Part shown: positions 1 to 64,000 of the stretch, one piece after another
Layout: each line of letters starts with the position of its first letter
How positions within the stretch are numbered: the stretch's first letter is position 1
Made by a program: the position numbers and the translations under genes
NCBI RefSeq assembly: GCF_017104565.1
Contig: NZ_JAAGPD010000005.1
Coordinates: 186,001 to 250,000 of the forward strand
Length of the DNA: 64,000 nt
Direction: 5' to 3'
Origin: Paraburkholderia sp. Tr-20389
GTDB taxonomy: Bacteria; Pseudomonadota; Gammaproteobacteria; Burkholderiales; Burkholderiaceae
The notes under the pieces: model-generated
Told to the model about the DNA's origin: nothing
The model's input: only the letters and a program-made list of their open reading frames with translations
Databases searched by the model: none

Positions 1-89
1 TTTATAGGTAGTGACTGGCTAAAATCCGGCTAAAGTTAATCATCAGATGTAAAAAACTTTGGCCTTGTCGAGACGTCACGGGGGACGGC

Positions 90-383
90 ATGAACCGATT
101 GATCGATCAGGAAATCGCGCACATCACGCGCGTTATGTGGCCATCGCTGCTCGGGGACATGGGCGGCGCAATTCTCTCTTCGGAGTACTGGCGCATGCGC
201 TTGCACGCGCTGCTCGATGCTCCGTCTCTCACGAAAGTCCAGCTGTGCGCGCTCGATAGTCTGTTGCTGCGGCTCGATCACTACGACCAGCACGGACCGG
301 ATGCTTATTCGACGCCTGCTGACGGGGCATCCGCGGACGATCGCACGGCGCATAATTCGGAGCCGGTGGCATTGCACGGGTAA
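90..383 (+). CDS. hypothetical protein, 97 aa
   Basis: Small soluble protein that I do not recognise by function. The first 65 residues look like real coding sequence, with an amphipathic helical pattern, several Trp/Tyr, and a leucine-rich stretch around residues 55-65 (LDSLLLRLDHYD). The tail is low-complexity and rich in Ala/Asp/Ser. The ATG follows a GGGGAC purine run. It lies at the window's left edge, convergent with the recombinase gene, so it may belong to an island extending further left. There are no membrane segments and no Cys pairs. Overlapping open frames on both strands are less protein-like. A role in DNA or regulation cannot be claimed from sequence alone. Confidence 0.45.
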   Translation: MNRLIDQEIAHITRVMWPSLLGDMGGAILSSEYWRMRLHALLDAPSLTKVQLCALDSLLLRLDHYDQHGPDAYSTPADGASADDRTAHNSEPVALHG

Positions 384-491
384 TCAGGCATCGCGGCTAG
401 CAGGCGATGGACGATATTTCTCACCTTTGTAACCTGCTATCTGGAGATCAATACCATTACCATCGGTGATTAACAGGCTTGCATCAAAGTA

Positions 492-504
492 CTGTGTACC
501 TAAA
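492..504 (+). repeat. CTGTGTACCNAAA repeat, copy 1
   Basis: CTGTGTACCTAAA, the first of four copies around the recombinase gene. It lies downstream of that gene's stop. The 279-base stretch 384-662 holds this copy and the next, but no convincing gene. Confidence 0.6.
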
Positions 505-594
505 AGGCCGTTTCCGATGATCAGCGTTTTGAAACCCTCACGAAGCTGCTGATTACCGAGGTTTGATAGGGCTTCCGCCGTGGTGCGTGGATAG

Positions 595-607
595 CTGTGT
601 ACCCAAA
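595..607 (+). repeat. CTGTGTACCNAAA repeat, copy 2
   Basis: CTGTGTACCCAAA, in the same orientation as copy 1 and 103 bases away, 56 bases past the recombinase stop. It differs from copy 1 only at the variable tenth base. Confidence 0.6.
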
Positions 608-662
608 ATAGAATCGGCCAGCTCTTGAGTGGTTAGCTTGGTTTGGGCGCTTCATAAGGCGA

Positions 663-1820
663 CTATGCGCGAAACTGCGCCTCGACGAAATCGGCCCAGC
701 TTTGCATTGCATATGAACCGACAGCGCCGTCGGATTCGACAACCGCCGCCTCTTCCCCCTTCGCGGACCGCACAAGCTCGCGCAGGTGATGCAAACCCGT
801 GCGTCGGAAATCGCTCAGCACAAAACGATCGACCTCCAACCCCAGCGTCTTGACGGCCTGATTCAACGTGCCTTTCGCGATCGGCCGGTCGTCGTCGCCG
901 CGCGTCGACGGAAAGACGTACGTGCGGCTGTTTCTCATGTCGCGCAACTCGCGAAGCATCGCTTGCGTCTGGCCGGAAAGTGCGATGCACCGCGCGCGGC
1001 CATTGCCGGCGCGTGACGCGGGAATCGTCCAGACGCCTCCATCAAGATCGAACTCGCGCCAGGTCGCTTCGATCAGCTCGGATTTGTTGGCCATGGTCAG
1101 CATGAGCAAATGCAGCGCGAGCTTCAATGGACGCCTGATACTCGACGTGTAGATTGCACGCAGCAACGCGCCGATTTCGTCTGCTGTCAGGACGCGCGTG
1201 CGCCCGTCTTGCGTCGCGATCGTGCGCGCTTCGATGGACTCGGCGGGATTGACGGTTGCGAGTTGCCGCCTGATCAGGAATGCAAACAAACGCTTCGCGA
1301 CATTGCGCGTCTGCAGTGCCATCTGCGGCGCGCCCCGGTTTTTGATCGCATCGCAGATGGACTGGATGTCTTTCGTCGTGACTTGCGCGATCGGCTTGTG
1401 GCCGATTGCCGGCAGGATGTCCTTGTCGAGCGCGCGCTGTGTCGTGCGGCGATATTCGTCGGATTTGCGGGCGATTTCCGAAGCCACGTACAGCTCGGCA
1501 CCGTCGCGCAGCACGTCGACGCGCTTTTCTGCTCCGCGGTCCTGCCGCGCAATCGAAACGGGCGACTGGCCCTTCGCCACGATTTCTGCGTACTTCTGAG
1601 CGCGGGCCCGTGCGACCCGCAATGACATCAACTGATAATCGCCGATAGTGACCATCGGCTGCCGAAGCCCGTCGAGCGTGTAGCGGAATCGCCAGACCTT
1701 CTTCCCGGTCGGCATTACTTCGAGGATCAGGCCTTTGCCATCAGCGACGCTGTAGCGCGTCGCACGCGGCTGCAAGGCGCGGATGTGGGATTCGCTAAGG
1801 GGCGTCGCGAGTTTGGGCAT
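663..1820 (-). CDS. P4-type tyrosine recombinase with degenerate catalytic site
   Basis: 385 aa, close to the usual ~400 aa of P4/CP4-57 prophage-type integrases. The N-terminal arm-binding domain (DUF4102-like, about residues 5-85) is well preserved (VADGKGLILEV, KVWRFRY). A SAM-like core-binding domain spans about 105-190 and the catalytic domain about 205-380. The motif that normally carries the first catalytic Arg (R-x-G/S-E-L) reads ANKSEL, with Asn245 in place of Arg. The HxxR box reads SDFR, so His becomes Ser336 while Arg339 remains. The stretch around the nucleophilic Tyr is shortened: Tyr370 sits directly before the WADF tail with no normal box around it. The family folds and binds DNA at att sites. 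This copy is probably unable to recombine, though it may still bind DNA. It begins 111 bases beyond the mnmE stop, on the same strand. Confidence 0.85.
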   Translation of the reverse strand: MPKLATPLSESHIRALQPRATRYSVADGKGLILEVMPTGKKVWRFRYTLDGLRQPMVTIGDYQLMSLRVARARAQKYAEIVAKGQSPVSIARQDRGAEKRVDVLRDGAELYVASEIARKSDEYRRTTQRALDKDILPAIGHKPIAQVTTKDIQSICDAIKNRGAPQMALQTRNVAKRLFAFLIRRQLATVNPAESIEARTIATQDGRTRVLTADEIGALLRAIYTSSIRRPLKLALHLLMLTMANKSELIEATWREFDLDGGVWTIPASRAGNGRARCIALSGQTQAMLRELRDMRNSRTYVFPSTRGDDDRPIAKGTLNQAVKTLGLEVDRFVLSDFRRTGLHHLRELVRSAKGEEAAVVESDGAVGSYAMQSWADFVEAQFRA

Positions 1821-1825
1821 GGCGA

Positions 1826-1838
1826 TTTCGGTACACAG
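1826..1838 (-). repeat. CTGTGTACCNAAA repeat, copy 3 (operator-like)
   Basis: TTTCGGTACACAG on the plus strand, i.e. CTGTGTACCGAAA reading toward the recombinase. It ends 5 bases before the ATG and so covers the expected ribosome-binding region. Confidence 0.65.
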
Positions 1839-1864
1839 GGCACGTGAAAAGCCGAGTTTACTAG

Positions 1865-1877
1865 TCTGTGTACCGAA
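1865..1877 (+). repeat. CTGTGTACCNAAA repeat, copy 4 (operator-like)
   Basis: CTGTGTACCGAAA, a perfect 13-bp inverted partner of copy 3 across a 26-base spacer. The pair brackets the place where the recombinase promoter must lie, as expected of an autoregulatory operator or paired arm-type integrase sites. Confidence 0.65.
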
Positions 1878-1931
1878 ATTGAACTGGTCGATCGTCGGAA
1901 TTTTCCGCTAAATGACGATGAAATAAACAAA

Positions 1932-3332
1932 TCACTTTCCGATACAAAACCTGCTGAAAATCACGCCGAGCAGATCGTCGGAAGTGAATTCACCGGTGAT
2001 CGAGTTGAGTTGATCCTGTGCCAGACGTAGTTCTTCTGCGAACAGATCGAGCGCTTGCGCATTCTGATCCGCATGTTCGGCGGCAAGTCCGAGATGATTC
2101 TGCGCGGCCCGGAGCGCAATGAGATGCCGCTCGCGTGCGAGGTAAACGCTCTCCGCGCCCGCCTGCCAACCTGCGATGCGCAGCAACTCGCCGCGCAGCA
2201 GGCCGATCCCGTCGCCCATCTTTGCCGACAGTCGAACCTCGCACAGGTCGGGCTCGTCCAGCGCGTTCAGCTTCGCGACGTGTGGAGCAACGCCCGTCAG
2301 ATCCGTTTTATTCAGCACGCGAACGACGGGTACGCGCTCCGGAAAACGCGCGGCGATCGATTCGTCGTCGCCCGTCATCCCCGAACGCGCGTCGAGCAGA
2401 TGCAGCACGACGTCCGCGCGTTCGATCTCACCCCACGTCCGCTCGATGCCGATCTTCTCGACTTCGTCTTCTGTCTCGCGTAAGCCTGCCGTGTCGATCA
2501 CATGCAGCGGAATGCCTTCGACCTGTATCGTCTGCGCGACCTTGTCGCGAGTTGTGCCGGCGATCGGCGTGACGATGGCGAGTTCAGCGCCGGCCAGCGC
2601 ATTGAGCAGCGACGACTTGCCGACGTTAGGCTGCCCAGCCAGCACCACGGACAGGCCTTCACGCAGCAACGCGCCCTGACGCGCCTCGCTCAGCACGAGC
2701 GCGAGACGCTCGCGAATACGCGCGAGTTTGCCGCGCGCATCGGCGGCTTCGAGGAAATCGATCTCTTCTTCCGGAAAATCCAGGGTTGCTTCGACGAGCA
2801 TCCGCAGCGTGATCACGTCTTCGACCAGCGCATGAATATCGCGCGAGAACGCGCCTTCCAGCGAACGTCCCGCCGAGCGCGCGGCTGCTTCCGTGCTGGC
2901 TTCGATCAGATCGGCCACCGCTTCGGCCTGCGCGAGATCCAGCTTGTCGTTAAGGAACGCGCGGCGCGTGAACTCGCCCGGTTCTGCGAGACGCAAACCG
3001 AAAGCCTGTCCGGCATCGATGCAGCGTTGCAGGACGAGCTGAAGTACGATCGGTCCGCCGTGCCCTTGCAACTCGAGCACGTGCTCCCCCGTGTACGAAT
3101 GCGGTGCGGGAAAATACAACGCGATCCCTCGATCGAGCGCGTTGCCGTTGCTATCCAGAAAGGGGACGTAGCTGGCATGACGCGGCGTCAGCGTCTGGCC
3201 GGTCAGTGCCTGCATCATCGGCTGCGCGGCGGCTTCGCCCGCGCGTCCGAACGAAATGCGCACGACGCCTATCCCGCCGCGGCCCGGTGCGGTAGCGATG
3301 GCGACGATAGGATCGGAATCTGTGGCGAGCAT
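1932..3332 (-). CDS. mnmE: tRNA modification GTPase MnmE (TrmE)
   Basis: 466 aa, normal length. With MnmG it installs the 5-carboxymethylaminomethyl group on wobble U34 of certain tRNAs. The N-terminal formyl-THF-binding domain (residues 1 to ~120, starting [19 protein letters not shown]) is followed by a helical domain that carries an inserted Ras-like G domain. Visible G motifs are GQPNVGKSS (P loop), DTAGLRE (G3) and NKTDL (G4). The C-terminus ends in the invariant FCIGK with the redox Cys. The ATG at 3332 fits family starts. It is a single gene with the regulator at 3679 diverging upstream. Its 3' end is a documented integration site for SGI1-type islands, and here a recombinase gene lies just beyond the stop. 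Confidence 0.97.
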
Positions 3333-3678
3333 GGGTGACCGGTCGGAAATGACGAGAAGAGACGCGCATCGGACGTGCGCGGAACGCGTGGCATTGTAAC
3401 GCGGGCGTTTGCGACGCCTTCAGGTGCGCGTCCTCACGGTGAGCGAAAGTTATCCTTCAGATTTATCTTGTGTGAGTTAAGTCGTTATCAGGTCAACGAT
3501 GGAAGAATTCCGACTTGTCGTGTAGTCTGATTCTTACGTAGCAAGCCAAAGCGGACTTTGAGATACAAGAAGCGACAATTCCAATTGCTTGCTGAGTTGA
3601 GATAGGCAAAACTCAGACGCGCTAAATGTAGCGTGTACAGTTGTCTACCTACGACGCGTCGGACTGCACAATTCGCGG
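3333..3678. other. divergent intergenic region mnmE / HTH regulator
   Basis: 346 bases, more AT-rich than its surroundings and without a convincing gene. It should hold the promoters of mnmE (leftward) and the HTH gene (rightward). A CGACGCGTCG palindrome lies at about 3652-3661, shortly before the HTH start. No clear sigma-70 hexamer pair stands out. Confidence 0.5.
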
Positions 3679-4101
3679 ATGCCAACCGTCGAAGAAAAAG
3701 CGGCCTTTGCCGAGCGACTCAAGTTCGCGATGAGACGCGCCCCGGAAAAACTCAGGGGCGGGACCGATCTCGCATTGCATTTCAATTTACGCCATCACGG
3801 CGACCAGCCCGTGTCGCCGCAGACGGTACACAAGTGGCTGAGCGGCCGCACGATTCCCACCGACGACAAGCTTCGCACGCTCGCCGCATGGTTCGAAGTT
3901 GACGTCCACTGGCTGCACTACGGACCTTCGCCTAATGGATCGACGCGGAATGTTCCCAAGCCTTTGGCGCGTGGCGAGAAATATCCACTTTCACCTGAGA
4001 CGCTCGAACTGGCGTCAAAAATCGAGTCGCTGACGCCGCATCATCGATACCTTGTGCAGGAACTGATCGCACAACTCTACGGCGACGCCGACAACTCCTA
4101 A
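3679..4101 (+). CDS. XRE/CI-like helix-turn-helix regulator, 140 aa
   Basis: A small DNA-binding protein. Residues ~8-70 form a lambda-repressor-like HTH (ERLKFAMRRAPEKL, then VSPQTVHKWLSGRTIPTDDK as recognition helix and turn, then LRTLAAWFEVDVHWLHYG). Phage-repressor-type regulators have this layout. The C-terminal half (LSPETLELASKIESLTPHHRYLVQELIAQLYG) is helical and likely dimerises. There is no LexA-type protease domain. It diverges from mnmE and converges on yidC, with a strong bidirectional terminator after its stop. Its target is unknown; autoregulation from the 346-base upstream gap is an inference. Confidence 0.8.
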   Translation: MPTVEEKAAFAERLKFAMRRAPEKLRGGTDLALHFNLRHHGDQPVSPQTVHKWLSGRTIPTDDKLRTLAAWFEVDVHWLHYGPSPNGSTRNVPKPLARGEKYPLSPETLELASKIESLTPHHRYLVQELIAQLYGDADNS

Positions 4102-4114
4102 AACATCACAGGCA

Positions 4115-4149
4115 TAAAAAAACCGCCCGGCTGAAACCGGGCGGTTTTT
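4115..4149. terminator. bidirectional rho-independent terminator
   Basis: AAAAAACCGCCCGG, loop CTGAAA, CCGGGCGGTTTTT. With A and T tracts on either side, it can end both the HTH gene (plus) and the rpmH-yidC unit (minus). Confidence 0.85.
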
Positions 4150-4200
4150 CATTTCTCCGGGATCGGATCGGACGAGCATTCATCCGATCTGAACGCCCGA

Positions 4201-5853
4201 TCAGGCAGCCTTTTTCTTCTGCCCCATCATGCGCGTGATGTAGTACTGCTGCGCGATCGACAGCACGTTGTTCACGACGTAGTACAGCACGAGACCGGCC
4301 GGGAAGAAGAAGAACATGACCGAAAACGCAATCGGCATGAACATCATCATCTTGGCTTGCACAGGATCCGGCGGCGTCGGGTTGAGCTTCGTCTGAACGA
4401 ACATCGAGACGGCCATCAGAACCGGCAGGATGAAGTACGGATCTTGTTGCGACAGATCGTGAATCCACAGAATCCACGGCGCACCGCGCATTTCCACCGA
4501 CGACAGCAGCACCCAGTACAGCGAGATGAACACCGGAATCTGAATCACGACAGGCAGACAGCCGCCGAACGGATTCACCTTCTCAGTCTTGTACAGCTCC
4601 ATAAGAGCCGCGTTCATCTTTTGCGGATCGCTCTTGAAGCGCTCGCGCAGCGCCTGCATGCGCGGCGTGATTTCCTTCATGCGCGCCATCGACTTGTAGC
4701 TCGCGGCCGACAGCGGGAAGAACACCGCCTTGATCAGCAGCGTCAGCAGCACGATCGCCCAGCCCCAGTTGCCGACGTAGCCGTGAATCTTCTCGAGCAG
4801 CCAGAACAGCGGCTTCGCGATGATCGTCACCCAGCCGTAGTCCTTCACCAGCTCCAGACCCGGCGCAATGCCTTCGAGCATGCGCTCTTCTTCCGGACCG
4901 GCGAACAGACGCGCGGACACGTCGATCGTCTGGCCCGGTGCGATCGCCTGCAGCGGCTGCTTGACGCCGACGCGATAAAGCGACGGATCGATCTTCTCGA
5001 CGTAGATGTCGCGCTTTGCGCCCTGCTGCGGAATCCACGCCGACGCGAAATAGTGCTGCACCATCGCGACCCAGCCGTTGTCGGCCGACGTCGCATAGTC
5101 ATGCTTGTTCTTGTCGATGTCGCCGAACGTCAGCTTCTGGAAGTGATGCTGTTCCGTGTAGACAGCCGGTCCGATGAACGTGTGCGAGAAGCGCGGCGTC
5201 TCGACGGGCTGGCTGTCGCGCACGAGTTCCATGTACGCGGTCGGCTTGACTGGCGTCGTGCCGACGTTCTGGATCTTCGTGTCGACGTTGATCACATAGC
5301 TGCCGCGCGTGAAGGTGTACGTCTTCAAGACCTTCAGACCGCCCTTTTCCGGCGACTGGAACGACAGCGTCAGCGTGTTGCCCGTCATGTCGGTCGCCTG
5401 ACCGGCAACGGGCGTGAACACGTCGGTGTGGTTCGGGAAGTCGCCGCCGAGCAGGCCCGTACGCGCCAGATACGTGTGATCGGCCGTGTGATCGAACAGC
5501 GTGATCACCTGATCCGGCTGCTTGCCCTCGCCCGGCTTGACCAGCGTCAGCTTGGAGAGCGTGCCGCCGCGCGTATCGATCTGGCCGCGGTAGACGTCAG
5601 TGTTGAACGAAACCAGCTGCGCCTGCTGCGCGGCAGGCGTCGTCGAGCCGGGGGCGGCTGCCGTCGTCTGCGGCAAATCGGCCGGTTGGCTTCCGGTCGC
5701 CGACGAGCCCGGCGTGGCGGGAGTCGCCGTCTTGGTCTGCGTCGCGCTCGGGAAGAACATCGACGGGCGTCCGTGGTCGCGCTGCCAGTTGTCGAACAGC
5801 ATGACAGCTGACATGAAGAAGATGACCCATAGGACGGTGCGTTTGATATCCAT
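4201..5853 (-). CDS. yidC: membrane protein insertase YidC
   Basis: 550 aa from the ATG at 5853 ([13 protein letters not shown]); an upstream in-frame start is possible but lacks the family's N-terminus. YidC inserts and folds inner-membrane proteins alone or with SecYEG. Visible are the N-terminal TM (residues ~5-22), a Pro/Thr/Ala-rich linker (~30-75), the large periplasmic P1 beta domain (~80-335) and a C-terminal bundle of five hydrophobic segments. The loop [21 protein letters not shown] is the conserved cytoplasmic helical hairpin. The protein ends QKKKAA. It is last in the rpmH-rnpA-yidD-yidC unit, which links ribosome and tRNA maturation to membrane insertion. Confidence 0.97.
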
Positions 5854-5883
5854 GCGTTGTCTCAGTGTCGATGGCACAGCGCG

Positions 5884-6114
5884 TCAGCGCTTCTTAGGAG
5901 TTGGAGGCGGGACAAGATCGATGCCGCCCGCCGAAAACGGGTGACAGCGGCACAGGCGCCTTGCGGCGAGGTAAGTACCACGCGCGGCGCCATGATACTG
6001 GATTGCTTCGCGCGCGTAATCCGAACAGGAGGGATAAAAACGGCACCGGTTGCCGAGCATGGGACTCACGGCAATCTTGTAGAAGCGCAGCAAAGCGAAC
6101 AGTACCGTTTGCAT
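5884..6114 (-). CDS. yidD: membrane protein insertion efficiency factor YidD
   Basis: 76 aa. YidD is a small peripheral inner-membrane protein that improves YidC-dependent insertion. The N-terminus is an amphipathic helix ([17 protein letters not shown]). The conserved Cys-containing core follows: [11 protein letters not shown], then the CRCHPF box. It begins 73 bases after rnpA and ends 30 bases before yidC on the same strand, the normal order. Confidence 0.95.
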
Positions 6115-6187
6115 GACTAGTGCGGCCCGACTGCGCCGCTCGATGTGAAGCGCTGTAAAACAGTCGCGCCTCGAGGCTGCGTGGCTC

Positions 6188-6697
6188 TCATGGCGTGCCG
6201 GGCGGCGTGCCCGCCACCGACGGTGCCGAGGCGGCCGTCGCTTCGCGACGGGCGATTTCGCGCGCTGCCTTGTCGAGCAGCGTCTCGATCTCGCCGCGGC
6301 ACAGCGTTTTCAACGGCGGCGACGATCCGCTGGGCATCGCCTTCCTGTCGAATTTGGTGTGCAAACGCAGCAGCACGTCCCAGCCGCCGAACTCCGCGCG
6401 CCGCAGGCGAAACGCTTCGCGCGCGAGCCGTTTCACCAGATTGCGCGTCACCGCGCGCGGCGCGTACTTCTTGCCGATCACGAGGCCGAGGCGCGCTTCG
6501 CTGCCTGTCGGCCTTGCATACACGACGAAGTGAGGCGTGCGGCGCCACGGGCGCAAACGAAAAACGGATGAAAATTCATCCGTTTTTAGCAGCCTTGCGG
6601 CTTTGGGAAAGGCAGCGGACACCTGCAACGGAACGGAGTTCTGATGCGGCGCGTCGGCCGTTCCCGCAGCGTCACGGGTCTCGGACACAGCGCGCAC
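6188..6697 (-). CDS. rnpA: ribonuclease P protein component
   Basis: 169 aa from a GTG at 6697. RnpA binds the RNase P RNA and helps position the pre-tRNA 5' leader. The family core begins at [15 protein letters not shown] and contains the RNR-type motif in [16 protein letters not shown]. The first ~23 residues are not conserved in the family, so a TTG at 6628 (146 aa) is an equally plausible start. A Pro/Ala/Ser-rich tail of about 20 residues follows the fold. It lies directly downstream of rpmH. Confidence 0.93.
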
Positions 6698-6723
6698 TCG
6701 GCTTGACCGCGTATTCGCCTGCC

Positions 6724-6858
6724 TTAGATGGCGAGGCGCTTGCGGCCCTTCGCGCGGCGTGCGTTGATGACCTTGCGGCCGCCGACGGTCTTCATGCGAA
6801 CGCGGAAGCCATGGGTGCGCTTACGGCGCGTCACGGAAGGTTGGTAAGTACGTTTCAT
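6724..6858 (-). CDS. rpmH: 50S ribosomal protein L34
   Basis: 44 aa. The translation is [18 protein letters not shown] followed by the Arg/Lys-rich core and ending KGRKRLAI, an unmistakable L34. The ATG is at 6856-6858 (minus) and the TAA at 6724-6726. It is the first gene of the leftward unit rpmH-rnpA-yidD-yidC. The intergenic region to its right separates it from divergent dnaA and is the expected oriC location. Confidence 0.97.
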
Positions 6859-7242
6859 GTTGCTCTCACTTGTTTGAGAAATAACCGCGCGAGCATCGCT
6901 GAAAGTGCAATGGCCGGAGGTTCGAAAATTGGTTTTCGCGGAACCCGCTATTTAAACCGCTTTTCTCTGAGCCGTCAATAGTTTAGGTCGATGATCCACA
7001 GGCGCCGCCTCTCGGCGCTGTTTGATCGGGCCCTGTGGATAACTCACTTTGACTGCCGTTTTGGCGGTAGAATCTCGCCTTACTTCCCAAAAATCCTGCA
7101 CGCCGCCCCGGCCCGCTTGACCCCGCAAACCCTTGTGGCACAAGCGTCTGGGGCTTTTCCGCCTGGCAGCTTCGGGCCTCGTCGCGTATCCCGCGACCAG
7201 AGCGCCGACGGATCGCGTCGCATACATAACGATAGCAACTTG
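6859..7242. other. oriC: putative oriC (rpmH-dnaA intergenic region)
   Basis: 384 bases between divergent rpmH and dnaA. A perfect DnaA box TGTGGATAA lies at 7034-7042 (within CTGTGGATAAC) and a near-consensus TGATCCACA at 6992-7000. A comparatively AT-rich stretch at about 6927-6970 is a candidate unwinding element. Gene orientation switches here, from minus on the left to plus on the right, as expected at an origin. Only two good boxes are visible by eye, so the exact extent is uncertain. The dnaA and rpmH promoters must also lie here. Confidence 0.65.
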
Positions 7243-8799
7243 ATGAACGAATTCTGGCAACACTGTTCCGCACTGCTGGAGCGTGAATTGACGCCCCAGC
7301 AGTACGTGACGTGGATCAAACCGTTGGCCCCGGTCGCCTTCGACGCAGATGCGAATACCCTGAGCATCGCGGCGCCGAACCGTTTCAAGCTCGATTGGGT
7401 CAAGAGCCAGTTTTCGGGCCGCATCACCGATCTCGCGCGCGATTTCTGGCATTCGCCCGTCGACGTCCAGTTCGTCCTCGATCCCAAGGCCGGCATGCGT
7501 GCGGCGCCTGCTGCGCCGTCGCGTCCGTCGCCCGTCGGGGCGAGCAATGCGGCTGCGGCCGTCGACGCCGCCGTCGGTGCCGTGCAAGCGGCCCACTCGG
7601 CGCGCGCGGGCGGCATGGCCGGTCTCGGCATGCCGACGAACGCGGCGCAATTGACCGACGATGCCGCCGACCTCGATCTGCCGAGCCTCGACGCCAACGA
7701 AGCCGCGGCAGCACGCCGCACCTGGCGTCCAGGCGCTGCCGCGCAGGCGGCAGGCGCCGAGAGCGATTCGACTTACGAGCGCTCGAAGCTGAACCCGGTG
7801 CTTACCTTCGACAACTTCGTGACCGGCAAGGCGAACCAGTTGGCGCGCGCTGCTGCGATCCAGGTCGCCGACAACCCCGGCATTTCGTACAACCCGCTGT
7901 TTCTGTACGGCGGCGTGGGCCTCGGCAAGACCCACCTGATTCACGCAATCGGCAACCAGTTGCTGATGGACAAGCCCGGCGCGCGCATCCGCTACATCCA
8001 CGCGGAACAATACGTGTCGGACGTGGTGAAGGCGTACCAGCGCAAGGCGTTCGACGACTTCAAGCGCTATTACCACTCGCTCGACCTGCTCCTGATCGAC
8101 GACATTCAGTTCTTTTCGGGCAAATCCCGTACGCAGGAAGAATTCTTCTACGCGTTCGAGGCGCTGGTTGCGAACAAGGCGCAGGTGATCATCACCAGCG
8201 ATACCTATCCGAAGGAAATCTCAGGCATCGACGACCGTCTGATCTCGCGCTTCGATTCCGGCCTGACCGTCGCAATCGAGCCGCCTGAACTTGAGATGCG
8301 CGTTGCGATTCTGATGCGCAAGGCGCAATCGGAAGGCGTGAATCTGAACGAGGACGTCGCATTCTTCGTCGCGAAGCATCTGCGTTCGAACGTCCGCGAG
8401 CTGGAGGGTGCGCTGCGCAAGATCCTCGCGTACTCGAAGTTCCACGGCCGCGAAATCACGATCGAACTGACCAAGGAAGCGCTGAAAGACCTGCTGACGG
8501 TGCAGAACCGGCAGATTTCGGTGGAAAACATCCAGAAAACTGTCGCCGACTTCTACAGCATCAAGGTCGCCGACATGTATTCGAAGAAGCGGCCGGCCAA
8601 CATCGCGCGGCCGCGACAGATCGCGATGTATCTGGCCAAGGAGCTGACGCAGAAGAGTCTGCCCGAAATCGGCGAGCTGTTCGGCGGGCGCGACCACACG
8701 ACGGTGCTGCACGCGGTGCGCAAGATCGCCGACGAACGCAGCAAGGACGCGCAGCTGAATCACGAACTGCACGTGCTGGAACAGACGCTGAAGGGCTGA
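7243..8799 (+). CDS. dnaA: chromosomal replication initiator DnaA
   Basis: 518 aa from the ATG at 7243 ([20 protein letters not shown], the family N-terminus); a longer reading frame upstream is not protein-like. Domain I (residues 1 to ~85) binds DnaB and DiaA-type partners. Domain II (~85-180) is an Ala/Pro-rich linker, long as in Burkholderia relatives. The AAA+ domain III has [10 protein letters not shown] (Walker A) and [10 protein letters not shown] (Walker B). Domain IV carries the DnaA-box-binding signature [15 protein letters not shown]. It opens the dnaA-dnaN-gyrB block, and DnaA boxes in the upstream gap imply autoregulation. Confidence 0.99.
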
Positions 8800-8928
8800 A
8801 ATCGGTGTGAAAGGGCGGGATCGAACCGAAGGGTTACTCGAAACCGCCGGAAAATTCGATCTGTTTATTGCGCAAGCTACCCCCAATTTAGGGAAGTGCT
8901 TCCATTTTCAGGCACAATACAGGTTTAA

Positions 8929-8949
8929 CCGCCCGGCAAAAACGGGCGG
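8929..8949 (+). promoter_or_regulatory. hairpin in the dnaA-dnaN gap
   Basis: CCGCCCG, loop GCAAAAA, CGGGCGG, without a following T run. It sits in the 257-base dnaA-dnaN gap, which holds no gene. It could attenuate read-through or stabilise the dnaN leader. No DnaA box is visible in this gap. Confidence 0.35.
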
Positions 8950-9056
8950 GATTCACGCCGTGACTGGCGCAGTACGACGCCGGCGGGGGGCCGGGGCCGC
9001 GCGCTTCAATCTAGCTGGACAAGGCGCGCAGGCCGTCACATCAACGAAGGAACTCT

Positions 9057-10160
9057 ATGCAACTGGTCAAGACCGAACGCGATAACCTCCTCAGGCCGCT
9101 GCAAACCGTGAGCGGCATTGTCGAACGCCGTCATACGTTGCCGATCCTCGCCAATTTGCTCATCACCAAGAACGGCCCGGACGTCTCGTTCCTGTCCACC
9201 GACCTCGAACTGCAAATCACCACGCGCGCCGACTTCGGTGTCGGCGGTGAATCGGTGGCCACCACGGTGGCGGCACGCAAACTGCTCGACATTCTGCGCG
9301 CGATGCCCGACGGGCAAGTCACGCTCACCTTGAACGACAAGCGTCTGACGGTTCAGTCCGGCAAGAGCCGTTTTGCGCTGCAAACGCTGGCGGCCGACGA
9401 GTTCCCGACCGTCGCTCAAGCTAAAGACTTCGGCGCGAACCTCGCGGTTCCCCAAAAAACGTTCCGCCAGTTGCTCGGCATGGTCCACTTCGCGATGGCG
9501 CAGCAGGACATCCGTTACTACCTGAACGGCATGCTGCTGGTGGTCGACGGCGATCAGCTGATGGCCGTGGCAACGGACGGCCACCGTCTTGCCTATTCGT
9601 CGATGAAGATCGAAGGTTCGTTCGCGCGCCAGGAAGTCATCATCCCGCGTAAGACGATTCTCGAACTGCAACGTCTGCTCGAAGACATCGACGACGTGCT
9701 CAAGATCGACATCGCGCCGACGCAGGTGAAGTTCACGTTCGGCGGCGTCGAACTGGTGTCGAAGCTGGTCGAAGGCAAGTTCCCCGATTTCCAGCGCGTG
9801 ATCCCGAAGTCGCACAAGAACACGTTCGTGATCGGTCGCGAAGAACTGCAGCGCTCGCTGCAACGCGCGGCCATTCTGACCTCGGACAAGTTCAAGGGCG
9901 TGCGCTGCATCGTCGAGCCGGGCCAGTTGAAGATCATGTCCACCAACGCGGACCAGGAAGAAGCGCAGGAAGAACTCGAAATCCCGTATCAGGGCGACAG
10001 CATCGACATCGGTTTCAACGTCACGTATCTGCTCGACGTGCTCGCGAACCTGAAGGTCGACATGCTGGAAATCAGCCTCGGCGACGCAAGTTCCAGCGCG
10101 CTGATCACGATTCCCGAGAACGACGAGTTCAAATACGTGGTGATGCCGATGCGCATCTAA
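9057..10160 (+). CDS. dnaN: DNA polymerase III beta sliding clamp
   Basis: 367 aa, standard length. The clamp is a ring-shaped dimer that tethers Pol III, DnaE, MutS and Hda-type partners to DNA. It begins MQLVKTERDNLLRPLQTVSG and shows the three repeated clamp folds. It ends with the conserved MPMRI, whose residues line the binding cleft for clamp-binding motifs. The start follows a GAAGGAA ribosome-binding site. It lies between dnaA and gyrB. The usual recF is absent, as in other Burkholderiaceae. Confidence 0.99.
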   Translation: MQLVKTERDNLLRPLQTVSGIVERRHTLPILANLLITKNGPDVSFLSTDLELQITTRADFGVGGESVATTVAARKLLDILRAMPDGQVTLTLNDKRLTVQSGKSRFALQTLAADEFPTVAQAKDFGANLAVPQKTFRQLLGMVHFAMAQQDIRYYLNGMLLVVDGDQLMAVATDGHRLAYSSMKIEGSFARQEVIIPRKTILELQRLLEDIDDVLKIDIAPTQVKFTFGGVELVSKLVEGKFPDFQRVIPKSHKNTFVIGREELQRSLQRAAILTSDKFKGVRCIVEPGQLKIMSTNADQEEAQEELEIPYQGDSIDIGFNVTYLLDVLANLKVDMLEISLGDASSSALITIPENDEFKYVVMPMRI

Positions 10161-10182
10161 AGCGTCCAACACGAAGAACACA

Positions 10183-10213
10183 CCAAGGGGCGCAGCGCCC
10201 CTTTGGCGTTTTT
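10183..10213 (+). terminator. rho-independent terminator after dnaN
   Basis: Stem CCAAGGGGCGC with its partner GCGCCCCTTTGG, then CGTTTTT. It separates dnaN from gyrB, so gyrB probably has its own promoter in 10214-10273 or relies on partial read-through. Confidence 0.75.
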
Positions 10214-10225
10214 ATGGTGTTTTGA

Positions 10226-12745
<2,520 letters not shown>

Positions 12746-12870
12746 GCGTCGTATGTGCGCCAAACGGCATTAGTTTCGATTACGATGGCTCTCGTTTTGG
12801 GTTTGGTTGCGAGGCTCTTGTCAGCAGTTGAGTTCCACCGATCAAAGGCCTAACGAGAATCAATATGGAA

Positions 12871-12909
12871 GCGGGCGCTGGGGGTATTTCCCAGCGCCCG
12901 CTTTTTTTT
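12871..12909 (+). terminator. rho-independent terminator after gyrB
   Basis: GCGGGCGCTGGG, loop around GTATTT, CCCAGCGCCCGC, then eight T. A very strong terminator about 125 bases past the gyrB stop; the gap between holds nothing else recognisable. Confidence 0.9.
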
Positions 12910-12944
12910 CGAGCCGCCAACTTCGTCACCGTGACGCACGTTCG

Positions 12945-13105
12945 CTATAACAGACCTTTCGCAGACAGCGTGCCGTCCACCCGGTAGCCCATCGCAAGAT
13001 AACCCGCCTGCCGTTTGTCTCACATGCGCACCAGTGCGGGATGCCCCCGTATCGACGAAATCGACGATTCGCGCGTCGACCTTGGTCGCGTGGTCTCGAT
13101 GTATA
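12945..13105 (-). pseudogene. remnant of a DEAD/DEAH-type helicase C-terminus
   Basis: Reading the minus strand gives DARIVDFVDTG, then in another frame GHPALVRM, a stop, and DKRQAGYLAMGYRVDG running to a TAG at 12945-12947. Pieced together this resembles the C-terminal tail (VD..VPVLxRMWDKRxRGYRAMGY) of restriction-associated DEAD/DEAH helicases. Two lesions explain the break: one extra base in the C5 run (plus strand) after DTG, and TGG to TGA after RM. Everything upstream of about 13105 is lost. The family assignment is by eye and could be wrong, but the frame-jumping coherence argues for a decayed gene. Confidence 0.45.
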
Positions 13106-13492
13106 AATCATCAAACGGTGCGAAGCCCTACGCGGACACACTGGCGAAATTGCGCTACCGGATAGAAATACGCCTGTCGAACCCTTCAGCGGCGGAGCGA
13201 TTGCCAACACTCGGCACGTCAATTTGCGTTGTTACTCAGGAATCCAAACTTTACATCGCAAACAAGCACGTTATGCATTCGCTGGGTAGCCTCTCAATCT
13301 GATAGGTATTTGAGATGTTGATGCGTGTTTATCGAGATATCGTTTGCTGTTTAAATTTGCACATACGCCGAAACGGCCAGCACGTCAGAAAGTAAAATAT
13401 AAATCTAGATTCAAAGTTAAATGTGAATAACCCGATCTCGAATAGCAGCTACTCGCCCATTACGCTTGGACAAGAAACAGATTCAGAAATAG
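13106..13492. other. AT-richer gene-free stretch
   Basis: 387 bases with no credible coding sequence. The portion 13300-13440 is markedly AT-rich for this genome (runs such as AAAATATAAATC). It looks like a junction between the helicase remnant and the truncated ATP-grasp gene. Confidence 0.45.
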
Positions 13493-13993
13493 ATGGCCGA
13501 GACGAACGGCGCCGAAGCCTACCAGCTGGAAGAATTTATCGCGGGCGATGTGCTGCATTTCGACGGACTGGTTGTCGACGGAAACATCGTGACGATCACG
13601 GCAAGCCGCTACATCGGCACATGTCTTGGCTTTGCCCAGGGTCGACCGCTCGGTTCGCACCATGTCCCTCTGACACCAGAAATGCATTGCTGGTCGGCCC
13701 GCGTGCTTGACGCCGTAGGCATTCGGCAGGGAAGTTTCCATCTTGAGGCGATTGAAACGCCGGACTGCGCTCCCGTGTTTCTCGAGGTCGCCAATCGCGT
13801 CGGTGGTGCTGATGTGGTGGCGACGTTCGAACTCGCGACCGGCGTGCATCTTCCATCGGAAGAGTTGCGCATTCTGACGGGCGAGCCGCCTTCGCATGTC
13901 CTGGCCCCAACGCAATCGAGCGCGCCGTGGCATGACGATTTCGGTCCGTTCCATTCAGGACGGGTGCATAGGGTATTAATGGAGGTCGCGTGA
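13493..13993 (+). pseudogene. 5'-truncated ATP-grasp ligase
   Basis: 166 aa starting in mid-domain. YQLEEFIAGDVLHFDGLVVDG is the central strand of an ATP-grasp fold, and FHLEAIETPDCAPVFLEVANRVGG is the metal-binding E...E-x-N/A-R region that ends the domain. Intact ATP-grasp carboxylate-amine ligases (PurK/biotin-carboxylase/L-amino-acid-ligase type) are ~400 aa, so about 60% is missing at the N-terminus. A TAG directly precedes the ATG, so the frame is not open upstream. The ribosome-binding site is weak. It overlaps the MFS gene by 4 bases (GTGA), suggesting an original ligase-exporter operon. It is probably non-functional, as the ATP-binding lobe is absent. Confidence 0.6.
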
Positions 13994-15183
13994 ATCTGTT
14001 CTTGATTGCCACGCTTGTTTATCGTTTGGCCAATGGATTGTTGTTCCTGGCGGTCGCCTGGAACCTTGTCCAGTCTTCGAGCCATGGGGCCTTGGCGTTG
14101 GCCTTGTCCGCGATCTTCGGATTTTTTCCAGCCGTGGCCGCTGCGCCGCTTGGGCGCTGGCTGCTGGAGAGGATCGAACCAAGAATCTTGACGCTGTTCG
14201 GCATCGCAGGGCTGAGCGCATGTGCGTTGGCTTTTATACCGTTTCTCAATACGCCTGACACGCTATTGGCAATCAATGTGGTCCTTCTCACGATATTCTT
14301 TCTGCTCGAAGGCGTATGGGACGCACTGCTGGCAACGGCCGCGAAGCGGCTGCCAACGAAATCCGGCGAGCGGCTCAATTCTCGTCAAAGCGCGGCGACT
14401 CAAGCTGGCCTCATGCTCGGCGGCCTGCCGCTTGGCTTTCTGATCCGCCTCGGTGGAACCGATGCGCCATTTATTGCAGCTGCCGTGCTCTACACAATTT
14501 CGGCTTCAATGTTCCTGTTCCCGGCTCTTCGGATGCTCACGACCGGCAGTGAGCAGAGAGATACGCCTGCAACATCATCAACTGAACGGCCGGGCACGCG
14601 GGTTCTTGCCACGTCGTGGCGGACACTCGCGACTCTTGCGCTCGTATGGCCGTCGCTATCTCTGGTGAACATGGTGATACCGTTGGTGGCCAACACACAA
14701 GGTCGCGGTGCGGTCGAGCAGGCCGCCATACTCGACGCCTCGATCGGTCTTGGGATGGCATTCGCCGGCGTGATGTACGAGAAGCTGGCGACGTTACCGC
14801 CGCCGAGCCAGAAACGTGCGATCGCCGCTACAGCAGTTTTCATCCCTTTGCCATTCGCCGTTCTGCTGACGCTTACCTATCGGTTCCCCATGCTGTGCGC
14901 GACATTTTTCCTGTGTGGCATCGGCTTTGGCGCGCTTCGGGTGAGCATGCGCAAGCAACTCATGGCAACGCAACCCGCTCATCGCGTTGGCCAGATCGTC
15001 GTGTCATGCAACGCATTCGGCTTTCCCGTCCTCGCCTTGCTGGCACTCGCTTACTCGCAAAGCTGGAAACTCGGCCCGGTGATTCCGATGGTGGTATTCC
15101 TAGTTTTCGCTGGAGTGGGCGTCATGGCGTTGTACGGTGAGATCCGCGGCGGTCTGGCTGCGGAAGTCGTGGCGCGGCCATAA
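13990..15183 (+). CDS. MFS transporter, 397 aa
   Basis: An inner-membrane protein with about 12 hydrophobic segments and a central hydrophilic loop (~residues 180-210, TTGSEQRDTPATSSTERPGT), the 6+6 pattern of the major facilitator superfamily. It starts with GTG overlapping the ATP-grasp stop. An acidic/basic loop after TM2 (RWLLERIEPR) matches the MFS loop position. Coupling with an ATP-grasp ligase resembles small-peptide or amino-acid-derived product export units. Substrate unknown. It looks intact although its partner is broken. Confidence 0.75.
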   Translation: MNLFLIATLVYRLANGLLFLAVAWNLVQSSSHGALALALSAIFGFFPAVAAAPLGRWLLERIEPRILTLFGIAGLSACALAFIPFLNTPDTLLAINVVLLTIFFLLEGVWDALLATAAKRLPTKSGERLNSRQSAATQAGLMLGGLPLGFLIRLGGTDAPFIAAAVLYTISASMFLFPALRMLTTGSEQRDTPATSSTERPGTRVLATSWRTLATLALVWPSLSLVNMVIPLVANTQGRGAVEQAAILDASIGLGMAFAGVMYEKLATLPPPSQKRAIAATAVFIPLPFAVLLTLTYRFPMLCATFFLCGIGFGALRVSMRKQLMATQPAHRVGQIVVSCNAFGFPVLALLALAYSQSWKLGPVIPMVVFLVFAGVGVMALYGEIRGGLAAEVVARP

Positions 15184-15229
15184 TGAGGTCGACGCCAACC
15201 GCTAACGGTTGGCGCGTTTCATTGCTGCA

Positions 15230-15463
15230 TCAATTTCCGCGCCACTTGCGCGCATACCGCCCCTTAACAACCTGCGAGATATAGGTCGACAACCCACGCC
15301 CCGCGACAGCCAACCGCTTCATCTCCTCAACTTCCTCCTGTCCCGGCAGCACATAGTCGTACAGATACAAGTCACCGTCCGAAAACTTCACGCGAATCCC
15401 GGCTTCAGATAGCTCGTAGGCAACCACACCCGATCTGCCGCTCAAATCCCGATACCGCTTCAC
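15230..15463 (-). CDS. KTSC-like small conserved protein, 77 aa
   Basis: A short soluble protein of the type MKRYRDLSGRSGVVAYELSE with a following YDY box (LYLYDYVLPG) and a helical end containing MKRLAVAGRGLSTYI. This is the pattern of small KTSC-like proteins whose function is unknown. The GTG start at 15463 is preceded by GGAAAAGGTG. It stands alone, convergent with the MFS gene and downstream of the AraC/GyrI gene. Confidence 0.75.
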   Translation of the reverse strand: MKRYRDLSGRSGVVAYELSEAGIRVKFSDGDLYLYDYVLPGQEEVEEMKRLAVAGRGLSTYISQVVKGRYARKWRGN

Positions 15464-15515
15464 GGCCGCACCTTTTCCAACATCAGCAGAACATCAAAAC
15501 CAGCACACTCCATTC

Positions 15516-16382
15516 CTAAACCACAGGCAAGCAAATATCCGTCAGCAAATTCGCAGGCGCGGTCTCCTTCGGATTATTCAAATACTCTTCGAACACCGGC
15601 GCATTCGCGGCCTCATGTTCCGAATTGACGAGCCACTCGCCATAAAGCCACTGATACGCCGACGCCATATCCGCATACGGCCCCTTGTGCCGCAAAACAG
15701 CGTACCGGCCGCCGGCAATCGATGTCACGCTCACGAGCGGATCGCCCGATACATCGACGGCACGCGGCAGCCACACGCCCGCCTTCGACCGCAACTCGCC
15801 CTCGGCCACTGCCGTGGGATCGTCGTAGTAAATCCCGATCATCCGCATTTCGTTCGACAGCAGCCCGCGCGAAGCGAGCCAGCCCATCAGCGTATCGAAC
15901 GCCTTGCCGATCTGCATGTACGGTCCGACGTGATCGACCGTCAGCACGTCGAAGCCCTCGATATCCCGAAGCACCACGTCTCTCATCGTCATTTGATTGC
16001 CTCCTGAGTCTGCAAGAGATGGCCGGAACCGGATGTGCGTCCCGGACTTTCGATATTGCGCGGGCGGCATGCCGAAGACGGCGCTGAACGTCCGCGTGAA
16101 CGACTGCAAGCTGCTGTATCCGGAGCGCCCGGCGATTTCTGCAATCGGCAGCGATCCATTGGCGAGAAAGCCCGCCGCGCGATGCAGCCGCAACCGCCGT
16201 ACCGTCGTCGAGACGGTTTCACCGTACATCGCCTGATAGATGCGGTGCCAGTGATACGGCGACAGACACGCGATCCCGGCAAGCCGGTCGATATCGAGCG
16301 GCTCGTCGAGATGATCGTAGATATGGTCGAGCACGCGTGCGAGCCGCGCGGCGTAGCGCGCGCGATGGCCGATATCGTTCAT
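15516..16382 (-). CDS. AraC-family regulator with GyrI-like effector domain
   Basis: 288 aa from the ATG at 16382 (a TTG 27 bases upstream is less likely). Residues ~8-108 hold the double HTH of AraC/XylS regulators (LDIDRLAGIACLSPYHWHRIY and IAEIAGRSGYSSLQSFTRTF). Residues ~130-288 form a GyrI-like/SOUL small-molecule-binding domain. This is the Rob/SoxS-plus-GyrI architecture seen in drug- or stress-sensing activators. It diverges from eat with about 285 bases between the starts. Whether it acts on ethanolamine uptake is unknown, since the locus has its own EutR-type regulator. Confidence 0.88.
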   Translation of the reverse strand: MNDIGHRARYAARLARVLDHIYDHLDEPLDIDRLAGIACLSPYHWHRIYQAMYGETVSTTVRRLRLHRAAGFLANGSLPIAEIAGRSGYSSLQSFTRTFSAVFGMPPAQYRKSGTHIRFRPSLADSGGNQMTMRDVVLRDIEGFDVLTVDHVGPYMQIGKAFDTLMGWLASRGLLSNEMRMIGIYYDDPTAVAEGELRSKAGVWLPRAVDVSGDPLVSVTSIAGGRYAVLRHKGPYADMASAYQWLYGEWLVNSEHEAANAPVFEEYLNNPKETAPANLLTDICLPVV

Positions 16383-16667
16383 GGCAAGCGCAAAGGAAAG
16401 GGCGACCAAAACACGATAGCACGCCGCGATTTACCAAATCCTGCGAAGTTGCGCCGCGCCATTCGCCGGCATTATTCAGCGACGGCTTAACGCCGACCGC
16501 GAACATCGAGCGCAGATGCAGAAAGAAACCCGCTCCCCAACTTTGCCGATTTTCGATAACACCTCGATTAATGGCTTCCTACCATCGCCAGATGCCGCCG
16601 GTAATGGGCAACCGCGAGGCTATCGCGAACGCGATTGCCAACCGGCCACTTCACAAGGGAGCCTCCG

Positions 16668-18071
16668 ATGAAACAAAAGTCGACGATCCAGCACAAAGGC
16701 ACCGTCACGCATCACGAACTGAAACAGACGCTCGGCACCTGGCAACTTTGGGGCATCGCCGTCGGCCTCGTGATTTCCGGCGAGTATTTCGGCTGGAGCT
16801 ATGGTTGGGCGAGCGCCGGTACGCTCGGATTCGTGATCACCGCGCTCTTCATTGCCGCGATGTACACGACGTTCATCTTCAGCTTCACCGAACTCACGAC
16901 GTCCATTCCACACGCAGGCGGCCCGTTCGCCTACGCACGTCACGCGTTCGGCCCGACGGGCGGCTACATCGCGGGCGCAGCGACACTGGTCGAATTCGTG
17001 TTCGCACCGCCCGCCATCGCGCTGGCTATCGGCGCGTATCTGCATGTGCAGTTTCCCGGCCTCGAACCGAAGCATGCGGCGATGGGCGCCTATCTCGTGT
17101 TCATGGCGCTGAACATTGTCGGCGTGCAGATCGCGGCGGCATTCGAGCTTTGCGTGACGCTGCTCGCCATCTTCGAATTGCTGGTGTTCATGGGTGTCGT
17201 GTCGCCGGGATTCCAGTGGTCGAACTTCACGAAGGGCGGCTGGGCAGGTTCCGATACGTTCAGCATGGGCGCGTTCCACGGCATGTTCGCGGCAATTCCG
17301 TTCGCGATCTGGTTCTTCCTCGCGATCGAAGGCGTTGCGATGGCCGCCGAAGAAGCGAAGAATCCGAAGCGCTCGATCCCGATCGCCTACGTGACGGGCA
17401 TCCTGACGCTCGTCGTGCTCGCGATCGGCGTAATGGTGTTCGCGGGCGCCGCCGGCGACTGGACGAAGCTCTCCAACATCAACGACCCGCTGCCGCAAGC
17501 GATGAAATACATCGTCGGCGAAAACAGCGGCTGGATGCACATGCTCGTCTGGCTGGGCCTGTTCGGCCTCGTCGCGTCGTTCCACGGCATCATCCTCGGC
17601 TATTCGCGGCAGATCTTCGCGCTGGCACGTGCGGGTTATCTGCCGGAGTGGCTGTCGAAGGTGCATCCGCGCTTCAAGACGCCGCATCGTGCAATTCTCG
17701 CGGGCGGTGTGGTCGGCATCGCCGCCATCTATAGCGACGAGTTGATCCAGTTCGGCGGCCAGACGCTGACCGCGAATATCGTGACGATGTCGGTATTTGG
17801 CGCTATCGTGATGTACATCATCAGCATGCTCGCGCTCTTCAAGCTGCGCCGCATCGAGCCGAACATGGAGCGTCCGTTCCGCGCGCCGCTGTTTCCGTAT
17901 TTCCCGGCGTTCGCGCTGGTGGCCGCAGTGATTTCGCTGGGTACGATGATCTACTTCAATCTGCTCGTCGCGCTCGTGTTTGCGGCTTTCCTCGCGCTCG
18001 GCTACGGCTACTTCCTGATGACGGGTCATCAACGCGAAGTTGCCCCAGCGGACGCATTGCTCGAAGAATGA
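16668..18071 (+). CDS. eat: ethanolamine permease
   Basis: 467 aa from the ATG at 16668, which follows AAGGGAG. It is an APC-superfamily permease with about 12 TM segments. The first conserved loop is GLVISGEYFGWSYGW, and the helix-6 to loop region contains EGVAMAAEEAKNPKRSIPIAY, typical of ethanolamine/amino-acid permeases. It imports ethanolamine for the ammonia-lyase encoded next: eutB begins 81 bases after its stop on the same strand. Eat-type permeases replace EutH in organisms without microcompartments. Confidence 0.9.
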   Translation: MKQKSTIQHKGTVTHHELKQTLGTWQLWGIAVGLVISGEYFGWSYGWASAGTLGFVITALFIAAMYTTFIFSFTELTTSIPHAGGPFAYARHAFGPTGGYIAGAATLVEFVFAPPAIALAIGAYLHVQFPGLEPKHAAMGAYLVFMALNIVGVQIAAAFELCVTLLAIFELLVFMGVVSPGFQWSNFTKGGWAGSDTFSMGAFHGMFAAIPFAIWFFLAIEGVAMAAEEAKNPKRSIPIAYVTGILTLVVLAIGVMVFAGAAGDWTKLSNINDPLPQAMKYIVGENSGWMHMLVWLGLFGLVASFHGIILGYSRQIFALARAGYLPEWLSKVHPRFKTPHRAILAGGVVGIAAIYSDELIQFGGQTLTANIVTMSVFGAIVMYIISMLALFKLRRIEPNMERPFRAPLFPYFPAFALVAAVISLGTMIYFNLLVALVFAAFLALGYGYFLMTGHQREVAPADALLEE

Positions 18072-18152
18072 CGGCAACACATGCAGCATAAGCAGCACTG
18101 ACGCATTGGCAATGAAGCCGCGCGCAGCAGCCGCGGCGATGGAGTACACGAC

Positions 18153-19547
18153 ATGAGCTACACGGAGACAATCGGCAGCCGCACGTATCGCTTTGCCGAT
18201 CTGAAGACGCTGATGGCGAAGGCAAGTCCGCTGCGTTCCGGCGATCAGCTCGCCGGCATCGCGGCGGCGAGCGAGGAGGAGCGCGTCGCCGCAAAGATGG
18301 CGCTGGCGGACGTGCCGTTGCGCACGTTCCTGAACGAGGCGTTGATTCCGTACGAGAGCGACGAAGTCACGCGCCTCGTCATCGATACGCACTCACCGGA
18401 AGCATTCGCGGCGATTGCGCATCTGACCGTCGGCGAGTTTCGCAACTGGCTGCTGTCGAGCGAGACGGACACGGCAGCCCTTTCTGGCATCACGAAAGGG
18501 CTCACGCCCGAAATGGTCGCGGCCGTGTCGAAGCTGATGCGCAATCAGGATCTGATCCTGGCGGCGCGCAAGCGGCCTGTCGTCACGCGCTTTCGCAACA
18601 CCGTGGGCTTGCCGGGCCATATGTCGGTGCGGCTGCAGCCGAATCATCCGACCGATGATGTGAAGGGCATCGCCGCATCGATGATCGATGGCCTGATGTA
18701 CGGTTGCGGTGACGCGATGATCGGCATCAATCCCGCATCGGACAGTCTCTCGGCGATCACGAACCTGCTGCTGATGATCGACGACTTCCGCACGCGCTAT
18801 CAGGTGCCGACGCAATCATGCGTGCTCACGCATGTGACCAACACGATTTCAGCGATCGAGAAGGGCGCGCCTGTCGATCTCGTGTTCCAGTCGATTGCCG
18901 GAACCGAGAAGGCCAACGCGGGCTTCGGCATTTCGCTCGCGTTGCTGCAGGAAGCCTATGAAGCGGCGTTGTCGCTCAAGCGCGGCACGGTCGGCGACAA
19001 CGTGATGTACTTCGAAACCGGACAGGGCAGTGCGCTGTCGGCGGATGCGCATCATGGCGTCGACCAGCAGACGTGCGAGGTGCGTGCCTACGCCGTCGCG
19101 CGTCAGTTCAATCCGTTTCTGGTGAATACGGTGGTCGGCTTTATCGGCCCTGAGTATCTGTACGACGGCAAGCAGATCACGCGCGCGGGTCTCGAAGATC
19201 ACTTCTGCGGCAAGCTGCTCGGCGTGCCGATGGGCTGCGACATCTGCTACACGAATCATGCGGAAGCCGATCAGGACGATATGGACAACCTGCTGACGCT
19301 GCTTGGCGTCGCGGGCATCAACTTCATCATGGGCATTCCCGGCGCTGACGACGTGATGCTCAACTATCAGAGCACGTCGTTCCACGACGCGCTATATGTG
19401 CGCGAAGTGCTCGGTTTGCGCCGCGCGCCCGAGTTCGAAGAGTGGCTGGAGTCGATGCAGATCACCGACACACGCGGCGGTTTGCTCAATGCGCCGGCGC
19501 GTCAGCCGTTGCTTGAAGGCGCTAGCGAATGGATGGGCATCGCATGA
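18153..19547 (+). CDS. eutB: ethanolamine ammonia-lyase large subunit
   Basis: 464 aa, family length. It forms the catalytic TIM barrel that, with EutC and adenosylcobalamin, converts ethanolamine to acetaldehyde and ammonia. Recognisable stretches are GLPGHMSVRLQPNHPTDD, YGCGDAMIGINPASDS, FQSIAGTEKANAGFG, YFETGQGSALSADAHHGVDQ and CDICYTNHAEADQDD. The barrel Glu and Asp/Gln residues contacting substrate fall in these blocks. It overlaps eutC by four bases (ATGA), implying translational coupling. No EutA reactivase gene is present nearby. Confidence 0.98.
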   Translation: MSYTETIGSRTYRFADLKTLMAKASPLRSGDQLAGIAAASEEERVAAKMALADVPLRTFLNEALIPYESDEVTRLVIDTHSPEAFAAIAHLTVGEFRNWLLSSETDTAALSGITKGLTPEMVAAVSKLMRNQDLILAARKRPVVTRFRNTVGLPGHMSVRLQPNHPTDDVKGIAASMIDGLMYGCGDAMIGINPASDSLSAITNLLLMIDDFRTRYQVPTQSCVLTHVTNTISAIEKGAPVDLVFQSIAGTEKANAGFGISLALLQEAYEAALSLKRGTVGDNVMYFETGQGSALSADAHHGVDQQTCEVRAYAVARQFNPFLVNTVVGFIGPEYLYDGKQITRAGLEDHFCGKLLGVPMGCDICYTNHAEADQDDMDNLLTLLGVAGINFIMGIPGADDVMLNYQSTSFHDALYVREVLGLRRAPEFEEWLESMQITDTRGGLLNAPARQPLLEGASEWMGIA

Positions 19548-20338
19548 GCGACTCCATCGAAAAGAATGCGTGGCAGGCGTTGCGTGCATTCACGAATGCG
19601 CGCATTGCGTTGGGTCGCGCGGGCAACAGCCTGCCGACGGCGCCGCTGCTCGCTTTCAATCTGTCGCATGCGCAGGCGCGCGACGCCGTGCATCATCCGC
19701 TCGATGCCGACGTCCTGCATGAACAACTGCGGACGCACGGTTTCTCGACGCTCGACGTGCATAGCGCGGCGCCCGATCGCGCGCATTATTTGCGGCGTCC
19801 GGACATGGGCCGTCGTTTGTCCGATGAGAGCCGCGAAGCGCTGACTCATGCCGCAGCGAGCGAGGCGCCCGATGTCGTGTTCGTCATCGCTGACGGACTC
19901 TCAGCATTTGCCGCGTCGAAACAGTCGATTCCTTTTCTGCAGGCCATCGCGAAGCGCCTCGCCGACTGGAAGATCGGACCTGTCGTGGTTGCGCGTCAAT
20001 CGCGTGTCGCGTTGGGCGATGAGATCGGCGAACTGCTGAAGACGAAGCTGGTCGTGATGCTGATCGGCGAAAGGCCAGGACTGAGTTCGCCCGATAGTCT
20101 CGGGGTCTATCTGACCTACGCGCCGAAAGTCGGATGCAGCGATGCGCAGCGCAACTGTATTTCGAACGTGCGGCCCGAAGGCCTCGATTACGAAGCCGCA
20201 GCACACAAGCTGCACTATCTGCTGACGCAGGCGCGTCGTCTGGGGTTGACGGGTGTCGGCTTGAAGGATGATAGCGACGCGCTGCTGAAAGCGCCTGATA
20301 CCACAACGACGATCGCCGGCGATTCAAAAGCCCGGTAA
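19544..20338 (+). CDS. eutC: ethanolamine ammonia-lyase small subunit
   Basis: 264 aa from the ATG at 19544, which overlaps the eutB stop. EutC supplies the Rossmann-like base that binds adenosylcobalamin. Hallmarks are the N-terminal FTNARIALGRAGNSLPT, the repeated VVFVIADGLSAFA and LIGERPGLSSPDSLGVYLTYAPKVG, and CSDAQRNCISNVRPEGLDY. The ~35-residue N-terminal segment is shorter than the EutC extension that targets microcompartments in enterics, consistent with a cytosolic enzyme. The last ~12 residues are poorly conserved. Confidence 0.97.
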   Translation: MSDSIEKNAWQALRAFTNARIALGRAGNSLPTAPLLAFNLSHAQARDAVHHPLDADVLHEQLRTHGFSTLDVHSAAPDRAHYLRRPDMGRRLSDESREALTHAAASEAPDVVFVIADGLSAFAASKQSIPFLQAIAKRLADWKIGPVVVARQSRVALGDEIGELLKTKLVVMLIGERPGLSSPDSLGVYLTYAPKVGCSDAQRNCISNVRPEGLDYEAAAHKLHYLLTQARRLGLTGVGLKDDSDALLKAPDTTTTIAGDSKAR

Positions 20339-20343
20339 AAGAA

Positions 20344-20369
20344 GTGCCCCGACGCTTACGTCGGGGCAC
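20344..20369. terminator. hairpin between convergent eutC and DUF779 gene
   Basis: GTGCCCCGAC, loop GCTTAC, GTCGGGGCAC. A stable stem in the convergent gap but with no T run on either side, so it may be a weak or factor-dependent end. Confidence 0.45.
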
Positions 20370-20378
20370 CGCGTACGT

Positions 20379-20771
20379 CTAAGCATCCGCCTTGCTCACA
20401 GGATGCTTTTCGAGCCACGCATTCTCATCATCTTCGAACAGACGCGAGCGCGTCAGGAAGCGCAGGCCCGTCGGCCGCTCCAATGAAAACATGCCGCCGT
20501 TACCCGGCACGGCATCGATGATCAATTGCGTGTGCTGCCAGTACTCGAACTGCGATTCGCTCATATAGAACGGCACGCCTGCAATCTCGCCGAGCCTCAC
20601 GTCCGATCCGCCGACCAGGAACTCGTTCGACGGAAAACACATCGGTGCGCTGCCGTCGCAACATCCGCCCGACTGATGAAAAATGATCGGCCCGTGCTCG
20701 GCGCTCAATTGCTGGATCAGCTTGATGGCGGCGTCCGTCGCCACGACACGCGCAACGCCTTCTTCGTTCAT
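20379..20771 (-). CDS. DUF779 protein
   Basis: 130 aa. DUF779 proteins are small and usually sit next to aldehyde dehydrogenases of the ExaC/AcoD type. Function is unproven; metal or redox roles have been guessed from the conserved Cys/His. Visible: FHQSGGCCDGSAPMCF with three Cys (a CC pair plus one), IAGVPFYMSESQFEYWQHTQL and the Asp/Gly-rich VPGNGGMFSLE. It lies 79 bases downstream of the aldehyde dehydrogenase on the same strand, likely one operon, completing the route from ethanolamine to acetate. Confidence 0.9.
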   Translation of the reverse strand: MNEEGVARVVATDAAIKLIQQLSAEHGPIIFHQSGGCCDGSAPMCFPSNEFLVGGSDVRLGEIAGVPFYMSESQFEYWQHTQLIIDAVPGNGGMFSLERPTGLRFLTRSRLFEDDENAWLEKHPVSKADA

Positions 20772-20850
20772 CGCGCCACCTCTCTGGCTTTGACTCGCTG
20801 AAAAAGCGGGCGAACCGCACCGCGCGATTCGCCCAACAGGAGCACTACGC

Positions 20851-22371
20851 TCAGAAGAAGCCCAACGGTTTCTCGCTATAGCTGACGAGCAGGTTCTTCG
20901 TCTGCTGATAATGGTCGAGCATCATCTTGTGGTTCTCACGTCCGATGCCCGACTGCTTGTAGCCGCCGAATGCCGCATGCGCCGGATACGCGTGGTAGCA
21001 GTTCGTCCACACGCGGCCCGCCTGAATCTCGCGGCCGAAGCGATAGGCGCGCGTGCCGTCGCGTGTCCAGACGCCTGCACCGAGGCCGTACAGCGTGTCA
21101 TTGGCGATCTCGAGCGCTTCTTCTTCCGTCTTGAACGTCGTGACGGACACCACCGGCCCGAAGATTTCTTCCTGGAAGATACGCATCTTGTTGTGGCCGC
21201 GGAACACGGTCGGCTTCACGTAGTAGCCCTTCGAGAGTTCGCCGTCGAGCTTGTTCTGCTCGCCGCCGATCAGGCATTGCGCGCCTTCCTGTTTGCCCAG
21301 ATCGATATACGACAGGATCTTTTCCATTTGTTCCGCCGATGCCTGCGCGCCGATCATCGTCTTCGTGTCGAGCGGATGGCCCTGCTGGATCGCAGCGACG
21401 CGCTTCAGCGCACGCTCCATGAAGCGGTCGTAGATCGACTCTTCGATCAGCACGCGTGACGGACACGTGCAGACTTCGCCCTGATTCAGCGCGAACATCG
21501 CAAAGCCTTCGAGCGCTTTGTCGAAGAAGCTGTCGTCCTTGTCGAGCACGTCGGCGAAGAAGATGTTCGGGCTCTTGCCGCCCAGTTCCAGGGTCACGGG
21601 AATGATGTTCTGGCTGGCGTACTGCATGATCAGGCGGCCCGTCGTCGTTTCACCCGTGAAGGCGATCTTCGCGATGCGCTTGTTCGATGCGAGCGGCTTG
21701 CCTGCTTCGAGACCGAAACCGTTGACGATGTTCAGCACGCCCGCCGGCAGCAGATCCTGGATCAGTTCTGCGAACACGAGCAGTGATGCGGGCGTCTGTT
21801 CGGCCGGCTTCATCACGACGCAGTTGCCAGCCGCGAGCGCAGGCGCGAGCTTCCACGCCGCCATCAGAATCGGGAAATTCCACGGAATGATCTGCCCGAC
21901 CACGCCGAGCGGCTCATGAAAGTGATACGCGACCGTATCGTGATCGATCTCCGAAATGCCGCCTTCCTGCGCGCGCACGGCGCCCGCGAAATAACGGAAG
22001 TGATCGATTGCGAGGGGAATGTCGGCTGCCATGGTTTCGCGCAGCGGCTTGCCGTTGTCGATCGACTCGGCGACGGCGAGGCGTTGCAGATTCGCTTCGA
22101 GGCGATCGGCGATCTTGTTGAGGATGTTCGCGCGGTCCGTGGTCGACGTCTTTCCCCATGCGGCCTTCGCGCGATGCGCTGCGTCCAGCGCGAGTTCGAT
22201 GTCGGCTTCGCGCGAGCGCGGAATCGACGTGAACGGCTCGCCCGTGATCGGCGAGATGTTGTCGAAGTACTCGCCACCAGTCGGCTTCACCCATTCGCCG
22301 CCGATGAAATTCGCGTATTGCTTCTTGTACGGAAACTCGGTCGTCAGAAACTTCATCTCTGCGTGATTCAT
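20851..22371 (-). CDS. acetaldehyde-type NAD aldehyde dehydrogenase (ExaC/AcoD-like)
   Basis: 506 aa from the ATG at 22371, preceded by AGGAG; a GTG 15 bases upstream overlaps that site. The ALDH superfamily core is clear: [34 protein letters not shown] (catalytic Glu), [11 protein letters not shown] (nucleophilic Cys) and the terminal [18 protein letters not shown]. The N-terminus [13 protein letters not shown] matches the acetaldehyde/ethanol-inducible subgroup. Family members oxidise acetaldehyde to acetate, so it probably removes the EutBC product; EutE is missing here. A sigma-54-like promoter lies ~90 bases upstream. Confidence 0.94.
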
Positions 22372-22460
22372 CTGTGTGCTCCTCACATGATCGGATGTCG
22401 ATGTATTCGGCGGGGTATATCACCCGTCCCGGCGGTGTTGCGCTGCCGGGGGTGCTTATC

Positions 22461-22476
22461 GCCAGAAGCGTGCCAA
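22461..22476 (-). promoter_or_regulatory. sigma-54 promoter candidate for the aldehyde dehydrogenase
   Basis: On the minus strand TTGGCACGCTTCTGGC, i.e. a -24 GG and a -12 GC exactly 10 bases apart. The -24 half matches TGGCACG fully; the -12 half is TGGC instead of TTGC. It points to the dehydrogenase, about 80 bases from the start codon. Confidence 0.6.
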
Positions 22477-22594
22477 CGTGGGCGCAACGGCGGCCAATGC
22501 CGGTGCATGCGGCACTGTCGCGATGCAGGCCGCGTTTCGAGCCTGTGACGTGCATGTCGATGACGTTGCATCCATGAGCAGTTCGAAACGCGAG

Positions 22595-22611
22595 TGTTCA
22601 TCGATTGAACA
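22595..22611. promoter_or_regulatory. TGTTCA-N5-TGAACA palindrome
   Basis: Perfect 6-bp arms around TCGAT. It lies about 125 bases upstream of the minus-strand sigma-54 element, a typical enhancer distance, and also upstream of eutR. Candidate binding site for a bEBP or for EutR. Confidence 0.45.
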
Positions 22612-22651
22612 GCGCGGTACGTTGCAGAGGGAATGCTCGGGATGATCCATT

Positions 22652-22667
22652 CGGCACGGGACTTGCG
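22652..22667 (+). promoter_or_regulatory. sigma-54 promoter candidate toward eutR
   Basis: CGGCACGGGACTTGCG has GG-N10-GC spacing and matches the consensus GGCACG-N4-TTGC. It faces the AraC-family gene, whose start is 62 bases downstream. By sequence it is the better of the two divergent elements. Confidence 0.5.
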
Positions 22668-22728
22668 TTGGATAGCGCCTGTTTGTTCAATGTCACATGC
22701 AGGTGCATGTCCATCATCGATGCCCCAT

Positions 22729-23736
22729 ATGACGACCGACCTTCACTCCTTGCCCGCGCAGCCGTCTGCGTGCCGCGTCGAAACCAGCGTCGCGCACGAC
22801 GCCGATGAACAGGCGCGCAACCTTCACGGCTGGACGCAGACGTACGACCAGCTCACGGCGGGCCACTTCGTCGGCAGGCTGACGGGATTGCATCTCGACG
22901 ACATGCACGTGTTCTGCGAGACGACCAGCCAGACGCTGCGCCAGACCTGCGAAGTGCCATCGGACGCATACTGGTTCGGCGTTCCCGCCGACGATGTGAG
23001 CATCGGCCGCATCGGCCCGCAGCCGATCAACGGCGACGCGCTCGCGTTTCAGCGCGGCGGCGTCGAGTTCGAACTGCTCACGCCGGGCGGCTATGCGATC
23101 TTCGGCGTGGTCGTGCGCGGCGAGACGTTGCGGCGGCACGCGGCATCCGTCGAACACGCCGATCTGCTCGATCGCGCAACGCACACCGGCATCATTCCCA
23201 TTGAAATGGAGCGCAAGGCACATTTTTGCGGGCTCTTGCGTAGCGTGCTCGACGACACCGCGCATGCCGCCTTATCTGAACGCACACGGCGCAATCTGCA
23301 GGCATCGGTGTTGTCTTCGCTGTTCGATCTGTGCGCGACGACTGCGCTCGAACCGGCCGCGATACCTGCACGCCCGCGCAGGCAATGGATCGTCTCCGAA
23401 GCGCGCGATTACGTGATCGCGAATCGCGAACGTCCGGTCGGCGTGCCGGAGTTGTGCGAGCACTTGCACGTCAGCCGACGCACCTTGCAGTACTGCTTTC
23501 AGGACGTGCTGGGCCTCGCGCCCGCGAGCTATCTGCGCGCGATCCGGCTAAACGGCGCGCGCCGCGAGCTATGTAGCGCGACGCCCGGCGAACTCACGGT
23601 GCAGGATGTCGCGGCCGCATGGGGTTTCTGGCATCTGAGCCAGTTCGCCACCGACTATCGCAAGCTTTTTGGCGTGCGTCCCTCCGAAACGCTGAAAGCC
23701 TTCACCTCGCCCGCCAGTCCGCAACTGGCTCACTAG
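22729..23736 (+). CDS. eutR: EutR-type AraC family regulator
   Basis: 335 aa from the ATG at 22729 (an ATG at 22720 is also possible). The whole length resembles enteric EutR, the activator of ethanolamine genes that senses ethanolamine plus AdoCbl. The N-terminal sensor half has WTQTYDQLTAGHFVGRLTGLHLDDMHVF, LRQTCEVPSDAYWFGVPA and GGVEFELLTPGGYAIFGVV. The C-terminal HTH pair has VPELCEHLHVSRRTLQYCFQ and VQDVAAAWGFWHLSQFATDY. It lies divergent to the dehydrogenase and downstream of the eut genes, so regulation of this locus is a reasonable inference. Confidence 0.82.
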   Translation: MTTDLHSLPAQPSACRVETSVAHDADEQARNLHGWTQTYDQLTAGHFVGRLTGLHLDDMHVFCETTSQTLRQTCEVPSDAYWFGVPADDVSIGRIGPQPINGDALAFQRGGVEFELLTPGGYAIFGVVVRGETLRRHAASVEHADLLDRATHTGIIPIEMERKAHFCGLLRSVLDDTAHAALSERTRRNLQASVLSSLFDLCATTALEPAAIPARPRRQWIVSEARDYVIANRERPVGVPELCEHLHVSRRTLQYCFQDVLGLAPASYLRAIRLNGARRELCSATPGELTVQDVAAAWGFWHLSQFATDYRKLFGVRPSETLKAFTSPASPQLAH

Positions 23737-23856
23737 CGTTCCGTCGCCGGGGTGGCCATTGCGCATCCGCTAGAATTGCGGCATGCGCGGCCCCGTTTCG
23801 CCGCCCCACCCACCATCCTCAACGACGACACACCATGCGTGCCGCCCTGTCCCGAC

Positions 23857-24061
23857 GTGTCCACAGAAGGCTGTGGATAACGGCGGGACTAGCGGGCGGA
23901 ACGCGTGTGGAATCGATGTGGACGTAAACGGGGTAACTCGACGCTCGCGCCTGGACCGGAAAAGTTGTTCGACGAACGCCATCGGGTGCGCACACCAAGC
24001 GCATGCGGTTATGCGTCCGGCAAAACGCTGATTCGTTTCGGTAAACCTGTGTTATCCACAG
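23857..24061. promoter_or_regulatory. second cluster of DnaA boxes
   Basis: The 436-base gap after eutR (23737-24172) holds no gene. It has two perfect DnaA boxes in inverted orientation inside an 11-bp repeat: CTGTGGATAAC at 23871-23881 and GTTATCCACAG at 24051-24061. Weaker matches are GTGTCCACA at 23857, TGTGGAATC at 23906 and TGTGGACGT at 23917. An AT-richer run follows at 24062-24125. The same 11-mer occurs in the rpmH-dnaA gap at 7033-7043. Possibly a DnaA-binding regulatory or titration site. Confidence 0.5.
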
Positions 24062-24172
24062 AAAAGCGGCGTGCTTGTTAACTGCTACTACGTATACATA
24101 CAAGTAAACCTATTGTTGAAAAGCCAGCGCGTAGGGGGAAGACGCGTTGGCAACTCACGCTGGAGATTCACC

Positions 24173-24358
24173 GTGTTCACATGTATCAACCAAAGCTGCG
24201 GCGCGCAGTGGGAACTGTCCGACGTCACCATCAAGAACGAAGGCCAGGGCCTGCTGTTCCGCTGTCCGATGTGCGGCGCGCGCAACTACGTCGAGCGATT
24301 CGATGCCGACGACGGCACGATCGTCTATGAACAGATCGAAGGTCGCCCGTACAACTAA
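24173..24358 (+). CDS. small zinc-ribbon protein, 61 aa
   Basis: Starts at a GTG at 24173 with GGAG eight bases upstream; an in-frame upstream start has no support. Four cysteines in two groups, Cys4/Cys9 (CINQSC) and Cys31/Cys34 (CPMC), form a rubredoxin-like zinc knuckle. The tail is acidic (DADDGTIVYEQIEG). Function unknown; such ribbons often bind nucleic acid or act as small adaptors. It ends 14 bases before dbpA on the same strand, so co-transcription with the helicase is likely. Confidence 0.75.
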   Translation: MFTCINQSCGAQWELSDVTIKNEGQGLLFRCPMCGARNYVERFDADDGTIVYEQIEGRPYN

Positions 24359-24372
24359 GCCCGCACACCGAC

Positions 24373-25764
24373 ATGACAACCCAGGTTCGACCTTTTAGCG
24401 AACTGCCGCTCTCGCAGGCGGCACTCGCGAATCTCACGCAACTCGGCTATGCCGAGATGACGCCGATCCAGGCCGCGAGCCTGCCGATCGCACTTGCCGG
24501 CCACGATCTGATCGCTCAGGCGAAGACGGGCAGCGGCAAGACGGCGGCGTTCTCGCTGGCGCTGCTGGCGCGGCTCGATGCGCGCCGTTACGCGATACAG
24601 GCGATGGTGCTGTGCCCGACGCGCGAACTTGCCGATCAGGTGACGCAGGAAATCCGCCGCCTCGCGCGCGCCGAAGAGAACATCAAGGTGCTCACGCTGT
24701 GCGGCGGCACGCCGATGCGTCCGCAGACAGCGAGTCTCGAGCATGGTGCGCATATCGTCGTCGGCACGCCGGGGCGCATCATGGACCATCTGGAGCGCGG
24801 CAGCCTGTCGCTCGATGCGCTCAACACGCTGGTGCTCGACGAAGCGGACCGCATGCTCGACATGGGCTTCTTCGACGACATCGCGAAGGTCGCGCGTCAA
24901 TGCCCGAAGGAGCGCCAGACGCTGCTGTTCTCCGCGACCTATCCCGAAGGCATCGCGAAGCTGAGCCAGCAGTTCCTGCGCAACCCGAAGGAGGTGAAGC
25001 TCGAAGAGCGCCACGACGACAGCAAGATCCGTCAACGCTTCTACGAAGTGACGGAAGACGAGCGTTTGCATGCCGTCGGCCAGCTGCTGAATCACTACCG
25101 CCCGGTGAGCACGATCGCGTTTTGCAACACGAAGAACCAGTGCCGCGATCTGCTCGACGTGCTGCGCGCACAAGGTTTTCATGCGCTGGCGCTGCATGGC
25201 GAACTCGACCAGCGCGAACGCGATCAGGTGCTGATCCAGTTCGCAAACCGCAGCTGCTCGGTGCTCGTCGCTACCGATGTCGCAGCGCGCGGTCTGGATA
25301 TCGCGCAGCTCGAAGCCGTAATCAACGTCGACGTGACGCCGGACCCGGAAGTCCATGTGCATCGCATCGGCCGCACCGGCCGCGCGGATCAGGAAGGCTG
25401 GGCGCTGAGCCTCGCGAGCATGAACGAGATGGGGCGCGTGGGCGGCATCGAAGAGGCCCAAGGGCGCGACGTCGAATGGCATCCGCTTGCCGAGCTGAAG
25501 GCCGCGAGCGACGAACCGCTGCTGCCACCGATGGAAACGCTGCAGATTCTCGGCGGCCGCAAGGAGAAGATCCGTCCGGGCGACGTATTGGGTGCGCTGA
25601 CCGGCGACGCCGGTTTCAACGGCTCGCAGATCGGCAAGATCAACGTGACGGAGTTCTCGACCTACGTCGCCGTCGATCGCGGCGTTGCACGCGATGCGCT
25701 GCGCAAACTGAACGCGGGCAAGGTCAAGGGCAAGAAGGTGAAAGTGCGTTTGATGGACGAGTGA
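24373..25764 (+). CDS. dbpA: ATP-dependent RNA helicase DbpA
   Basis: 463 aa. A DEAD-box helicase with Q motif (FSELPLSQAALANL...MTPIQ), AKTGSGKT, PTRELADQV, TPGR, VLDEADRMLDMGF, SAT, and in RecA domain 2 ATDVAARGLDI and HRIGRTGR. After ~residue 385 comes the DbpA/CsdA RNA-recognition fold, with KEKIRPGDVLGALTGD and INVTEFSTYVAVDRG. In DbpA this binds hairpin 92 of 23S rRNA during 50S assembly. The C-terminus KVKGKKVKVRLMDE matches DbpA. ATG at 24373. Confidence 0.95.
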   Translation: MTTQVRPFSELPLSQAALANLTQLGYAEMTPIQAASLPIALAGHDLIAQAKTGSGKTAAFSLALLARLDARRYAIQAMVLCPTRELADQVTQEIRRLARAEENIKVLTLCGGTPMRPQTASLEHGAHIVVGTPGRIMDHLERGSLSLDALNTLVLDEADRMLDMGFFDDIAKVARQCPKERQTLLFSATYPEGIAKLSQQFLRNPKEVKLEERHDDSKIRQRFYEVTEDERLHAVGQLLNHYRPVSTIAFCNTKNQCRDLLDVLRAQGFHALALHGELDQRERDQVLIQFANRSCSVLVATDVAARGLDIAQLEAVINVDVTPDPEVHVHRIGRTGRADQEGWALSLASMNEMGRVGGIEEAQGRDVEWHPLAELKAASDEPLLPPMETLQILGGRKEKIRPGDVLGALTGDAGFNGSQIGKINVTEFSTYVAVDRGVARDALRKLNAGKVKGKKVKVRLMDE

Positions 25765-26087
25765 CGCGCGCAAGTGCGGGGCGGTTGCGCACGACATCGC
25801 CTCGCTCTCCTTCACACGGATCGTCTGCGAACCAGAAGGCATCACTCCTTTTCATACCTGCGGGATTACCCTGCCGTTGCGTGCCGTTCACCTTGCGCCA
25901 TGGACGCAAACGCGTTTCCGCCTATCTGCCTGCCCGTGCCGCTCGTCACGCGCATGAGCCGAACGCATGCCGCGCATGACAAACTTTCGATTGTTCTCAT
26001 GTGCGCGATGTTGCCTAATCGTACAAACTGATCGGGACCGACGCGCGACGCGTGGCCCGCCGATTTGCAGCGAGAAGGAGGAATCTC
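25765..26087. other. intergenic region before the aminotransferase
   Basis: 323 bases without a credible gene; short open frames here lack ribosome-binding sites. The promoter for the aminotransferase-nitrilase pair is expected near 25985-26040, where the composition is more AT-rich, but no confident hexamer pair is seen. Confidence 0.4.
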
Positions 26088-27242
26088 ATGCAGAGCGCTT
26101 TGCAAGCCCGCTCGAAATTGCCGGACGTCGGCACGACGATTTTCACCGTCATCGGCCAGTTGGCCGCTGAACATAATGCGTTGAACCTGTCTCAAGGCGC
26201 GCCGAATTTCGCGCCCGACGAAGCGCTCGTCGACGGTGTGACGAAGGCAATGCGCGGGGGACACAACCAGTACGCGCCGATGGCGGGCATCGGCGCATTG
26301 CGCTCCGCGCTCGCCGCGAAAGTCGAAACGCTGTACGGCGTGCACTACGATCCGTCGACGGAAGTGACCGTGATCGCGAGTGCGAGCGAAGGACTCTATT
26401 CGACGATCAGCGCGCTCGTGCATCCCGGCGACGAAGTGATCTACTTCGAGCCGTCGTTCGACAGCTATGCGCCGATCGTGCGTTTGCAGGGCGCGAAGCC
26501 GGTTCCCATCAAGCTGTCCGCACCCGACTTCCGCGTGAACTGGGACGAAGTGTCTGCAGCGATCACGCCGAAGACGCGCATGATCATCGTCAACACGCCG
26601 CACAATCCCACCGCGACGATTTTCAGCGACGCCGATATCGAACGGCTGAAGGCCGTGACGCGCAACACGGATATCGTGATTCTTTCCGATGAAGTGTACG
26701 AGCACGTCGTGTTCGACGGCGCGAAGCATCACAGCATGGCGTGTCATCGCGAACTCGCGGAGCGCAGTGTGATCGTGTCGTCGTTCGGCAAGTCTTATCA
26801 CGTGACGGGTTGGCGCGTCGGCTACTGCCTCGCGCCCGCGGCGTTGATGGACGAGATTCGCAAGATCCATCAGTTCATGGTGTTTTCCGCCGACACGCCG
26901 ATGCAGTATGCGTTCGTCGAGGCGCTGTCGAATCCGCAAAGCTATCTGGGCCTGTCCGAGTTCTATCAGCGCAAGCGCGATCTGCTCGCGCGCGAGCTGC
27001 GCGAGTCGCGTTTCGAGCTGTTGCCGAGCGAAGGCAGCTTCTTCATGCTCGCGCGTTTTCGCGGTTTCTCGGACGAAAGCGACAGCGACTTCGTGCTGCG
27101 TTTGATCCGCGATGCGAAGGTTGCGACCATTCCGTTGTCCGCGTTCTACACGGACGGCAAGGATGACGGCGTGATTCGTCTGAGCTTTTCGAAGGACGAC
27201 GAGACGCTGATCGAAGGCGCGCGCCGTCTGCGTTCAATCTGA
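26088..27242 (+). CDS. PLP-dependent methionine/glutamine aminotransferase (YbdL-like)
   Basis: 384 aa from the ATG at 26088 with AAGGAGGA upstream. Fold-type I aminotransferase of the YbdL/KAT subgroup. It starts SKLPDVGTTIFTVIGQLAAEH and NLSQGAPNF. The PLP-phosphate and ring contacts lie in ASEGLYSTI, NTPHNPTAT and LSDEVYEHVVFDG. The Schiff-base Lys is in SSFGKSYHVTGWRVGY. YbdL prefers methionine, and related enzymes act on glutamine. The next gene, 14 bases later, is an omega-amidase-like nitrilase that would hydrolyse the 2-oxo amide product, supporting a methionine-salvage or glutamine-transaminase pathway. Confidence 0.88.
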   Translation: MQSALQARSKLPDVGTTIFTVIGQLAAEHNALNLSQGAPNFAPDEALVDGVTKAMRGGHNQYAPMAGIGALRSALAAKVETLYGVHYDPSTEVTVIASASEGLYSTISALVHPGDEVIYFEPSFDSYAPIVRLQGAKPVPIKLSAPDFRVNWDEVSAAITPKTRMIIVNTPHNPTATIFSDADIERLKAVTRNTDIVILSDEVYEHVVFDGAKHHSMACHRELAERSVIVSSFGKSYHVTGWRVGYCLAPAALMDEIRKIHQFMVFSADTPMQYAFVEALSNPQSYLGLSEFYQRKRDLLARELRESRFELLPSEGSFFMLARFRGFSDESDSDFVLRLIRDAKVATIPLSAFYTDGKDDGVIRLSFSKDDETLIEGARRLRSI

Positions 27243-27256
27243 GCAAGGATCAAGCG

Positions 27257-28099
27257 ATGATGCAGCAATCGATCAAGGCCGCCGTCGTGCAGATGAGCAG
27301 CACCCCCGATGTGCAGCAGAACCTCGGCGAAGCGCGCCGTTGGGTAGAGCAGGCTGCGCGCGAGGGCGCCACGCTGATCTCGTTGCCCGAATACTTCTGC
27401 TGGATCGGTGACGACGAAATGCAGCGGGTCGCCCTCGCCGAAGCATTCGGCGATGGCCCGATTCAACAGACGCTATCGGAACTGGCGCGCGAAACGGGCA
27501 CATGGCTGATCGGCGGCACAGTGCCTATCCGTCCGGCGCAAGGGCCGCAGGTGGGCACGCACGCGTACAACACGTCGCTCGTGTTCGATCCCGCGGGGCA
27601 ATGCTCGGCACGCTACGACAAGATCCATCTGTTCAGCTTCAACCAGGGTGCGGAGCAGCACGCGGAAGGCGACACGATGGTCGGCGGCGACAGCATCGGC
27701 ACCGCGCAGGGGCCGTTCGGCACGCTGCGTCTGTCGGTCTGCTACGACTTGCGCTTTCCGGAGCTGTATCGCGCGGGGCCGGACGCCGACGTCATCGCGG
27801 TGCCCGCGGCCTTTACGCATACGACGGGCCTCGCGCATTGGGAACTGTTGCTGCGTGCGCGCGCCGTCGAAAACCAGGCTTTCGTGCTGGCGTCCGGCCA
27901 GTGCGGCACGCATTCGAATGGCTGGCGTACTTTTGGTCACAGTATGATCGTCGGGCCGTGGGGCGAGGTGCTCGCGCGGCGCGACGACGAGCCCGGCATC
28001 GTGCTCGCAACGCTCACACAAAGCGCGCTCGACGAAGCGCGCAACCGTCTGCCGGTGCTCACGCATCGGCGCATCGCTACGCAGTCTGACGTGCGTTGA
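27257..28099 (+). CDS. nitrilase-family amidohydrolase (omega-amidase-like)
   Basis: 280 aa. The C-N hydrolase fold with the Glu-Lys-Cys triad is visible: Glu in ISLPEYFCWIG, Lys in ARYDKIHLF, Cys in LSVCYDLRFPELYR. Nit1/omega-amidase members deamidate alpha-ketoglutaramate or alpha-ketosuccinamate, products of glutamine and asparagine transaminases; Nit1 itself cleaves deaminated glutathione. The tight coupling to the YbdL-like gene favours the omega-amidase role. ATGATG at 27257 leaves the exact start open by one codon. Confidence 0.88.
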   Translation: MMQQSIKAAVVQMSSTPDVQQNLGEARRWVEQAAREGATLISLPEYFCWIGDDEMQRVALAEAFGDGPIQQTLSELARETGTWLIGGTVPIRPAQGPQVGTHAYNTSLVFDPAGQCSARYDKIHLFSFNQGAEQHAEGDTMVGGDSIGTAQGPFGTLRLSVCYDLRFPELYRAGPDADVIAVPAAFTHTTGLAHWELLLRARAVENQAFVLASGQCGTHSNGWRTFGHSMIVGPWGEVLARRDDEPGIVLATLTQSALDEARNRLPVLTHRRIATQSDVR

Positions 28100-28129
28100 A
28101 CCGCATTGAACACAAGGGGAAGGAGATCG

Positions 28130-28924
28130 ATGATGAAGCTAGTGAAGAATCTGCTGATGCTGGCGTGTGCATTCGCATCGGTGGCGACCGTGTCGGCGAT
28201 GGCCGCCGATGCCACGTCGCTGCGCTATGGCCTCGAGGCGCAATATCCGCCGTTCGAATCGAAGGGCTCGAACGGCGAGTTGCAGGGCTTCGATATCGAT
28301 ATCGGCAACGCGGTCTGCAAGACCGCGAACCTGAAATGCAGCTGGGTTGAAACCTCGTTCGACGGCCTGATTCCCGCGTTGCAGGGCCGCAAGTTCGATG
28401 CGATCAATTCGGCGATGAACGCAACGGAAAAGCGCCGCCAGGCGATCGACTTCACCAACGTGATCTACCGCGTGCCGACGCAACTGATCGCGCGCAAGGA
28501 CAGCGGGCTGCAGCCGACGCCCGAATCGCTGAAGGGCAAGCGCGTCGGCGTGTTGCAGGCGTCGATTCAGGAGACGTTCGCCAAGGCGCACTGGGAAAGC
28601 GCGGGCGTGACCGTCACGCCGTATCAGGATCAGAACCAGGTGTACGCGGATCTTGTCGCCGGCCGCCTCGACGCGACGCTCGTGCTCGCGCCTGCTGGAC
28701 AGACGGGTTTCCTGTCGCGTCCTGACGGCAAGGACTTCGCGTTCGTCGGCCAGCCGGTTCGCGACGACAAGATTCTCGGCAGCGGCATCGCATTCGGGAT
28801 TCGCAAGGGCGATACCGCGCTGCGCAACCAGTTGAATGCGGCGATCGCGAAGGTGCAGTCGGATGGCACCGTCAAGACGCTCGCGGAAAAGTACTTCGGC
28901 AATATCGACGTGTCGGCGAAGTAA
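28130..28924 (+). CDS. periplasmic amino-acid-binding protein (ABC transporter)
   Basis: 264 aa from the ATG at 28130; a second ATG at 28133 has better spacing to AGGAG. The signal peptide is residues 1 to ~25 (LVKNLLMLACAFASVATVSAMA then ADATS). The mature part is an SBP_bac_3 fold: YGLEAQYPPFESKGSNGELQGFDIDIGNAV, the AMNATEKRRQAIDFTN hinge, KGKRVGVLQASIQE and GTVKTLAEKYFG. Relatives bind His/Arg/Lys/Orn. The permease and ATPase genes are not adjacent, so it must use a transporter encoded elsewhere. Confidence 0.9.
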   Translation: MMKLVKNLLMLACAFASVATVSAMAADATSLRYGLEAQYPPFESKGSNGELQGFDIDIGNAVCKTANLKCSWVETSFDGLIPALQGRKFDAINSAMNATEKRRQAIDFTNVIYRVPTQLIARKDSGLQPTPESLKGKRVGVLQASIQETFAKAHWESAGVTVTPYQDQNQVYADLVAGRLDATLVLAPAGQTGFLSRPDGKDFAFVGQPVRDDKILGSGIAFGIRKGDTALRNQLNAAIAKVQSDGTVKTLAEKYFGNIDVSAK

Positions 28925-28948
28925 ATCTCCGCTCTCCGCACCGCATAA

Positions 28949-28985
28949 CGCGCCGCATGGTTTTCGCCATGCGGCGCGTTTTTTT
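28949..28985 (+). terminator. rho-independent terminator
   Basis: CGCGCCGCATGG with its partner CCATGCGGCGCG around a six-base loop, then seven T. Ends the aminotransferase-nitrilase-binding protein set. Confidence 0.9.
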
Positions 28986-29021
28986 GCCTAACGTCTGAGG
29001 AATGAATAACCGAAAGCCGAT

Positions 29022-29050
29022 GGAATAAAGCCTGCAATGGGCCTGTTAGC
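29022..29050 (+). promoter_or_regulatory. ECF-type promoter candidate P1
   Basis: GGAATAAA, 15 bases, GTTAGC. It lies 37 bases before the first anti-sigma-like gene and matches elements before the sigma gene and the DUF4148 gene. Confidence 0.55.
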
Positions 29051-29086
29051 GCAGCAAGAGCCCGAAATCTGCACGACCGAACCATC

Positions 29087-29824
29087 ATGTCCCGCACCTT
29101 CCCACCGTCCGACACGCCGCTCACCGAAGCGGACATGCAGGCATTCGCCGACGGCAATCTGCCGGCGGACCGGGCGGCGCGTGTGCGGAAGTACCTTGGC
29201 TCGCGGCCGGGCGAAGCCGAGCGGATCGCGTTCTACCGGCAACTGAACATGCAGATGCGCAGCGTGTTCGAAGGCGCGTTTCCGCAGCGGGCTCACGCGC
29301 AGCGCACCAACCGTGAGCACGACCCGGATGTTCGCTCGGCGACACGCCGGTTTGTCATGCGGCGCGTTGGCGTGGTGCTGCTTGGCGTCGTGCTGGCAAT
29401 GTTGGCGGCGAGTGGCTGGTTCGTCGCGTCGCGGGTGTCGCCGGAAATGCTCGATGCCGCGGCTGTCATGGCGTTGATGCGCGAGTCCGGCCAGCAGGTT
29501 CCGGACGCATCGGCGGGTGTGCACGGCGATCCGCACGCGGTCGATCTCGCGCCTCTGGGTTTGAAACTGGTAGCGGTAAAGACACATCATCCGAACGCGT
29601 TCGCGAGCATCGACGTGCTCGACTATCGGAACGCAGACGGCGAACCTGTCGTGCTGCTTTCGGCGCCGGCTCCGTTTGCGGCGGATCAGCCGCACTGGAC
29701 GGCGCAGCGCATCGGCCATGTACGGCTTCTGTCGTGGACGGTGGACGGCCGGCGATACGTGATTGCGGGCCGTGCCACGGCGCACGGGCTGATGCGTGCC
29801 GCGGACGCGCTGACTTCGCGCTGA
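29087..29824 (+). CDS. membrane anti-sigma-like protein 1
   Basis: 245 aa. The N-terminal ~65 residues (LTEADMQAFADGNLPADRAARVRKYL) follow the anti-sigma zinc-finger-like layout found in ECF regulators but lack the zinc Cys/His. One TM segment lies at ~92-115 (VGVVLLGVVLAMLAASGWFVAS). The periplasmic part (~115-245) has a Leu-Gly-Leu-Lys-Leu strand and a WTVDGRRYVIAGRA ending. The last ~50 residues align by eye with the second anti-sigma-like protein at 30458. It comes before the ECF sigma gene, separated by 118 bases holding a second promoter candidate. Confidence 0.75.
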   Translation: MSRTFPPSDTPLTEADMQAFADGNLPADRAARVRKYLGSRPGEAERIAFYRQLNMQMRSVFEGAFPQRAHAQRTNREHDPDVRSATRRFVMRRVGVVLLGVVLAMLAASGWFVASRVSPEMLDAAAVMALMRESGQQVPDASAGVHGDPHAVDLAPLGLKLVAVKTHHPNAFASIDVLDYRNADGEPVVLLSAPAPFAADQPHWTAQRIGHVRLLSWTVDGRRYVIAGRATAHGLMRAADALTSR

Positions 29825-29851
29825 CCCTTGTTCAGCCAGCGAAAAACAGGC

Positions 29852-29879
29852 GGAATAAAATGCCGTAGGTTGTGTTCTC
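29852..29879 (+). promoter_or_regulatory. ECF-type promoter candidate P2
   Basis: GGAATAAA, 14 bases, GTTCTC, between the anti-sigma-like gene and the sigma gene. Suggests the sigma factor transcribes its own gene. Confidence 0.55.
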
Positions 29880-29942
29880 TGCTTCAAGAGGCAATGCGCG
29901 CGGCGGCTTTGCGTGTGGTGCGATATTCGATGGGTAGAGCAA

Positions 29943-30461
29943 ATGGACATCCGTAACGAGTTGATGGATCACGTTCCGCGATTGCGCCGCTATGCGCGGG
30001 CGCTGATCAGCAATCGCGATCTCGCGGACGACCTCGTGCAGGACACGCTTGAACGCGCGCTTTCGCGAACGAAGATGTTCGAGGCCGGAACCGATCTGCG
30101 TGCCTGGCTTTTCACGATCATGCACAACGTGTTCGTCAATCAGGTGCGCAAGTCGTCGTCGCGTGCGGTGCATGTGTCGGTGGATGACGAGAGCATCGTC
30201 GAAAGCGAATTTGCGGTGTCGGGCGAGCAGACGCGCTCGCTCGAAGTGCGCGATCTCGATTACGCGTTGCAGCGTCTGCCCGCCGATCAGCGCGAGGTCG
30301 TGCTGCTCGTCGGGCTTGAAGAAATGAGTTACGCCGAAGTGGCGATTGCACTCGACATTCCCGTCGGCACGGTGATGTCGAGGCTCTCGCGTGGACGCGA
30401 GCGTTTGCGCGCGTTGATGGCGGGTGCACAGCCCGGCGCGAAACTGAAGGTGGTGCGATGA
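29943..30461 (+). CDS. ECF RNA polymerase sigma factor
   Basis: 172 aa from the ATG at 29943 (MDIRNELMDHVPRLRRYARAL). Region 2 spans ~10-75 with DLADDLVQDTLERAL and LRAWLFTIMHNVFVNQVRK. Region 4 spans ~105-160 with LQRLPADQREVVLLVGLEEMSYAEVAIALDIPVGTVMSRLSRGRERL. No region 1.1 or 3, so a group 4 (ECF) factor. It overlaps the next anti-sigma-like gene by 4 bases (ATGA), the typical sigma/anti-sigma coupling. GGAATAAA elements upstream suggest autoregulation. Confidence 0.93.
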   Translation: MDIRNELMDHVPRLRRYARALISNRDLADDLVQDTLERALSRTKMFEAGTDLRAWLFTIMHNVFVNQVRKSSSRAVHVSVDDESIVESEFAVSGEQTRSLEVRDLDYALQRLPADQREVVLLVGLEEMSYAEVAIALDIPVGTVMSRLSRGRERLRALMAGAQPGAKLKVVR

Positions 30462-31291
30462 GCGATCAACAGACTCCCATCAGCGAAGAGGAAATTCATG
30501 CGTACGTGGACGGCACGCTGTCCGATGAACGTCGTGAACAGGTGGAGCGCGCGATCGAACTGAATCCCGTGCTGGCAGCGCGTATCAGCGATTACTTTTC
30601 GCTGAACAACATGTTTCATGAGCGCTATGACCGCGTACTGAGCGAGCCTGTGCCTGCGCGTTTGCGCATGCCGGAGAAGCGTCGCTGGCTGAGCGCGGCG
30701 AACTGGCCGCAGTTCGCTGGCATGGCGGCGGCGCTTGTGCTGGGCATCGGCATAGGCGTCGGCACGAACATGGGCAAGGATGTCGCTGCGCCGTGGACGG
30801 GTAGCTCGTCGGCGACATCGAACACGCGGCCGGTGAGTGCGGATGCGTCGGAAGTCTTCGCGCAGAAAGCGGCGCTGGCGCACGTCGTGTATATGCCGGC
30901 CGTCGATCGCCCAGCGCAGATCGGCGAGGATCACGAGCAGGAATTCGTGCAGTACCTCGCGAACAAGCTCGGTACCGACGTTCATCCGCCGATGCTCACG
31001 AAGAACGGCTTCGAGCTTGCGGGCGGCCGTGTATTGCCCGGCGACGACGGGCCCGTTGCGCAGTTCATGTATCACAACGCGAAGGGCGAGCGTGTGACGC
31101 TGTGTATTTCTCATCGCAAGGCGAGTGCGAATACGACGGCGTTCAAGCTGTATCAGGAAGGGCCTGTGAATGTGTTCTATTGGGTCGACGGCGATTTTGG
31201 GTATGCGGTGTCGGGCGGAATCGATCGCAAGGTGATGCTGCAGATCGCGCATGACGTGTATGCGCAGTTGACGGGAGCGACGCCGGGTTGA
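30458..31291 (+). CDS. membrane anti-sigma-like protein 2
   Basis: 277 aa, start overlapping the sigma stop. The N-terminus ISEEEIHAYVDGTLSDERREQVERAIE is an anti-sigma helix bundle without zinc-binding Cys. One TM segment lies at ~86-106 (FAGMAAALVLGIGIGVGTNMG), and a periplasmic domain follows with AHVVYMPAVDRPAQI, GFELAGGRVLPGDDGPVAQFMYHNAKGERVTL and FYWVDGDFGYAVSGG. Related DUF-type sensors sit in the same position in many proteobacterial ECF loci. It is the closest partner of the sigma factor; the role of the separate upstream paralogue is unclear. Confidence 0.85.
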   Translation: MSDQQTPISEEEIHAYVDGTLSDERREQVERAIELNPVLAARISDYFSLNNMFHERYDRVLSEPVPARLRMPEKRRWLSAANWPQFAGMAAALVLGIGIGVGTNMGKDVAAPWTGSSSATSNTRPVSADASEVFAQKAALAHVVYMPAVDRPAQIGEDHEQEFVQYLANKLGTDVHPPMLTKNGFELAGGRVLPGDDGPVAQFMYHNAKGERVTLCISHRKASANTTAFKLYQEGPVNVFYWVDGDFGYAVSGGIDRKVMLQIAHDVYAQLTGATPG

Positions 31292-31401
31292 TCGTTGGGC
31301 TGTTTTTGCATCGACGGCTGCATCTAGGGATGTGGCCGTTTTCGCTTTCTTTTAAATAGTTAGTGATCCGTATTTATCTGGCGAAATTTTACGGAGAAGA
31401 G

Positions 31402-31431
31402 GGAATAGATCGCGGCGTCATGCGGTTCGTC
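31402..31431 (+). promoter_or_regulatory. ECF-type promoter candidate P3
   Basis: GGAATAGA, 15 bases, GTTCGTC, upstream of the DUF4148 gene. One mismatch to P1/P2 in the -35 and the same spacing as P1. Confidence 0.5.
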
Positions 31432-31466
31432 ACTGTGCGTACCGCACGTTTTCAAAGGAGTTGGAA

Positions 31467-31736
31467 ATGAAGATGCTCGCACTGTTGGCCGTATCCGTCG
31501 CCGCACTCGGTTCGACGAATGTCTTCGCGCAAGGCAAGACGCGCGCGCAGGTTTATCAGGAACTGATCGAGGCGCAGCAGAACGGACTCAACTACGTTAC
31601 CGATGCGTCGTATCCCGAGGTGAGCCCTGCATTCCAAAGCACGGTCGAATATCTGAAAAAGCAGGCGCTCGCGAAAGCCGACAATGCGAACAGGATGGCG
31701 AAGGCTGCTTCGGATGCGGTGGTGCCGGGGAATTGA
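31467..31736 (+). CDS. DUF4148 secreted small protein
   Basis: 89 aa from the ATG at 31467, six bases after AAAGGAG. The signal peptide is ~22 residues (MKMLALLAVSVAALGSTNVFA then QGKTR). The mature protein contains TRAQVYQELIEAQQNGLNYVTDASYPE, the DUF4148 motif common in Burkholderia, where many paralogues occur. Function unknown; periplasmic. It follows the sigma/anti-sigma block and has a matching ECF promoter-like element, so it may be an output gene of that system. Confidence 0.9.
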   Translation: MKMLALLAVSVAALGSTNVFAQGKTRAQVYQELIEAQQNGLNYVTDASYPEVSPAFQSTVEYLKKQALAKADNANRMAKAASDAVVPGN

Positions 31737-31773
31737 ATGACTTTGCCCGTGTCGGGGACGAGCCGGAAATGAA

Positions 31774-31805
31774 AAAGGCCGGTTAGCTTTTGCTAACCGG
31801 CCTTT
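31774..31805. terminator. terminator between DUF4148 gene and tRNA-Lys
   Basis: AAAGGCCGGTTAGC and GCTAACCGGCCTTT around TTTT. Flanking A and T tracts let it act in both directions, ending the DUF4148 gene and the oppositely transcribed tRNA. Confidence 0.8.
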
Positions 31806-31813
31806 CTAATACT

Positions 31814-31889
31814 TGGTGGGGCGTGAGTGACTCGAACACTCGACCTACGGATTAAGAGTCCGCTGCTCTACCAACTGAGCTAACGCCCC
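31814..31889 (-). tRNA. tRNA-Lys (anticodon CTT)
   Basis: A 76-nt cloverleaf on the minus strand: acceptor GGGGCGT pairing with ACGCCCC, D arm GCTCAGTTGGTAGAGC, anticodon loop CTCTTAA (CTT), T loop TTCGAGT, encoded CCA. Reads AAG codons. Confidence 0.95.
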
Positions 31890-31901
31890 AACAGAAGCGA
31901 G

Positions 31902-31930
31902 AGTATGCAGGAGTTTTTCTTGCTTGGCAA
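31902..31930 (-). promoter_or_regulatory. sigma-70 promoter of tRNA-Lys
   Basis: Minus strand TTGCCA (31925-31930), a 17-base spacer, CATACT (31902-31907), followed by CTCGCTTCT just before the tRNA 5' end. The tRNA-Phe promoter has the same sequence after its -10. Confidence 0.7.
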
Positions 31931-32100
31931 GCGTATCTCGCAAATTTCTTAAAAAAAGATCACGCGGCGTCCGCCACAGGGTCGAAGCAAGGCGTGGGAA
32001 GCAGCCGAAAGCACCATTGAAGCGCACGCGCGTTCGTCCCGGTATGATGTCGCGACATCACGCCGTGCGGCCTCCCGCACGGCTCCAACGGAAAATCACG

Positions 32101-32505
32101 ATGGACGACAACGAAGTCCGGGAACTGCTCGACCGTGTGCTCGCGCCGTGGGTACGGGCGCTTTCCCTCACGCCCGTCAAGGTCGACGATGAAAGCGCCA
32201 CGCTGCGCTTGCCGTTTTCAGGCGAGCTGCGCCACAGCGGCGGCGTCATCTGCGGCCAGGTTTTCATGGCGGCTGCCGACACGGCGATGGTCGTCGCCAT
32301 TTCGGCTGCGCTCGGCGAATTCAAGCCGATGACAACCGTCTCGCTGAACATCAGCTTCATGCGCGCCGTCCGCAAAGGCGATGTGCTGATCACCGCGCGC
32401 GTGCTGCGCATGGGCCGCAATCTCGTATTCGGCGAAGTCGAACTCATCGACGAAGACGGCAAGATGGCCGTCCACGCCACCACCACTTACGCGCTGCTCA
32501 ACTGA
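32101..32505 (+). CDS. PaaI-type hotdog thioesterase
   Basis: 134 aa from the ATG at 32101; longer in-frame starts exist but read into the tRNA upstream region. Hotdog fold with GELRHSGGVICGQVFMAAADTAMVVAISAAL (the central helix with Asp as putative catalytic acid) and TTVSLNISFMRAVRKGDVLITARVLRMGRNLVFGEVEL. Members hydrolyse acyl- or phenylacetyl-CoA type thioesters. It lies 55 bases before a patatin-like lipase on the same strand, so a lipid-turnover pairing is possible. Substrate unknown. Confidence 0.88.
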   Translation: MDDNEVRELLDRVLAPWVRALSLTPVKVDDESATLRLPFSGELRHSGGVICGQVFMAAADTAMVVAISAALGEFKPMTTVSLNISFMRAVRKGDVLITARVLRMGRNLVFGEVELIDEDGKMAVHATTTYALLN

Positions 32506-32560
32506 GCGCGCATCCGCCGTCGGCGCAAAACGCGCGCGACGGCGATCGAAGGAAACTTGG

Positions 32561-33427
32561 ATGTTCGATCAGGTCGTTTTCGCCGGCGGCGGCAATCGCT
32601 GCTGGTGGCAAGCAGGCTTCTGGGACGTGATCCAGCCGGAACTCGACATCAAGCCGCGCGTGATCACGGGCATATCGGCGGGCGCGGCGACGGCCTGCAT
32701 GCTCTTCACGCGCGACGCCGACTGGGTCATGCGCTACTACGAGAACGCGCTGCGCAACAACAAGAAGAACGCGTACTGGGGCAATCTGCTGCGCGGCGAA
32801 TCGGTGTTTCCGCATTACCGCATCTACCGCCAGGCGCTGCTCGACATCTACGGTGAGAAGTTCGAGCTACTCGCGAAGGCGCCCGAAATCCGCATCGGCG
32901 TGTCGCATGTGCCGCGCTGGCTGGGCGCACGCAGCGCCGTCGCGGCCGGACTGATCGCGTACAACATCGAAAAATACATTCGCAAGACGCTGCACCCGAC
33001 GCTCGGCCAGTCGATTGGCTTTCATCCGGAGTTCGTGCGCGCGCAGGATTGCGCGAATGTCGAAGAACTCGCCGACCTGATTCTGCAGTCATCGTGTACG
33101 CCGCCGTTCACGCCCGTTCTGCGGCGCAACGGGCGCCCCGTGCTCGATGGCGGGATGGTCGACAACGTGCCCGTCGGCGCGCTCGATCCAACGCCCGGCA
33201 TGGTGCTCGTGATGGTGACGCGCATCTATCCGCGTCCGCAGATGTTCGTCGTGCCGCACGACGCGCAGCAGCGGTTGTACGTGCAGCCGTCGAGCAAGGT
33301 GCCGATTTCGAGCTGGGACTACACGAGTCCGTCGCAGATGCTGCACGCGTACAATCTCGGCCGCACGGACGGCGAGCAGTTTCTACAACGCATGCCTGAA
33401 CTGCTCAACGCCGCCGCGCGCGACTGA
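32561..33427 (+). CDS. patatin-like phospholipase
   Basis: 288 aa. The Ser-Asp dyad lipase fold is seen: the oxyanion loop FAGGGNRCWWQAG, the nucleophile elbow GISAG (Ser in G-x-S-x-G) and DGGMVDNVP with the catalytic Asp (DGG box). No signal peptide, so likely cytosolic or membrane-associated. Bacterial relatives hydrolyse acyl esters of phospholipids. It forms a probable two-gene unit with the thioesterase and ends at a good terminator. Confidence 0.88.
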   Translation: MFDQVVFAGGGNRCWWQAGFWDVIQPELDIKPRVITGISAGAATACMLFTRDADWVMRYYENALRNNKKNAYWGNLLRGESVFPHYRIYRQALLDIYGEKFELLAKAPEIRIGVSHVPRWLGARSAVAAGLIAYNIEKYIRKTLHPTLGQSIGFHPEFVRAQDCANVEELADLILQSSCTPPFTPVLRRNGRPVLDGGMVDNVPVGALDPTPGMVLVMVTRIYPRPQMFVVPHDAQQRLYVQPSSKVPISSWDYTSPSQMLHAYNLGRTDGEQFLQRMPELLNAAARD

Positions 33428-33451
33428 AGCACGACTAAAGGGCGCACATAA

Positions 33452-33477
33452 AAAAGCGGCCTTTGAAGGCCGCTTTT
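33452..33477. terminator. bidirectional terminator
   Basis: AAAAGCGGCCTT, TGA region, AAGGCCGCTTTT. It lies between the convergent patatin and dehydrogenase genes and can serve both. Confidence 0.85.
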
Positions 33478-33479
33478 GC

Positions 33480-34493
33480 TTACTTCCGGCGCCCGCCCTG
33501 CAGCGCTTCCGGATTGGCGACACTCACCGTGTCGCCCTGATCGAACGCGAGAATGTTCTTGAACGCCGCGCTGAAATAAAGCTCGTAGCTTTCCTTCTCG
33601 ACGTAGCCGATATGCGGCGAGCAGATCACGTTTTCCATGCGCAGCAGGCTATAGCCCTGCAGGATCGGCTCGCTCTCATAGACGTCGATCGCCACCATGC
33701 CCGGCCGGTTGTGCGACAGCGCGCCCATCAGCGCATTTTCTTCCAGCAGTTCCGCACGGCTCGTGTTGACGAAGAGGGCGGTCGGCTTCATGCGCATCAG
33801 GTCGTCCTGCTTGACGATGCCGCGTGTGTCATCGTGCAGGCGCAAATGCAGCGACAGCACGTCGCTCTGTTCGAACAGCGCTTCACGGCTCTCCGCGACC
33901 TGATAGCCGTCGGCGACGGCGGCTTCGCGCGTGTGCTCGCGGCCCCAGACCAGCACGTTCATCCCGAACGCCTTGCCGTAGCCCGCGACCATCCGGCCGA
34001 TCTTGCCGTAGCCCCAGATGCCGAGCGTCTGGCCGCGCAGCACCTGGCCGAGACCGAAGTTCGGCGGCAGTGCAGACGTCTTCAGGCCCGATTGTTGCCA
34101 TGCTCCCTGTTTAAGGTTTGCTACGTATTGCGGAATGCGGCGCTGCGCGGCCATGATTAGGGCCCACGTCAGTTCGGCGGGAGCGACGGGCGACCCGACG
34201 CCTTCGAGCACGGCGATGCCGCGTTCGGTACAGGCGGCCATGTCGATATGGCTTCCCGCCTTGCCCGTCTGGCTGATCATGCGCAGATGCGGCAACTTGT
34301 CGAGCAGTTGAGAGCTGATGCGGGTGCGTTCGCGAATCAGAACGAGGGCATCGACTTCCGACAGGCGGCTGGCGAGCTGGCCAAGGCCGCGAACGGTGTT
34401 GTTGAAAACCTTGACCTCGTGGTCGGCGAGCAATTGGAAACAGTCGAGCTTGCGGACGGCGTCTTGATAGTCGTCAAGGATGGCAATCTTCAT
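33480..34493 (-). CDS. D-2-hydroxyacid dehydrogenase family protein
   Basis: 337 aa from the ATG at 34493 (MKIAILDDYQDAVRKLDCF); a longer frame upstream lacks support. The NAD-binding Rossmann fold is at ~145-310, with LGIWGYGKIGRMVAGYGKAFG (GxGxxG). The catalytic Arg/Glu/His set is in VNTSRAELLEENAL, the Asp/Glu of IDVYESEPI and SPHIGYVEKESYE. The substrate is some 2-hydroxy/2-oxo acid (glyoxylate, hydroxypyruvate, phosphoglycerate-like); sequence does not tell which. Divergent from pckG. Confidence 0.88.
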   Translation of the reverse strand: MKIAILDDYQDAVRKLDCFQLLADHEVKVFNNTVRGLGQLASRLSEVDALVLIRERTRISSQLLDKLPHLRMISQTGKAGSHIDMAACTERGIAVLEGVGSPVAPAELTWALIMAAQRRIPQYVANLKQGAWQQSGLKTSALPPNFGLGQVLRGQTLGIWGYGKIGRMVAGYGKAFGMNVLVWGREHTREAAVADGYQVAESREALFEQSDVLSLHLRLHDDTRGIVKQDDLMRMKPTALFVNTSRAELLEENALMGALSHNRPGMVAIDVYESEPILQGYSLLRMENVICSPHIGYVEKESYELYFSAAFKNILAFDQGDTVSVANPEALQGGRRK

Positions 34494-34550
34494 GGCGTAT
34501 ATGTTGTGCGACGCACTCAATGGGTGCGGAACGGAGAGTCTGATTCGGGT

Positions 34551-34565
34551 GTCACATCATGTGAC
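34551..34565. promoter_or_regulatory. GTCACAT-C-ATGTGAC palindrome
   Basis: A perfect 7-bp inverted repeat around one base, 58 bases upstream of the dehydrogenase start. It lies in the 351-base divergent gap (34494-34844), which otherwise shows no gene. A partial copy CACATGATG follows at 34572. A likely operator for the dehydrogenase or for pckG. Confidence 0.5.
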
Positions 34566-34844
34566 CTGGAGCACATGATGCTTGTTTTGAATGCCTTACC
34601 GTATAAGGAGCCGCTATGGACGGAGCCACGACGGCACGGCAAGTTCCCTTGTTTTTAACAGTTTGTTGCATGTTCACGCAAGCCGCTTTACAGACGGTTT
34701 CAACGTGCCGGCGACAGGCTGGAATGGCCCTAACGACCTGCAGGATCGCGCGTCGGAGAACCCTCGCGCGAATTATCGCCTCTCGCACGCAGCGTCGCTG
34801 GGCTAGCACCGTTTTTCTACTTCTACCAAAACGGAGACAGCTCG

Positions 34845-36701
34845 ATGAATCATCCCGCATTTGCAGGCCATTCGACCCTCGAAGCGCCTGCCTGGGTCAA
34901 ACATAAAAAGCTGATCGAGTGGGTGCAGCGCGTCGCGGCGCTGGCAAAGCCGGAGCGGATCGTCTGGTGCGACGGTTCGCAGGAGGAATATGACCGCCTG
35001 TCGGCGCAGATGGTCGCGGCCGGCACCCTCAAAAAGCTCGACCCCGCCAAACGGCCGAATTCGTATCTCGCGTGCTCGGATCCGTCCGACGTCGCGCGCG
35101 TCGAGGACCGCACGTTCATTTGCTCGCAACATCGTGAAGACGCCGGCCCGACCAACAACTGGATCGAGCCCGCCGAGATGCGCGCGACGCTCGACGGCTT
35201 GTTCGACGGCGCAATGCGCGGCCGCACGATGTACGTCGTACCGTTCTCGATGGGGCCGCTCGGCTCGCCGATCGCCCATATCGGCGTCGAGCTGAGCGAC
35301 AGCCCGTATGTCGTCACGAACATGCGGATCATGACGCGCATGGGTCGCAAGGTGTACGACGTGCTCGGCGAGGACGGCAATTTCGTGCCGTGCGTGCATT
35401 CCGTCGGCGCGCCGCTCGCGGCTGGCCAGAAGGATGTCGCGTGGCCATGCAACGACACGAAATACATCGTCCATTTTCCGGAATCGCGTGAAATCTGGAG
35501 CTACGGCTCGGGCTACGGCGGCAATGCGCTGCTCGGCAAGAAGTGCTTCGCGCTGCGCATCGCGTCGACGATGGGCCGCGCTGAAGGCTGGCTCGCAGAG
35601 CATATGCTGGTGCTCGGCGTGACCTCGCCGGAAGGCAAGAAGCTCCATGTGGCGGCGGCGTTCCCGTCGGCGTGCGGCAAGACCAATTTCGCGATGCTGA
35701 TTCCGCCGCAAGGCATGAACGGCTGGAAGATCACGACGATCGGCGACGACATCGCCTGGATCAAGCCGGGCAAGGACGGGCGTCTCTACGCGATCAACCC
35801 GGAAGCGGGCTATTTCGGCGTCGCGCCGGGCACGAGCGAAAAGACCAACTTCAACGCGATGGCCACGCTGAAGGAAAACGTGATCTTTACGAACGTCGCG
35901 CTGACCGACGACGGCGACGTCTGGTGGGAAGGCATGACGGACGAGCCGCCCGCGCATCTTATCGACTGGCAGGGCAAGGACTGGACGCCCGCCATCGCGA
36001 AGGAAACGGGCCGCAAGGCCGCACATCCGAACGCGCGCTTCACGGCGCCTGCCTCGCAATGTCCGTCGATCGACGCCGACTGGGAGAACCCGGCGGGCGT
36101 GCCGATCGACGCGTTCGTGTTCGGCGGCCGCCGCTCGACGACCGTGCCGCTCGTGACGGAAGCACGCGACTGGGTCGAGGGCGTCTACATGGCCGCGACG
36201 ATGGGCTCGGAAACGACAGCAGCAGCCGCCGGCCAGCAGGGCGTCGTGCGGCGCGATCCGTTCGCGATGCTGCCGTTCTGCGGCTACAACATGAGCGACT
36301 ACTTCGGCCACTGGCTGAAAACGGGCGCGAAACTCGAGCAGATGAGCGCACGCACGCCGAAGATCTTCTGCGTCAACTGGTTCCGCAAGGGCGACGACGG
36401 CAAATTCGTATGGCCGGGCTTCGGTGAAAACATGCGCGTCCTGCGCTGGATGGTCGACCGGATCGAAGGCAAGGCGAAGGGCGAGGAGCACGCGTTCGGC
36501 GTATCGCCGCGTTACGAGGACATCGACTGGAGCGGGCTCGACTTCACGCGCAAGCAGTTCGAACAGGTGATTTCCGTCGATGATGTCGCGTGGCGCAAGG
36601 AACTCGCGTTGCACAGCGAGTTGTTCCACACGCTGAAGCAGGGCCTGCCTGCCGCGCTGCAAGATACGCGCAGCGCGCTCGAAAGGAAGCTAACCGCGTG
36701 A
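34845..36701 (+). CDS. pckG: phosphoenolpyruvate carboxykinase (GTP)
   Basis: 618 aa, family length. It catalyses oxaloacetate + GTP to PEP + GDP + CO2, the entry to gluconeogenesis. Visible: the P-loop [16 protein letters not shown] with the hyper-reactive Cys, the metal-binding [11 protein letters not shown], the PEPCK signature region around [15 protein letters not shown], and [12 protein letters not shown] for nucleotide binding. The N-terminal lobe has [18 protein letters not shown]-like sequence. ATG at 34845 follows GGAGACAG. Single gene with its own terminator. Confidence 0.98.
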
Positions 36702-36730
36702 TGTTGTGAGCGTTCACTAACCTAAGAGCA

Positions 36731-36753
36731 AGCCGCCCTCGGGCGGCTTTTTT
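36731..36753 (+). terminator. rho-independent terminator after pckG
   Basis: AGCCGCCC, TC, GGGCGGCT followed by six T. Confidence 0.85.
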
Positions 36754-36961
36754 CATCCATCCGACCGATTTTTCCTCGCCTTTCGACCCCCATTCCGCTG
36801 CCGACGCGCCCCTTTCGCTGTTCGAGCCAAATGTCGGTTTTCGACGCGATGCAGCAAATTGTTTCGTTGACTGGAACAATCGGCATGTCGGTATTCCGTC
36901 CCCGAAGAGATTGACTCAAATTTTTATAAAATTTCTGTTTTCTTAGGCAACTTCTGCAGGA

Positions 36962-36980
36962 TTTCCCTAGTCGTAGGAAA
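36962..36980. promoter_or_regulatory. TTTCC-N9-GGAAA palindrome before the LysR gene
   Basis: An inverted repeat 56 bases before the LysR start, inside an AT-rich upstream region (36915-36985). Its position suits an autoregulatory LysR-type box. The rest of the 334-base gap holds the pckG terminator and no gene. Confidence 0.4.
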
Positions 36981-37035
36981 ATTCCAAGTGTGCTTCCTGT
37001 TCGCGAGGGGAGCGGTACTACGGCAGGAGTTGTTC

Positions 37036-38124
37036 ATGGATCATTTGCAGTCGATGCGAGTTTTCGTCAAAGTGGCGGACCTCGGCAGTTTCGCCCGCGC
37101 GGCCAGCGCGATGGATATTTCAAACGCAGTCGCCACCCGTCACGTCGCCGATCTCGAAGGCCGTCTTGGCACCCGGCTGCTCAACCGCACCACCCGCAGT
37201 CTTTCGCTGACTGAGTCCGGTCAGGTTTATCTGGAACGCGCCCGTCAGATTCTCGACGAGCTGGAAGACGTCGAGCAGATGGTCGTCGCGCGCAATCACG
37301 AGCCCGTCGGCACGCTACGCATCGTCGCGCCCGTCGTGTTCGGCCTGCATAACCTTGCGCCCGTGCTTCAGACCTACGCCGAGCGCTATCCCAAGGTGAT
37401 TCCCGATGTGACGCTGGTCGACCGCCAGGTCGATCTTGTCGAAGAAGGTTTCGATGTCGGCGTCGTGATCGCGCGTCACATGCGCAGCGCGAGCATCGTG
37501 ACGCGGCGCCTGACGACGGGCTGCATGACCGTCTGCGCGACCCCGGCGTACCTGGAGAAGCACGGCACGCCGACGCGCCCCGAGCAGCTGCTCGAGCATC
37601 CGTGCCTGTCGCTGCCGTCCGAATACTGGGGCGATGAACGCGTGTTCACCGGTCCGGACGGTGAGGTGCGCGTGCGTCCGACCAACGTGATCGTCGCGAA
37701 CAACACGGAAATGCTGCGTCAGTTCGCGTTGCTCGGCATGGGCATCGCGATCCTGCCGAGCTACCTGATCGGGCGCGACACGACGCGCGGCAAGCTGGTG
37801 CGTCTGTTGAGCGACTATCGCTTGCCGCAGGTCGAGATCAACATCGCCTACCCGAGCCGCCGACACTTGCCGGCGAAGGTCCGCACGTTCATCGATCACC
37901 TCGTCGAGCACTTCAACCAGACGCCGAACAGCAAGCTGGGCGAGCAGTGGGTGAAAGACGGCGTAGAACGCGCACCGTCGATGCTGGAATCGACGGCTAT
38001 GTCGATGCCGCCTGAAGCGTTCGACGGCGCCGAGCCGCTGTCGAGCCTGCTCGACGGCGAAATTCCGGCCAAGCCGACGCGTACGCTGAACCGTTCTCGC
38101 GGCATCGCTTCGCCGACCCACTGA
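37036..38124 (+). CDS. LysR-family transcriptional regulator
   Basis: 362 aa from the ATG at 37036 behind AGGAG. The N-terminal winged HTH (residues 1-60) has MRVFVKVADLGSFARAASAMDISNAVATRHVADLEGRLGTRLL. The effector-binding domain is ~90-300. It is of the DsdC/CrgA-like subgroup that starts MDHLQSMRVFVKVAD. The last ~60 residues (EQWVKDGVERAPSML to the end) extend beyond the usual ~300 aa and are Pro/Ser-rich. No divergent target gene lies beside it, so its regulon is unknown. Confidence 0.93.
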   Translation: MDHLQSMRVFVKVADLGSFARAASAMDISNAVATRHVADLEGRLGTRLLNRTTRSLSLTESGQVYLERARQILDELEDVEQMVVARNHEPVGTLRIVAPVVFGLHNLAPVLQTYAERYPKVIPDVTLVDRQVDLVEEGFDVGVVIARHMRSASIVTRRLTTGCMTVCATPAYLEKHGTPTRPEQLLEHPCLSLPSEYWGDERVFTGPDGEVRVRPTNVIVANNTEMLRQFALLGMGIAILPSYLIGRDTTRGKLVRLLSDYRLPQVEINIAYPSRRHLPAKVRTFIDHLVEHFNQTPNSKLGEQWVKDGVERAPSMLESTAMSMPPEAFDGAEPLSSLLDGEIPAKPTRTLNRSRGIASPTH

Positions 38125-38170
38125 CGCGAGTCCAGCGACGCCGGGCAATGACGGCGTCCACCAGGCGATA

Positions 38171-38207
38171 AAAAAGCGCAGTCACCGTAATGGTGACTGC
38201 GCTTTTT
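38171..38207. terminator. bidirectional terminator
   Basis: AAAAAGCGCAGTCACC, loop GTAAT, GGTGACTGCGCTTTTT. Long perfect stem between the convergent LysR and topB genes. Confidence 0.9.
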
Positions 38208-38268
38208 GTTGCAGCTTCGAGATTGCGCGGTTCGCGCGAGCCTTGCGGCGGCCCGCGCTGAACCTGTT

Positions 38269-40929
38269 TTACGAACCTGTCTTGCGTGCAGCGGACTTCG
38301 CGGCCGTGGTTTTTGCTGCTGCCTTTTTCGCGGGCGCCTTCTTTGCAGCAGCCGTTTTCGCGGCGGTTTTCTTCGCGGGTGCGGCTTCATTCGCTGCTTC
38401 GGCCGTCGCGGACTCAGGCGCAGCCTTGGCAGCCGCCTTCGCAGCCGCCGTCTTGGCAGCGCCTTCCTTCGGTTCCTTCTTCTCGAACTCGAAGCCGATC
38501 TTGCCGTCGTTCTGCTTGACGAGGAATGCCTTGAAGTTGCGGCCCGTGCGCGACGACTTGAAGTTCGTCAGCAGGTCGGTGCGTCCGTTTTCCAGCAGCT
38601 TCGCCATCTGTTCGCGCGCGATTTCCTGCTGCAGGATCACCTTGCCCGAACGGAAGTCGCAGGTCTTCGGATTCGCCACAGAGTTTTCGCAGACGTAACT
38701 CATGCCGTGCTCGAACACCTTGCCGCTGCACTTCGGACACGCGCCGACGGGTTGCTGCTCGGAGAAGTCCGGCGCTTCGCCGTCTTCGCCGCCCTGATCC
38801 TGGCCGAAGTCGAATTCGAGCTTGTAGTTCTTCGTTTCGTCGTCGAAAGACAGTTTAAGGATCGCCGAGAACGGACGGCCCATCTTGCTGCGGAAGCCCG
38901 ACAGCGGACCGATCTGCTTCTTCTGCAGCAACTCTTCGACTTCCTCGATTTCGAATTGCCGGCCGCCCGGAATCTTCGAGATCGAGAATTCGCACTTCGT
39001 GCACGCGAAGCGCCGATAGTTTTCCTTCACCTGGCCGCCGCAATTGGGGCAGGGCGTTTGCAGCGTCGCGTAATCGCCGGGAATCGTGTCGGAGTCGTAT
39101 TCCTTCGCGCGCTTGACGATGGTCTGCGTCATGCGGGCGATTTCCTGCATGAACGCGTCACGCGGCAGCTTGCCTCGTTCCATCTGCGACAGCTTGTATT
39201 CCCATTCGCCCGTCAGTTCAGGCGCGGTCAGTTCCTTCACGTCGAGGCCGCGCAGCAGCGTCATCAGCTGGAAAGCCTTCGCGGTCGGGATCAGCTCGCG
39301 TCCTTCGCGGACCAGATACTTTTCGCCGAGCAGACCTTCGATGATGGCGGCGCGCGTGGCCGGCGTGCCGAGACCCTTCGCGGCCATCGCTTCGCGCAGT
39401 TCGTCGTCTTCGACGAGTTTGCCGGCGCCTTCCATCGCCGAGAGCAGCGTCGCTTCGTTGTAGCGTGCGGGCGGCTTCGTGACGAGTTGTTGCGCGGCGA
39501 TCTTGTCGGTCTTGACCTTCTCGTCCTTCTGCACCGGGACGAGGTTGGCGTCTTCGCCGCCGGTCTCGCGGCCGTAGACCTGCAGCCAGCCCGGCTCGAC
39601 GAGCACCTTGCCTTCGGTCTTGAAGTGATGGCCGACGACTTCCGTGATACGCGTGGTGACGCGGTACTCGGCAGCCGGGAAAAACACGGCGAGGAAGCGC
39701 TTGACGACGAGGTCATAGAGCTTCTGCTCGGGCTCGGAGAGTGCCTTCGGCGCCTGCAGGGTCGGGATGATAGCGAAGTGGTCGCTGATCTTCGAGTTGT
39801 CGAAGATGCGCTTGTTCGGCTTCACCCAGCCCTTGTCGAGCACCTGCTTCGCGTGCGGCAGATAGTTGTTGCTCTCCTTGAGCATCTCCATCGTGTGCTT
39901 GACCGTTTCCAGGTAGTCTTCCGGCAGCGCGCGCGCGTCGGTACGAGGATAGGTCAGCACCTTGTGCTTTTCGTACAGCGCCTGGGCAAGGCCCAGCGTG
40001 TTCTTGGCCGAAAAGCCGAAGCGTCCGTTGGCTTCGCGCTGCAGGCTGGTCAGGTCGAACAGCGCGGGCGACAGTTGCGTCGACGGCTTCGATTCTTCCG
40101 AGACGCTGCCCGTCTGGCCGCGACAGGCCGCGACGATCGTTTCCGCAGCCGGCAGGCTCCAGAGTCGCGAATCCCGCTTTTCCGGATCGAACTCGTCCTT
40201 CTTGAACTTCGGGTCGTACCAGCGGCCTTCGTAGAAGCCCGCCGCGCACACGAACTCGGCCTTCACTTCCCAGTAGTCGCGCGGCACGAAGCGGCGAATC
40301 TTTTCTTCGCGCTCGACGACGATCGACAGCGTCGGCGTTTGCACCCGCCCGACCGTGGTCAGGAAGAAGCCGCCGCCCTTGCTGTTGAACGCGGTCATCG
40401 CGCGCGTGCCGTTGATGCCCACGAGCCAGTCAGCTTCCGAGCGGCACCGCGCGGCATCCGCGAGCGGCTGCATGTCGGCGTCGGTGCGCAGTTGCGCGAA
40501 GCCGTCGCGGATTGCGGCGGGCGTCATTGACTGGAGCCACAGACGCTGCACCGGCTGTTTCGCTTTCGTGTGCTGCGCGATCAGGCGGAAAATCAGTTCG
40601 CCCTCGCGCCCCGCGTCACATGCGTTGATCAGACGGTCGACATCTTTCCGCTTGATGAGCTTGTTCAGCACCTTCAGCCGCGATTCGCTTTTCGCGATCG
40701 GATTCAGGTCGAAATGGGGCGGAATAACGGGGAGATTGGCGAAACTCCATTTTCCCCGTTTGACTTCATATTCTTCGGGCGCGGCAATCTCCAGCAGATG
40801 GCCGACTGCCGACGAAATGACGAAATCGTCGCTTTCGAAGTACTCGTCATGCTTGGTAAACCCGCCCAAAGCCCGCGCGATGTCGTTCGCGACGGATGGC
40901 TTTTCGGCGATGATCAGTGCTTTGGACAT
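38269..40929 (-). CDS. topB: DNA topoisomerase III with a long basic tail
   Basis: 886 aa versus ~650 for E. coli TopB. The Toprim domain begins KALIIAEKPSVANDIARALGG; CDAGREGELIF is the acidic metal site. The catalytic Tyr lies in TYPRTDARALPEDY. After the core come Cys-rich zinc-ribbon modules (CPNCGG...CTKC and CPKCSGKVF...CENSVANPKTC). The last ~75 residues are an Ala/Lys/Pro repeat resembling a histone H1 tail, probably for non-specific DNA binding. It decatenates replication intermediates. Confidence 0.96.
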   Translation of the reverse strand: MSKALIIAEKPSVANDIARALGGFTKHDEYFESDDFVISSAVGHLLEIAAPEEYEVKRGKWSFANLPVIPPHFDLNPIAKSESRLKVLNKLIKRKDVDRLINACDAGREGELIFRLIAQHTKAKQPVQRLWLQSMTPAAIRDGFAQLRTDADMQPLADAARCRSEADWLVGINGTRAMTAFNSKGGGFFLTTVGRVQTPTLSIVVEREEKIRRFVPRDYWEVKAEFVCAAGFYEGRWYDPKFKKDEFDPEKRDSRLWSLPAAETIVAACRGQTGSVSEESKPSTQLSPALFDLTSLQREANGRFGFSAKNTLGLAQALYEKHKVLTYPRTDARALPEDYLETVKHTMEMLKESNNYLPHAKQVLDKGWVKPNKRIFDNSKISDHFAIIPTLQAPKALSEPEQKLYDLVVKRFLAVFFPAAEYRVTTRITEVVGHHFKTEGKVLVEPGWLQVYGRETGGEDANLVPVQKDEKVKTDKIAAQQLVTKPPARYNEATLLSAMEGAGKLVEDDELREAMAAKGLGTPATRAAIIEGLLGEKYLVREGRELIPTAKAFQLMTLLRGLDVKELTAPELTGEWEYKLSQMERGKLPRDAFMQEIARMTQTIVKRAKEYDSDTIPGDYATLQTPCPNCGGQVKENYRRFACTKCEFSISKIPGGRQFEIEEVEELLQKKQIGPLSGFRSKMGRPFSAILKLSFDDETKNYKLEFDFGQDQGGEDGEAPDFSEQQPVGACPKCSGKVFEHGMSYVCENSVANPKTCDFRSGKVILQQEIAREQMAKLLENGRTDLLTNFKSSRTGRNFKAFLVKQNDGKIGFEFEKKEPKEGAAKTAAAKAAAKAAPESATAEAANEAAPAKKTAAKTAAAKKAPAKKAAAKTTAAKSAARKTGS

Positions 40930-41149
40930 GACTGAAAATAAGTTGGTGGATTCGGGGCGGTACCGCGGGATTTCCCACTCGGGTTAGGCACCCATTAACG
41001 ACCGCTTTATAGCACACGCCGCCGCAACGGCAACCGATGAGCCCAAAAAAGCGGCGCATCATAATTGCGCGCAGATTGGTTGGGCAAGCGTGTGACGAGC
41101 GGGTCCGAAGGCGGCTTCGTCGCTGATTTAGCTCACTTTTTCCGCATTA

Positions 41150-41173
41150 CACGGCGATTTTGCAAACGCCGTG
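41150..41173. other. hairpin in the topB upstream gap
   Basis: CACGGCG and CGCCGTG around ATTTTGCAAA. It lies in the 304-base gap (40930-41233) between topB and the thioredoxin-like gene, which holds no gene. Without a T run it is a doubtful terminator for the upstream minus-strand gene. Confidence 0.35.
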
Positions 41174-41233
41174 CCGCCGCGGTCGGGAATACCCTGGAAT
41201 GAGGCGAAGGTGAGCGTAGGGCCCGGGGACGGA

Positions 41234-41611
41234 TCAGGCTTCCAGCAGCGTCGGCCGCATTTTCGGCGCGCCTTTGATGCCGGGCACTGCCGTCAGATCA
41301 ACCAGCATCCGTTCGACGATCGACGCCTGTGGCAAAACCGTTCCGAAGAAGCGCGTGGTGATCCCGTCTTCTATAAGAATGGTCGGGAAATTCTCAACGT
41401 CCAGATCGTCGAAGCGGTCCGCGTGCGTCTCGATATCGACCCAAGCAAAGCAGACGTTGGGATGCCTGTCTGCCAGCGCATCGAACGCGGCCCGGTATTC
41501 ACGGCAGGTTCCGCACCATTCCGCACACAGACACGCCACGAAAAGCGTGTCGCGATCGCTGACGCGCTCGGCGATCCGTTTCGAGTCGGTGTCCAGATTC
41601 AGCGCGGGCAT
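41234..41611 (-). CDS. thioredoxin-family protein
   Basis: 125 aa from the ATG at 41611 (AAGGAA six bases upstream); upstream ATGs at 41629 or further are possible. A thioredoxin fold with the redox motif Cys33-Gly-Thr-Cys36 in LCAEWCGTCREYR, an extra Cys27/Cys29 pair before it, and the cis-Pro strand NFPTILI. No signal peptide, so a cytosolic disulfide reductase or redox chaperone. It sits between dprA and topB on the same strand, about 54 bases after the dprA stop. Confidence 0.88.
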   Translation of the reverse strand: MPALNLDTDSKRIAERVSDRDTLFVACLCAEWCGTCREYRAAFDALADRHPNVCFAWVDIETHADRFDDLDVENFPTILIEDGITTRFFGTVLPQASIVERMLVDLTAVPGIKGAPKMRPTLLEA

Positions 41612-41665
41612 GGCGGGTTCCTTCGGCATTACATGGGTTATTTGGCGCGAATGTAGCACGTCGCG

Positions 41666-42835
41666 TCAGGCGCTGTGCACCGCTCGAACATACCGGCCGC
41701 CGGGCAGCGCACACAACTCGCCAGCCAGTTCGAGCCGCAGCAGTGTGCTTTGCAGCAGCGTGTCGTCCATGTCGGTGCGTTCGGCCAGGATTTCAAGCGT
41801 GGTGGGCGAATGGCCAAGCGCGCTGAGCAGGCGTCGGGCATCGGCCTGAAAGCCGGGCTCAGTGTTCCGCTGCGAGTCGAGATCGGCTGTTTGCGACTGC
41901 GGAACGATGTGCAGCCGGGGCGCGGGATCTGCCGGCGGCGCGGGGAATCCTAGCTCTTCGAGCACATCTTCCGGCGTTTCGACGAGTTTTGCGCCCTGCT
42001 TGATCATCCGGTGACAGCCGCGAGCCAGCGGTGCGTGGATCGAACCGGGAATCGCAAAGACATCGCGGCCCATTTCGTTGGCGAGCCGCGCCGTGATCAG
42101 CGAGCCTGAGCGCATCGCCGCCTCGACGATCAGCACACCATGCACGATCCCTGCGATCAGCCGGTTGCGCTGCGGGAAATTGGCGGAGCGGGCCGGCGTG
42201 CCGAGCGGCCATTCCGACAGGATCGCGCCGTCGTCGGCAATCTGGTGCGCGAGCGCGTGATGAGAGGCCGGGTACACGACATCCGCGCCCGTGCCGATTA
42301 CCGCGACCGTGCTGCCGCGCCCTTGAAGCGCCCCGCGATGCGCCGCGCCGTCGACGCCTGCCGCGAGACCAGACACGACTGTCACTCCGGCGTCCGACAA
42401 GGCACGGGCGAACCTCGACGCATCTTCGATTCCCTGAGGCGTCGCGCTGCGGCTGCCGACCACCGCGACGCTGCGTGTGTGCAGCAGTTCGATGCGGCCT
42501 TTTACATACAGAAGCGGCGGCGGATCGGGCATGGTCAGCAACGAGGGAGGATAGGCAGGGTCGTCGAGCGTCACGAGCGCGTTGCCGGGCAGCGCGCGCC
42601 ACGCGCGCACCGCGTCGAGCTGCGCGGGGAAATCCGTGGAAGGCGGGGCGAGTGCGGCTCGGGCAGTGGCCTCGTCGGTGGCCTCGGAGAGCGCGGCGAA
42701 GGTCTGCGACAGCACGGCTTCGGGCAGCCCGAAGATCACGAGCAGGCGGCGCAGGGCGGCCGGATTCAGGCCGGGTGCGATGGCAAGCCGCAACCACGCG
42801 GCGAGTTCTGGGTCTGTCAGGGGAAGCGTCTGCAT
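41666..42835 (-). CDS. dprA: DNA-processing protein DprA
   Basis: 389 aa. DprA loads RecA on incoming single-stranded DNA in natural transformation. The Rossmann fold is evident: VAVVGSRSATPQG, VVSGLAAGVDGAAHRGAL, VAVIGTGADVVYPASH, SEWPLGTPARSANFPQRNRLIAG and VLIVEAAMRSGSLITARLANE. The N-terminal SAM-like part is ~1-80 (AIAPGLNPAALRRLL) and the C-terminal winged helix ~315-385. It diverges from def with a 258-base gap. Other competence genes are not in view. Confidence 0.95.
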   Translation of the reverse strand: MQTLPLTDPELAAWLRLAIAPGLNPAALRRLLVIFGLPEAVLSQTFAALSEATDEATARAALAPPSTDFPAQLDAVRAWRALPGNALVTLDDPAYPPSLLTMPDPPPLLYVKGRIELLHTRSVAVVGSRSATPQGIEDASRFARALSDAGVTVVSGLAAGVDGAAHRGALQGRGSTVAVIGTGADVVYPASHHALAHQIADDGAILSEWPLGTPARSANFPQRNRLIAGIVHGVLIVEAAMRSGSLITARLANEMGRDVFAIPGSIHAPLARGCHRMIKQGAKLVETPEDVLEELGFPAPPADPAPRLHIVPQSQTADLDSQRNTEPGFQADARRLLSALGHSPTTLEILAERTDMDDTLLQSTLLRLELAGELCALPGGRYVRAVHSA

Positions 42836-42878
42836 GGCTGGCGTCCTCGCTCACGGCAACCGGCCTTTCGGTCGCCAT

Positions 42879-42886
42879 GCTAAAAT
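42879..42886 (+). promoter_or_regulatory. extended -10 element upstream of def
   Basis: TGCTAAAAT has a TGn extension directly before TAAAAT. It faces def about 205 bases upstream, in the dprA-def gap, which holds no gene. No good -35 is seen, as expected for an extended -10. Confidence 0.35.
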
Positions 42887-43093
42887 TTTCATCATCCGAA
42901 ATAACCGAAACCCCTGCTGCGCCGCGTTTGCGCGCGCCCGGGCGACATGCGCATGAGCGCACTGAACAGGCGTTGAATCAACGCGGTTCGGCCGCTATCT
43001 ATGCTGTGCGTGTCGCGACTGGCGAACAACCTGGCCGAATAGCCAATCGCGCGACTTGTTGAACAGCGTCGGCGCCCAATCAATTTCAGGACT

Positions 43094-43597
43094 ATGGCTT
43101 TACTCAACATCCTCAATTACCCGGACAAGCGGCTGCACAAGGTTGCGAAGCCGGTCGAGAAGGTCAATGACCGTATCCGCAAGCTCGTCGCCGACATGGC
43201 CGAGACGATGTACGCCGCGCCCGGCGTAGGCCTGGCGGCGACGCAGGTCGACGTGCACGAGCGCGTGATCGTGATCGACGTGTCCGACACGCACGAGGAA
43301 CTGCGCGCGTTCATCAATCCGGAAATCATCTGGTCGAGCGACGAGCGGAAGATTCACGAAGAAGGCTGCCTGTCGGTGCCGGGCATCTACGACAACGTCG
43401 AGCGTGCCGAGAAGGTGCGTGTGCGCGCGCTGAACGAGAAGGGCGAAACCTACGAACTGGATTGCGAAGGGCTGCTCGCCGTCTGCATCCAGCACGAAAT
43501 GGATCACCTGATGGGCAAGGTGTTCGTCGAATATCTGTCGCCGCTCAAGCAGACGCGCATCAAGAGCAAGATGAAAAAGCTCGCGCACGCAATGTGA
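43094..43597 (+). CDS. def: peptide deformylase
   Basis: 167 aa. It removes the N-formyl group from nascent proteins using a metal bound by one Cys and two His. The three PDF motifs are present: [16 protein letters not shown] (metal-ligand Cys) and QHEMDHLMG (His ligands and catalytic Glu). It lies 25 bases before fmt, which adds the formyl group; this def-fmt pairing is widespread. Confidence 0.98.
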
Positions 43598-43622
43598 TGC
43601 GCTTTTGGACGGCCACCAGTAC

Positions 43623-44606
43623 ATGAGTCACACGTTGCGCGTCATTTTTGCCGGTACGCCGGAGTTCGCCGCGGCGGCGCTTGCCGCGATTCACGAGGCG
43701 GGCTTTCCGGTGCCGCTCTTGCTCACCCAACCGGACCGCCCGGCGGGGCGCGGCATGAAGCTGCAGGCCAGCCCTGTCAAGCGTTACGCACAGGAGCACG
43801 GCATCGAAGTCGCACAGCCGCCTTCGCTGCGTCGTAACGGCAAGTTTCCGGCGGAAGCCACGGCCGCCATCGATCAGTTGCGCGCAACGCCGCACGACGT
43901 AATGGTGGTCGCCGCCTACGGCCTGCTGCTGCCGCAGGAAGTGCTCGACATTGCGCCGCACGGCTGCATCAATATTCATGCATCGCTGCTGCCGCGCTGG
44001 CGCGGCGCCGCGCCGATCCACCGGGCAATCGAAGCAGGTGACGCCGAAACCGGCATCACGCTGATGCAGATGGACGCGGGTCTCGATACCGGCGCGATGA
44101 TTTCCGAAGTCCGCACGCCGATCGAAGGCACGGACACGACCGCGACGCTGCACGACCGGCTTGCCGAAGCGGGCGCAAAGCTGATCGTCGACGCGCTGAT
44201 CGTACTGGAGCGCAGCGGCAAGCTCGCGTCGACCCCGCAACCCGGCGAAGGCGCGACCTACGCCGAGAAAATCGGCAAGCACGAAGCGGCGCTGGACTGG
44301 CGACGCCCCGCGGCGGAACTGGCCCGCCAGGTTCGCGCGTTCGACCCGTTCCCCGGCGGTGCCGCGACGCTCGACGGCACGGTGCTCAAGCTCTGGTCGG
44401 CTGCCGCAATCGACGCGCCGCGCAAGGCGGAACCCGGCACGATCGTGGATGTGTCACCCGAAGGTGTCGTGGTGGCATGCGGCGACGGCGCATTGCGCAT
44501 CACGCAACTCCAGAAGCCCGGCGGCAAGCGCTTGCCTGTGCGCGATTTTCTCGCCGGCTCGACGCTCGCGGCAGGCCAGCGTTTCGAACTCGCACAGCCA
44601 CAATAA
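43623..44606 (+). CDS. fmt: methionyl-tRNA formyltransferase
   Basis: 327 aa from the ATG at 43623 ([20 protein letters not shown]). Transfers formyl from 10-formyl-THF to Met-tRNAi. The catalytic region contains [20 protein letters not shown] and the downstream Asp in DAGLDTGAM. The C-terminal OB-like domain (~205-325) binds tRNA. Forms an operon with def; rsmB, often third, appears here after lysE and htpX. Confidence 0.98.
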
Positions 44607-44705
44607 AGTCACCTACGACGTTGCACCATATGCCGTTCGCCCAGGGCACGCCGCGTTCGCGCAGCGCGCTAAAATCTTTGGTGCAACTTGCATGAAGAGG
44701 ATTCC

Positions 44706-45350
44706 ATGTTCGGCATCACCCATTTCGAGTTTTTCGTCGTCGCAGTCTTTTTGCTCAACGTCACGCCGGGGCCCGACACCGCTTACATCGTCGGCAGAAG
44801 CGTCGCGCAGGGGCGCGGCGCAGGGCTGATGTCGGCGCTGGGCATCTCGGCCGGATGCTGCGTCCACTCGCTCGCGTGCGCGTTCGGGTTGACGGCGCTG
44901 CTGGCTGCATCGGCCACGGCTTTCACCGTGATCAAATTCGTCGGCGCGATTTATCTGGTTTATCTCGGCGTGCGTCTCATCCTGACGAAGCCGGAATCCG
45001 GCCAGGCCACCGGCGAAGCGCGCCTGCCCGCCGGCGCGCCCAAGTCGCTGCGCCAGCTTTTCCAGCAAGGCTTCTGGACCAACGTGCTGAATCCCAAGGT
45101 CGTGCTGTTCTTCGTGTCGTTCTTTCCGCAATTCGTTTCGGCGGACAGCGGCAACAAGACGGTGGCGTTCCTGACGCTCGGCGTCGTCTTCGTGGTGATG
45201 AGCATGGCGTGGAACAGCTTCGTCGCGTGGGTCGCGGGCAGCGTTACGCGCCGTTTTTCCGGCAAGCCGGGCGTCAAGAAGTGGCTGGACCGCACCGTCG
45301 GCAGCGCGTTCGTCGGGCTGGGCATCAGGCTCGCTACGGCAACGCGGTGA
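44706..45350 (+). CDS. LysE-family amino acid exporter
   Basis: 214 aa from the ATG at 44706 with AGAGGA upstream. An inner-membrane protein with about six hydrophobic segments. The RhtB/LysE signature is in LLNVTPGPDTAYIVGRSVAQGRGAGLMSALGISAG and FWTNVLNPKVVLFFVSFFPQFV. Family members export homoserine, threonine, lysine or related metabolites; which one is not decidable here. It sits between fmt and htpX. Confidence 0.92.
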   Translation: MFGITHFEFFVVAVFLLNVTPGPDTAYIVGRSVAQGRGAGLMSALGISAGCCVHSLACAFGLTALLAASATAFTVIKFVGAIYLVYLGVRLILTKPESGQATGEARLPAGAPKSLRQLFQQGFWTNVLNPKVVLFFVSFFPQFVSADSGNKTVAFLTLGVVFVVMSMAWNSFVAWVAGSVTRRFSGKPGVKKWLDRTVGSAFVGLGIRLATATR

Positions 45351-45454
45351 TTGAATTTTTCCCGCCCGCCCATATCTAACAGTTCGCTTACAATCATTCG
45401 CCGCGAATACGCGGCAACCAATCAGGACCGCGTGGCGGGCAAGGAGTCTTGGAT

Positions 45455-46312
45455 ATGTTCAACTGGGTGAAAACCGCGATGCTGATGGCCGGGATCACGG
45501 CCCTCTTCATCGTGATCGGCGGCATGATCGGCGGCCGGAGCGGCATGATGCTCGCGCTGCTGATCGCGCTCGGGATGAATTTCTTCTCGTACTGGTTCTC
45601 GGACAAGATGGTTCTGCGCATGTACAACGCGCAGGAAGTCGACGAAACGAGTGCGCCGCAGTTCTACCGGATGGTTCGCGAGCTGGCCACGCGCGCCAAT
45701 CTGCCTATGCCGCGCGTCTATCTGATCGACGAAGACCAGCCGAATGCGTTCGCGACGGGGCGTAACCCCGAACACGCGGCCGTCGCGGCGACCACGGGCA
45801 TTCTGCGCGTGCTGTCGGAGCGCGAAATGCGCGGCGTGATGGCGCACGAACTCGCGCACGTGAAGCACCGCGACATCCTGATCTCGACGATTTCGGCGAC
45901 GATGGCGGGCGCTATCTCGGCGCTGGCGAACTTCGCGATGTTCTTCGGCGGCCGCGACGAGAATGGCCGTCCGGCGAATCCGATCGCGGGCATCGCGGTC
46001 GCGTTGCTGGCGCCGATCGCAGGCGCACTGATCCAGATGGCGATTTCGCGTGCGCGTGAATTCGAGGCGGACCGGGGCGGGGCGCAGATTTCGGGCGATC
46101 CGCAGGCGCTTGCGTCGGCACTGGACAAGATCCACCGTTATGCGAACGGCATCCCGTTTCCGACGGCCGAGGCCCATCCGGCCACCGCGCAGATGATGAT
46201 CATGAATCCGCTCGCGGGCGGCGGCATCGCAAACCTGTTCTCGACGCACCCGGCCACCGAGGAGCGCATCGCGCGTCTGATGGAAATGGCGCGTACGGGG
46301 CGCTTCGAATAA
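45455..46312 (+). CDS. htpX: membrane zinc metalloprotease HtpX
   Basis: 285 aa from the ATG at 45455 behind AAGGAG. Inner-membrane quality-control protease, M48 family. Two N-terminal TM segments lie at ~5-50 and two more at ~145-200. The zinc-binding motif is [12 protein letters not shown] (HExxH), with the third ligand Glu in [27 protein letters not shown] near the end is the usual tail. In other bacteria HtpX is heat or envelope-stress induced; no such promoter is clear here. Confidence 0.97.
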
Positions 46313-46355
46313 GCGGGGTCGACCGCGGCGGCTGAAGCTTCGGCTGCAATCCGAC

Positions 46356-46384
46356 AAGGGGCGAGCATGACTCGCCCCTTTTTT
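46356..46384 (+). terminator. rho-independent terminator after htpX
   Basis: AAGGGGCGAG, CATGA, CTCGCCCCTT followed by T. Confidence 0.85.
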
Positions 46385-46530
46385 CCTACGGCGCGGCCTT
46401 TGTGGTTTCATCGCGTCGAACTTCCCTCAAAAAGCGTGGGTGATCCGCACGGGCCGCGGGGCCGCACTGCCCGTCACGCTACAATGTGGCGTTTGCGCGA
46501 CACTTGGTGCGCACTGTTCTCCGCCCGTTC

Positions 46531-47955
46531 ATGACCCGAAAGCCTTCTCAGCGTCCTGCCTCGCCGCCGCGTTCGCGCGACACCCGTTTGTCGTCGCTGC
46601 ATCTCGCACCCGAATCGCTCGGTTTCGCGCTCGATTGCGCAGCGCAGGCGGTCGGCGCGGTGCGCCATGGCGCGGCGCTGCCCGCGGCCTTGCATTCGAT
46701 CTTCGTGTCGTTGCCGGAGAGTGTCGCCACGGCGTCGCGTGGGGCAGTGCAGGACATCGCGTACCGGACCATGCGCCGGCTCGGCACGGCAGAATGGCTC
46801 GTCGCGAAACTCGTGCGCAAGGCGCCGCCGCCGCACGTCGCGCATATGCTGGCGTGCGCGCTTGCGTTGCTGGTGGACGAAGAGCGCAACGCAGCGTACG
46901 CGCCCTTCACGGTGGTCGATCAGGCCGTGAACGCGATCGGCGCGCGTCGCGAGGTCTCGTTTGCGAAGGGCCTGACGAACGCAGTGCTGCGCAATTTCCT
47001 GCGCGAACGCGAGACGTTGCTCGGCGACGCGCAGAAGGACGCTGTCGCTCACTGGAACTATCCCGTCTGGTGGATCGACGCCGTTCGCAGCGCATGGCCC
47101 GATGCATGGCAAGGTATCCTCGCGGCGGGCAACAGCCAAGGTCCGCTGACGCTGCGCGTGAACGCGCGCCGCGCGACTGTCGACGCCTATCTGCAAACGT
47201 TGCGTCAGCATCAGATTTCCGCGACGCAAGCGGGCGACCATGCCGTGCGACTCGATACGCCGATGCCCGTCGACCGCATTCCCGGTTTCAACGAAGGCGT
47301 CGTCTCCGTGCAGGATGCGGGGGCGCAACTCGCGGCCCAGTGGCTCGGCGTGCAAGACGGTATGCGTGTGCTGGATGCGTGCGCCGCGCCGGGTGGCAAG
47401 ACGGGCCATCTGCTCGAACTCGCGGATATCGATCTGATCGCACTCGAAAGCGACGCGACGCGCGCGCGGCGGATCGGCGAAAACCTTCAGCGCCTGCGGT
47501 TAAGCGCGCAGGTGCGCGTCGGCGATGCGGGCAGTCCCGAGCAGTGGCACGATGCCGCCGATGCGCCGTTCGACCGCATTCTCGCCGACGTGCCGTGTTC
47601 GGCTTCGGGCATCGTGCGCCGTCATCCGGACATTCGCTGGCTCCGGCGCGCATCGGACATTCCCGCGCTCGTCGACGAGCAGCGGCGCATTCTCGAAGCG
47701 CTATGGACGCTCGTCAAACCGGGCGGCGAGTTGCTGTACGTTACGTGCTCGATCTTTCCGGAAGAGGGCGAGTTGCAGGCTCAGTGGTTTGGAAACCGAC
47801 ACGCGGATGCGGTACGATTGGACGCGCCGAGGCAACTGCTCCCAGCAGTCGCCCGCGCGCCCGCCGACGTTTCGGCTGGTTCCCGCGCCGGACAAAGCAC
47901 TGGTTCGAGCTTAGACCACGACGGATTCTTCTACGCGCGCTTTCAGAAACGGTGA
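46531..47955 (+). CDS. rsmB: 16S rRNA m5C967 methyltransferase RsmB
   Basis: 474 aa from the ATG at 46531. The N-terminal NusB-like RNA-binding domain (~45-175) ends in FAKGLTNAVLRNFLRE. The SAM domain contains VQDAGAQLAAQWLG, DACAAPGGKTGHLLEL, and the two RsmB/RsmF Cys boxes: DVPCSASGIVRRHPDIRW and VTCSIFPEEGE. The N-terminal ~25 residues are Arg/Pro/Ser-rich. It overlaps the DUF4390 gene by 4 bases (GTGA), forming an operon through ntrX. Confidence 0.96.
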   Translation: MTRKPSQRPASPPRSRDTRLSSLHLAPESLGFALDCAAQAVGAVRHGAALPAALHSIFVSLPESVATASRGAVQDIAYRTMRRLGTAEWLVAKLVRKAPPPHVAHMLACALALLVDEERNAAYAPFTVVDQAVNAIGARREVSFAKGLTNAVLRNFLRERETLLGDAQKDAVAHWNYPVWWIDAVRSAWPDAWQGILAAGNSQGPLTLRVNARRATVDAYLQTLRQHQISATQAGDHAVRLDTPMPVDRIPGFNEGVVSVQDAGAQLAAQWLGVQDGMRVLDACAAPGGKTGHLLELADIDLIALESDATRARRIGENLQRLRLSAQVRVGDAGSPEQWHDAADAPFDRILADVPCSASGIVRRHPDIRWLRRASDIPALVDEQRRILEALWTLVKPGGELLYVTCSIFPEEGELQAQWFGNRHADAVRLDAPRQLLPAVARAPADVSAGSRAGQSTGSSLDHDGFFYARFQKR

Positions 47956-48542
47956 TCATCAAACGCTTTCTTCCGCTACGGCTCGTGGCCGCGCTCTGGA
48001 TTGCGCTGGCCCTTTGCCTCACGGCAGCCGGGCCGGCGCGAGCCGAATCGATCGCCGTGCAACGCGCGTCCCTGCAATCCGACGGCAGCGGCTGGAGCCT
48101 CGATGCGCGTTTCGAGTTCGAACTGAACAGCAACCTCGAAGACGCCGTCAACAAAGGCATACCGCTTTACTTCACAACGGACTTCGAACTGAGCCGACCA
48201 CGCTGGTACTGGTTCGACGAACAACCGGTGAGCGTATCGCAAAGCATTCGACTCTCGTTTCAGCCGCTCACACGCGAATACCGCGTATCGACGGGCGGTC
48301 TGCAGCTCGGCTTCGGTTCGTTGAACGAGGCGCTCGCCGTCATCAAGCATGTCACGTCGTGGCATGTGATCGATCGCAATCAGGTCCACGTGGGAGAAAC
48401 GTACAACGCGTCGGTGCGTATGCAGCTCGATGTCGCATTGATGCCCAAGCCGTTCCAGATCGACGCGGTCAACAACCGCGACTGGAATCTTGCTTCCGAC
48501 TGGAAGCGCTTTACCTTTACGGTGACCGAACGTGCTAAATAA
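47952..48542 (+). CDS. DUF4390 exported protein
   Basis: 196 aa from the GTG at 47952, overlapping the rsmB stop. The signal peptide is ~30 residues (FLPLRLVAALWIALALCLTA ending in PARA, then ESIAV). The mature part is beta-rich with LSRPRWYWFDE, TREYRVSTGGLQLGFGSLNEAL and LDVALMPKPFQIDAVNNRDWNLASDWKRF. DUF4390 is known from betaproteobacteria next to ntrY-like kinases; function unknown. It may be a periplasmic partner of the kinase encoded 11 bases into its own 3' end. Confidence 0.9.
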   Translation: MIIKRFLPLRLVAALWIALALCLTAAGPARAESIAVQRASLQSDGSGWSLDARFEFELNSNLEDAVNKGIPLYFTTDFELSRPRWYWFDEQPVSVSQSIRLSFQPLTREYRVSTGGLQLGFGSLNEALAVIKHVTSWHVIDRNQVHVGETYNASVRMQLDVALMPKPFQIDAVNNRDWNLASDWKRFTFTVTERAK

Positions 48543-50952
48543 AGTGCGCCGGGCCACCAGTGCCGGCAGTCTCGTCGTCAGGCTGCTCGTCTCGACGGTG
48601 GCCGTCACGGCTGTCCTGCTGCTCGTGCTGCTTGCAGCCGCGAGCGCGAACACCGAGTTCTTCGATCGCTACTATGGCTGGCTCTATGCCGCCAACGTTG
48701 CGGTCGCGCTGATCTTCATGCTGATCGTCGCGGTGCTGGTGGTGATCATCGTCACGCGACTGCGCAAGGGCAAGTTCGGCACGCGGCTGCTGGCGAAGCT
48801 CGCGTTCTTCTTCGCGCTCGTCGGTGTGGTGCCCGGAGGCATCATCTACATCGTGTCGTATCAGTTCGTGTCGCGCAGTATCGAATCCTGGTTCGACGTG
48901 AATGTCGAGACGGCACTCACGTCCGGGCTGAATCTCGGGCGCGGGATGCTTGATGCGTCGCTGTCCGATCTGCAAACCAAGGGTCGCCTGATGGCCGAAC
49001 AGCTTGCGAGCGCAGACTCGGCGGGCACGACGCTCACGCTCTTGCGTCTGCGCGATCAGTTCGGCGTGCAGGACGCGACGATCGTCGAGCCGTCGCGCAG
49101 CATCTCGGGCGCGACGCCCGACATGCACGTCGTCGCGCAGGCGACCAGCAATTACGCATCACTCGTACCCGGCGACCTGCCCACGTCGATCATGATCGAG
49201 CAGGCGCGTGGGCGTGGCTTCGCATCGATCGAAGGTGAAGTGGACGGCGATCCGAAAGCGCGCGGCGCGAAGGGTGCATTGCGGTTGCGCATCGTGCAGC
49301 GCATTCCCGACGCCAACGCCTCGCAGCTACAGCCGACCGAGCGCTTCCTGCAACTCACGCAGCCCGTGTCGCAGTCGCTGGCGCGCAACGCGGACGCCGT
49401 GCAGCGTGCGTATCGCGAGTATCAGGAGAAAGCGATCGGGCGCACGGGCTTGCGCAAGATGTACATCGGCACGCTGACGCTCGCGCTGTTCCTCGCCACT
49501 TTTATCGCGATGATGCTCGCGCTCGCGCTCGGCAATCAGCTCGCGCGGCCGCTGTTCCTGCTCGCGCAAGGCACGAAGGAAGTGACGGAAGGCGACTACA
49601 CGCCGAAGCGCGAGATCAAGTCGCGCGACGAACTCGGCTTCCTCACGCAGTCGTTCAACGCGATGACGCGCCAGTTGTCGGAAGCGCGCCTCGCTGTCGA
49701 GGCGAACCGCATCGCGCTCGAACATTCGAAGTCGTACCTCGAAAGTATTCTGGCGAACCTGACGGCGGGCGTGTTCGTGTTTGACCGGCAGTTCCGTCTC
49801 ACCACCGCGAATCGCGGCGCTGAACGCATCTTCCGTCAGCCCTTCGCGTCGCTGCTCGGTTCATCGCTGGATCGCATCGGCGTGTTGAGCGAATTCGGCG
49901 CGATGGTGCGCAAGGCTTTTGCGGATCTCGAAGCTGCAGGCGGCGACGATCAGGGCGACACCGGGCACTGGCAGCAGCAGATGGCGCTCCAGGTGCCGGG
50001 CGAAGCCGATCCGTTGACGCTGCTCGCGCGCGGCGCGCGGCTCGTGTCGGCGGCAGGTAACGATAGCGACGACGAAGAGACGTCCGGCTATGTCGTCGTG
50101 TTCGACGATATCTCCGATGTGATCTCCGCTCAGCGTTCCATTGCATGGGGCGAAGTGGCACGGCGTCTGGCGCACGAGATCAAGAATCCGCTGACGCCGA
50201 TCCAGCTTTCGGCCGAGCGTCTGCAGATGAAGCTCGCCGACAAGCTCATGCCGTCGGATGCCGAAGTGTTGAAACGCGGTGCTACTACAATCGTGAATCA
50301 GGTTGCCGCGATGAAGCAGATGGTCGACGACTTCCGCGACTATGCGCGTACGCCGCCGGCCGTGCTTGCGAATCTGCAGCTGAACGAACTCGTCAGCGAA
50401 GTGCTGACGCTGTATGGAATCGAAGAAGGCAAGAGCCCGATTGTCGTCGAAATGGCGGACTTGCCCGTTATACGCGGTGACGCGACGCAATTGCGTCAGG
50501 TGATCCATAACCTGCTGCAGAACGCACAGGATGCTGTGGCCGATGTCCAGCATCCGCGTGTGTTGCTCGAGACGAGGACAGTAGAATATGGCGATCCCGA
50601 CGCAGACGGCAAAGTGAGCGTCGCGGTGCGATTGACCGTGTCGGACAACGGTCCGGGCTTCCCCGCGCGCATCCTCACGCGCGCGTTCGAACCTTACGTG
50701 ACGACCAAGGCCAAAGGAACAGGTCTCGGACTCGCCATGGTCAAGAAGATCGTCGATGAACACGGCGCACGAATCGACATTCGCAATCGCCTGAAAGCGG
50801 GCGATGTGATCGAAGGTGCGCAGATTTCGATCCTCTTCCTTCAACTCGCAGACAACAAGGCTGCGGCGCCTGGAAGCGGGCCGCAGGCGGCGCATGGCAG
50901 CAGCGCGTCGCAGGGAAAGACAAAAGCAACAGTGCAGACAAGGGCAGCTTAA
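48532..50952 (+). CDS. ntrY: NtrY-like transmembrane sensor histidine kinase
   Basis: 806 aa from a GTG overlapping the DUF4390 stop. Three N-terminal TM segments (~15-40, 50-75, 85-110) and one at ~315-340 flank a periplasmic loop. HAMP is at ~330-395 (ARPLFLLAQGTKEVTEGDYTPKRE), PAS at ~410-480, and the HisKA H-box in VARRLAHEIKNPLTPIQLSAERL. HATPase_c has VIHNLLQNAQDAV, DNGPGFP and TKAKGTGLGLAMVKKIVDEHGA. NtrY senses nitrogen or redox status in alphaproteobacteria; the signal here is unknown. The C-terminal ~30 residues are low-complexity. Confidence 0.93.
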   Translation: MLNKVRRATSAGSLVVRLLVSTVAVTAVLLLVLLAAASANTEFFDRYYGWLYAANVAVALIFMLIVAVLVVIIVTRLRKGKFGTRLLAKLAFFFALVGVVPGGIIYIVSYQFVSRSIESWFDVNVETALTSGLNLGRGMLDASLSDLQTKGRLMAEQLASADSAGTTLTLLRLRDQFGVQDATIVEPSRSISGATPDMHVVAQATSNYASLVPGDLPTSIMIEQARGRGFASIEGEVDGDPKARGAKGALRLRIVQRIPDANASQLQPTERFLQLTQPVSQSLARNADAVQRAYREYQEKAIGRTGLRKMYIGTLTLALFLATFIAMMLALALGNQLARPLFLLAQGTKEVTEGDYTPKREIKSRDELGFLTQSFNAMTRQLSEARLAVEANRIALEHSKSYLESILANLTAGVFVFDRQFRLTTANRGAERIFRQPFASLLGSSLDRIGVLSEFGAMVRKAFADLEAAGGDDQGDTGHWQQQMALQVPGEADPLTLLARGARLVSAAGNDSDDEETSGYVVVFDDISDVISAQRSIAWGEVARRLAHEIKNPLTPIQLSAERLQMKLADKLMPSDAEVLKRGATTIVNQVAAMKQMVDDFRDYARTPPAVLANLQLNELVSEVLTLYGIEEGKSPIVVEMADLPVIRGDATQLRQVIHNLLQNAQDAVADVQHPRVLLETRTVEYGDPDADGKVSVAVRLTVSDNGPGFPARILTRAFEPYVTTKAKGTGLGLAMVKKIVDEHGARIDIRNRLKAGDVIEGAQISILFLQLADNKAAAPGSGPQAAHGSSASQGKTKATVQTRAA

Positions 50953-51642
50953 ATGGCAACCATCCTGGTGGTAGATGATGAAATGGGCATCCGGGAATTG
51001 CTCTCGGAGATCCTGAGCGACGAAGGGCATGTCGTGGAGGTCGCGGAGAACGCGCAGGAGGCGCGCGACTACCGGCAACGCCTGGCACCCGACCTGGTGC
51101 TGCTCGACATCTGGATGCCCGATACCGATGGCGTCACCTTGCTCAAAGAGTGGGCGGCACAAGGCACGTTGACGATGCCCGTCATCATGATGTCGGGTCA
51201 CGCGACGATCGATACGGCTGTCGAAGCGACGAAGATCGGTGCGCTGAACTTCCTCGAAAAGCCGATCGCGTTGCAGAAGCTGCTGAAGGCCGTCGAGCAG
51301 GGGCTTGCACGCGGCAGCGCGGCGCCCGCAGCAGGCGGCATGGCGGCGAAGCCTGCAATGGCGGCGAATGCGTCCGCTGTCGCGTCGGCGGCGGCGCTGC
51401 CTATGATGTCGGCGGATAGTCTGGGCGGCGGCATGCTGTCCGCGCAGACGGCGTCGATTTCGTTCGACATTCCGCTGCGCGATGCACGTGACGCATTCGA
51501 ACGCGCGTACTTCGAATATCACCTCGCACGCGAGAACGGCAGCATGACGCGCGTCGCGGAGAAGACGGGGCTCGAACGGACTCACCTGTATCGCAAGCTC
51601 AAGCAACTCGGCGTCGATCTGGGCAAGAACAAGGGCGAGTGA
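50953..51642 (+). CDS. NtrX-like response regulator lacking an AAA+ domain
   Basis: 229 aa. The receiver is ~1-120: acidic pocket VDDEMG, phospho-Asp in LVLLDIWMPDTDGV, Thr/Ser in IMMSGHAT and Lys in FLEKPIAL. An Ala/Met-rich linker lies at ~125-175. The C-terminal Fis-type HTH is MTRVAEKTGLERTHLYRKLKQLGVD. Canonical NtrX is ~450 aa with a sigma-54-activating AAA+ ATPase in the middle; that is absent here. It therefore cannot remodel sigma-54 polymerase and probably acts as a direct DNA-binding regulator. No gap from ntrY. Confidence 0.92.
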   Translation: MATILVVDDEMGIRELLSEILSDEGHVVEVAENAQEARDYRQRLAPDLVLLDIWMPDTDGVTLLKEWAAQGTLTMPVIMMSGHATIDTAVEATKIGALNFLEKPIALQKLLKAVEQGLARGSAAPAAGGMAAKPAMAANASAVASAAALPMMSADSLGGGMLSAQTASISFDIPLRDARDAFERAYFEYHLARENGSMTRVAEKTGLERTHLYRKLKQLGVDLGKNKGE

Positions 51643-51685
51643 CGCGGGGTGAATGAACGTCGTTGAAGTTTTTTTCGCGAAGGGC

Positions 51686-51714
51686 TTGAGGAACGCAAAA
51701 CTGCTTGCTATACT
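51686..51714 (+). promoter_or_regulatory. sigma-70 promoter of tRNA-Phe
   Basis: TTGAGG (51686-51691), 17 bases, TATACT (51709-51714), then CTCGCTTCT leading into the tRNA at 51729. Confidence 0.75.
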
Positions 51715-51728
51715 CTCGCTTCTTCGTT

Positions 51729-51804
51729 GGCCCGGTAGCTCAGTTGGTAGAGCAGCGGATTGAAAATCCGCGTGTCGGTGGTTCGATTCCGCCCCAGGCC
51801 ACCA
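51729..51804 (+). tRNA. tRNA-Phe (anticodon GAA)
   Basis: A 76-nt cloverleaf: acceptor GGCCCGG, D arm GCTCAGTTGGTAGAGC, anticodon loop TTGAAAA, T loop TTCGATT, 3' strand CCAGGCC and encoded ACCA. The acceptor has one C-A mismatch (5-68). Confidence 0.95.
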
Positions 51805-51811
51805 GGATTCA

Positions 51812-51844
51812 GCCCCAGGAAATCGCAAGATTCCTGGGGCTTTT
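51812..51844 (+). terminator. terminator after tRNA-Phe
   Basis: GCCCCAGGAA, loop, TTCCTGGGGC then TTTT, 8 bases past the tRNA. Confidence 0.85.
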
Positions 51845-52179
51845 CCTATTTGCGGGCAAGAAGCCGGGTCGCTGCGTGGCAAGGGCGGCGCGGCAGCCGC
51901 GAGCGGGGCCCGGCCCCGCATGATAAAATCGCGCTGTATCAAGGACTTGCCATATGTTCTTCGCAAGTCCTTTTTCGTTTCGGGTCCGGGGTATCGCGTA
52001 GCGTGAAACTCTCTGGCGGACGATCAGCGGTATAAGCCAAGGCAGCTTGGCGCGCGAAAGGCGCCGCCTATACTGCTTGAGCCGGCTTATTTGCCAAGTC
52101 CGGTGCCAGACCTGGCGCCGGCACGCGCCGCAAGTCCTAAGGCCGCAGCGTGCGGCAATAACCTACACGGAGTTTCACG
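51845..52179. other. intergenic region before queC
   Basis: 335 bases with no credible gene. Contains GGACTTGCCATATGTTC...GCAAGTCC near 51942-51971 (a 7-8 bp inverted repeat followed by TTTTT) and GC-rich repeats near 52105-52140. The queC promoter should lie here. A queuosine-precursor riboswitch was looked for by eye and not convincingly found. Confidence 0.4.
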
Positions 52180-52911
52180 GTGACCCGCAAAGACGCGAAG
52201 AGTAGCGCCCTGGTGCTGTTTTCCGGCGGCCAGGATTCGGCCACATGTCTCGCCTGGGCGCTGGATCGATATGAAACGGTCGAAACCCTGGGTTTCGACT
52301 ACGGCCAGCGGCATCGCGTCGAGTTGGAATGCCGCGAAGGTTTCCGCAGCGCGCTGGCGCGCACGTTCCCAGAATGGGGCGAGCGGCTTGGTGACGATCA
52401 CATGATCGATCTGTCCGTGCTCGGCTCGATCAGCGACACCGCGATGACGCGCGAGATCGAGATTCACGCGGCGTCGAACGGTCTGCCGAACACGTTCGTG
52501 CCCGGTCGCAATCTGATGTTCATGACGATTGCAGCGGCGATCGCATATCGGCGCGGGTTGCGCGTGCTGGTCGGCGGCATGTGCGAGACGGATTTCTCCG
52601 GTTATCCGGATTGCCGCGATGACACGATGAAGGCGCTGCAAGTCGCACTGAATCTCGGCATGGACAGCCGCTTCGTGCTGGAAACGCCGCTGATGTGGAT
52701 CGACAAGGCCGACACGTGGCGCCTCGCGCATGAGCTGGGCGGCGACGAACTGGTCGAGCTGGTTCGCGTCGAGACACACACGTGCTATCTCGGCGAGCGT
52801 GCGGAACTGCATGCATGGGGCTTCGGTTGTGGCGAGTGTCCCGCATGCCGCTTGCGCAAGCGGGGTTACGAGGCGTATCTGAGCGGCGAGCAGGTCACGG
52901 AAGCGGCCTGA
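52180..52911 (+). CDS. queC: 7-cyano-7-deazaguanine synthase QueC
   Basis: 243 aa from the GTG at 52180 behind ACGGAG. Converts 7-carboxy-7-deazaguanine to preQ0 using ATP and ammonia. The PP-loop motif is [16 protein letters not shown] and the C-terminal zinc site [33 protein letters not shown] is the other conserved block. Heads a queC-queE-queD set. Confidence 0.97.
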
Positions 52912-52981
52912 GTTTTTCACCGCGCAGGGCAAAGAGCACACACATCAACAGAGCTTCACGGAGCATCGGGCAGAAAGCAGC

Positions 52982-53614
52982 ATGACGTACGCGGTCAAGG
53001 AAATCTTCTACACGTTGCAGGGCGAGGGCGCGAACGCCGGACGTCCGGCCGTGTTCTGCCGGTTCGCCGGATGCAACCTGTGGTCGGGCCGCGAAGAAGA
53101 TCGCGCTGACGCGGTGTGCAAGTTCTGCGACACCGATTTCGTCGGCACGGACGGCGAAAACGGCGGCAAATTCCGCACGCCCGAAGAACTCGCTGCGAAG
53201 ATCGCGTCGCTGTGGCCGAAAGACGAAGGCCAGCGCTTCGTCGTGTGTACGGGCGGTGAGCCGATGCTGCAGATCGACCAGCCGCTGGTCGACGCGTTGC
53301 ACGCTCAAGGCTTCGAAATTGCTATCGAAACGAATGGCTCGCTTCCTGTGCTCGACACGATCGACTGGATCTGCGTGAGCCCGAAGGCCGACGCGCCGCT
53401 CGTGCAGACCAAAGGCAACGAACTGAAAGTGGTCGTACCGCAGGACAACCAGCGGCTTGCCGACTACGCGAAGCTCGAGTTCGACTATTTCCTCGTCCAG
53501 CCAATGGACGGCCCGTCGCGGGACATCAACACGAAGCTCGCGATCGACTGGTGCAAGCGCCATCCGCAATGGCGCCTGTCGATGCAGACTCACAAGTACC
53601 TGAACATTCCCTGA
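52982..53614 (+). CDS. queE: 7-carboxy-7-deazaguanine synthase QueE
   Basis: 210 aa. Radical-SAM enzyme that contracts the carboxy-tetrahydropterin ring. The cluster Cys motif is spread as in QueE (CRFAGCNLW then CKFCDTDF), with the longer CX14CX2C-type insert of this subgroup. SAM-binding is seen at VVCTGGEPMLQ. It begins MTYAVKEIFYTLQGEG, a family hallmark. It lies 70 bases after queC and 6 bases before queD. Confidence 0.97.
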   Translation: MTYAVKEIFYTLQGEGANAGRPAVFCRFAGCNLWSGREEDRADAVCKFCDTDFVGTDGENGGKFRTPEELAAKIASLWPKDEGQRFVVCTGGEPMLQIDQPLVDALHAQGFEIAIETNGSLPVLDTIDWICVSPKADAPLVQTKGNELKVVVPQDNQRLADYAKLEFDYFLVQPMDGPSRDINTKLAIDWCKRHPQWRLSMQTHKYLNIP

Positions 53615-53620
53615 TTTGCC

Positions 53621-54067
53621 GTGCTGACGATTACCCGAAAACTCGAATTCGATGCGGGCCACCGCATTCCCGATCACCGCAGCCAGTGCCGCAATCTGCA
53701 CGGCCATCGCTACGTGCTCGAAATCACGCTGCAAGGCGATCTCGTCGAAACGGAAGGCGCGCCGGATCGCGGCATGGTGATGGATTTCGCCGACGTGAAA
53801 GCGCTCGCGAACGAGCACCTCGTCGACAGGTGGGATCACGCGTTTCTCGTCTATGAAGGCGATACGCAGGTGCGCGGCTTTCTCGACACGATGGCCGGCC
53901 ACAAGACGGTCGTGCTCGATCGCATTCCGACTGTCGAAAATCTCGCTGCCGTCGCGTTCGACATTCTCGCGAACGTCTACGACGCGCACTACGGCGTGAA
54001 CCTGCGTCTGCACAAGGTGCGTCTGTATGAGACGCCGAATTGCTGGGCCGACGTCGTGCGCGACTAA
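53621..54067 (+). CDS. queD: 6-carboxytetrahydropterin synthase QueD
   Basis: 148 aa from the GTG at 53621. Converts 7,8-dihydroneopterin triphosphate to 6-carboxy-5,6,7,8-tetrahydropterin. The Zn-His ligands and catalytic Cys are in DAGHRIPDHRSQCRNLHGHRY. The fold's later motifs DRWDHAFLV and PTVENLAAVAFDIL are present. Third queuosine gene; queF/tgt are elsewhere. Confidence 0.97.
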   Translation: MLTITRKLEFDAGHRIPDHRSQCRNLHGHRYVLEITLQGDLVETEGAPDRGMVMDFADVKALANEHLVDRWDHAFLVYEGDTQVRGFLDTMAGHKTVVLDRIPTVENLAAVAFDILANVYDAHYGVNLRLHKVRLYETPNCWADVVRD

Positions 54068-54117
54068 AGGGGTTATTGTCACGGTATGATCGTTTCGATA
54101 ACCACACGGAGCGAGAC

Positions 54118-54258
54118 ATGCCGGTCACCGCGCTACGCAGCGGGCTCGACGCCCGCCACCACTTTCAAGCTGTTCACCACGTCGGCCTTTCGGGCCGCGT
54201 CGTCTTCTGCTCCAGCCTGCTCGCGGCTGCGCCTCGCATCGGTAGAGGTGAGCGATGA
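54118..54258 (+). CDS. possible small ORF, 46 aa
   Basis: ATG at 54118 to a TGA that overlaps the next start by four bases (ATGA). The product begins MPVTALRSGLDARHHFQ and has a hydrophobic middle (VGLSGRVVFCSSLLAAA). No homology recognised. The ATGA overlap is the only reason to consider it real; it may simply be leader sequence for the aldolase. Confidence 0.2.
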   Translation: MPVTALRSGLDARHHFQAVHHVGLSGRVVFCSSLLAAAPRIGRGER

Positions 54259-55037
54259 GCACGTTCACGAATCCCCTCAAGCTGCGTCTCAAGGATCCCG
54301 ACCCGTTGTTCGGCCTGTGGCTGTCGCTCGGCAGCGATAACGCGGCCGAGGCGCTCGCGCATGCAGGCTTCGACTGGCTGCTGATCGACATGGAGCACGC
54401 GCCCAACGACAGCGTCGACGTCACGGGCCAATTGCGCGCGATTGCTGCGGCGCATCTGCCGACGGAGCCCGTCGTGCGTCTGCCCGCCGTCGAGCCGTGG
54501 CTCGTCAAACGGGTGCTCGATGCGGGCGCGCGCACGCTGATGTTCCCGAACATCGAAACGGCCGACGAAGCGGCGTATGCCGTTCGTCTGACGCAGTACG
54601 CGACATCGGACGCGCCGGACGGCTTACGTGGCGTCGCAAGTGTCGTGCGCGCGGCTGCTTACGGCATGCGGCGCGACTATTTGCAAAACGCCAATGCGCA
54701 GATCGCGACGATTGTGCAGATCGAATCGCAACAGGCACTCGAAAATCTGGAGCAGATCGCGACGACGCCGGGTGTCGATTGCCTGTTCGTCGGACCGGCG
54801 GATCTGGCCGCGAGCCTCGGTCATCTCGGCGATTCGAGGCACCCTGACGTGCAGGAAGCAATGAAGCGCATTCAGGACGTTGCGCATCGCGCGCGCGTCG
54901 CGACGGGCATCTTCGCGATGGATGTCGCGAGCGCCCGGCAATACCGATCGGAGGGCTTCCGCTTCATCGCGTTGGCCGCTGATGTGATGTGGCTGTTGCG
55001 CACCACGCGACAGGCACTGCAGGAGGTTCGCTCATGA
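54255..55037 (+). CDS. HpcH/HpaI-family aldolase
   Basis: 260 aa. Class II metal-dependent aldolase fold as in HpaI/GarL. Visible are FGLWLSLGSDNAAEALAHAGFDWLLIDMEHAPND (phosphate/metal loop with Asp and Glu), MFPNIETADEAAYAV, IVQIESQQALENLEQIA and VGPADLAASLG. Members cleave 2-keto-4-hydroxy acids to pyruvate plus an aldehyde. No pathway genes are adjacent, so the substrate is open. It overlaps the Sel1 gene by 4 bases. Confidence 0.92.
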   Translation: MSTFTNPLKLRLKDPDPLFGLWLSLGSDNAAEALAHAGFDWLLIDMEHAPNDSVDVTGQLRAIAAAHLPTEPVVRLPAVEPWLVKRVLDAGARTLMFPNIETADEAAYAVRLTQYATSDAPDGLRGVASVVRAAAYGMRRDYLQNANAQIATIVQIESQQALENLEQIATTPGVDCLFVGPADLAASLGHLGDSRHPDVQEAMKRIQDVAHRARVATGIFAMDVASARQYRSEGFRFIALAADVMWLLRTTRQALQEVRS

Positions 55038-55744
55038 AGCTGTTGTCGTTGCACGCGACGCGCATGGCAACGCGCGCTGTCGTGCTGACCGCATTGATGG
55101 CCGGCGCGGTGGCGTATGCGCAGAGCAAGACGCCGCCCGCGTCGGATATGGAAACGCAAACGGCTGTCGCTGACTACAACGCGGGCAACTATACGTCCGC
55201 GCTCGCCGAGTTTCGCAAGGCCGCACAACGCGGCAATCGTCTGGCCGAGTTCAACTACGCGATGATGCTGCTCAACGGCGAAGGCGGTCCGGCGAATGTC
55301 GAAGAAGGCAAGAAGTGGCTGCGCAAGGCCGCCGATGCCAACATGTCGCACGCGCAGTACGTGTACGGCAAGATGTACGACGATGGCGAGTTCGTTGCGC
55401 GCGATCCCGTCGAGGCGCATCAATGGTTTCTGAAGGCTGCGCAGCAAGGTCACATCCAGGCCGAACTGGCGCTGGCGAATCAGTTTCTGGACGGACGCGG
55501 TACCGCGCGCGACAACCAGCAGGCGTTCGTCTGGTACAAGAAAGCGGCTGAGGGCGGCGACATGACCGCGCAGTACGTGACGGGTTCGTTCTACGAGCGT
55601 GGCGGCGATGGCGTGCCGCAGAATCTGAACGTCGCGCGTGCCTATTATGCGGCGGCTGCCGCGCAGGGCGATCCTGCCGCGCGGCTCAAGTATCAGCAGC
55701 TTAGTACGCAGCTGCGCGAATCGCACGAAGCCAAGCCACAATGA
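55034..55744 (+). CDS. exported Sel1-repeat protein
   Basis: 236 aa from the ATG at 55034 with AGGAGG upstream. The signal peptide is ~30 residues (ATRAVVLTALMAGAVAYAQS). About four or five Sel1/TPR-like repeats of ~36 residues follow: ALAEFRKAAQRGNRLAEFNYAMMLLNGEGG, KKWLRKAADANMSHAQYVYGKMYDDG, HQWFLKAAQQGHIQAELALANQFLDGRG and VWYKKAAEGGDMTAQYVTGSFYERGG. Such proteins are periplasmic scaffolds; partner unknown. Confidence 0.9.
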   Translation: MKLLSLHATRMATRAVVLTALMAGAVAYAQSKTPPASDMETQTAVADYNAGNYTSALAEFRKAAQRGNRLAEFNYAMMLLNGEGGPANVEEGKKWLRKAADANMSHAQYVYGKMYDDGEFVARDPVEAHQWFLKAAQQGHIQAELALANQFLDGRGTARDNQQAFVWYKKAAEGGDMTAQYVTGSFYERGGDGVPQNLNVARAYYAAAAAQGDPAARLKYQQLSTQLRESHEAKPQ

Positions 55745-55747
55745 AAA

Positions 55748-55776
55748 AACGGCGCCTGAATTTTCAGGCGCCGTTT
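55748..55776. terminator. bidirectional terminator
   Basis: AACGGCGCCTGAA, TT, TTCAGGCGCCGTT. Between the convergent Sel1 and mrdB genes. Confidence 0.8.
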
Positions 55777-55803
55777 GGTTTTGCCTCTCGCAGCAACGCT
55801 GGA

Positions 55804-56952
55804 TCAACTTTGCATCAGACGCTTCTGTCGCGCGACGCTCATGATGAGGCCGATCGCGAAACCGAGTGTGGTCAGCGCGGTGCCACCGTAACTCATGAAC
55901 GGCAACGGCACGCCCACCACGGGAAGAATCCCGCTCACCATGCCGATGTTCACGAACGCATAAGTAAAGAACGCCATCGTCAGCGAACCGGCGAGTAGTC
56001 GGCCGAATAGCGTCGCGCCGTTTGCCGCTATGTAGAGACCGCGCGCGATCAGCGCCATATACAGCGTCAACAGAACCAGACCGCCGGCCAGTCCGAACTC
56101 TTCGGAGAACACCGCGAAGATGAAGTCGGTGTGCTTCTCGGGAATGAATTCGAGGTGCGCCTGCGTGCCCTTCAACCAGCCCTTGCCGAGCGGGCCGCCC
56201 GAGCCGATCGCGATCACCGCTTGAATGGTGTGGAAGCCTTTGCCCAACGGGTCGGACGTCGGATCGAGCAGCGTACAGATACGATGCTTCTGATAATCGT
56301 GCATCAGCGGCCACTGCACTTCGGGCTGACAGATCTTGTCCTGGAACGTCGCGATCGCGCCGACGGCAATCACGCCCGCTACCAGCACGGGGACGATCAG
56401 CTTGAAGCTCAGTCCCGCGAAATAGATGACGAAGAAGCCTGCCGCGAACACGAGCACGGCGGTGCCGAGGTCGGGTTGTTTCGCGATCAGCCCGACGGGC
56501 ACGGCGAGAATCAGCAGACCGACGATGTAGTCCCACCAGCGAATGTTGCCTTCGCGTCGCTGGTAGTACCACGCGAGCATTAGCGGCGTCGCGATCTTCA
56601 GAATTTCCGATGGCTGGATCACGACACCGACGTTGATCCAGCGCTTGGCGCCTTTGCGTGTGAGGCCGAATAGCGCAACGGCGATCAGTAACGCGACTCC
56701 AAACGTATAAAGCGGGACGGCGAAGCGCATCAATGTTGTGGGCGGGATATTGGCCAGCACCCACATCAACGCGAACGTCAGGATGATGTTGCGCAACTGA
56801 TCTTCGACGCGGCCGGGCACGTCGAGACTCGCGCTATAGAGCGTGACGATGCCGACGCACAGCAACAGAAACACGATTAGTGCGAGTGGGCGGTCGAAGC
56901 CCGCGAACATTTTCTTGAAGCGTTCGAGCCAGGCGCGCTTGTCGATTTGCAT
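55804..56952 (-). CDS. mrdB: rod-shape SEDS glycosyltransferase RodA
   Basis: 382 aa from the ATG at 56952, behind a purine-rich AAGGAG. A longer reading frame upstream overlaps mrdA and is not RodA-like. About ten TM segments; SEDS motifs IQPSEILKIATPLMLAWYY, VAKQPDLGTAVLV-type (IAKQPDLGTAVLVFAAGFFV) with the catalytic Asp region, and EKHTDFIFAVFSEEFGLAG. RodA polymerises lipid II with its partner PBP2 (mrdA just upstream). Last gene of mreB-mreC-mreD-mrdA-mrdB. Confidence 0.97.
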   Translation of the reverse strand: MQIDKRAWLERFKKMFAGFDRPLALIVFLLLCVGIVTLYSASLDVPGRVEDQLRNIILTFALMWVLANIPPTTLMRFAVPLYTFGVALLIAVALFGLTRKGAKRWINVGVVIQPSEILKIATPLMLAWYYQRREGNIRWWDYIVGLLILAVPVGLIAKQPDLGTAVLVFAAGFFVIYFAGLSFKLIVPVLVAGVIAVGAIATFQDKICQPEVQWPLMHDYQKHRICTLLDPTSDPLGKGFHTIQAVIAIGSGGPLGKGWLKGTQAHLEFIPEKHTDFIFAVFSEEFGLAGGLVLLTLYMALIARGLYIAANGATLFGRLLAGSLTMAFFTYAFVNIGMVSGILPVVGVPLPFMSYGGTALTTLGFAIGLIMSVARQKRLMQS

Positions 56953-56962
56953 GCCTTTCTCC

Positions 56963-59365
56963 TTACTCGTCGATGCCGCCGGAAACGGGGCCGCGCGGCG
57001 TGGCCTGCGTTTCCTCGTTGCGCGACGGCGCGGCTGCGACCGGCCGCGATTCGCTGGCCGGACGGGGTTTGCGTGGGGACTTGCGGGTGTCGGAAGCCTT
57101 GACGGGTGCTGCGGCCGTCGCATCGGATGCCGCGGCGGATGTTGCAACCGTGGCTGAAGCGGCGCGCGGCGCTTTCGCCGACTTCGCATTCGAAGCGGGC
57201 CGCGGCGCGCTCGCCGATGCTGCGACAGGCGCCGAAGCGGGCGCGGCTCCGGAGGCTGCACCTGCGGGCGCCGCGCCGGATGCGTCAGATGCAGCTGCCG
57301 CGCGCGGTGCCGATGCGCCCACTGGCTGCGGCAGCGGCGTGAAGCCCGCCGCAACGGAAATGGGCTGAATGTCACCATTGGGCGTTGCCGGCGCGCTGCC
57401 GATGACGGGCGCCGAGGTTTCCTCCGTCGCCGACGCAGCCGCCGTGACAGCCGCCGCTTCGACACCCGGCTTCGCTTTGTCGACGAGGTAGTAGTCGAGC
57501 ACGCGCCGCGCGATCGGACCGGCCGCCTGCGCACCCCAGCCGCCGTTTTCGACGATCAGCGCGATCGCGATCTTCGGATTGTCCGCCGGCGCGAACGCGA
57601 TGAAGAGCGCGTGGTCGCGCAGATGTTCGGCCAGCGCGTGACCGTGGTACTTCGCGCCTTGCAGCGAAAACACCTGCGCCGTACCCGTCTTGCCGGCCGA
57701 CAGATACGCGGCGTTGCGAAACACCTGGTACGCCGTGCCCGACGGATTCATCGTGACGTTTTCCATGCCGCGCTTCACGACATCGATGTCGGACTGCTTC
57801 ACGTCGACACGGCCATCGTCCTTCGGTACCGTGGCGCGCAGTGCGCGCGTGATCGGGTTCTCGATTTCCTTCACGAGGTGCGGCTTCATCAGCACGCCGT
57901 TGTTCGCGAGCGTGGCCGTTGCGTGCGCGAGCTGAAGAATGGTGTACGAGTTGTAGCCCTGGCCGATGCCGAGGCTGATCGTCTCGCCTTCGTACCACTT
58001 CTGCTGCTCGGGCTTGCGATACGCCTTGCGTTTCCAATCAGTGGACGGCAGGATGCCGCGCGCTTCGCCGGCGATATCGATGCCCGTGATCTGACCGAAA
58101 CCCCACGGCTTCATGAAGTTCGCGATCGCATTCACGCCGAGATCGTGCGCGAGCATGTAGAAGTACGTGTCGTTCGACACCATGATCGCGCGGTTCATGT
58201 CGACCCAGCCCTGACCCTGCGGCACGTCGTTGCGGAACGTGTGGCCGCCGAACGTGTACGAGCCCGGATCCTGGAAACCCCATTGCGGTGTGCGCTTGTG
58301 CAGCGTCAGCGCGGCGAGCGCCATGAACGGCTTGTACGTCGAGCCGGGCGGATACGTGCCATGCAGCGGACGGTTGAGCAGCGGGTGATCGGGCGAGTTG
58401 TTCAAGTCGTCCCACGTCTGCTGGTCGATGCCGTCGACGAACGAATTCGGATCGAAGCTCGGCGCGGAGACGAACGCGAGCACATCGCCTGTCGACGGCT
58501 CGATGGCGACGAGTGCGCCGCGACGGCCCGCGAATGCCTGCTCGGCGACCTGCTGCAAGCCGATATCGATCGACAACACGAGGTTGTTGCCCGGCGTCGC
58601 CTGCGTGCGCGACAGCGTGCGCACGGGCCGGCCGCCCGCCGTCACTTCGACTTCCTCGAAACCCGTCAGCCCGTGCAGCTCCGTCTCGTAGCTCTGCTCG
58701 ACGCCGATCTTGCCGATGTAGTCGGTGCCCTTGTAGTTGTTTGCGTCGAGGCGCGGATCGTAGTGCTCGGGATCGCTGTCGTTCTGGTCGCTTGCGTCGT
58801 CGATGCGGTCCTGATCTCGCTGCGAAATCCGGCCGATATAGCCGATCACGTGCGCGGCCGTCGGACCGAGCGGATATTGGCGGAACAGGCGCGCGCGTAC
58901 TTCGACGCCTGGAAAGCGGAAACGCTGCGCGGTGAAGCGCGCGACTTCGTCGTCGGTGAGACGCGTGCGGATCGGCAGGCTCTCGAAGTTCTTCGAGTCT
59001 TCCTGCAGCTTGCGGAAGCGGCGGCGATCGCGTGCGTCGACGCTGATGACGGTCGCGAGATTGTCGATCACGTTGTCGAGCGTGTCGTTCAGCTTCGACG
59101 GCGTGATTTCGAGCGTGTACGCCGAATAGTTCTTGGCGAGCACGACGCCGTTGCGGTCCGTGATGATGCCGCGGTTCGGTACGATCGGCGCGACCGAGAT
59201 ACGGTTCTCGTTCGCTTGCAGCGAATATTTGCTGTAGTGCCAGACCTGCAGGAACAGGAAGCGGAATGCGATCAGCCCGAAGCAGACGAACACGAACAGC
59301 CCCGCCGCCGCGACGCGCAGGCGGAATTTCGTGAGCTGCTGCTGGGTGTCCTTGAATTCGGTCAT
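56963..59365 (-). CDS. mrdA: penicillin-binding protein 2 (transpeptidase)
   Basis: 800 aa, against ~630 in E. coli. One N-terminal TM (~18-40), the pedestal domain (~60-250) and the transpeptidase domain with the Ser in GSTYKPFMAL (SxxK), VSNDTYFY (SxN) and KTGTAQVF (KTG). Residues ~640 to 800 are a Pro/Ala/Ser-rich extension with basic patches near the end (TRKSPRKPRPASESRP). The tail is periplasmic and its role is unknown. It crosslinks peptidoglycan during elongation together with RodA. Confidence 0.96.
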   Translation of the reverse strand: MTEFKDTQQQLTKFRLRVAAAGLFVFVCFGLIAFRFLFLQVWHYSKYSLQANENRISVAPIVPNRGIITDRNGVVLAKNYSAYTLEITPSKLNDTLDNVIDNLATVISVDARDRRRFRKLQEDSKNFESLPIRTRLTDDEVARFTAQRFRFPGVEVRARLFRQYPLGPTAAHVIGYIGRISQRDQDRIDDASDQNDSDPEHYDPRLDANNYKGTDYIGKIGVEQSYETELHGLTGFEEVEVTAGGRPVRTLSRTQATPGNNLVLSIDIGLQQVAEQAFAGRRGALVAIEPSTGDVLAFVSAPSFDPNSFVDGIDQQTWDDLNNSPDHPLLNRPLHGTYPPGSTYKPFMALAALTLHKRTPQWGFQDPGSYTFGGHTFRNDVPQGQGWVDMNRAIMVSNDTYFYMLAHDLGVNAIANFMKPWGFGQITGIDIAGEARGILPSTDWKRKAYRKPEQQKWYEGETISLGIGQGYNSYTILQLAHATATLANNGVLMKPHLVKEIENPITRALRATVPKDDGRVDVKQSDIDVVKRGMENVTMNPSGTAYQVFRNAAYLSAGKTGTAQVFSLQGAKYHGHALAEHLRDHALFIAFAPADNPKIAIALIVENGGWGAQAAGPIARRVLDYYLVDKAKPGVEAAAVTAAASATEETSAPVIGSAPATPNGDIQPISVAAGFTPLPQPVGASAPRAAAASDASGAAPAGAASGAAPASAPVAASASAPRPASNAKSAKAPRAASATVATSAAASDATAAAPVKASDTRKSPRKPRPASESRPVAAAPSRNEETQATPRGPVSGGIDE

Positions 59366-59534
59366 GCGGTTGGGCAGGAACTGCCGGTTATGCGGTTTGA
59401 TTCAATTCGGCGGATATGCGCCGTCGCGCTGCCGGGCTTTGCGCTGCATCGCCCGGTCGTGCAGTGCGTTGCGCCGTCGAACGCTCGTGATGGCCGCGAA
59501 ACGATGGCGAGTTCATGAGCGGGCGGCGCGGCTG

Positions 59535-60047
59535 TCAGATGGGCCGCGTATCGTCCGGATCGGCCGGACGGCGCTGCGGCATCAAAAGCAGAATGCTCGC
59601 GATTGGCCACAACGCAGCTTCGACGAAACCGTCGATCAGATAACCCCAGCCCGGAAACGATGCGCCCGTCAGCAGGCGGATCACGAACGGCACGAGTTGC
59701 GCGACGACGAGCAACGGCATCACGGCGAAAACCTGTACGCCGATCGACATCCACAGCACGCGGCGGTGAATCGTGATCGCGCCGTACGAGAGCAGCGTGT
59801 AAGCGAGCGCATGCTCGCCGAGCAAGCTGGCGTTGTGCACGTCCATCAACAGGCCGAGCGTGAACGCGATACCCATTCCGACCTTGCGCGGCTGATGCAC
59901 GTTCCAGAACAGCAGCACGAGCGCGACGAAATCAGGCACGCCGATCAGACGGCCCCACGGCATCATGTTCAGCAGGAATGCGGCGGCCAGACTGAACGCA
60001 ATGAAGTACGGATTGACTGGCTGCAGGATGTACTGCGGGCGATTCAT
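59535..60047 (-). CDS. mreD: rod-shape-determining protein MreD
   Basis: 170 aa, about five TM segments. Inner-membrane scaffold of the elongasome. It begins MNRPQYILQPVNPYFIAFSLAAAFLLN and shows DFVALVLLFWNVHQPRKVGMGIAFTLGLLMDVH, the conserved MreD core. It overlaps mreC by 4 bases and precedes mrdA by 169. Confidence 0.95.
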   Translation of the reverse strand: MNRPQYILQPVNPYFIAFSLAAAFLLNMMPWGRLIGVPDFVALVLLFWNVHQPRKVGMGIAFTLGLLMDVHNASLLGEHALAYTLLSYGAITIHRRVLWMSIGVQVFAVMPLLVVAQLVPFVIRLLTGASFPGWGYLIDGFVEAALWPIASILLLMPQRRPADPDDTRPI

Positions 60048-61144
60048 TGCTTGGCCCCCTGGCTGCCTTGTGCCTTCGCGCCCTTTTCAGCGGCCGGCTT
60101 CTTTTCGGTCGATGCCTTGCCAGCAGGCCTGGCAGTCGACGCGGGCTTCGGCGCGGCAGCCGCAGGTGCCGGCGCCGATGCCGCTGTCACCGTCGAAGCG
60201 GGTTGCGCGGGCTTTGCGTCCTTGCCCTTGTCCGGGGTCTTCGCGTTCTTCTTTTTCGCTTCTTTCGCGGCCGTGGCCGGATCGGGTTCGTCGGCGGGAC
60301 GAGGCGGCACGTTGTGCTCGTAGTGTAGGACAAGCAGGTCGCGAGCGCCGCGCACGGGAGCGATAGGCTGGCAAACGACGCGCGCGAACGCGGTATCCGC
60401 CTGCTTGTCGACACGCACTACCTTGGCGACGGGCAGGCCCGGCGGATACACGCCGTCGAGTCCGCTCGTCACGAGTTCGTCGCCCGCGAGCACATCCGCA
60501 CTGATCGGCACGAAACGCAGGTCGAGCGCGTCACCCTTCGGCGTGCCGTAAATCACGCTGCGCAGACCCGTACGGACGATCTGCACGGGCACGGCCTGAT
60601 CCTTGTCGGTGAGCAGCGTCACTTCCGACTGCAGCGGGAACACGCGCGTCACCTGGCCGATCACGCCGTCTTCATTGACGACGGGCGAACCGTCCTTGAT
60701 GCCCTGCTGCGAGCCACGGCCGATCACGACCTTTTGCGTGAACGGATCGCGCGTGTCGTACTGGATTTCGGCCGGGATCGATTGCGTCGTCATCCGTTGC
60801 GAGAGCTGCAGCAAGTTGCGCAGATGCTTGTTCTCGGCGTCGAGCTGCGCGGCCTCGTTGGCCTGCTGCGACAACTGAAGATTGCGTGCGCGCAGCTTGT
60901 CGTTCTCACCGCGCAGCGTGGCGCTGGTGACGGCGAGATCGGCGGCGCCCATGAAGATGTCGCGCGGCACGAGCGCCGCGCGCTGCAACGGATACAGCCC
61001 CGCGCCGAGCACGCCGCGAACGATTTCGAGCGTCCGGAAGCGGGCGTCTGAAATAAGCAGGGCGAGCGCTACCAGCACGAAGAAAATCAGTCGTGCGAGT
61101 GCCGAGGGGCCTTGCTTGAATAGGGGCGGCGGACTGTATTCCAT
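60044..61144 (-). CDS. mreC: rod-shape-determining protein MreC
   Basis: 366 aa from the ATG at 61144 (MEYSPPPLFKQGPSALARL). One TM at ~18-36, a coiled coil at ~65-110 (LRGENDKLRARNLQLSQQANEAAQLDAENKHLRNLL) and the two-barrel periplasmic domain ~115-275. The last ~90 residues are Ala/Pro/Lys-rich, an extension beyond the ~275 aa core like that of PBP2 and TopB here. MreC links MreB with MreD, RodA and PBP2. Confidence 0.95.
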   Translation of the reverse strand: MEYSPPPLFKQGPSALARLIFFVLVALALLISDARFRTLEIVRGVLGAGLYPLQRAALVPRDIFMGAADLAVTSATLRGENDKLRARNLQLSQQANEAAQLDAENKHLRNLLQLSQRMTTQSIPAEIQYDTRDPFTQKVVIGRGSQQGIKDGSPVVNEDGVIGQVTRVFPLQSEVTLLTDKDQAVPVQIVRTGLRSVIYGTPKGDALDLRFVPISADVLAGDELVTSGLDGVYPPGLPVAKVVRVDKQADTAFARVVCQPIAPVRGARDLLVLHYEHNVPPRPADEPDPATAAKEAKKKNAKTPDKGKDAKPAQPASTVTAASAPAPAAAAPKPASTARPAGKASTEKKPAAEKGAKAQGSQGAKQ

Positions 61145-61215
61145 GGTCGCCGGGAGCGTGAGCGAGTGGGTGAAACGGCGGCGCGCTAGGCGCGCGCGCA
61201 ATGCACGAAGCGCAC

Positions 61216-61238
61216 AAAGGCTGGCAAAGCCAGCCTTT
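61216..61238. other. hairpin between mreB and mreC
   Basis: AAAGGCTGG, CAAAG, CCAGCCTTT inside a longer imperfect stem (ATGCAC...GTGCGCAT). It lies in the 127-base mreC-mreB gap. No T run; may modulate mRNA processing between mreB and mreC, whose protein levels differ. Confidence 0.4.
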
Positions 61239-61271
61239 CAGTGCGCATTGCAGACATGGAGACTGGCAACC

Positions 61272-62387
<1,116 letters not shown>

Positions 62388-62548
62388 TCATGTCCGGCCA
62401 GTTACGGGGCCGAGGGAAGCATGAAACTGCGGGGGAACGTACCGGAGGCTATAGCAAGGCAGCCGAGCTGTCGTTCAGCGATCTCTGAATTTGACAGAAA
62501 GGCCTTGGTAAGTCGGTCCGGGTTTGGGTCGAACGCGTAATGATACCT

Positions 62549-62554
62549 TATAAT
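62549..62554 (+). promoter_or_regulatory. consensus -10 TATAAT upstream of gatC
   Basis: A perfect TATAAT in an unusually AT-rich run (62540-62575) facing gatC. The -35 is poor (GGGTCG or nearby). The 62316-62694 gap contains no gene. Confidence 0.4.
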
Positions 62555-62694
62555 TTTGCTTGATTTAAAGGAAACGAATGGCACTTTTTGCCATCGCCGG
62601 CCCCAATTTCGAGGGCCAGCTCCAATGACCTAACCTGCTGTCGCAGCATCGTTTTTTCATAGCTGCGGCAGAGCGCCACTTTTCCGGTGACTGC

Positions 62695-62994
62695 ATGGCC
62701 CTGACTCTGACCGATGTGAAACGCATCGCCCATCTCGCACGGCTCGAACTGCCCGATGCCGACGCCGAGCACACGCTCACCCAGCTCAACGACTTTTTTG
62801 GCCTCGTCGAACAGATGCAGGCAGTCGATACGACAGGCATCGCGCCGCTCGCGCACCCGATCGAGCAGATCGAAGACGTCGCCTTGCGTCTGCGCAACGA
62901 CGCCGTCACTGAAAACGTGAATCGCGACGACTATCAGCGCCCGGCGCCGGCCGTGCAGGACGGCCTGTATCTGGTGCCGAAGGTCATCGAATAA
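62695..62994 (+). CDS. gatC: Glu-tRNA(Gln)/Asp-tRNA(Asn) amidotransferase subunit C
   Basis: 99 aa. The small chaperone-like belt subunit of GatCAB. It begins [25 protein letters not shown] and contains [25 protein letters not shown] and [34 protein letters not shown], the conserved GatC ending. Followed by gatA. Confidence 0.97.
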
Positions 62995-63147
62995 GCGTCG
63001 TGACGTCGTGATTAAGCACAGGGTTGTGTGTCATGCGTGCGAATACGCGCGCAACATGGCCCGCTCCTTTCGGCCCGGCGTGCCGGCGGGCGGCCGGATG
63101 CCCAAACGGCGGCGCACTGCGCCGTCGCGCTTTCCAGGAAAAACGCA

Positions 63148-64000
63148 ATGCATGAAAAAAGCTTGACCGAACTGCGCGCCGCGCTCGACGCGAAGCAATG
63201 CTCCGCAGTCGAACTGGCGCAGACGTATCTGAAGCGGATCGAAGACCACAAGGCGCTGAACGCGTTCGTTCACGTCGACGCGCAGCAGACGCTCGCGCAG
63301 GCGCAAGCCGCCGACGCGCTGATCGCAGCCGGCAATGCCGGCCCGCTGACGGGCCTGCCCATTGCGCATAAGGACGTGTTCGTCACGCGCAACTGGCGTT
63401 CCACGGCCGGCTCGAAGATGCTCGAAAACTACACGAGCCCGTTCGATGCCACCGTCGTCGACCGTCTCGCGCAGGCGGGCATGGTGTGCGTCGGCAAGAC
63501 CAATATGGACGAGTTCGCGATGGGCTCGTCGAACGAAAATTCGTATTTCGGCCCCGTGCAGAACCCTTGGGACCGCAAGGCGGTGCCTGGCGGCTCGTCG
63601 GGCGGTTCGGCGGCGGCTGTCGCCGCGCGTCTCGCGCCCGCCGCGACGGGCACGGACACGGGCGGCTCGATCCGTCAGCCCGCGTCGTTCTCGGGCATTA
63701 CGGGCATCAAGCCGACGTACGGCCGCGTGTCGCGCTACGGAATGATCGCGTTCGCATCGTCGCTCGATCAGGGCGGCCCGATGGCTCAGACGGCGGCCGA
63801 CTGCGCGCTGCTGCTCAACGCAATGGGCGGCTTCGACGAGCGCGATTCGACGAGCCTCACGCACGATCACGAAGACTACACGCGCTACCTTGGCCAGAAC
63901 TGGACGGGCGCGGGCAACGCGGGCGACAAGCCGCTTGCGGGCCTGCGTATCGGCTTGCCGAAGGAATACTTCGGCGCGGGTCTCGCCGACGACGTGCGCG
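63148..64000 (+). CDS. gatA: Glu-tRNA(Gln)/Asp-tRNA(Asn) amidotransferase subunit A (cut by window end)
   Basis: About 284 residues visible from the ATG at 63148; the full protein is usually ~490. The amidase-signature catalytic set is intact: Lys75 in [10 protein letters not shown], Ser150 in [11 protein letters not shown] and Ser174 in [12 protein letters not shown]. It begins [20 protein letters not shown]. GatA releases ammonia from glutamine for the GatB transamidation of Glu-tRNA(Gln). It starts 153 bases after gatC. Confidence 0.97.

Follow-up and report, generated by a model that had tools for sequence, protein, structure and literature searches.

Why should one short motif, CTGTGTACCNAAA, be repeated around the gene of a degenerate recombinase? 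The question arises in a 64,000-nucleotide stretch of the Paraburkholderia sp. Tr-20389 genome (hereafter the window), where the original prediction saw four copies and read them as a dedicated binding site, either an autoregulatory operator with distal sites or arm-type att sites left from an island. All four copies are real (Table 1), although the fourth had been placed one base too low (1866–1878, not 1865–1877). The two copies at the start of the gene form the perfect inverted pair that had been described, with 14-bp arms at 1825–1838 and 1866–1879, and the gap between them is 27 bases rather than 26. The tenth base is indeed the sole variable position among the four window copies, but relatives also vary at positions 1 and 11–13.

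Table 1 Features of the recombinase locus in the window.
Feature	Position	Strand	Basis
GGTT, second attR-like unit, 66 nt from motif	431..434	-	Spacing
Motif copy, second tandem attR-like unit	492..504	+	Exact match
GGTT, putative core-type half site, first attR-like unit, 67 nt from motif	533..536	-	Spacing
Motif copy, first attR-like unit, ~60 nt past stop codon	595..607	+	Exact match
Recombination-dead tyrosine recombinase, 385 aa	663..1820	-	Pfam: Arm-DNA-bind_3 + Phage_int_M + Phage_integrase
Motif copy, operator-like, 5 bases before start codon, inverted to next copy	1826..1838	-	Exact match
Motif copy, attL side, predicted arm-type site, 77 nt from GGTT of mnmE core	1866..1878	+	Exact match
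mnmE (trmE), target gene, last codons hold att core	1932..3332	-	118/118 genus genomes at E <= 1e-100
Attachment-site core in mnmE 3' end, GGTTTTGTATCGG on minus strand	1939..1951	-	Sequence

The whole genome (8,997,065 bp, both strands) contains five exact copies of CTGTGTACCNAAA, all inside 5.2 kb, and no exact match to the reversed control motif. Occurrence at random frequency, which would have refuted the prediction, was not observed. The fifth copy, designated W, lies 3.3 kb to the left of the window (G000:C60:182705). This exact count is a strong test of rarity, while a scan of the window alone with up to two mismatches is a weak one (four matches found against 1.45 expected, with 4 of 100 shuffles as high). 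The motif is also conserved with the gene in relatives, and the non-conservation that the prediction had allowed for did not occur: among 118 genomes of the genus, an exact copy was present anywhere in 40 of the 76 with an orthologue versus 5 of the 42 without (Fisher p ~9e-6). Orthologues were called from protein matches at E <= 2.9e-129; the same search found none in those 42 genomes, so the gene is dispensable. In a draw of 249 genomes of the family, a match at E <= 1e-60 occurred in 21 genomes from 7 of the 25 genera.

The encoded protein, which we take to be a P4-type tyrosine recombinase, has an incomplete R-K-H-R-H-Y active site, with only Arg-II kept among the six catalytic positions. 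We compared 51 dead loci representing 46 distinct proteins (four genomes, G019, G017, G047, and G037, are each represented twice, and L072 is a duplicate of L034), namely 41 loci, 15 from the window clade and 26 other dead ones, and ten more. L069 and L070 were dropped from later counts, their aligned proteins being identical to those of L014 and L018. L198–L207 were picked, one half because the gap ahead of the gene was unusual and the other half as further cases, and none for a downstream motif. Of the 118 genomes, 73 are presumed to have a dead gene; residues were read for 41 of these and for five further genomes. The catalytic tyrosine is absent from all 46 distinct proteins of the 51 loci, and Arg-II is kept in every locus. 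Arg-I is N, S, or G in all 15 window-clade loci and is kept in the 36 other dead loci. The tyrosine position sits in a gappy, fast-changing stretch of the alignment; a tyrosine occurs nearby in a few window-clade proteins (L008, L010) and is missing from their sisters. In a maximum-likelihood tree with a distant outgroup (G155, 36% identical, all catalytic residues kept), the dead copies form one group with support of 100/100, and the window clade forms another group.

Pairwise Nei–Gojobori dN/dS values, calculated with no tree model, are 0.07 (arm-binding domain), 0.12 (core-binding domain), 0.16 (catalytic domain), and 0.36 (tail) in the window clade, and 0.14, 0.17, 0.17, and 0.27, respectively, in the other dead clade. 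No internal stop was present in the dead-gene frames listed. The recombinase gene thus appears to be kept by purifying selection without catalysis (dN/dS of 0.07–0.17 outside the tail). A broken dead-type integrase lies in pieces beside mnmE at L120 (G008:C5:144398-151789), where the only motif found nearby has two mismatches; this copy is a gene being lost.

The integrase gene lies directly behind mnmE, 5–7 kb from dnaA (window positions 7255–8796). At the dead loci the two ends are ~1.5 kb apart, with the integrase gene alone between them and no cargo. By sequence, putative arm-type sites occur at both ends in the window, on the attL side at 1866 and in attR-like positions at 595 and 492. 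The latter two had been proposed as distal sites; they are two tandem attR-like units, each with a GGTT 66–67 nt on that the prediction had missed, rather than free-standing distal operators, and two such units are found in most window-clade loci. Counted on either strand, TGTGTACC is present in the 250 bp upstream of the gene at 15/15 window-clade, 24/26 other dead, and 8/10 intact loci, and in the 300 bp downstream at 15/15, 26/26, and 0/10, respectively. GGTACACA lies at or just past the end of the gene in all 51 dead loci. In the set of 41, the aligned part of the gene contains no TGTGTACC and the downstream copies share one orientation; in L014, one downstream copy falls inside the last codons. 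At 14 of the 15 window-clade loci (not L073), a TGTGTACC in the operator orientation lies no more than 12 nt from the start codon.

GGTT follows 65–67 nt beyond the motif in 52 of the 53 units of the 41 dead loci, and in 57 of the 58 distinct units of the 51 loci, which are related by descent and hence not independent. Among 14 four-base words at the GGTT offsets, seven never occur and the remaining words share bases with GGTT (AGGT 42, GTTT 22, TGGT 5, TTTC 3, CGGT 2, and CAGG 1). Conservation is 0.3–0.8 at most spacer positions and at all positions after GGTT, and 0.81 at the base preceding it. An A-rich stretch of the spacer, at 0.6–0.8 in the attR-like units, might be a host-factor site. 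The core-to-arm spacing of attL is 77–80 in 9 of the 15 window-clade loci (the exceptions being L018 with 104, three loci without an exact copy, and two without a core match), which departs from the 134–138 of 18/26 loci in the other dead clade and the 133–134 of 8/10 intact loci. At the far end of the 41 dead loci, the best 30-base matches to the full core are near the shuffle level and GGTT alone is recognisable. Because the full core is unreadable there, the label attR rests on the motif, GGTT, the spacing, and the intact relatives. A search with an exact pattern of the mnmE-end core returned one copy in each of 40 genomes; as this pattern required TATYGGNAARTRR and the attR copies read TATCGAAG and the like, it missed them. 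In summary of the dead loci, the arm site, GGTT, the spacing, and the arm-binding domain are kept, while the tyrosine, the cargo, and the far-end core past GGTT are lost, as expected if selection acts on binding and not on recombination.

Ten relatives with 52–57% identity have a complete active site with every catalytic residue kept; three are of the same genus (G018, G023, and G079) and seven belong to five other genera. In nine of them the integrase belongs to an island 8–17 kb long, with an attR-type unit downstream on the strand of the integrase. The far end of these nine islands reads [AG]GTACACA and then, 64–65 nt on, GGTT[ACT]TG[CT]AT[CT]G, which is a repeat of the mnmE 3' end. The bipartite pattern, searched in 22 genomes, recovered six of the intact downstream units and its form with AGTACACA added three; no attR-type unit was found by this search downstream of the intact integrase of G337. 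The last bases of the pattern kept it from matching the units in the window genome and in G051. The ten intact loci also have eight copies of GGTACACA within the integrase gene itself, at three places near codons 45, 75, and 110 (L106, L108, L110, L111, and L112), either as coding reuse or as extra arm sites. Intact relatives thus carry the same sites at both island ends, beside the mnmE 3'-end repeat, which gives good sequence support to the ideas of a dedicated binding site and of arm-type att sites left from an island. The inverted pair brackets the leader and could plausibly be an autoregulatory operator, but a consensus sigma-70 scan found no promoter in the leader between the copies at 1826 and 1866. 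Overall, the att-site idea was essentially right, and the stronger finding concerns the island itself: no cargo is left between its two ends, and its integrase is conserved although dead.

The fifth copy, W, is flanked by yaeQ and a glyoxalase-like gene, which are convergent. G075 has no integrase gene, and there the order after mnmE is a small ORF, a gene that we name LysE-like, yaeQ, and the glyoxalase-like gene; in G061 the LysE-like, yaeQ, and glyoxalase-like genes come after mnmE. This gene order places W outside the insertion. W is kept in all 12 window-clade genomes checked, exactly in 11 and with one mismatch in the twelfth. In an alignment of 11 genomes, selected for having W, its columns show a mean identity of 0.96 versus 0.42–0.52 in three non-overlapping neighbouring 13-base blocks. 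With two mismatches allowed, W was absent from the same junction in all eight other loci with both genes, four with and four without the dead gene. Other lineages carry X or Y in place of W. X is located between ABC binding-protein and permease genes in six genomes, and Y ~30–45 nt past the last sense codon of a GFO_IDH_MocA gene in 22 genomes (coordinates compared by eye). Both were discovered via the motif, which makes their loci a sample chosen for carrying it; Y was absent from 19 of 20 fetched Y regions, the twentieth being a known carrier. The distances from the integrase to W, X, and Y, all of them downstream, are ~4 kb, 75–78 kb, and 105–126 kb, respectively (coordinates by eye; for X, from four genomes with the integrase and X on one contig). 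None of the W, X, and Y sites read has a GGTT partner, and their neighbours suggest no common promoter role. Recurrent relaxed-motif matches ~39–55 kb and 480–545 kb away, and pairs 15 kb apart, were rejected as coding homology, since they fall inside coding sequence in the representatives read, in genes presumed to be mnmC-like, murD-like, and molybdopterin-oxidoreductase-like. Three intergenic places, W, X, and Y, were retained as sites.

The observed rarity, conservation, att geometry, residue loss, and low dN/dS underlie our explanation of the locus: it probably encodes a domesticated, recombination-dead integrase that is kept as a DNA-binding protein and would still dock on the old island ends. 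An island would have entered the mnmE 3' end via a P4-type tyrosine recombinase, and the ancestor of one Paraburkholderia clade would then have lost the cargo and the catalytic tyrosine of the integrase, leaving the gene with attL and attR in ~1.5 kb as the remnant. The four motif copies would be arm-type sites of the integrase, two in attL and the leader and one in each tandem attR-like unit. The N-terminal domain of the dead protein may bind an arm site while its core-binding domain holds the neighbouring GGTT core half-site, and a non-cutting complex on both ends could bring attL and attR together across the gene itself. By analogy with KplE1 IntS and MrpR, the protein may repress its own promoter. 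Selection would have retained the dead integrase for DNA binding, with the window clade adding one site between yaeQ and the glyoxalase-like gene. Whether this amounts to a non-cutting intasome that has spread across much of the genus as a part of the chromosome and holds the former att ends together beside the replication origin, with one extra same-side site per lineage (about 4, 75–78, or 105–126 kb away), and serves chromosome architecture or origin-proximal regulation, is a tentative extension that we regard as possible but doubtful.

Three other explanations were weighed. The dead integrase could guard the site, occupying the mnmE att site and the leaders of sister islands and thereby blocking entry as a form of dominant-negative immunity. 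Sister islands do share the arm sequence and the core, and among the matches listed for the 118 genomes none has both a dead and an intact copy of this family (intact in G018, G023, and G079; residues read in 41 of 73 presumed dead genomes), but intact islands are rare anyway (3/118), which makes this non-co-occurrence weak. Five dead-integrase genomes (G103, G104, G019, G017, and G060) carry additional DNA inserted between mnmE and the dead gene, so the mnmE site is not closed, and sites W, X, and Y would be left unexplained. We therefore consider a guarding role unlikely. A neutral relic, in which a collapsed island is still decaying and the motif and GGTT persist by shared ancestry only, would account for the lineages that are losing the gene, such as G008 with its copy in pieces and a two-mismatch motif only, and for the 42 of 118 genomes in which no orthologue was found. 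However, the listed frames contain no stop, dN/dS outside the tail is low, GGTACACA and GGTT are invariant across 57 of 58 distinct units, against 0.3–0.8 at most positions around them, and the fifth site W is conserved within a diverged spacer; pure decay is quite improbable on this evidence. An active or recently active island with a working recombinase would fit the sites, their geometry, and the Arg-II retained in 51/51 loci, but is hardly credible with the tyrosine gone from 46/46 distinct proteins, Arg-I also gone from 15/15 window-clade loci, no cargo between the ends, and a decayed core past GGTT.

A domesticated DNA-binding integrase has partial precedents. MrpR (YopR), described as the master repressor of the Bacillus subtilis prophage SPbeta, is reported to have a tyrosine-recombinase fold, to have lost catalytic residues and recombination, and to act as a repressor that binds a repeated, dispersed DNA element (PMC10516654). 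The window protein likewise has recombinase domains but is missing catalytic residues, as in an MrpR-like regulator. According to the same account, MrpR acts inside the prophage, consists of core-binding and catalytic domains only, and keeps the tyrosine (PMC10516654); unlike it, the window protein has an arm-binding domain and no tyrosine, and is found at its own former att sites in a chromosomal remnant that has no cargo. For IntS of the KplE1 prophage, the attL arm-type and core-type sites are described as overlapping the integrase promoter, and negative autoregulation was measured (PMC2951348). The motif sites here bracket the integrase leader, where the consensus scan found no promoter, and autoregulation may occur by analogy. 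IntS is presented as the active recombinase of a tRNA-inserted prophage, unlike the dead integrase (PMC2951348). SGI1-type islands are reported to use the same target, the 3' end of trmE/mnmE, and SGI1 variants to be mobilizable and to spread antibiotic resistance (PMC8409611); the present family is likened to them by its target site. No publication about this dead integrase emerged from the open-access literature with the terms used.

Recombinases that became regulators seldom come with a readable history, and here the path is visible in one family. Sister lineages have island-borne integrases with full att sites; one clade lost catalysis, after which the binding half of the protein and its sites were long retained while the cutting half decayed. 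This is a natural experiment that separates arm and core binding from recombination, and dozens of species are available for testing what the dead integrase does for its host.

Several minor observations concern the islands and inserts at mnmE. Nine mnmE 3'-end islands of 8–17 kb in Burkholderiaceae (L186–L191 and L194–L196) differ in cargo, which across the three sampled includes AlpA with DUF3987, Fic, and a second integrase. P4-like satellites are recognised by an AlpA regulator and a primase-type gene beside int. The G227 island carries Phage_AlpA and DUF3987, and neither was matched by the genes scanned from G292 (three) and G150 (one). The inserts between mnmE and the dead gene in L198, L199, L200, L201, and L203 are ~1.3–1.5 kb long with a similar ORF each; part of the ORF in L201 matches Bro-N, and for the other inserts the ORFs were compared by eye. 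Short fragments resembling integrases are present as well in L199 and L201, and an ORF similar to those of the inserts follows mnmE in G076 and G071 (L121 and L124). Counting against the att-site evidence, the bipartite pattern also matched elsewhere in G337, G133, G020, and G093, plus twice in G007, where two further motif–GGTT units lie far from the integrase (L192, G007:C4:128500-130800; L193, G007:C4:176500-180500). One of the extra G007 units is just downstream of what is presumably a biotin-synthase-like gene, and the units at L192 and L193 might be att sites of other relict copies.
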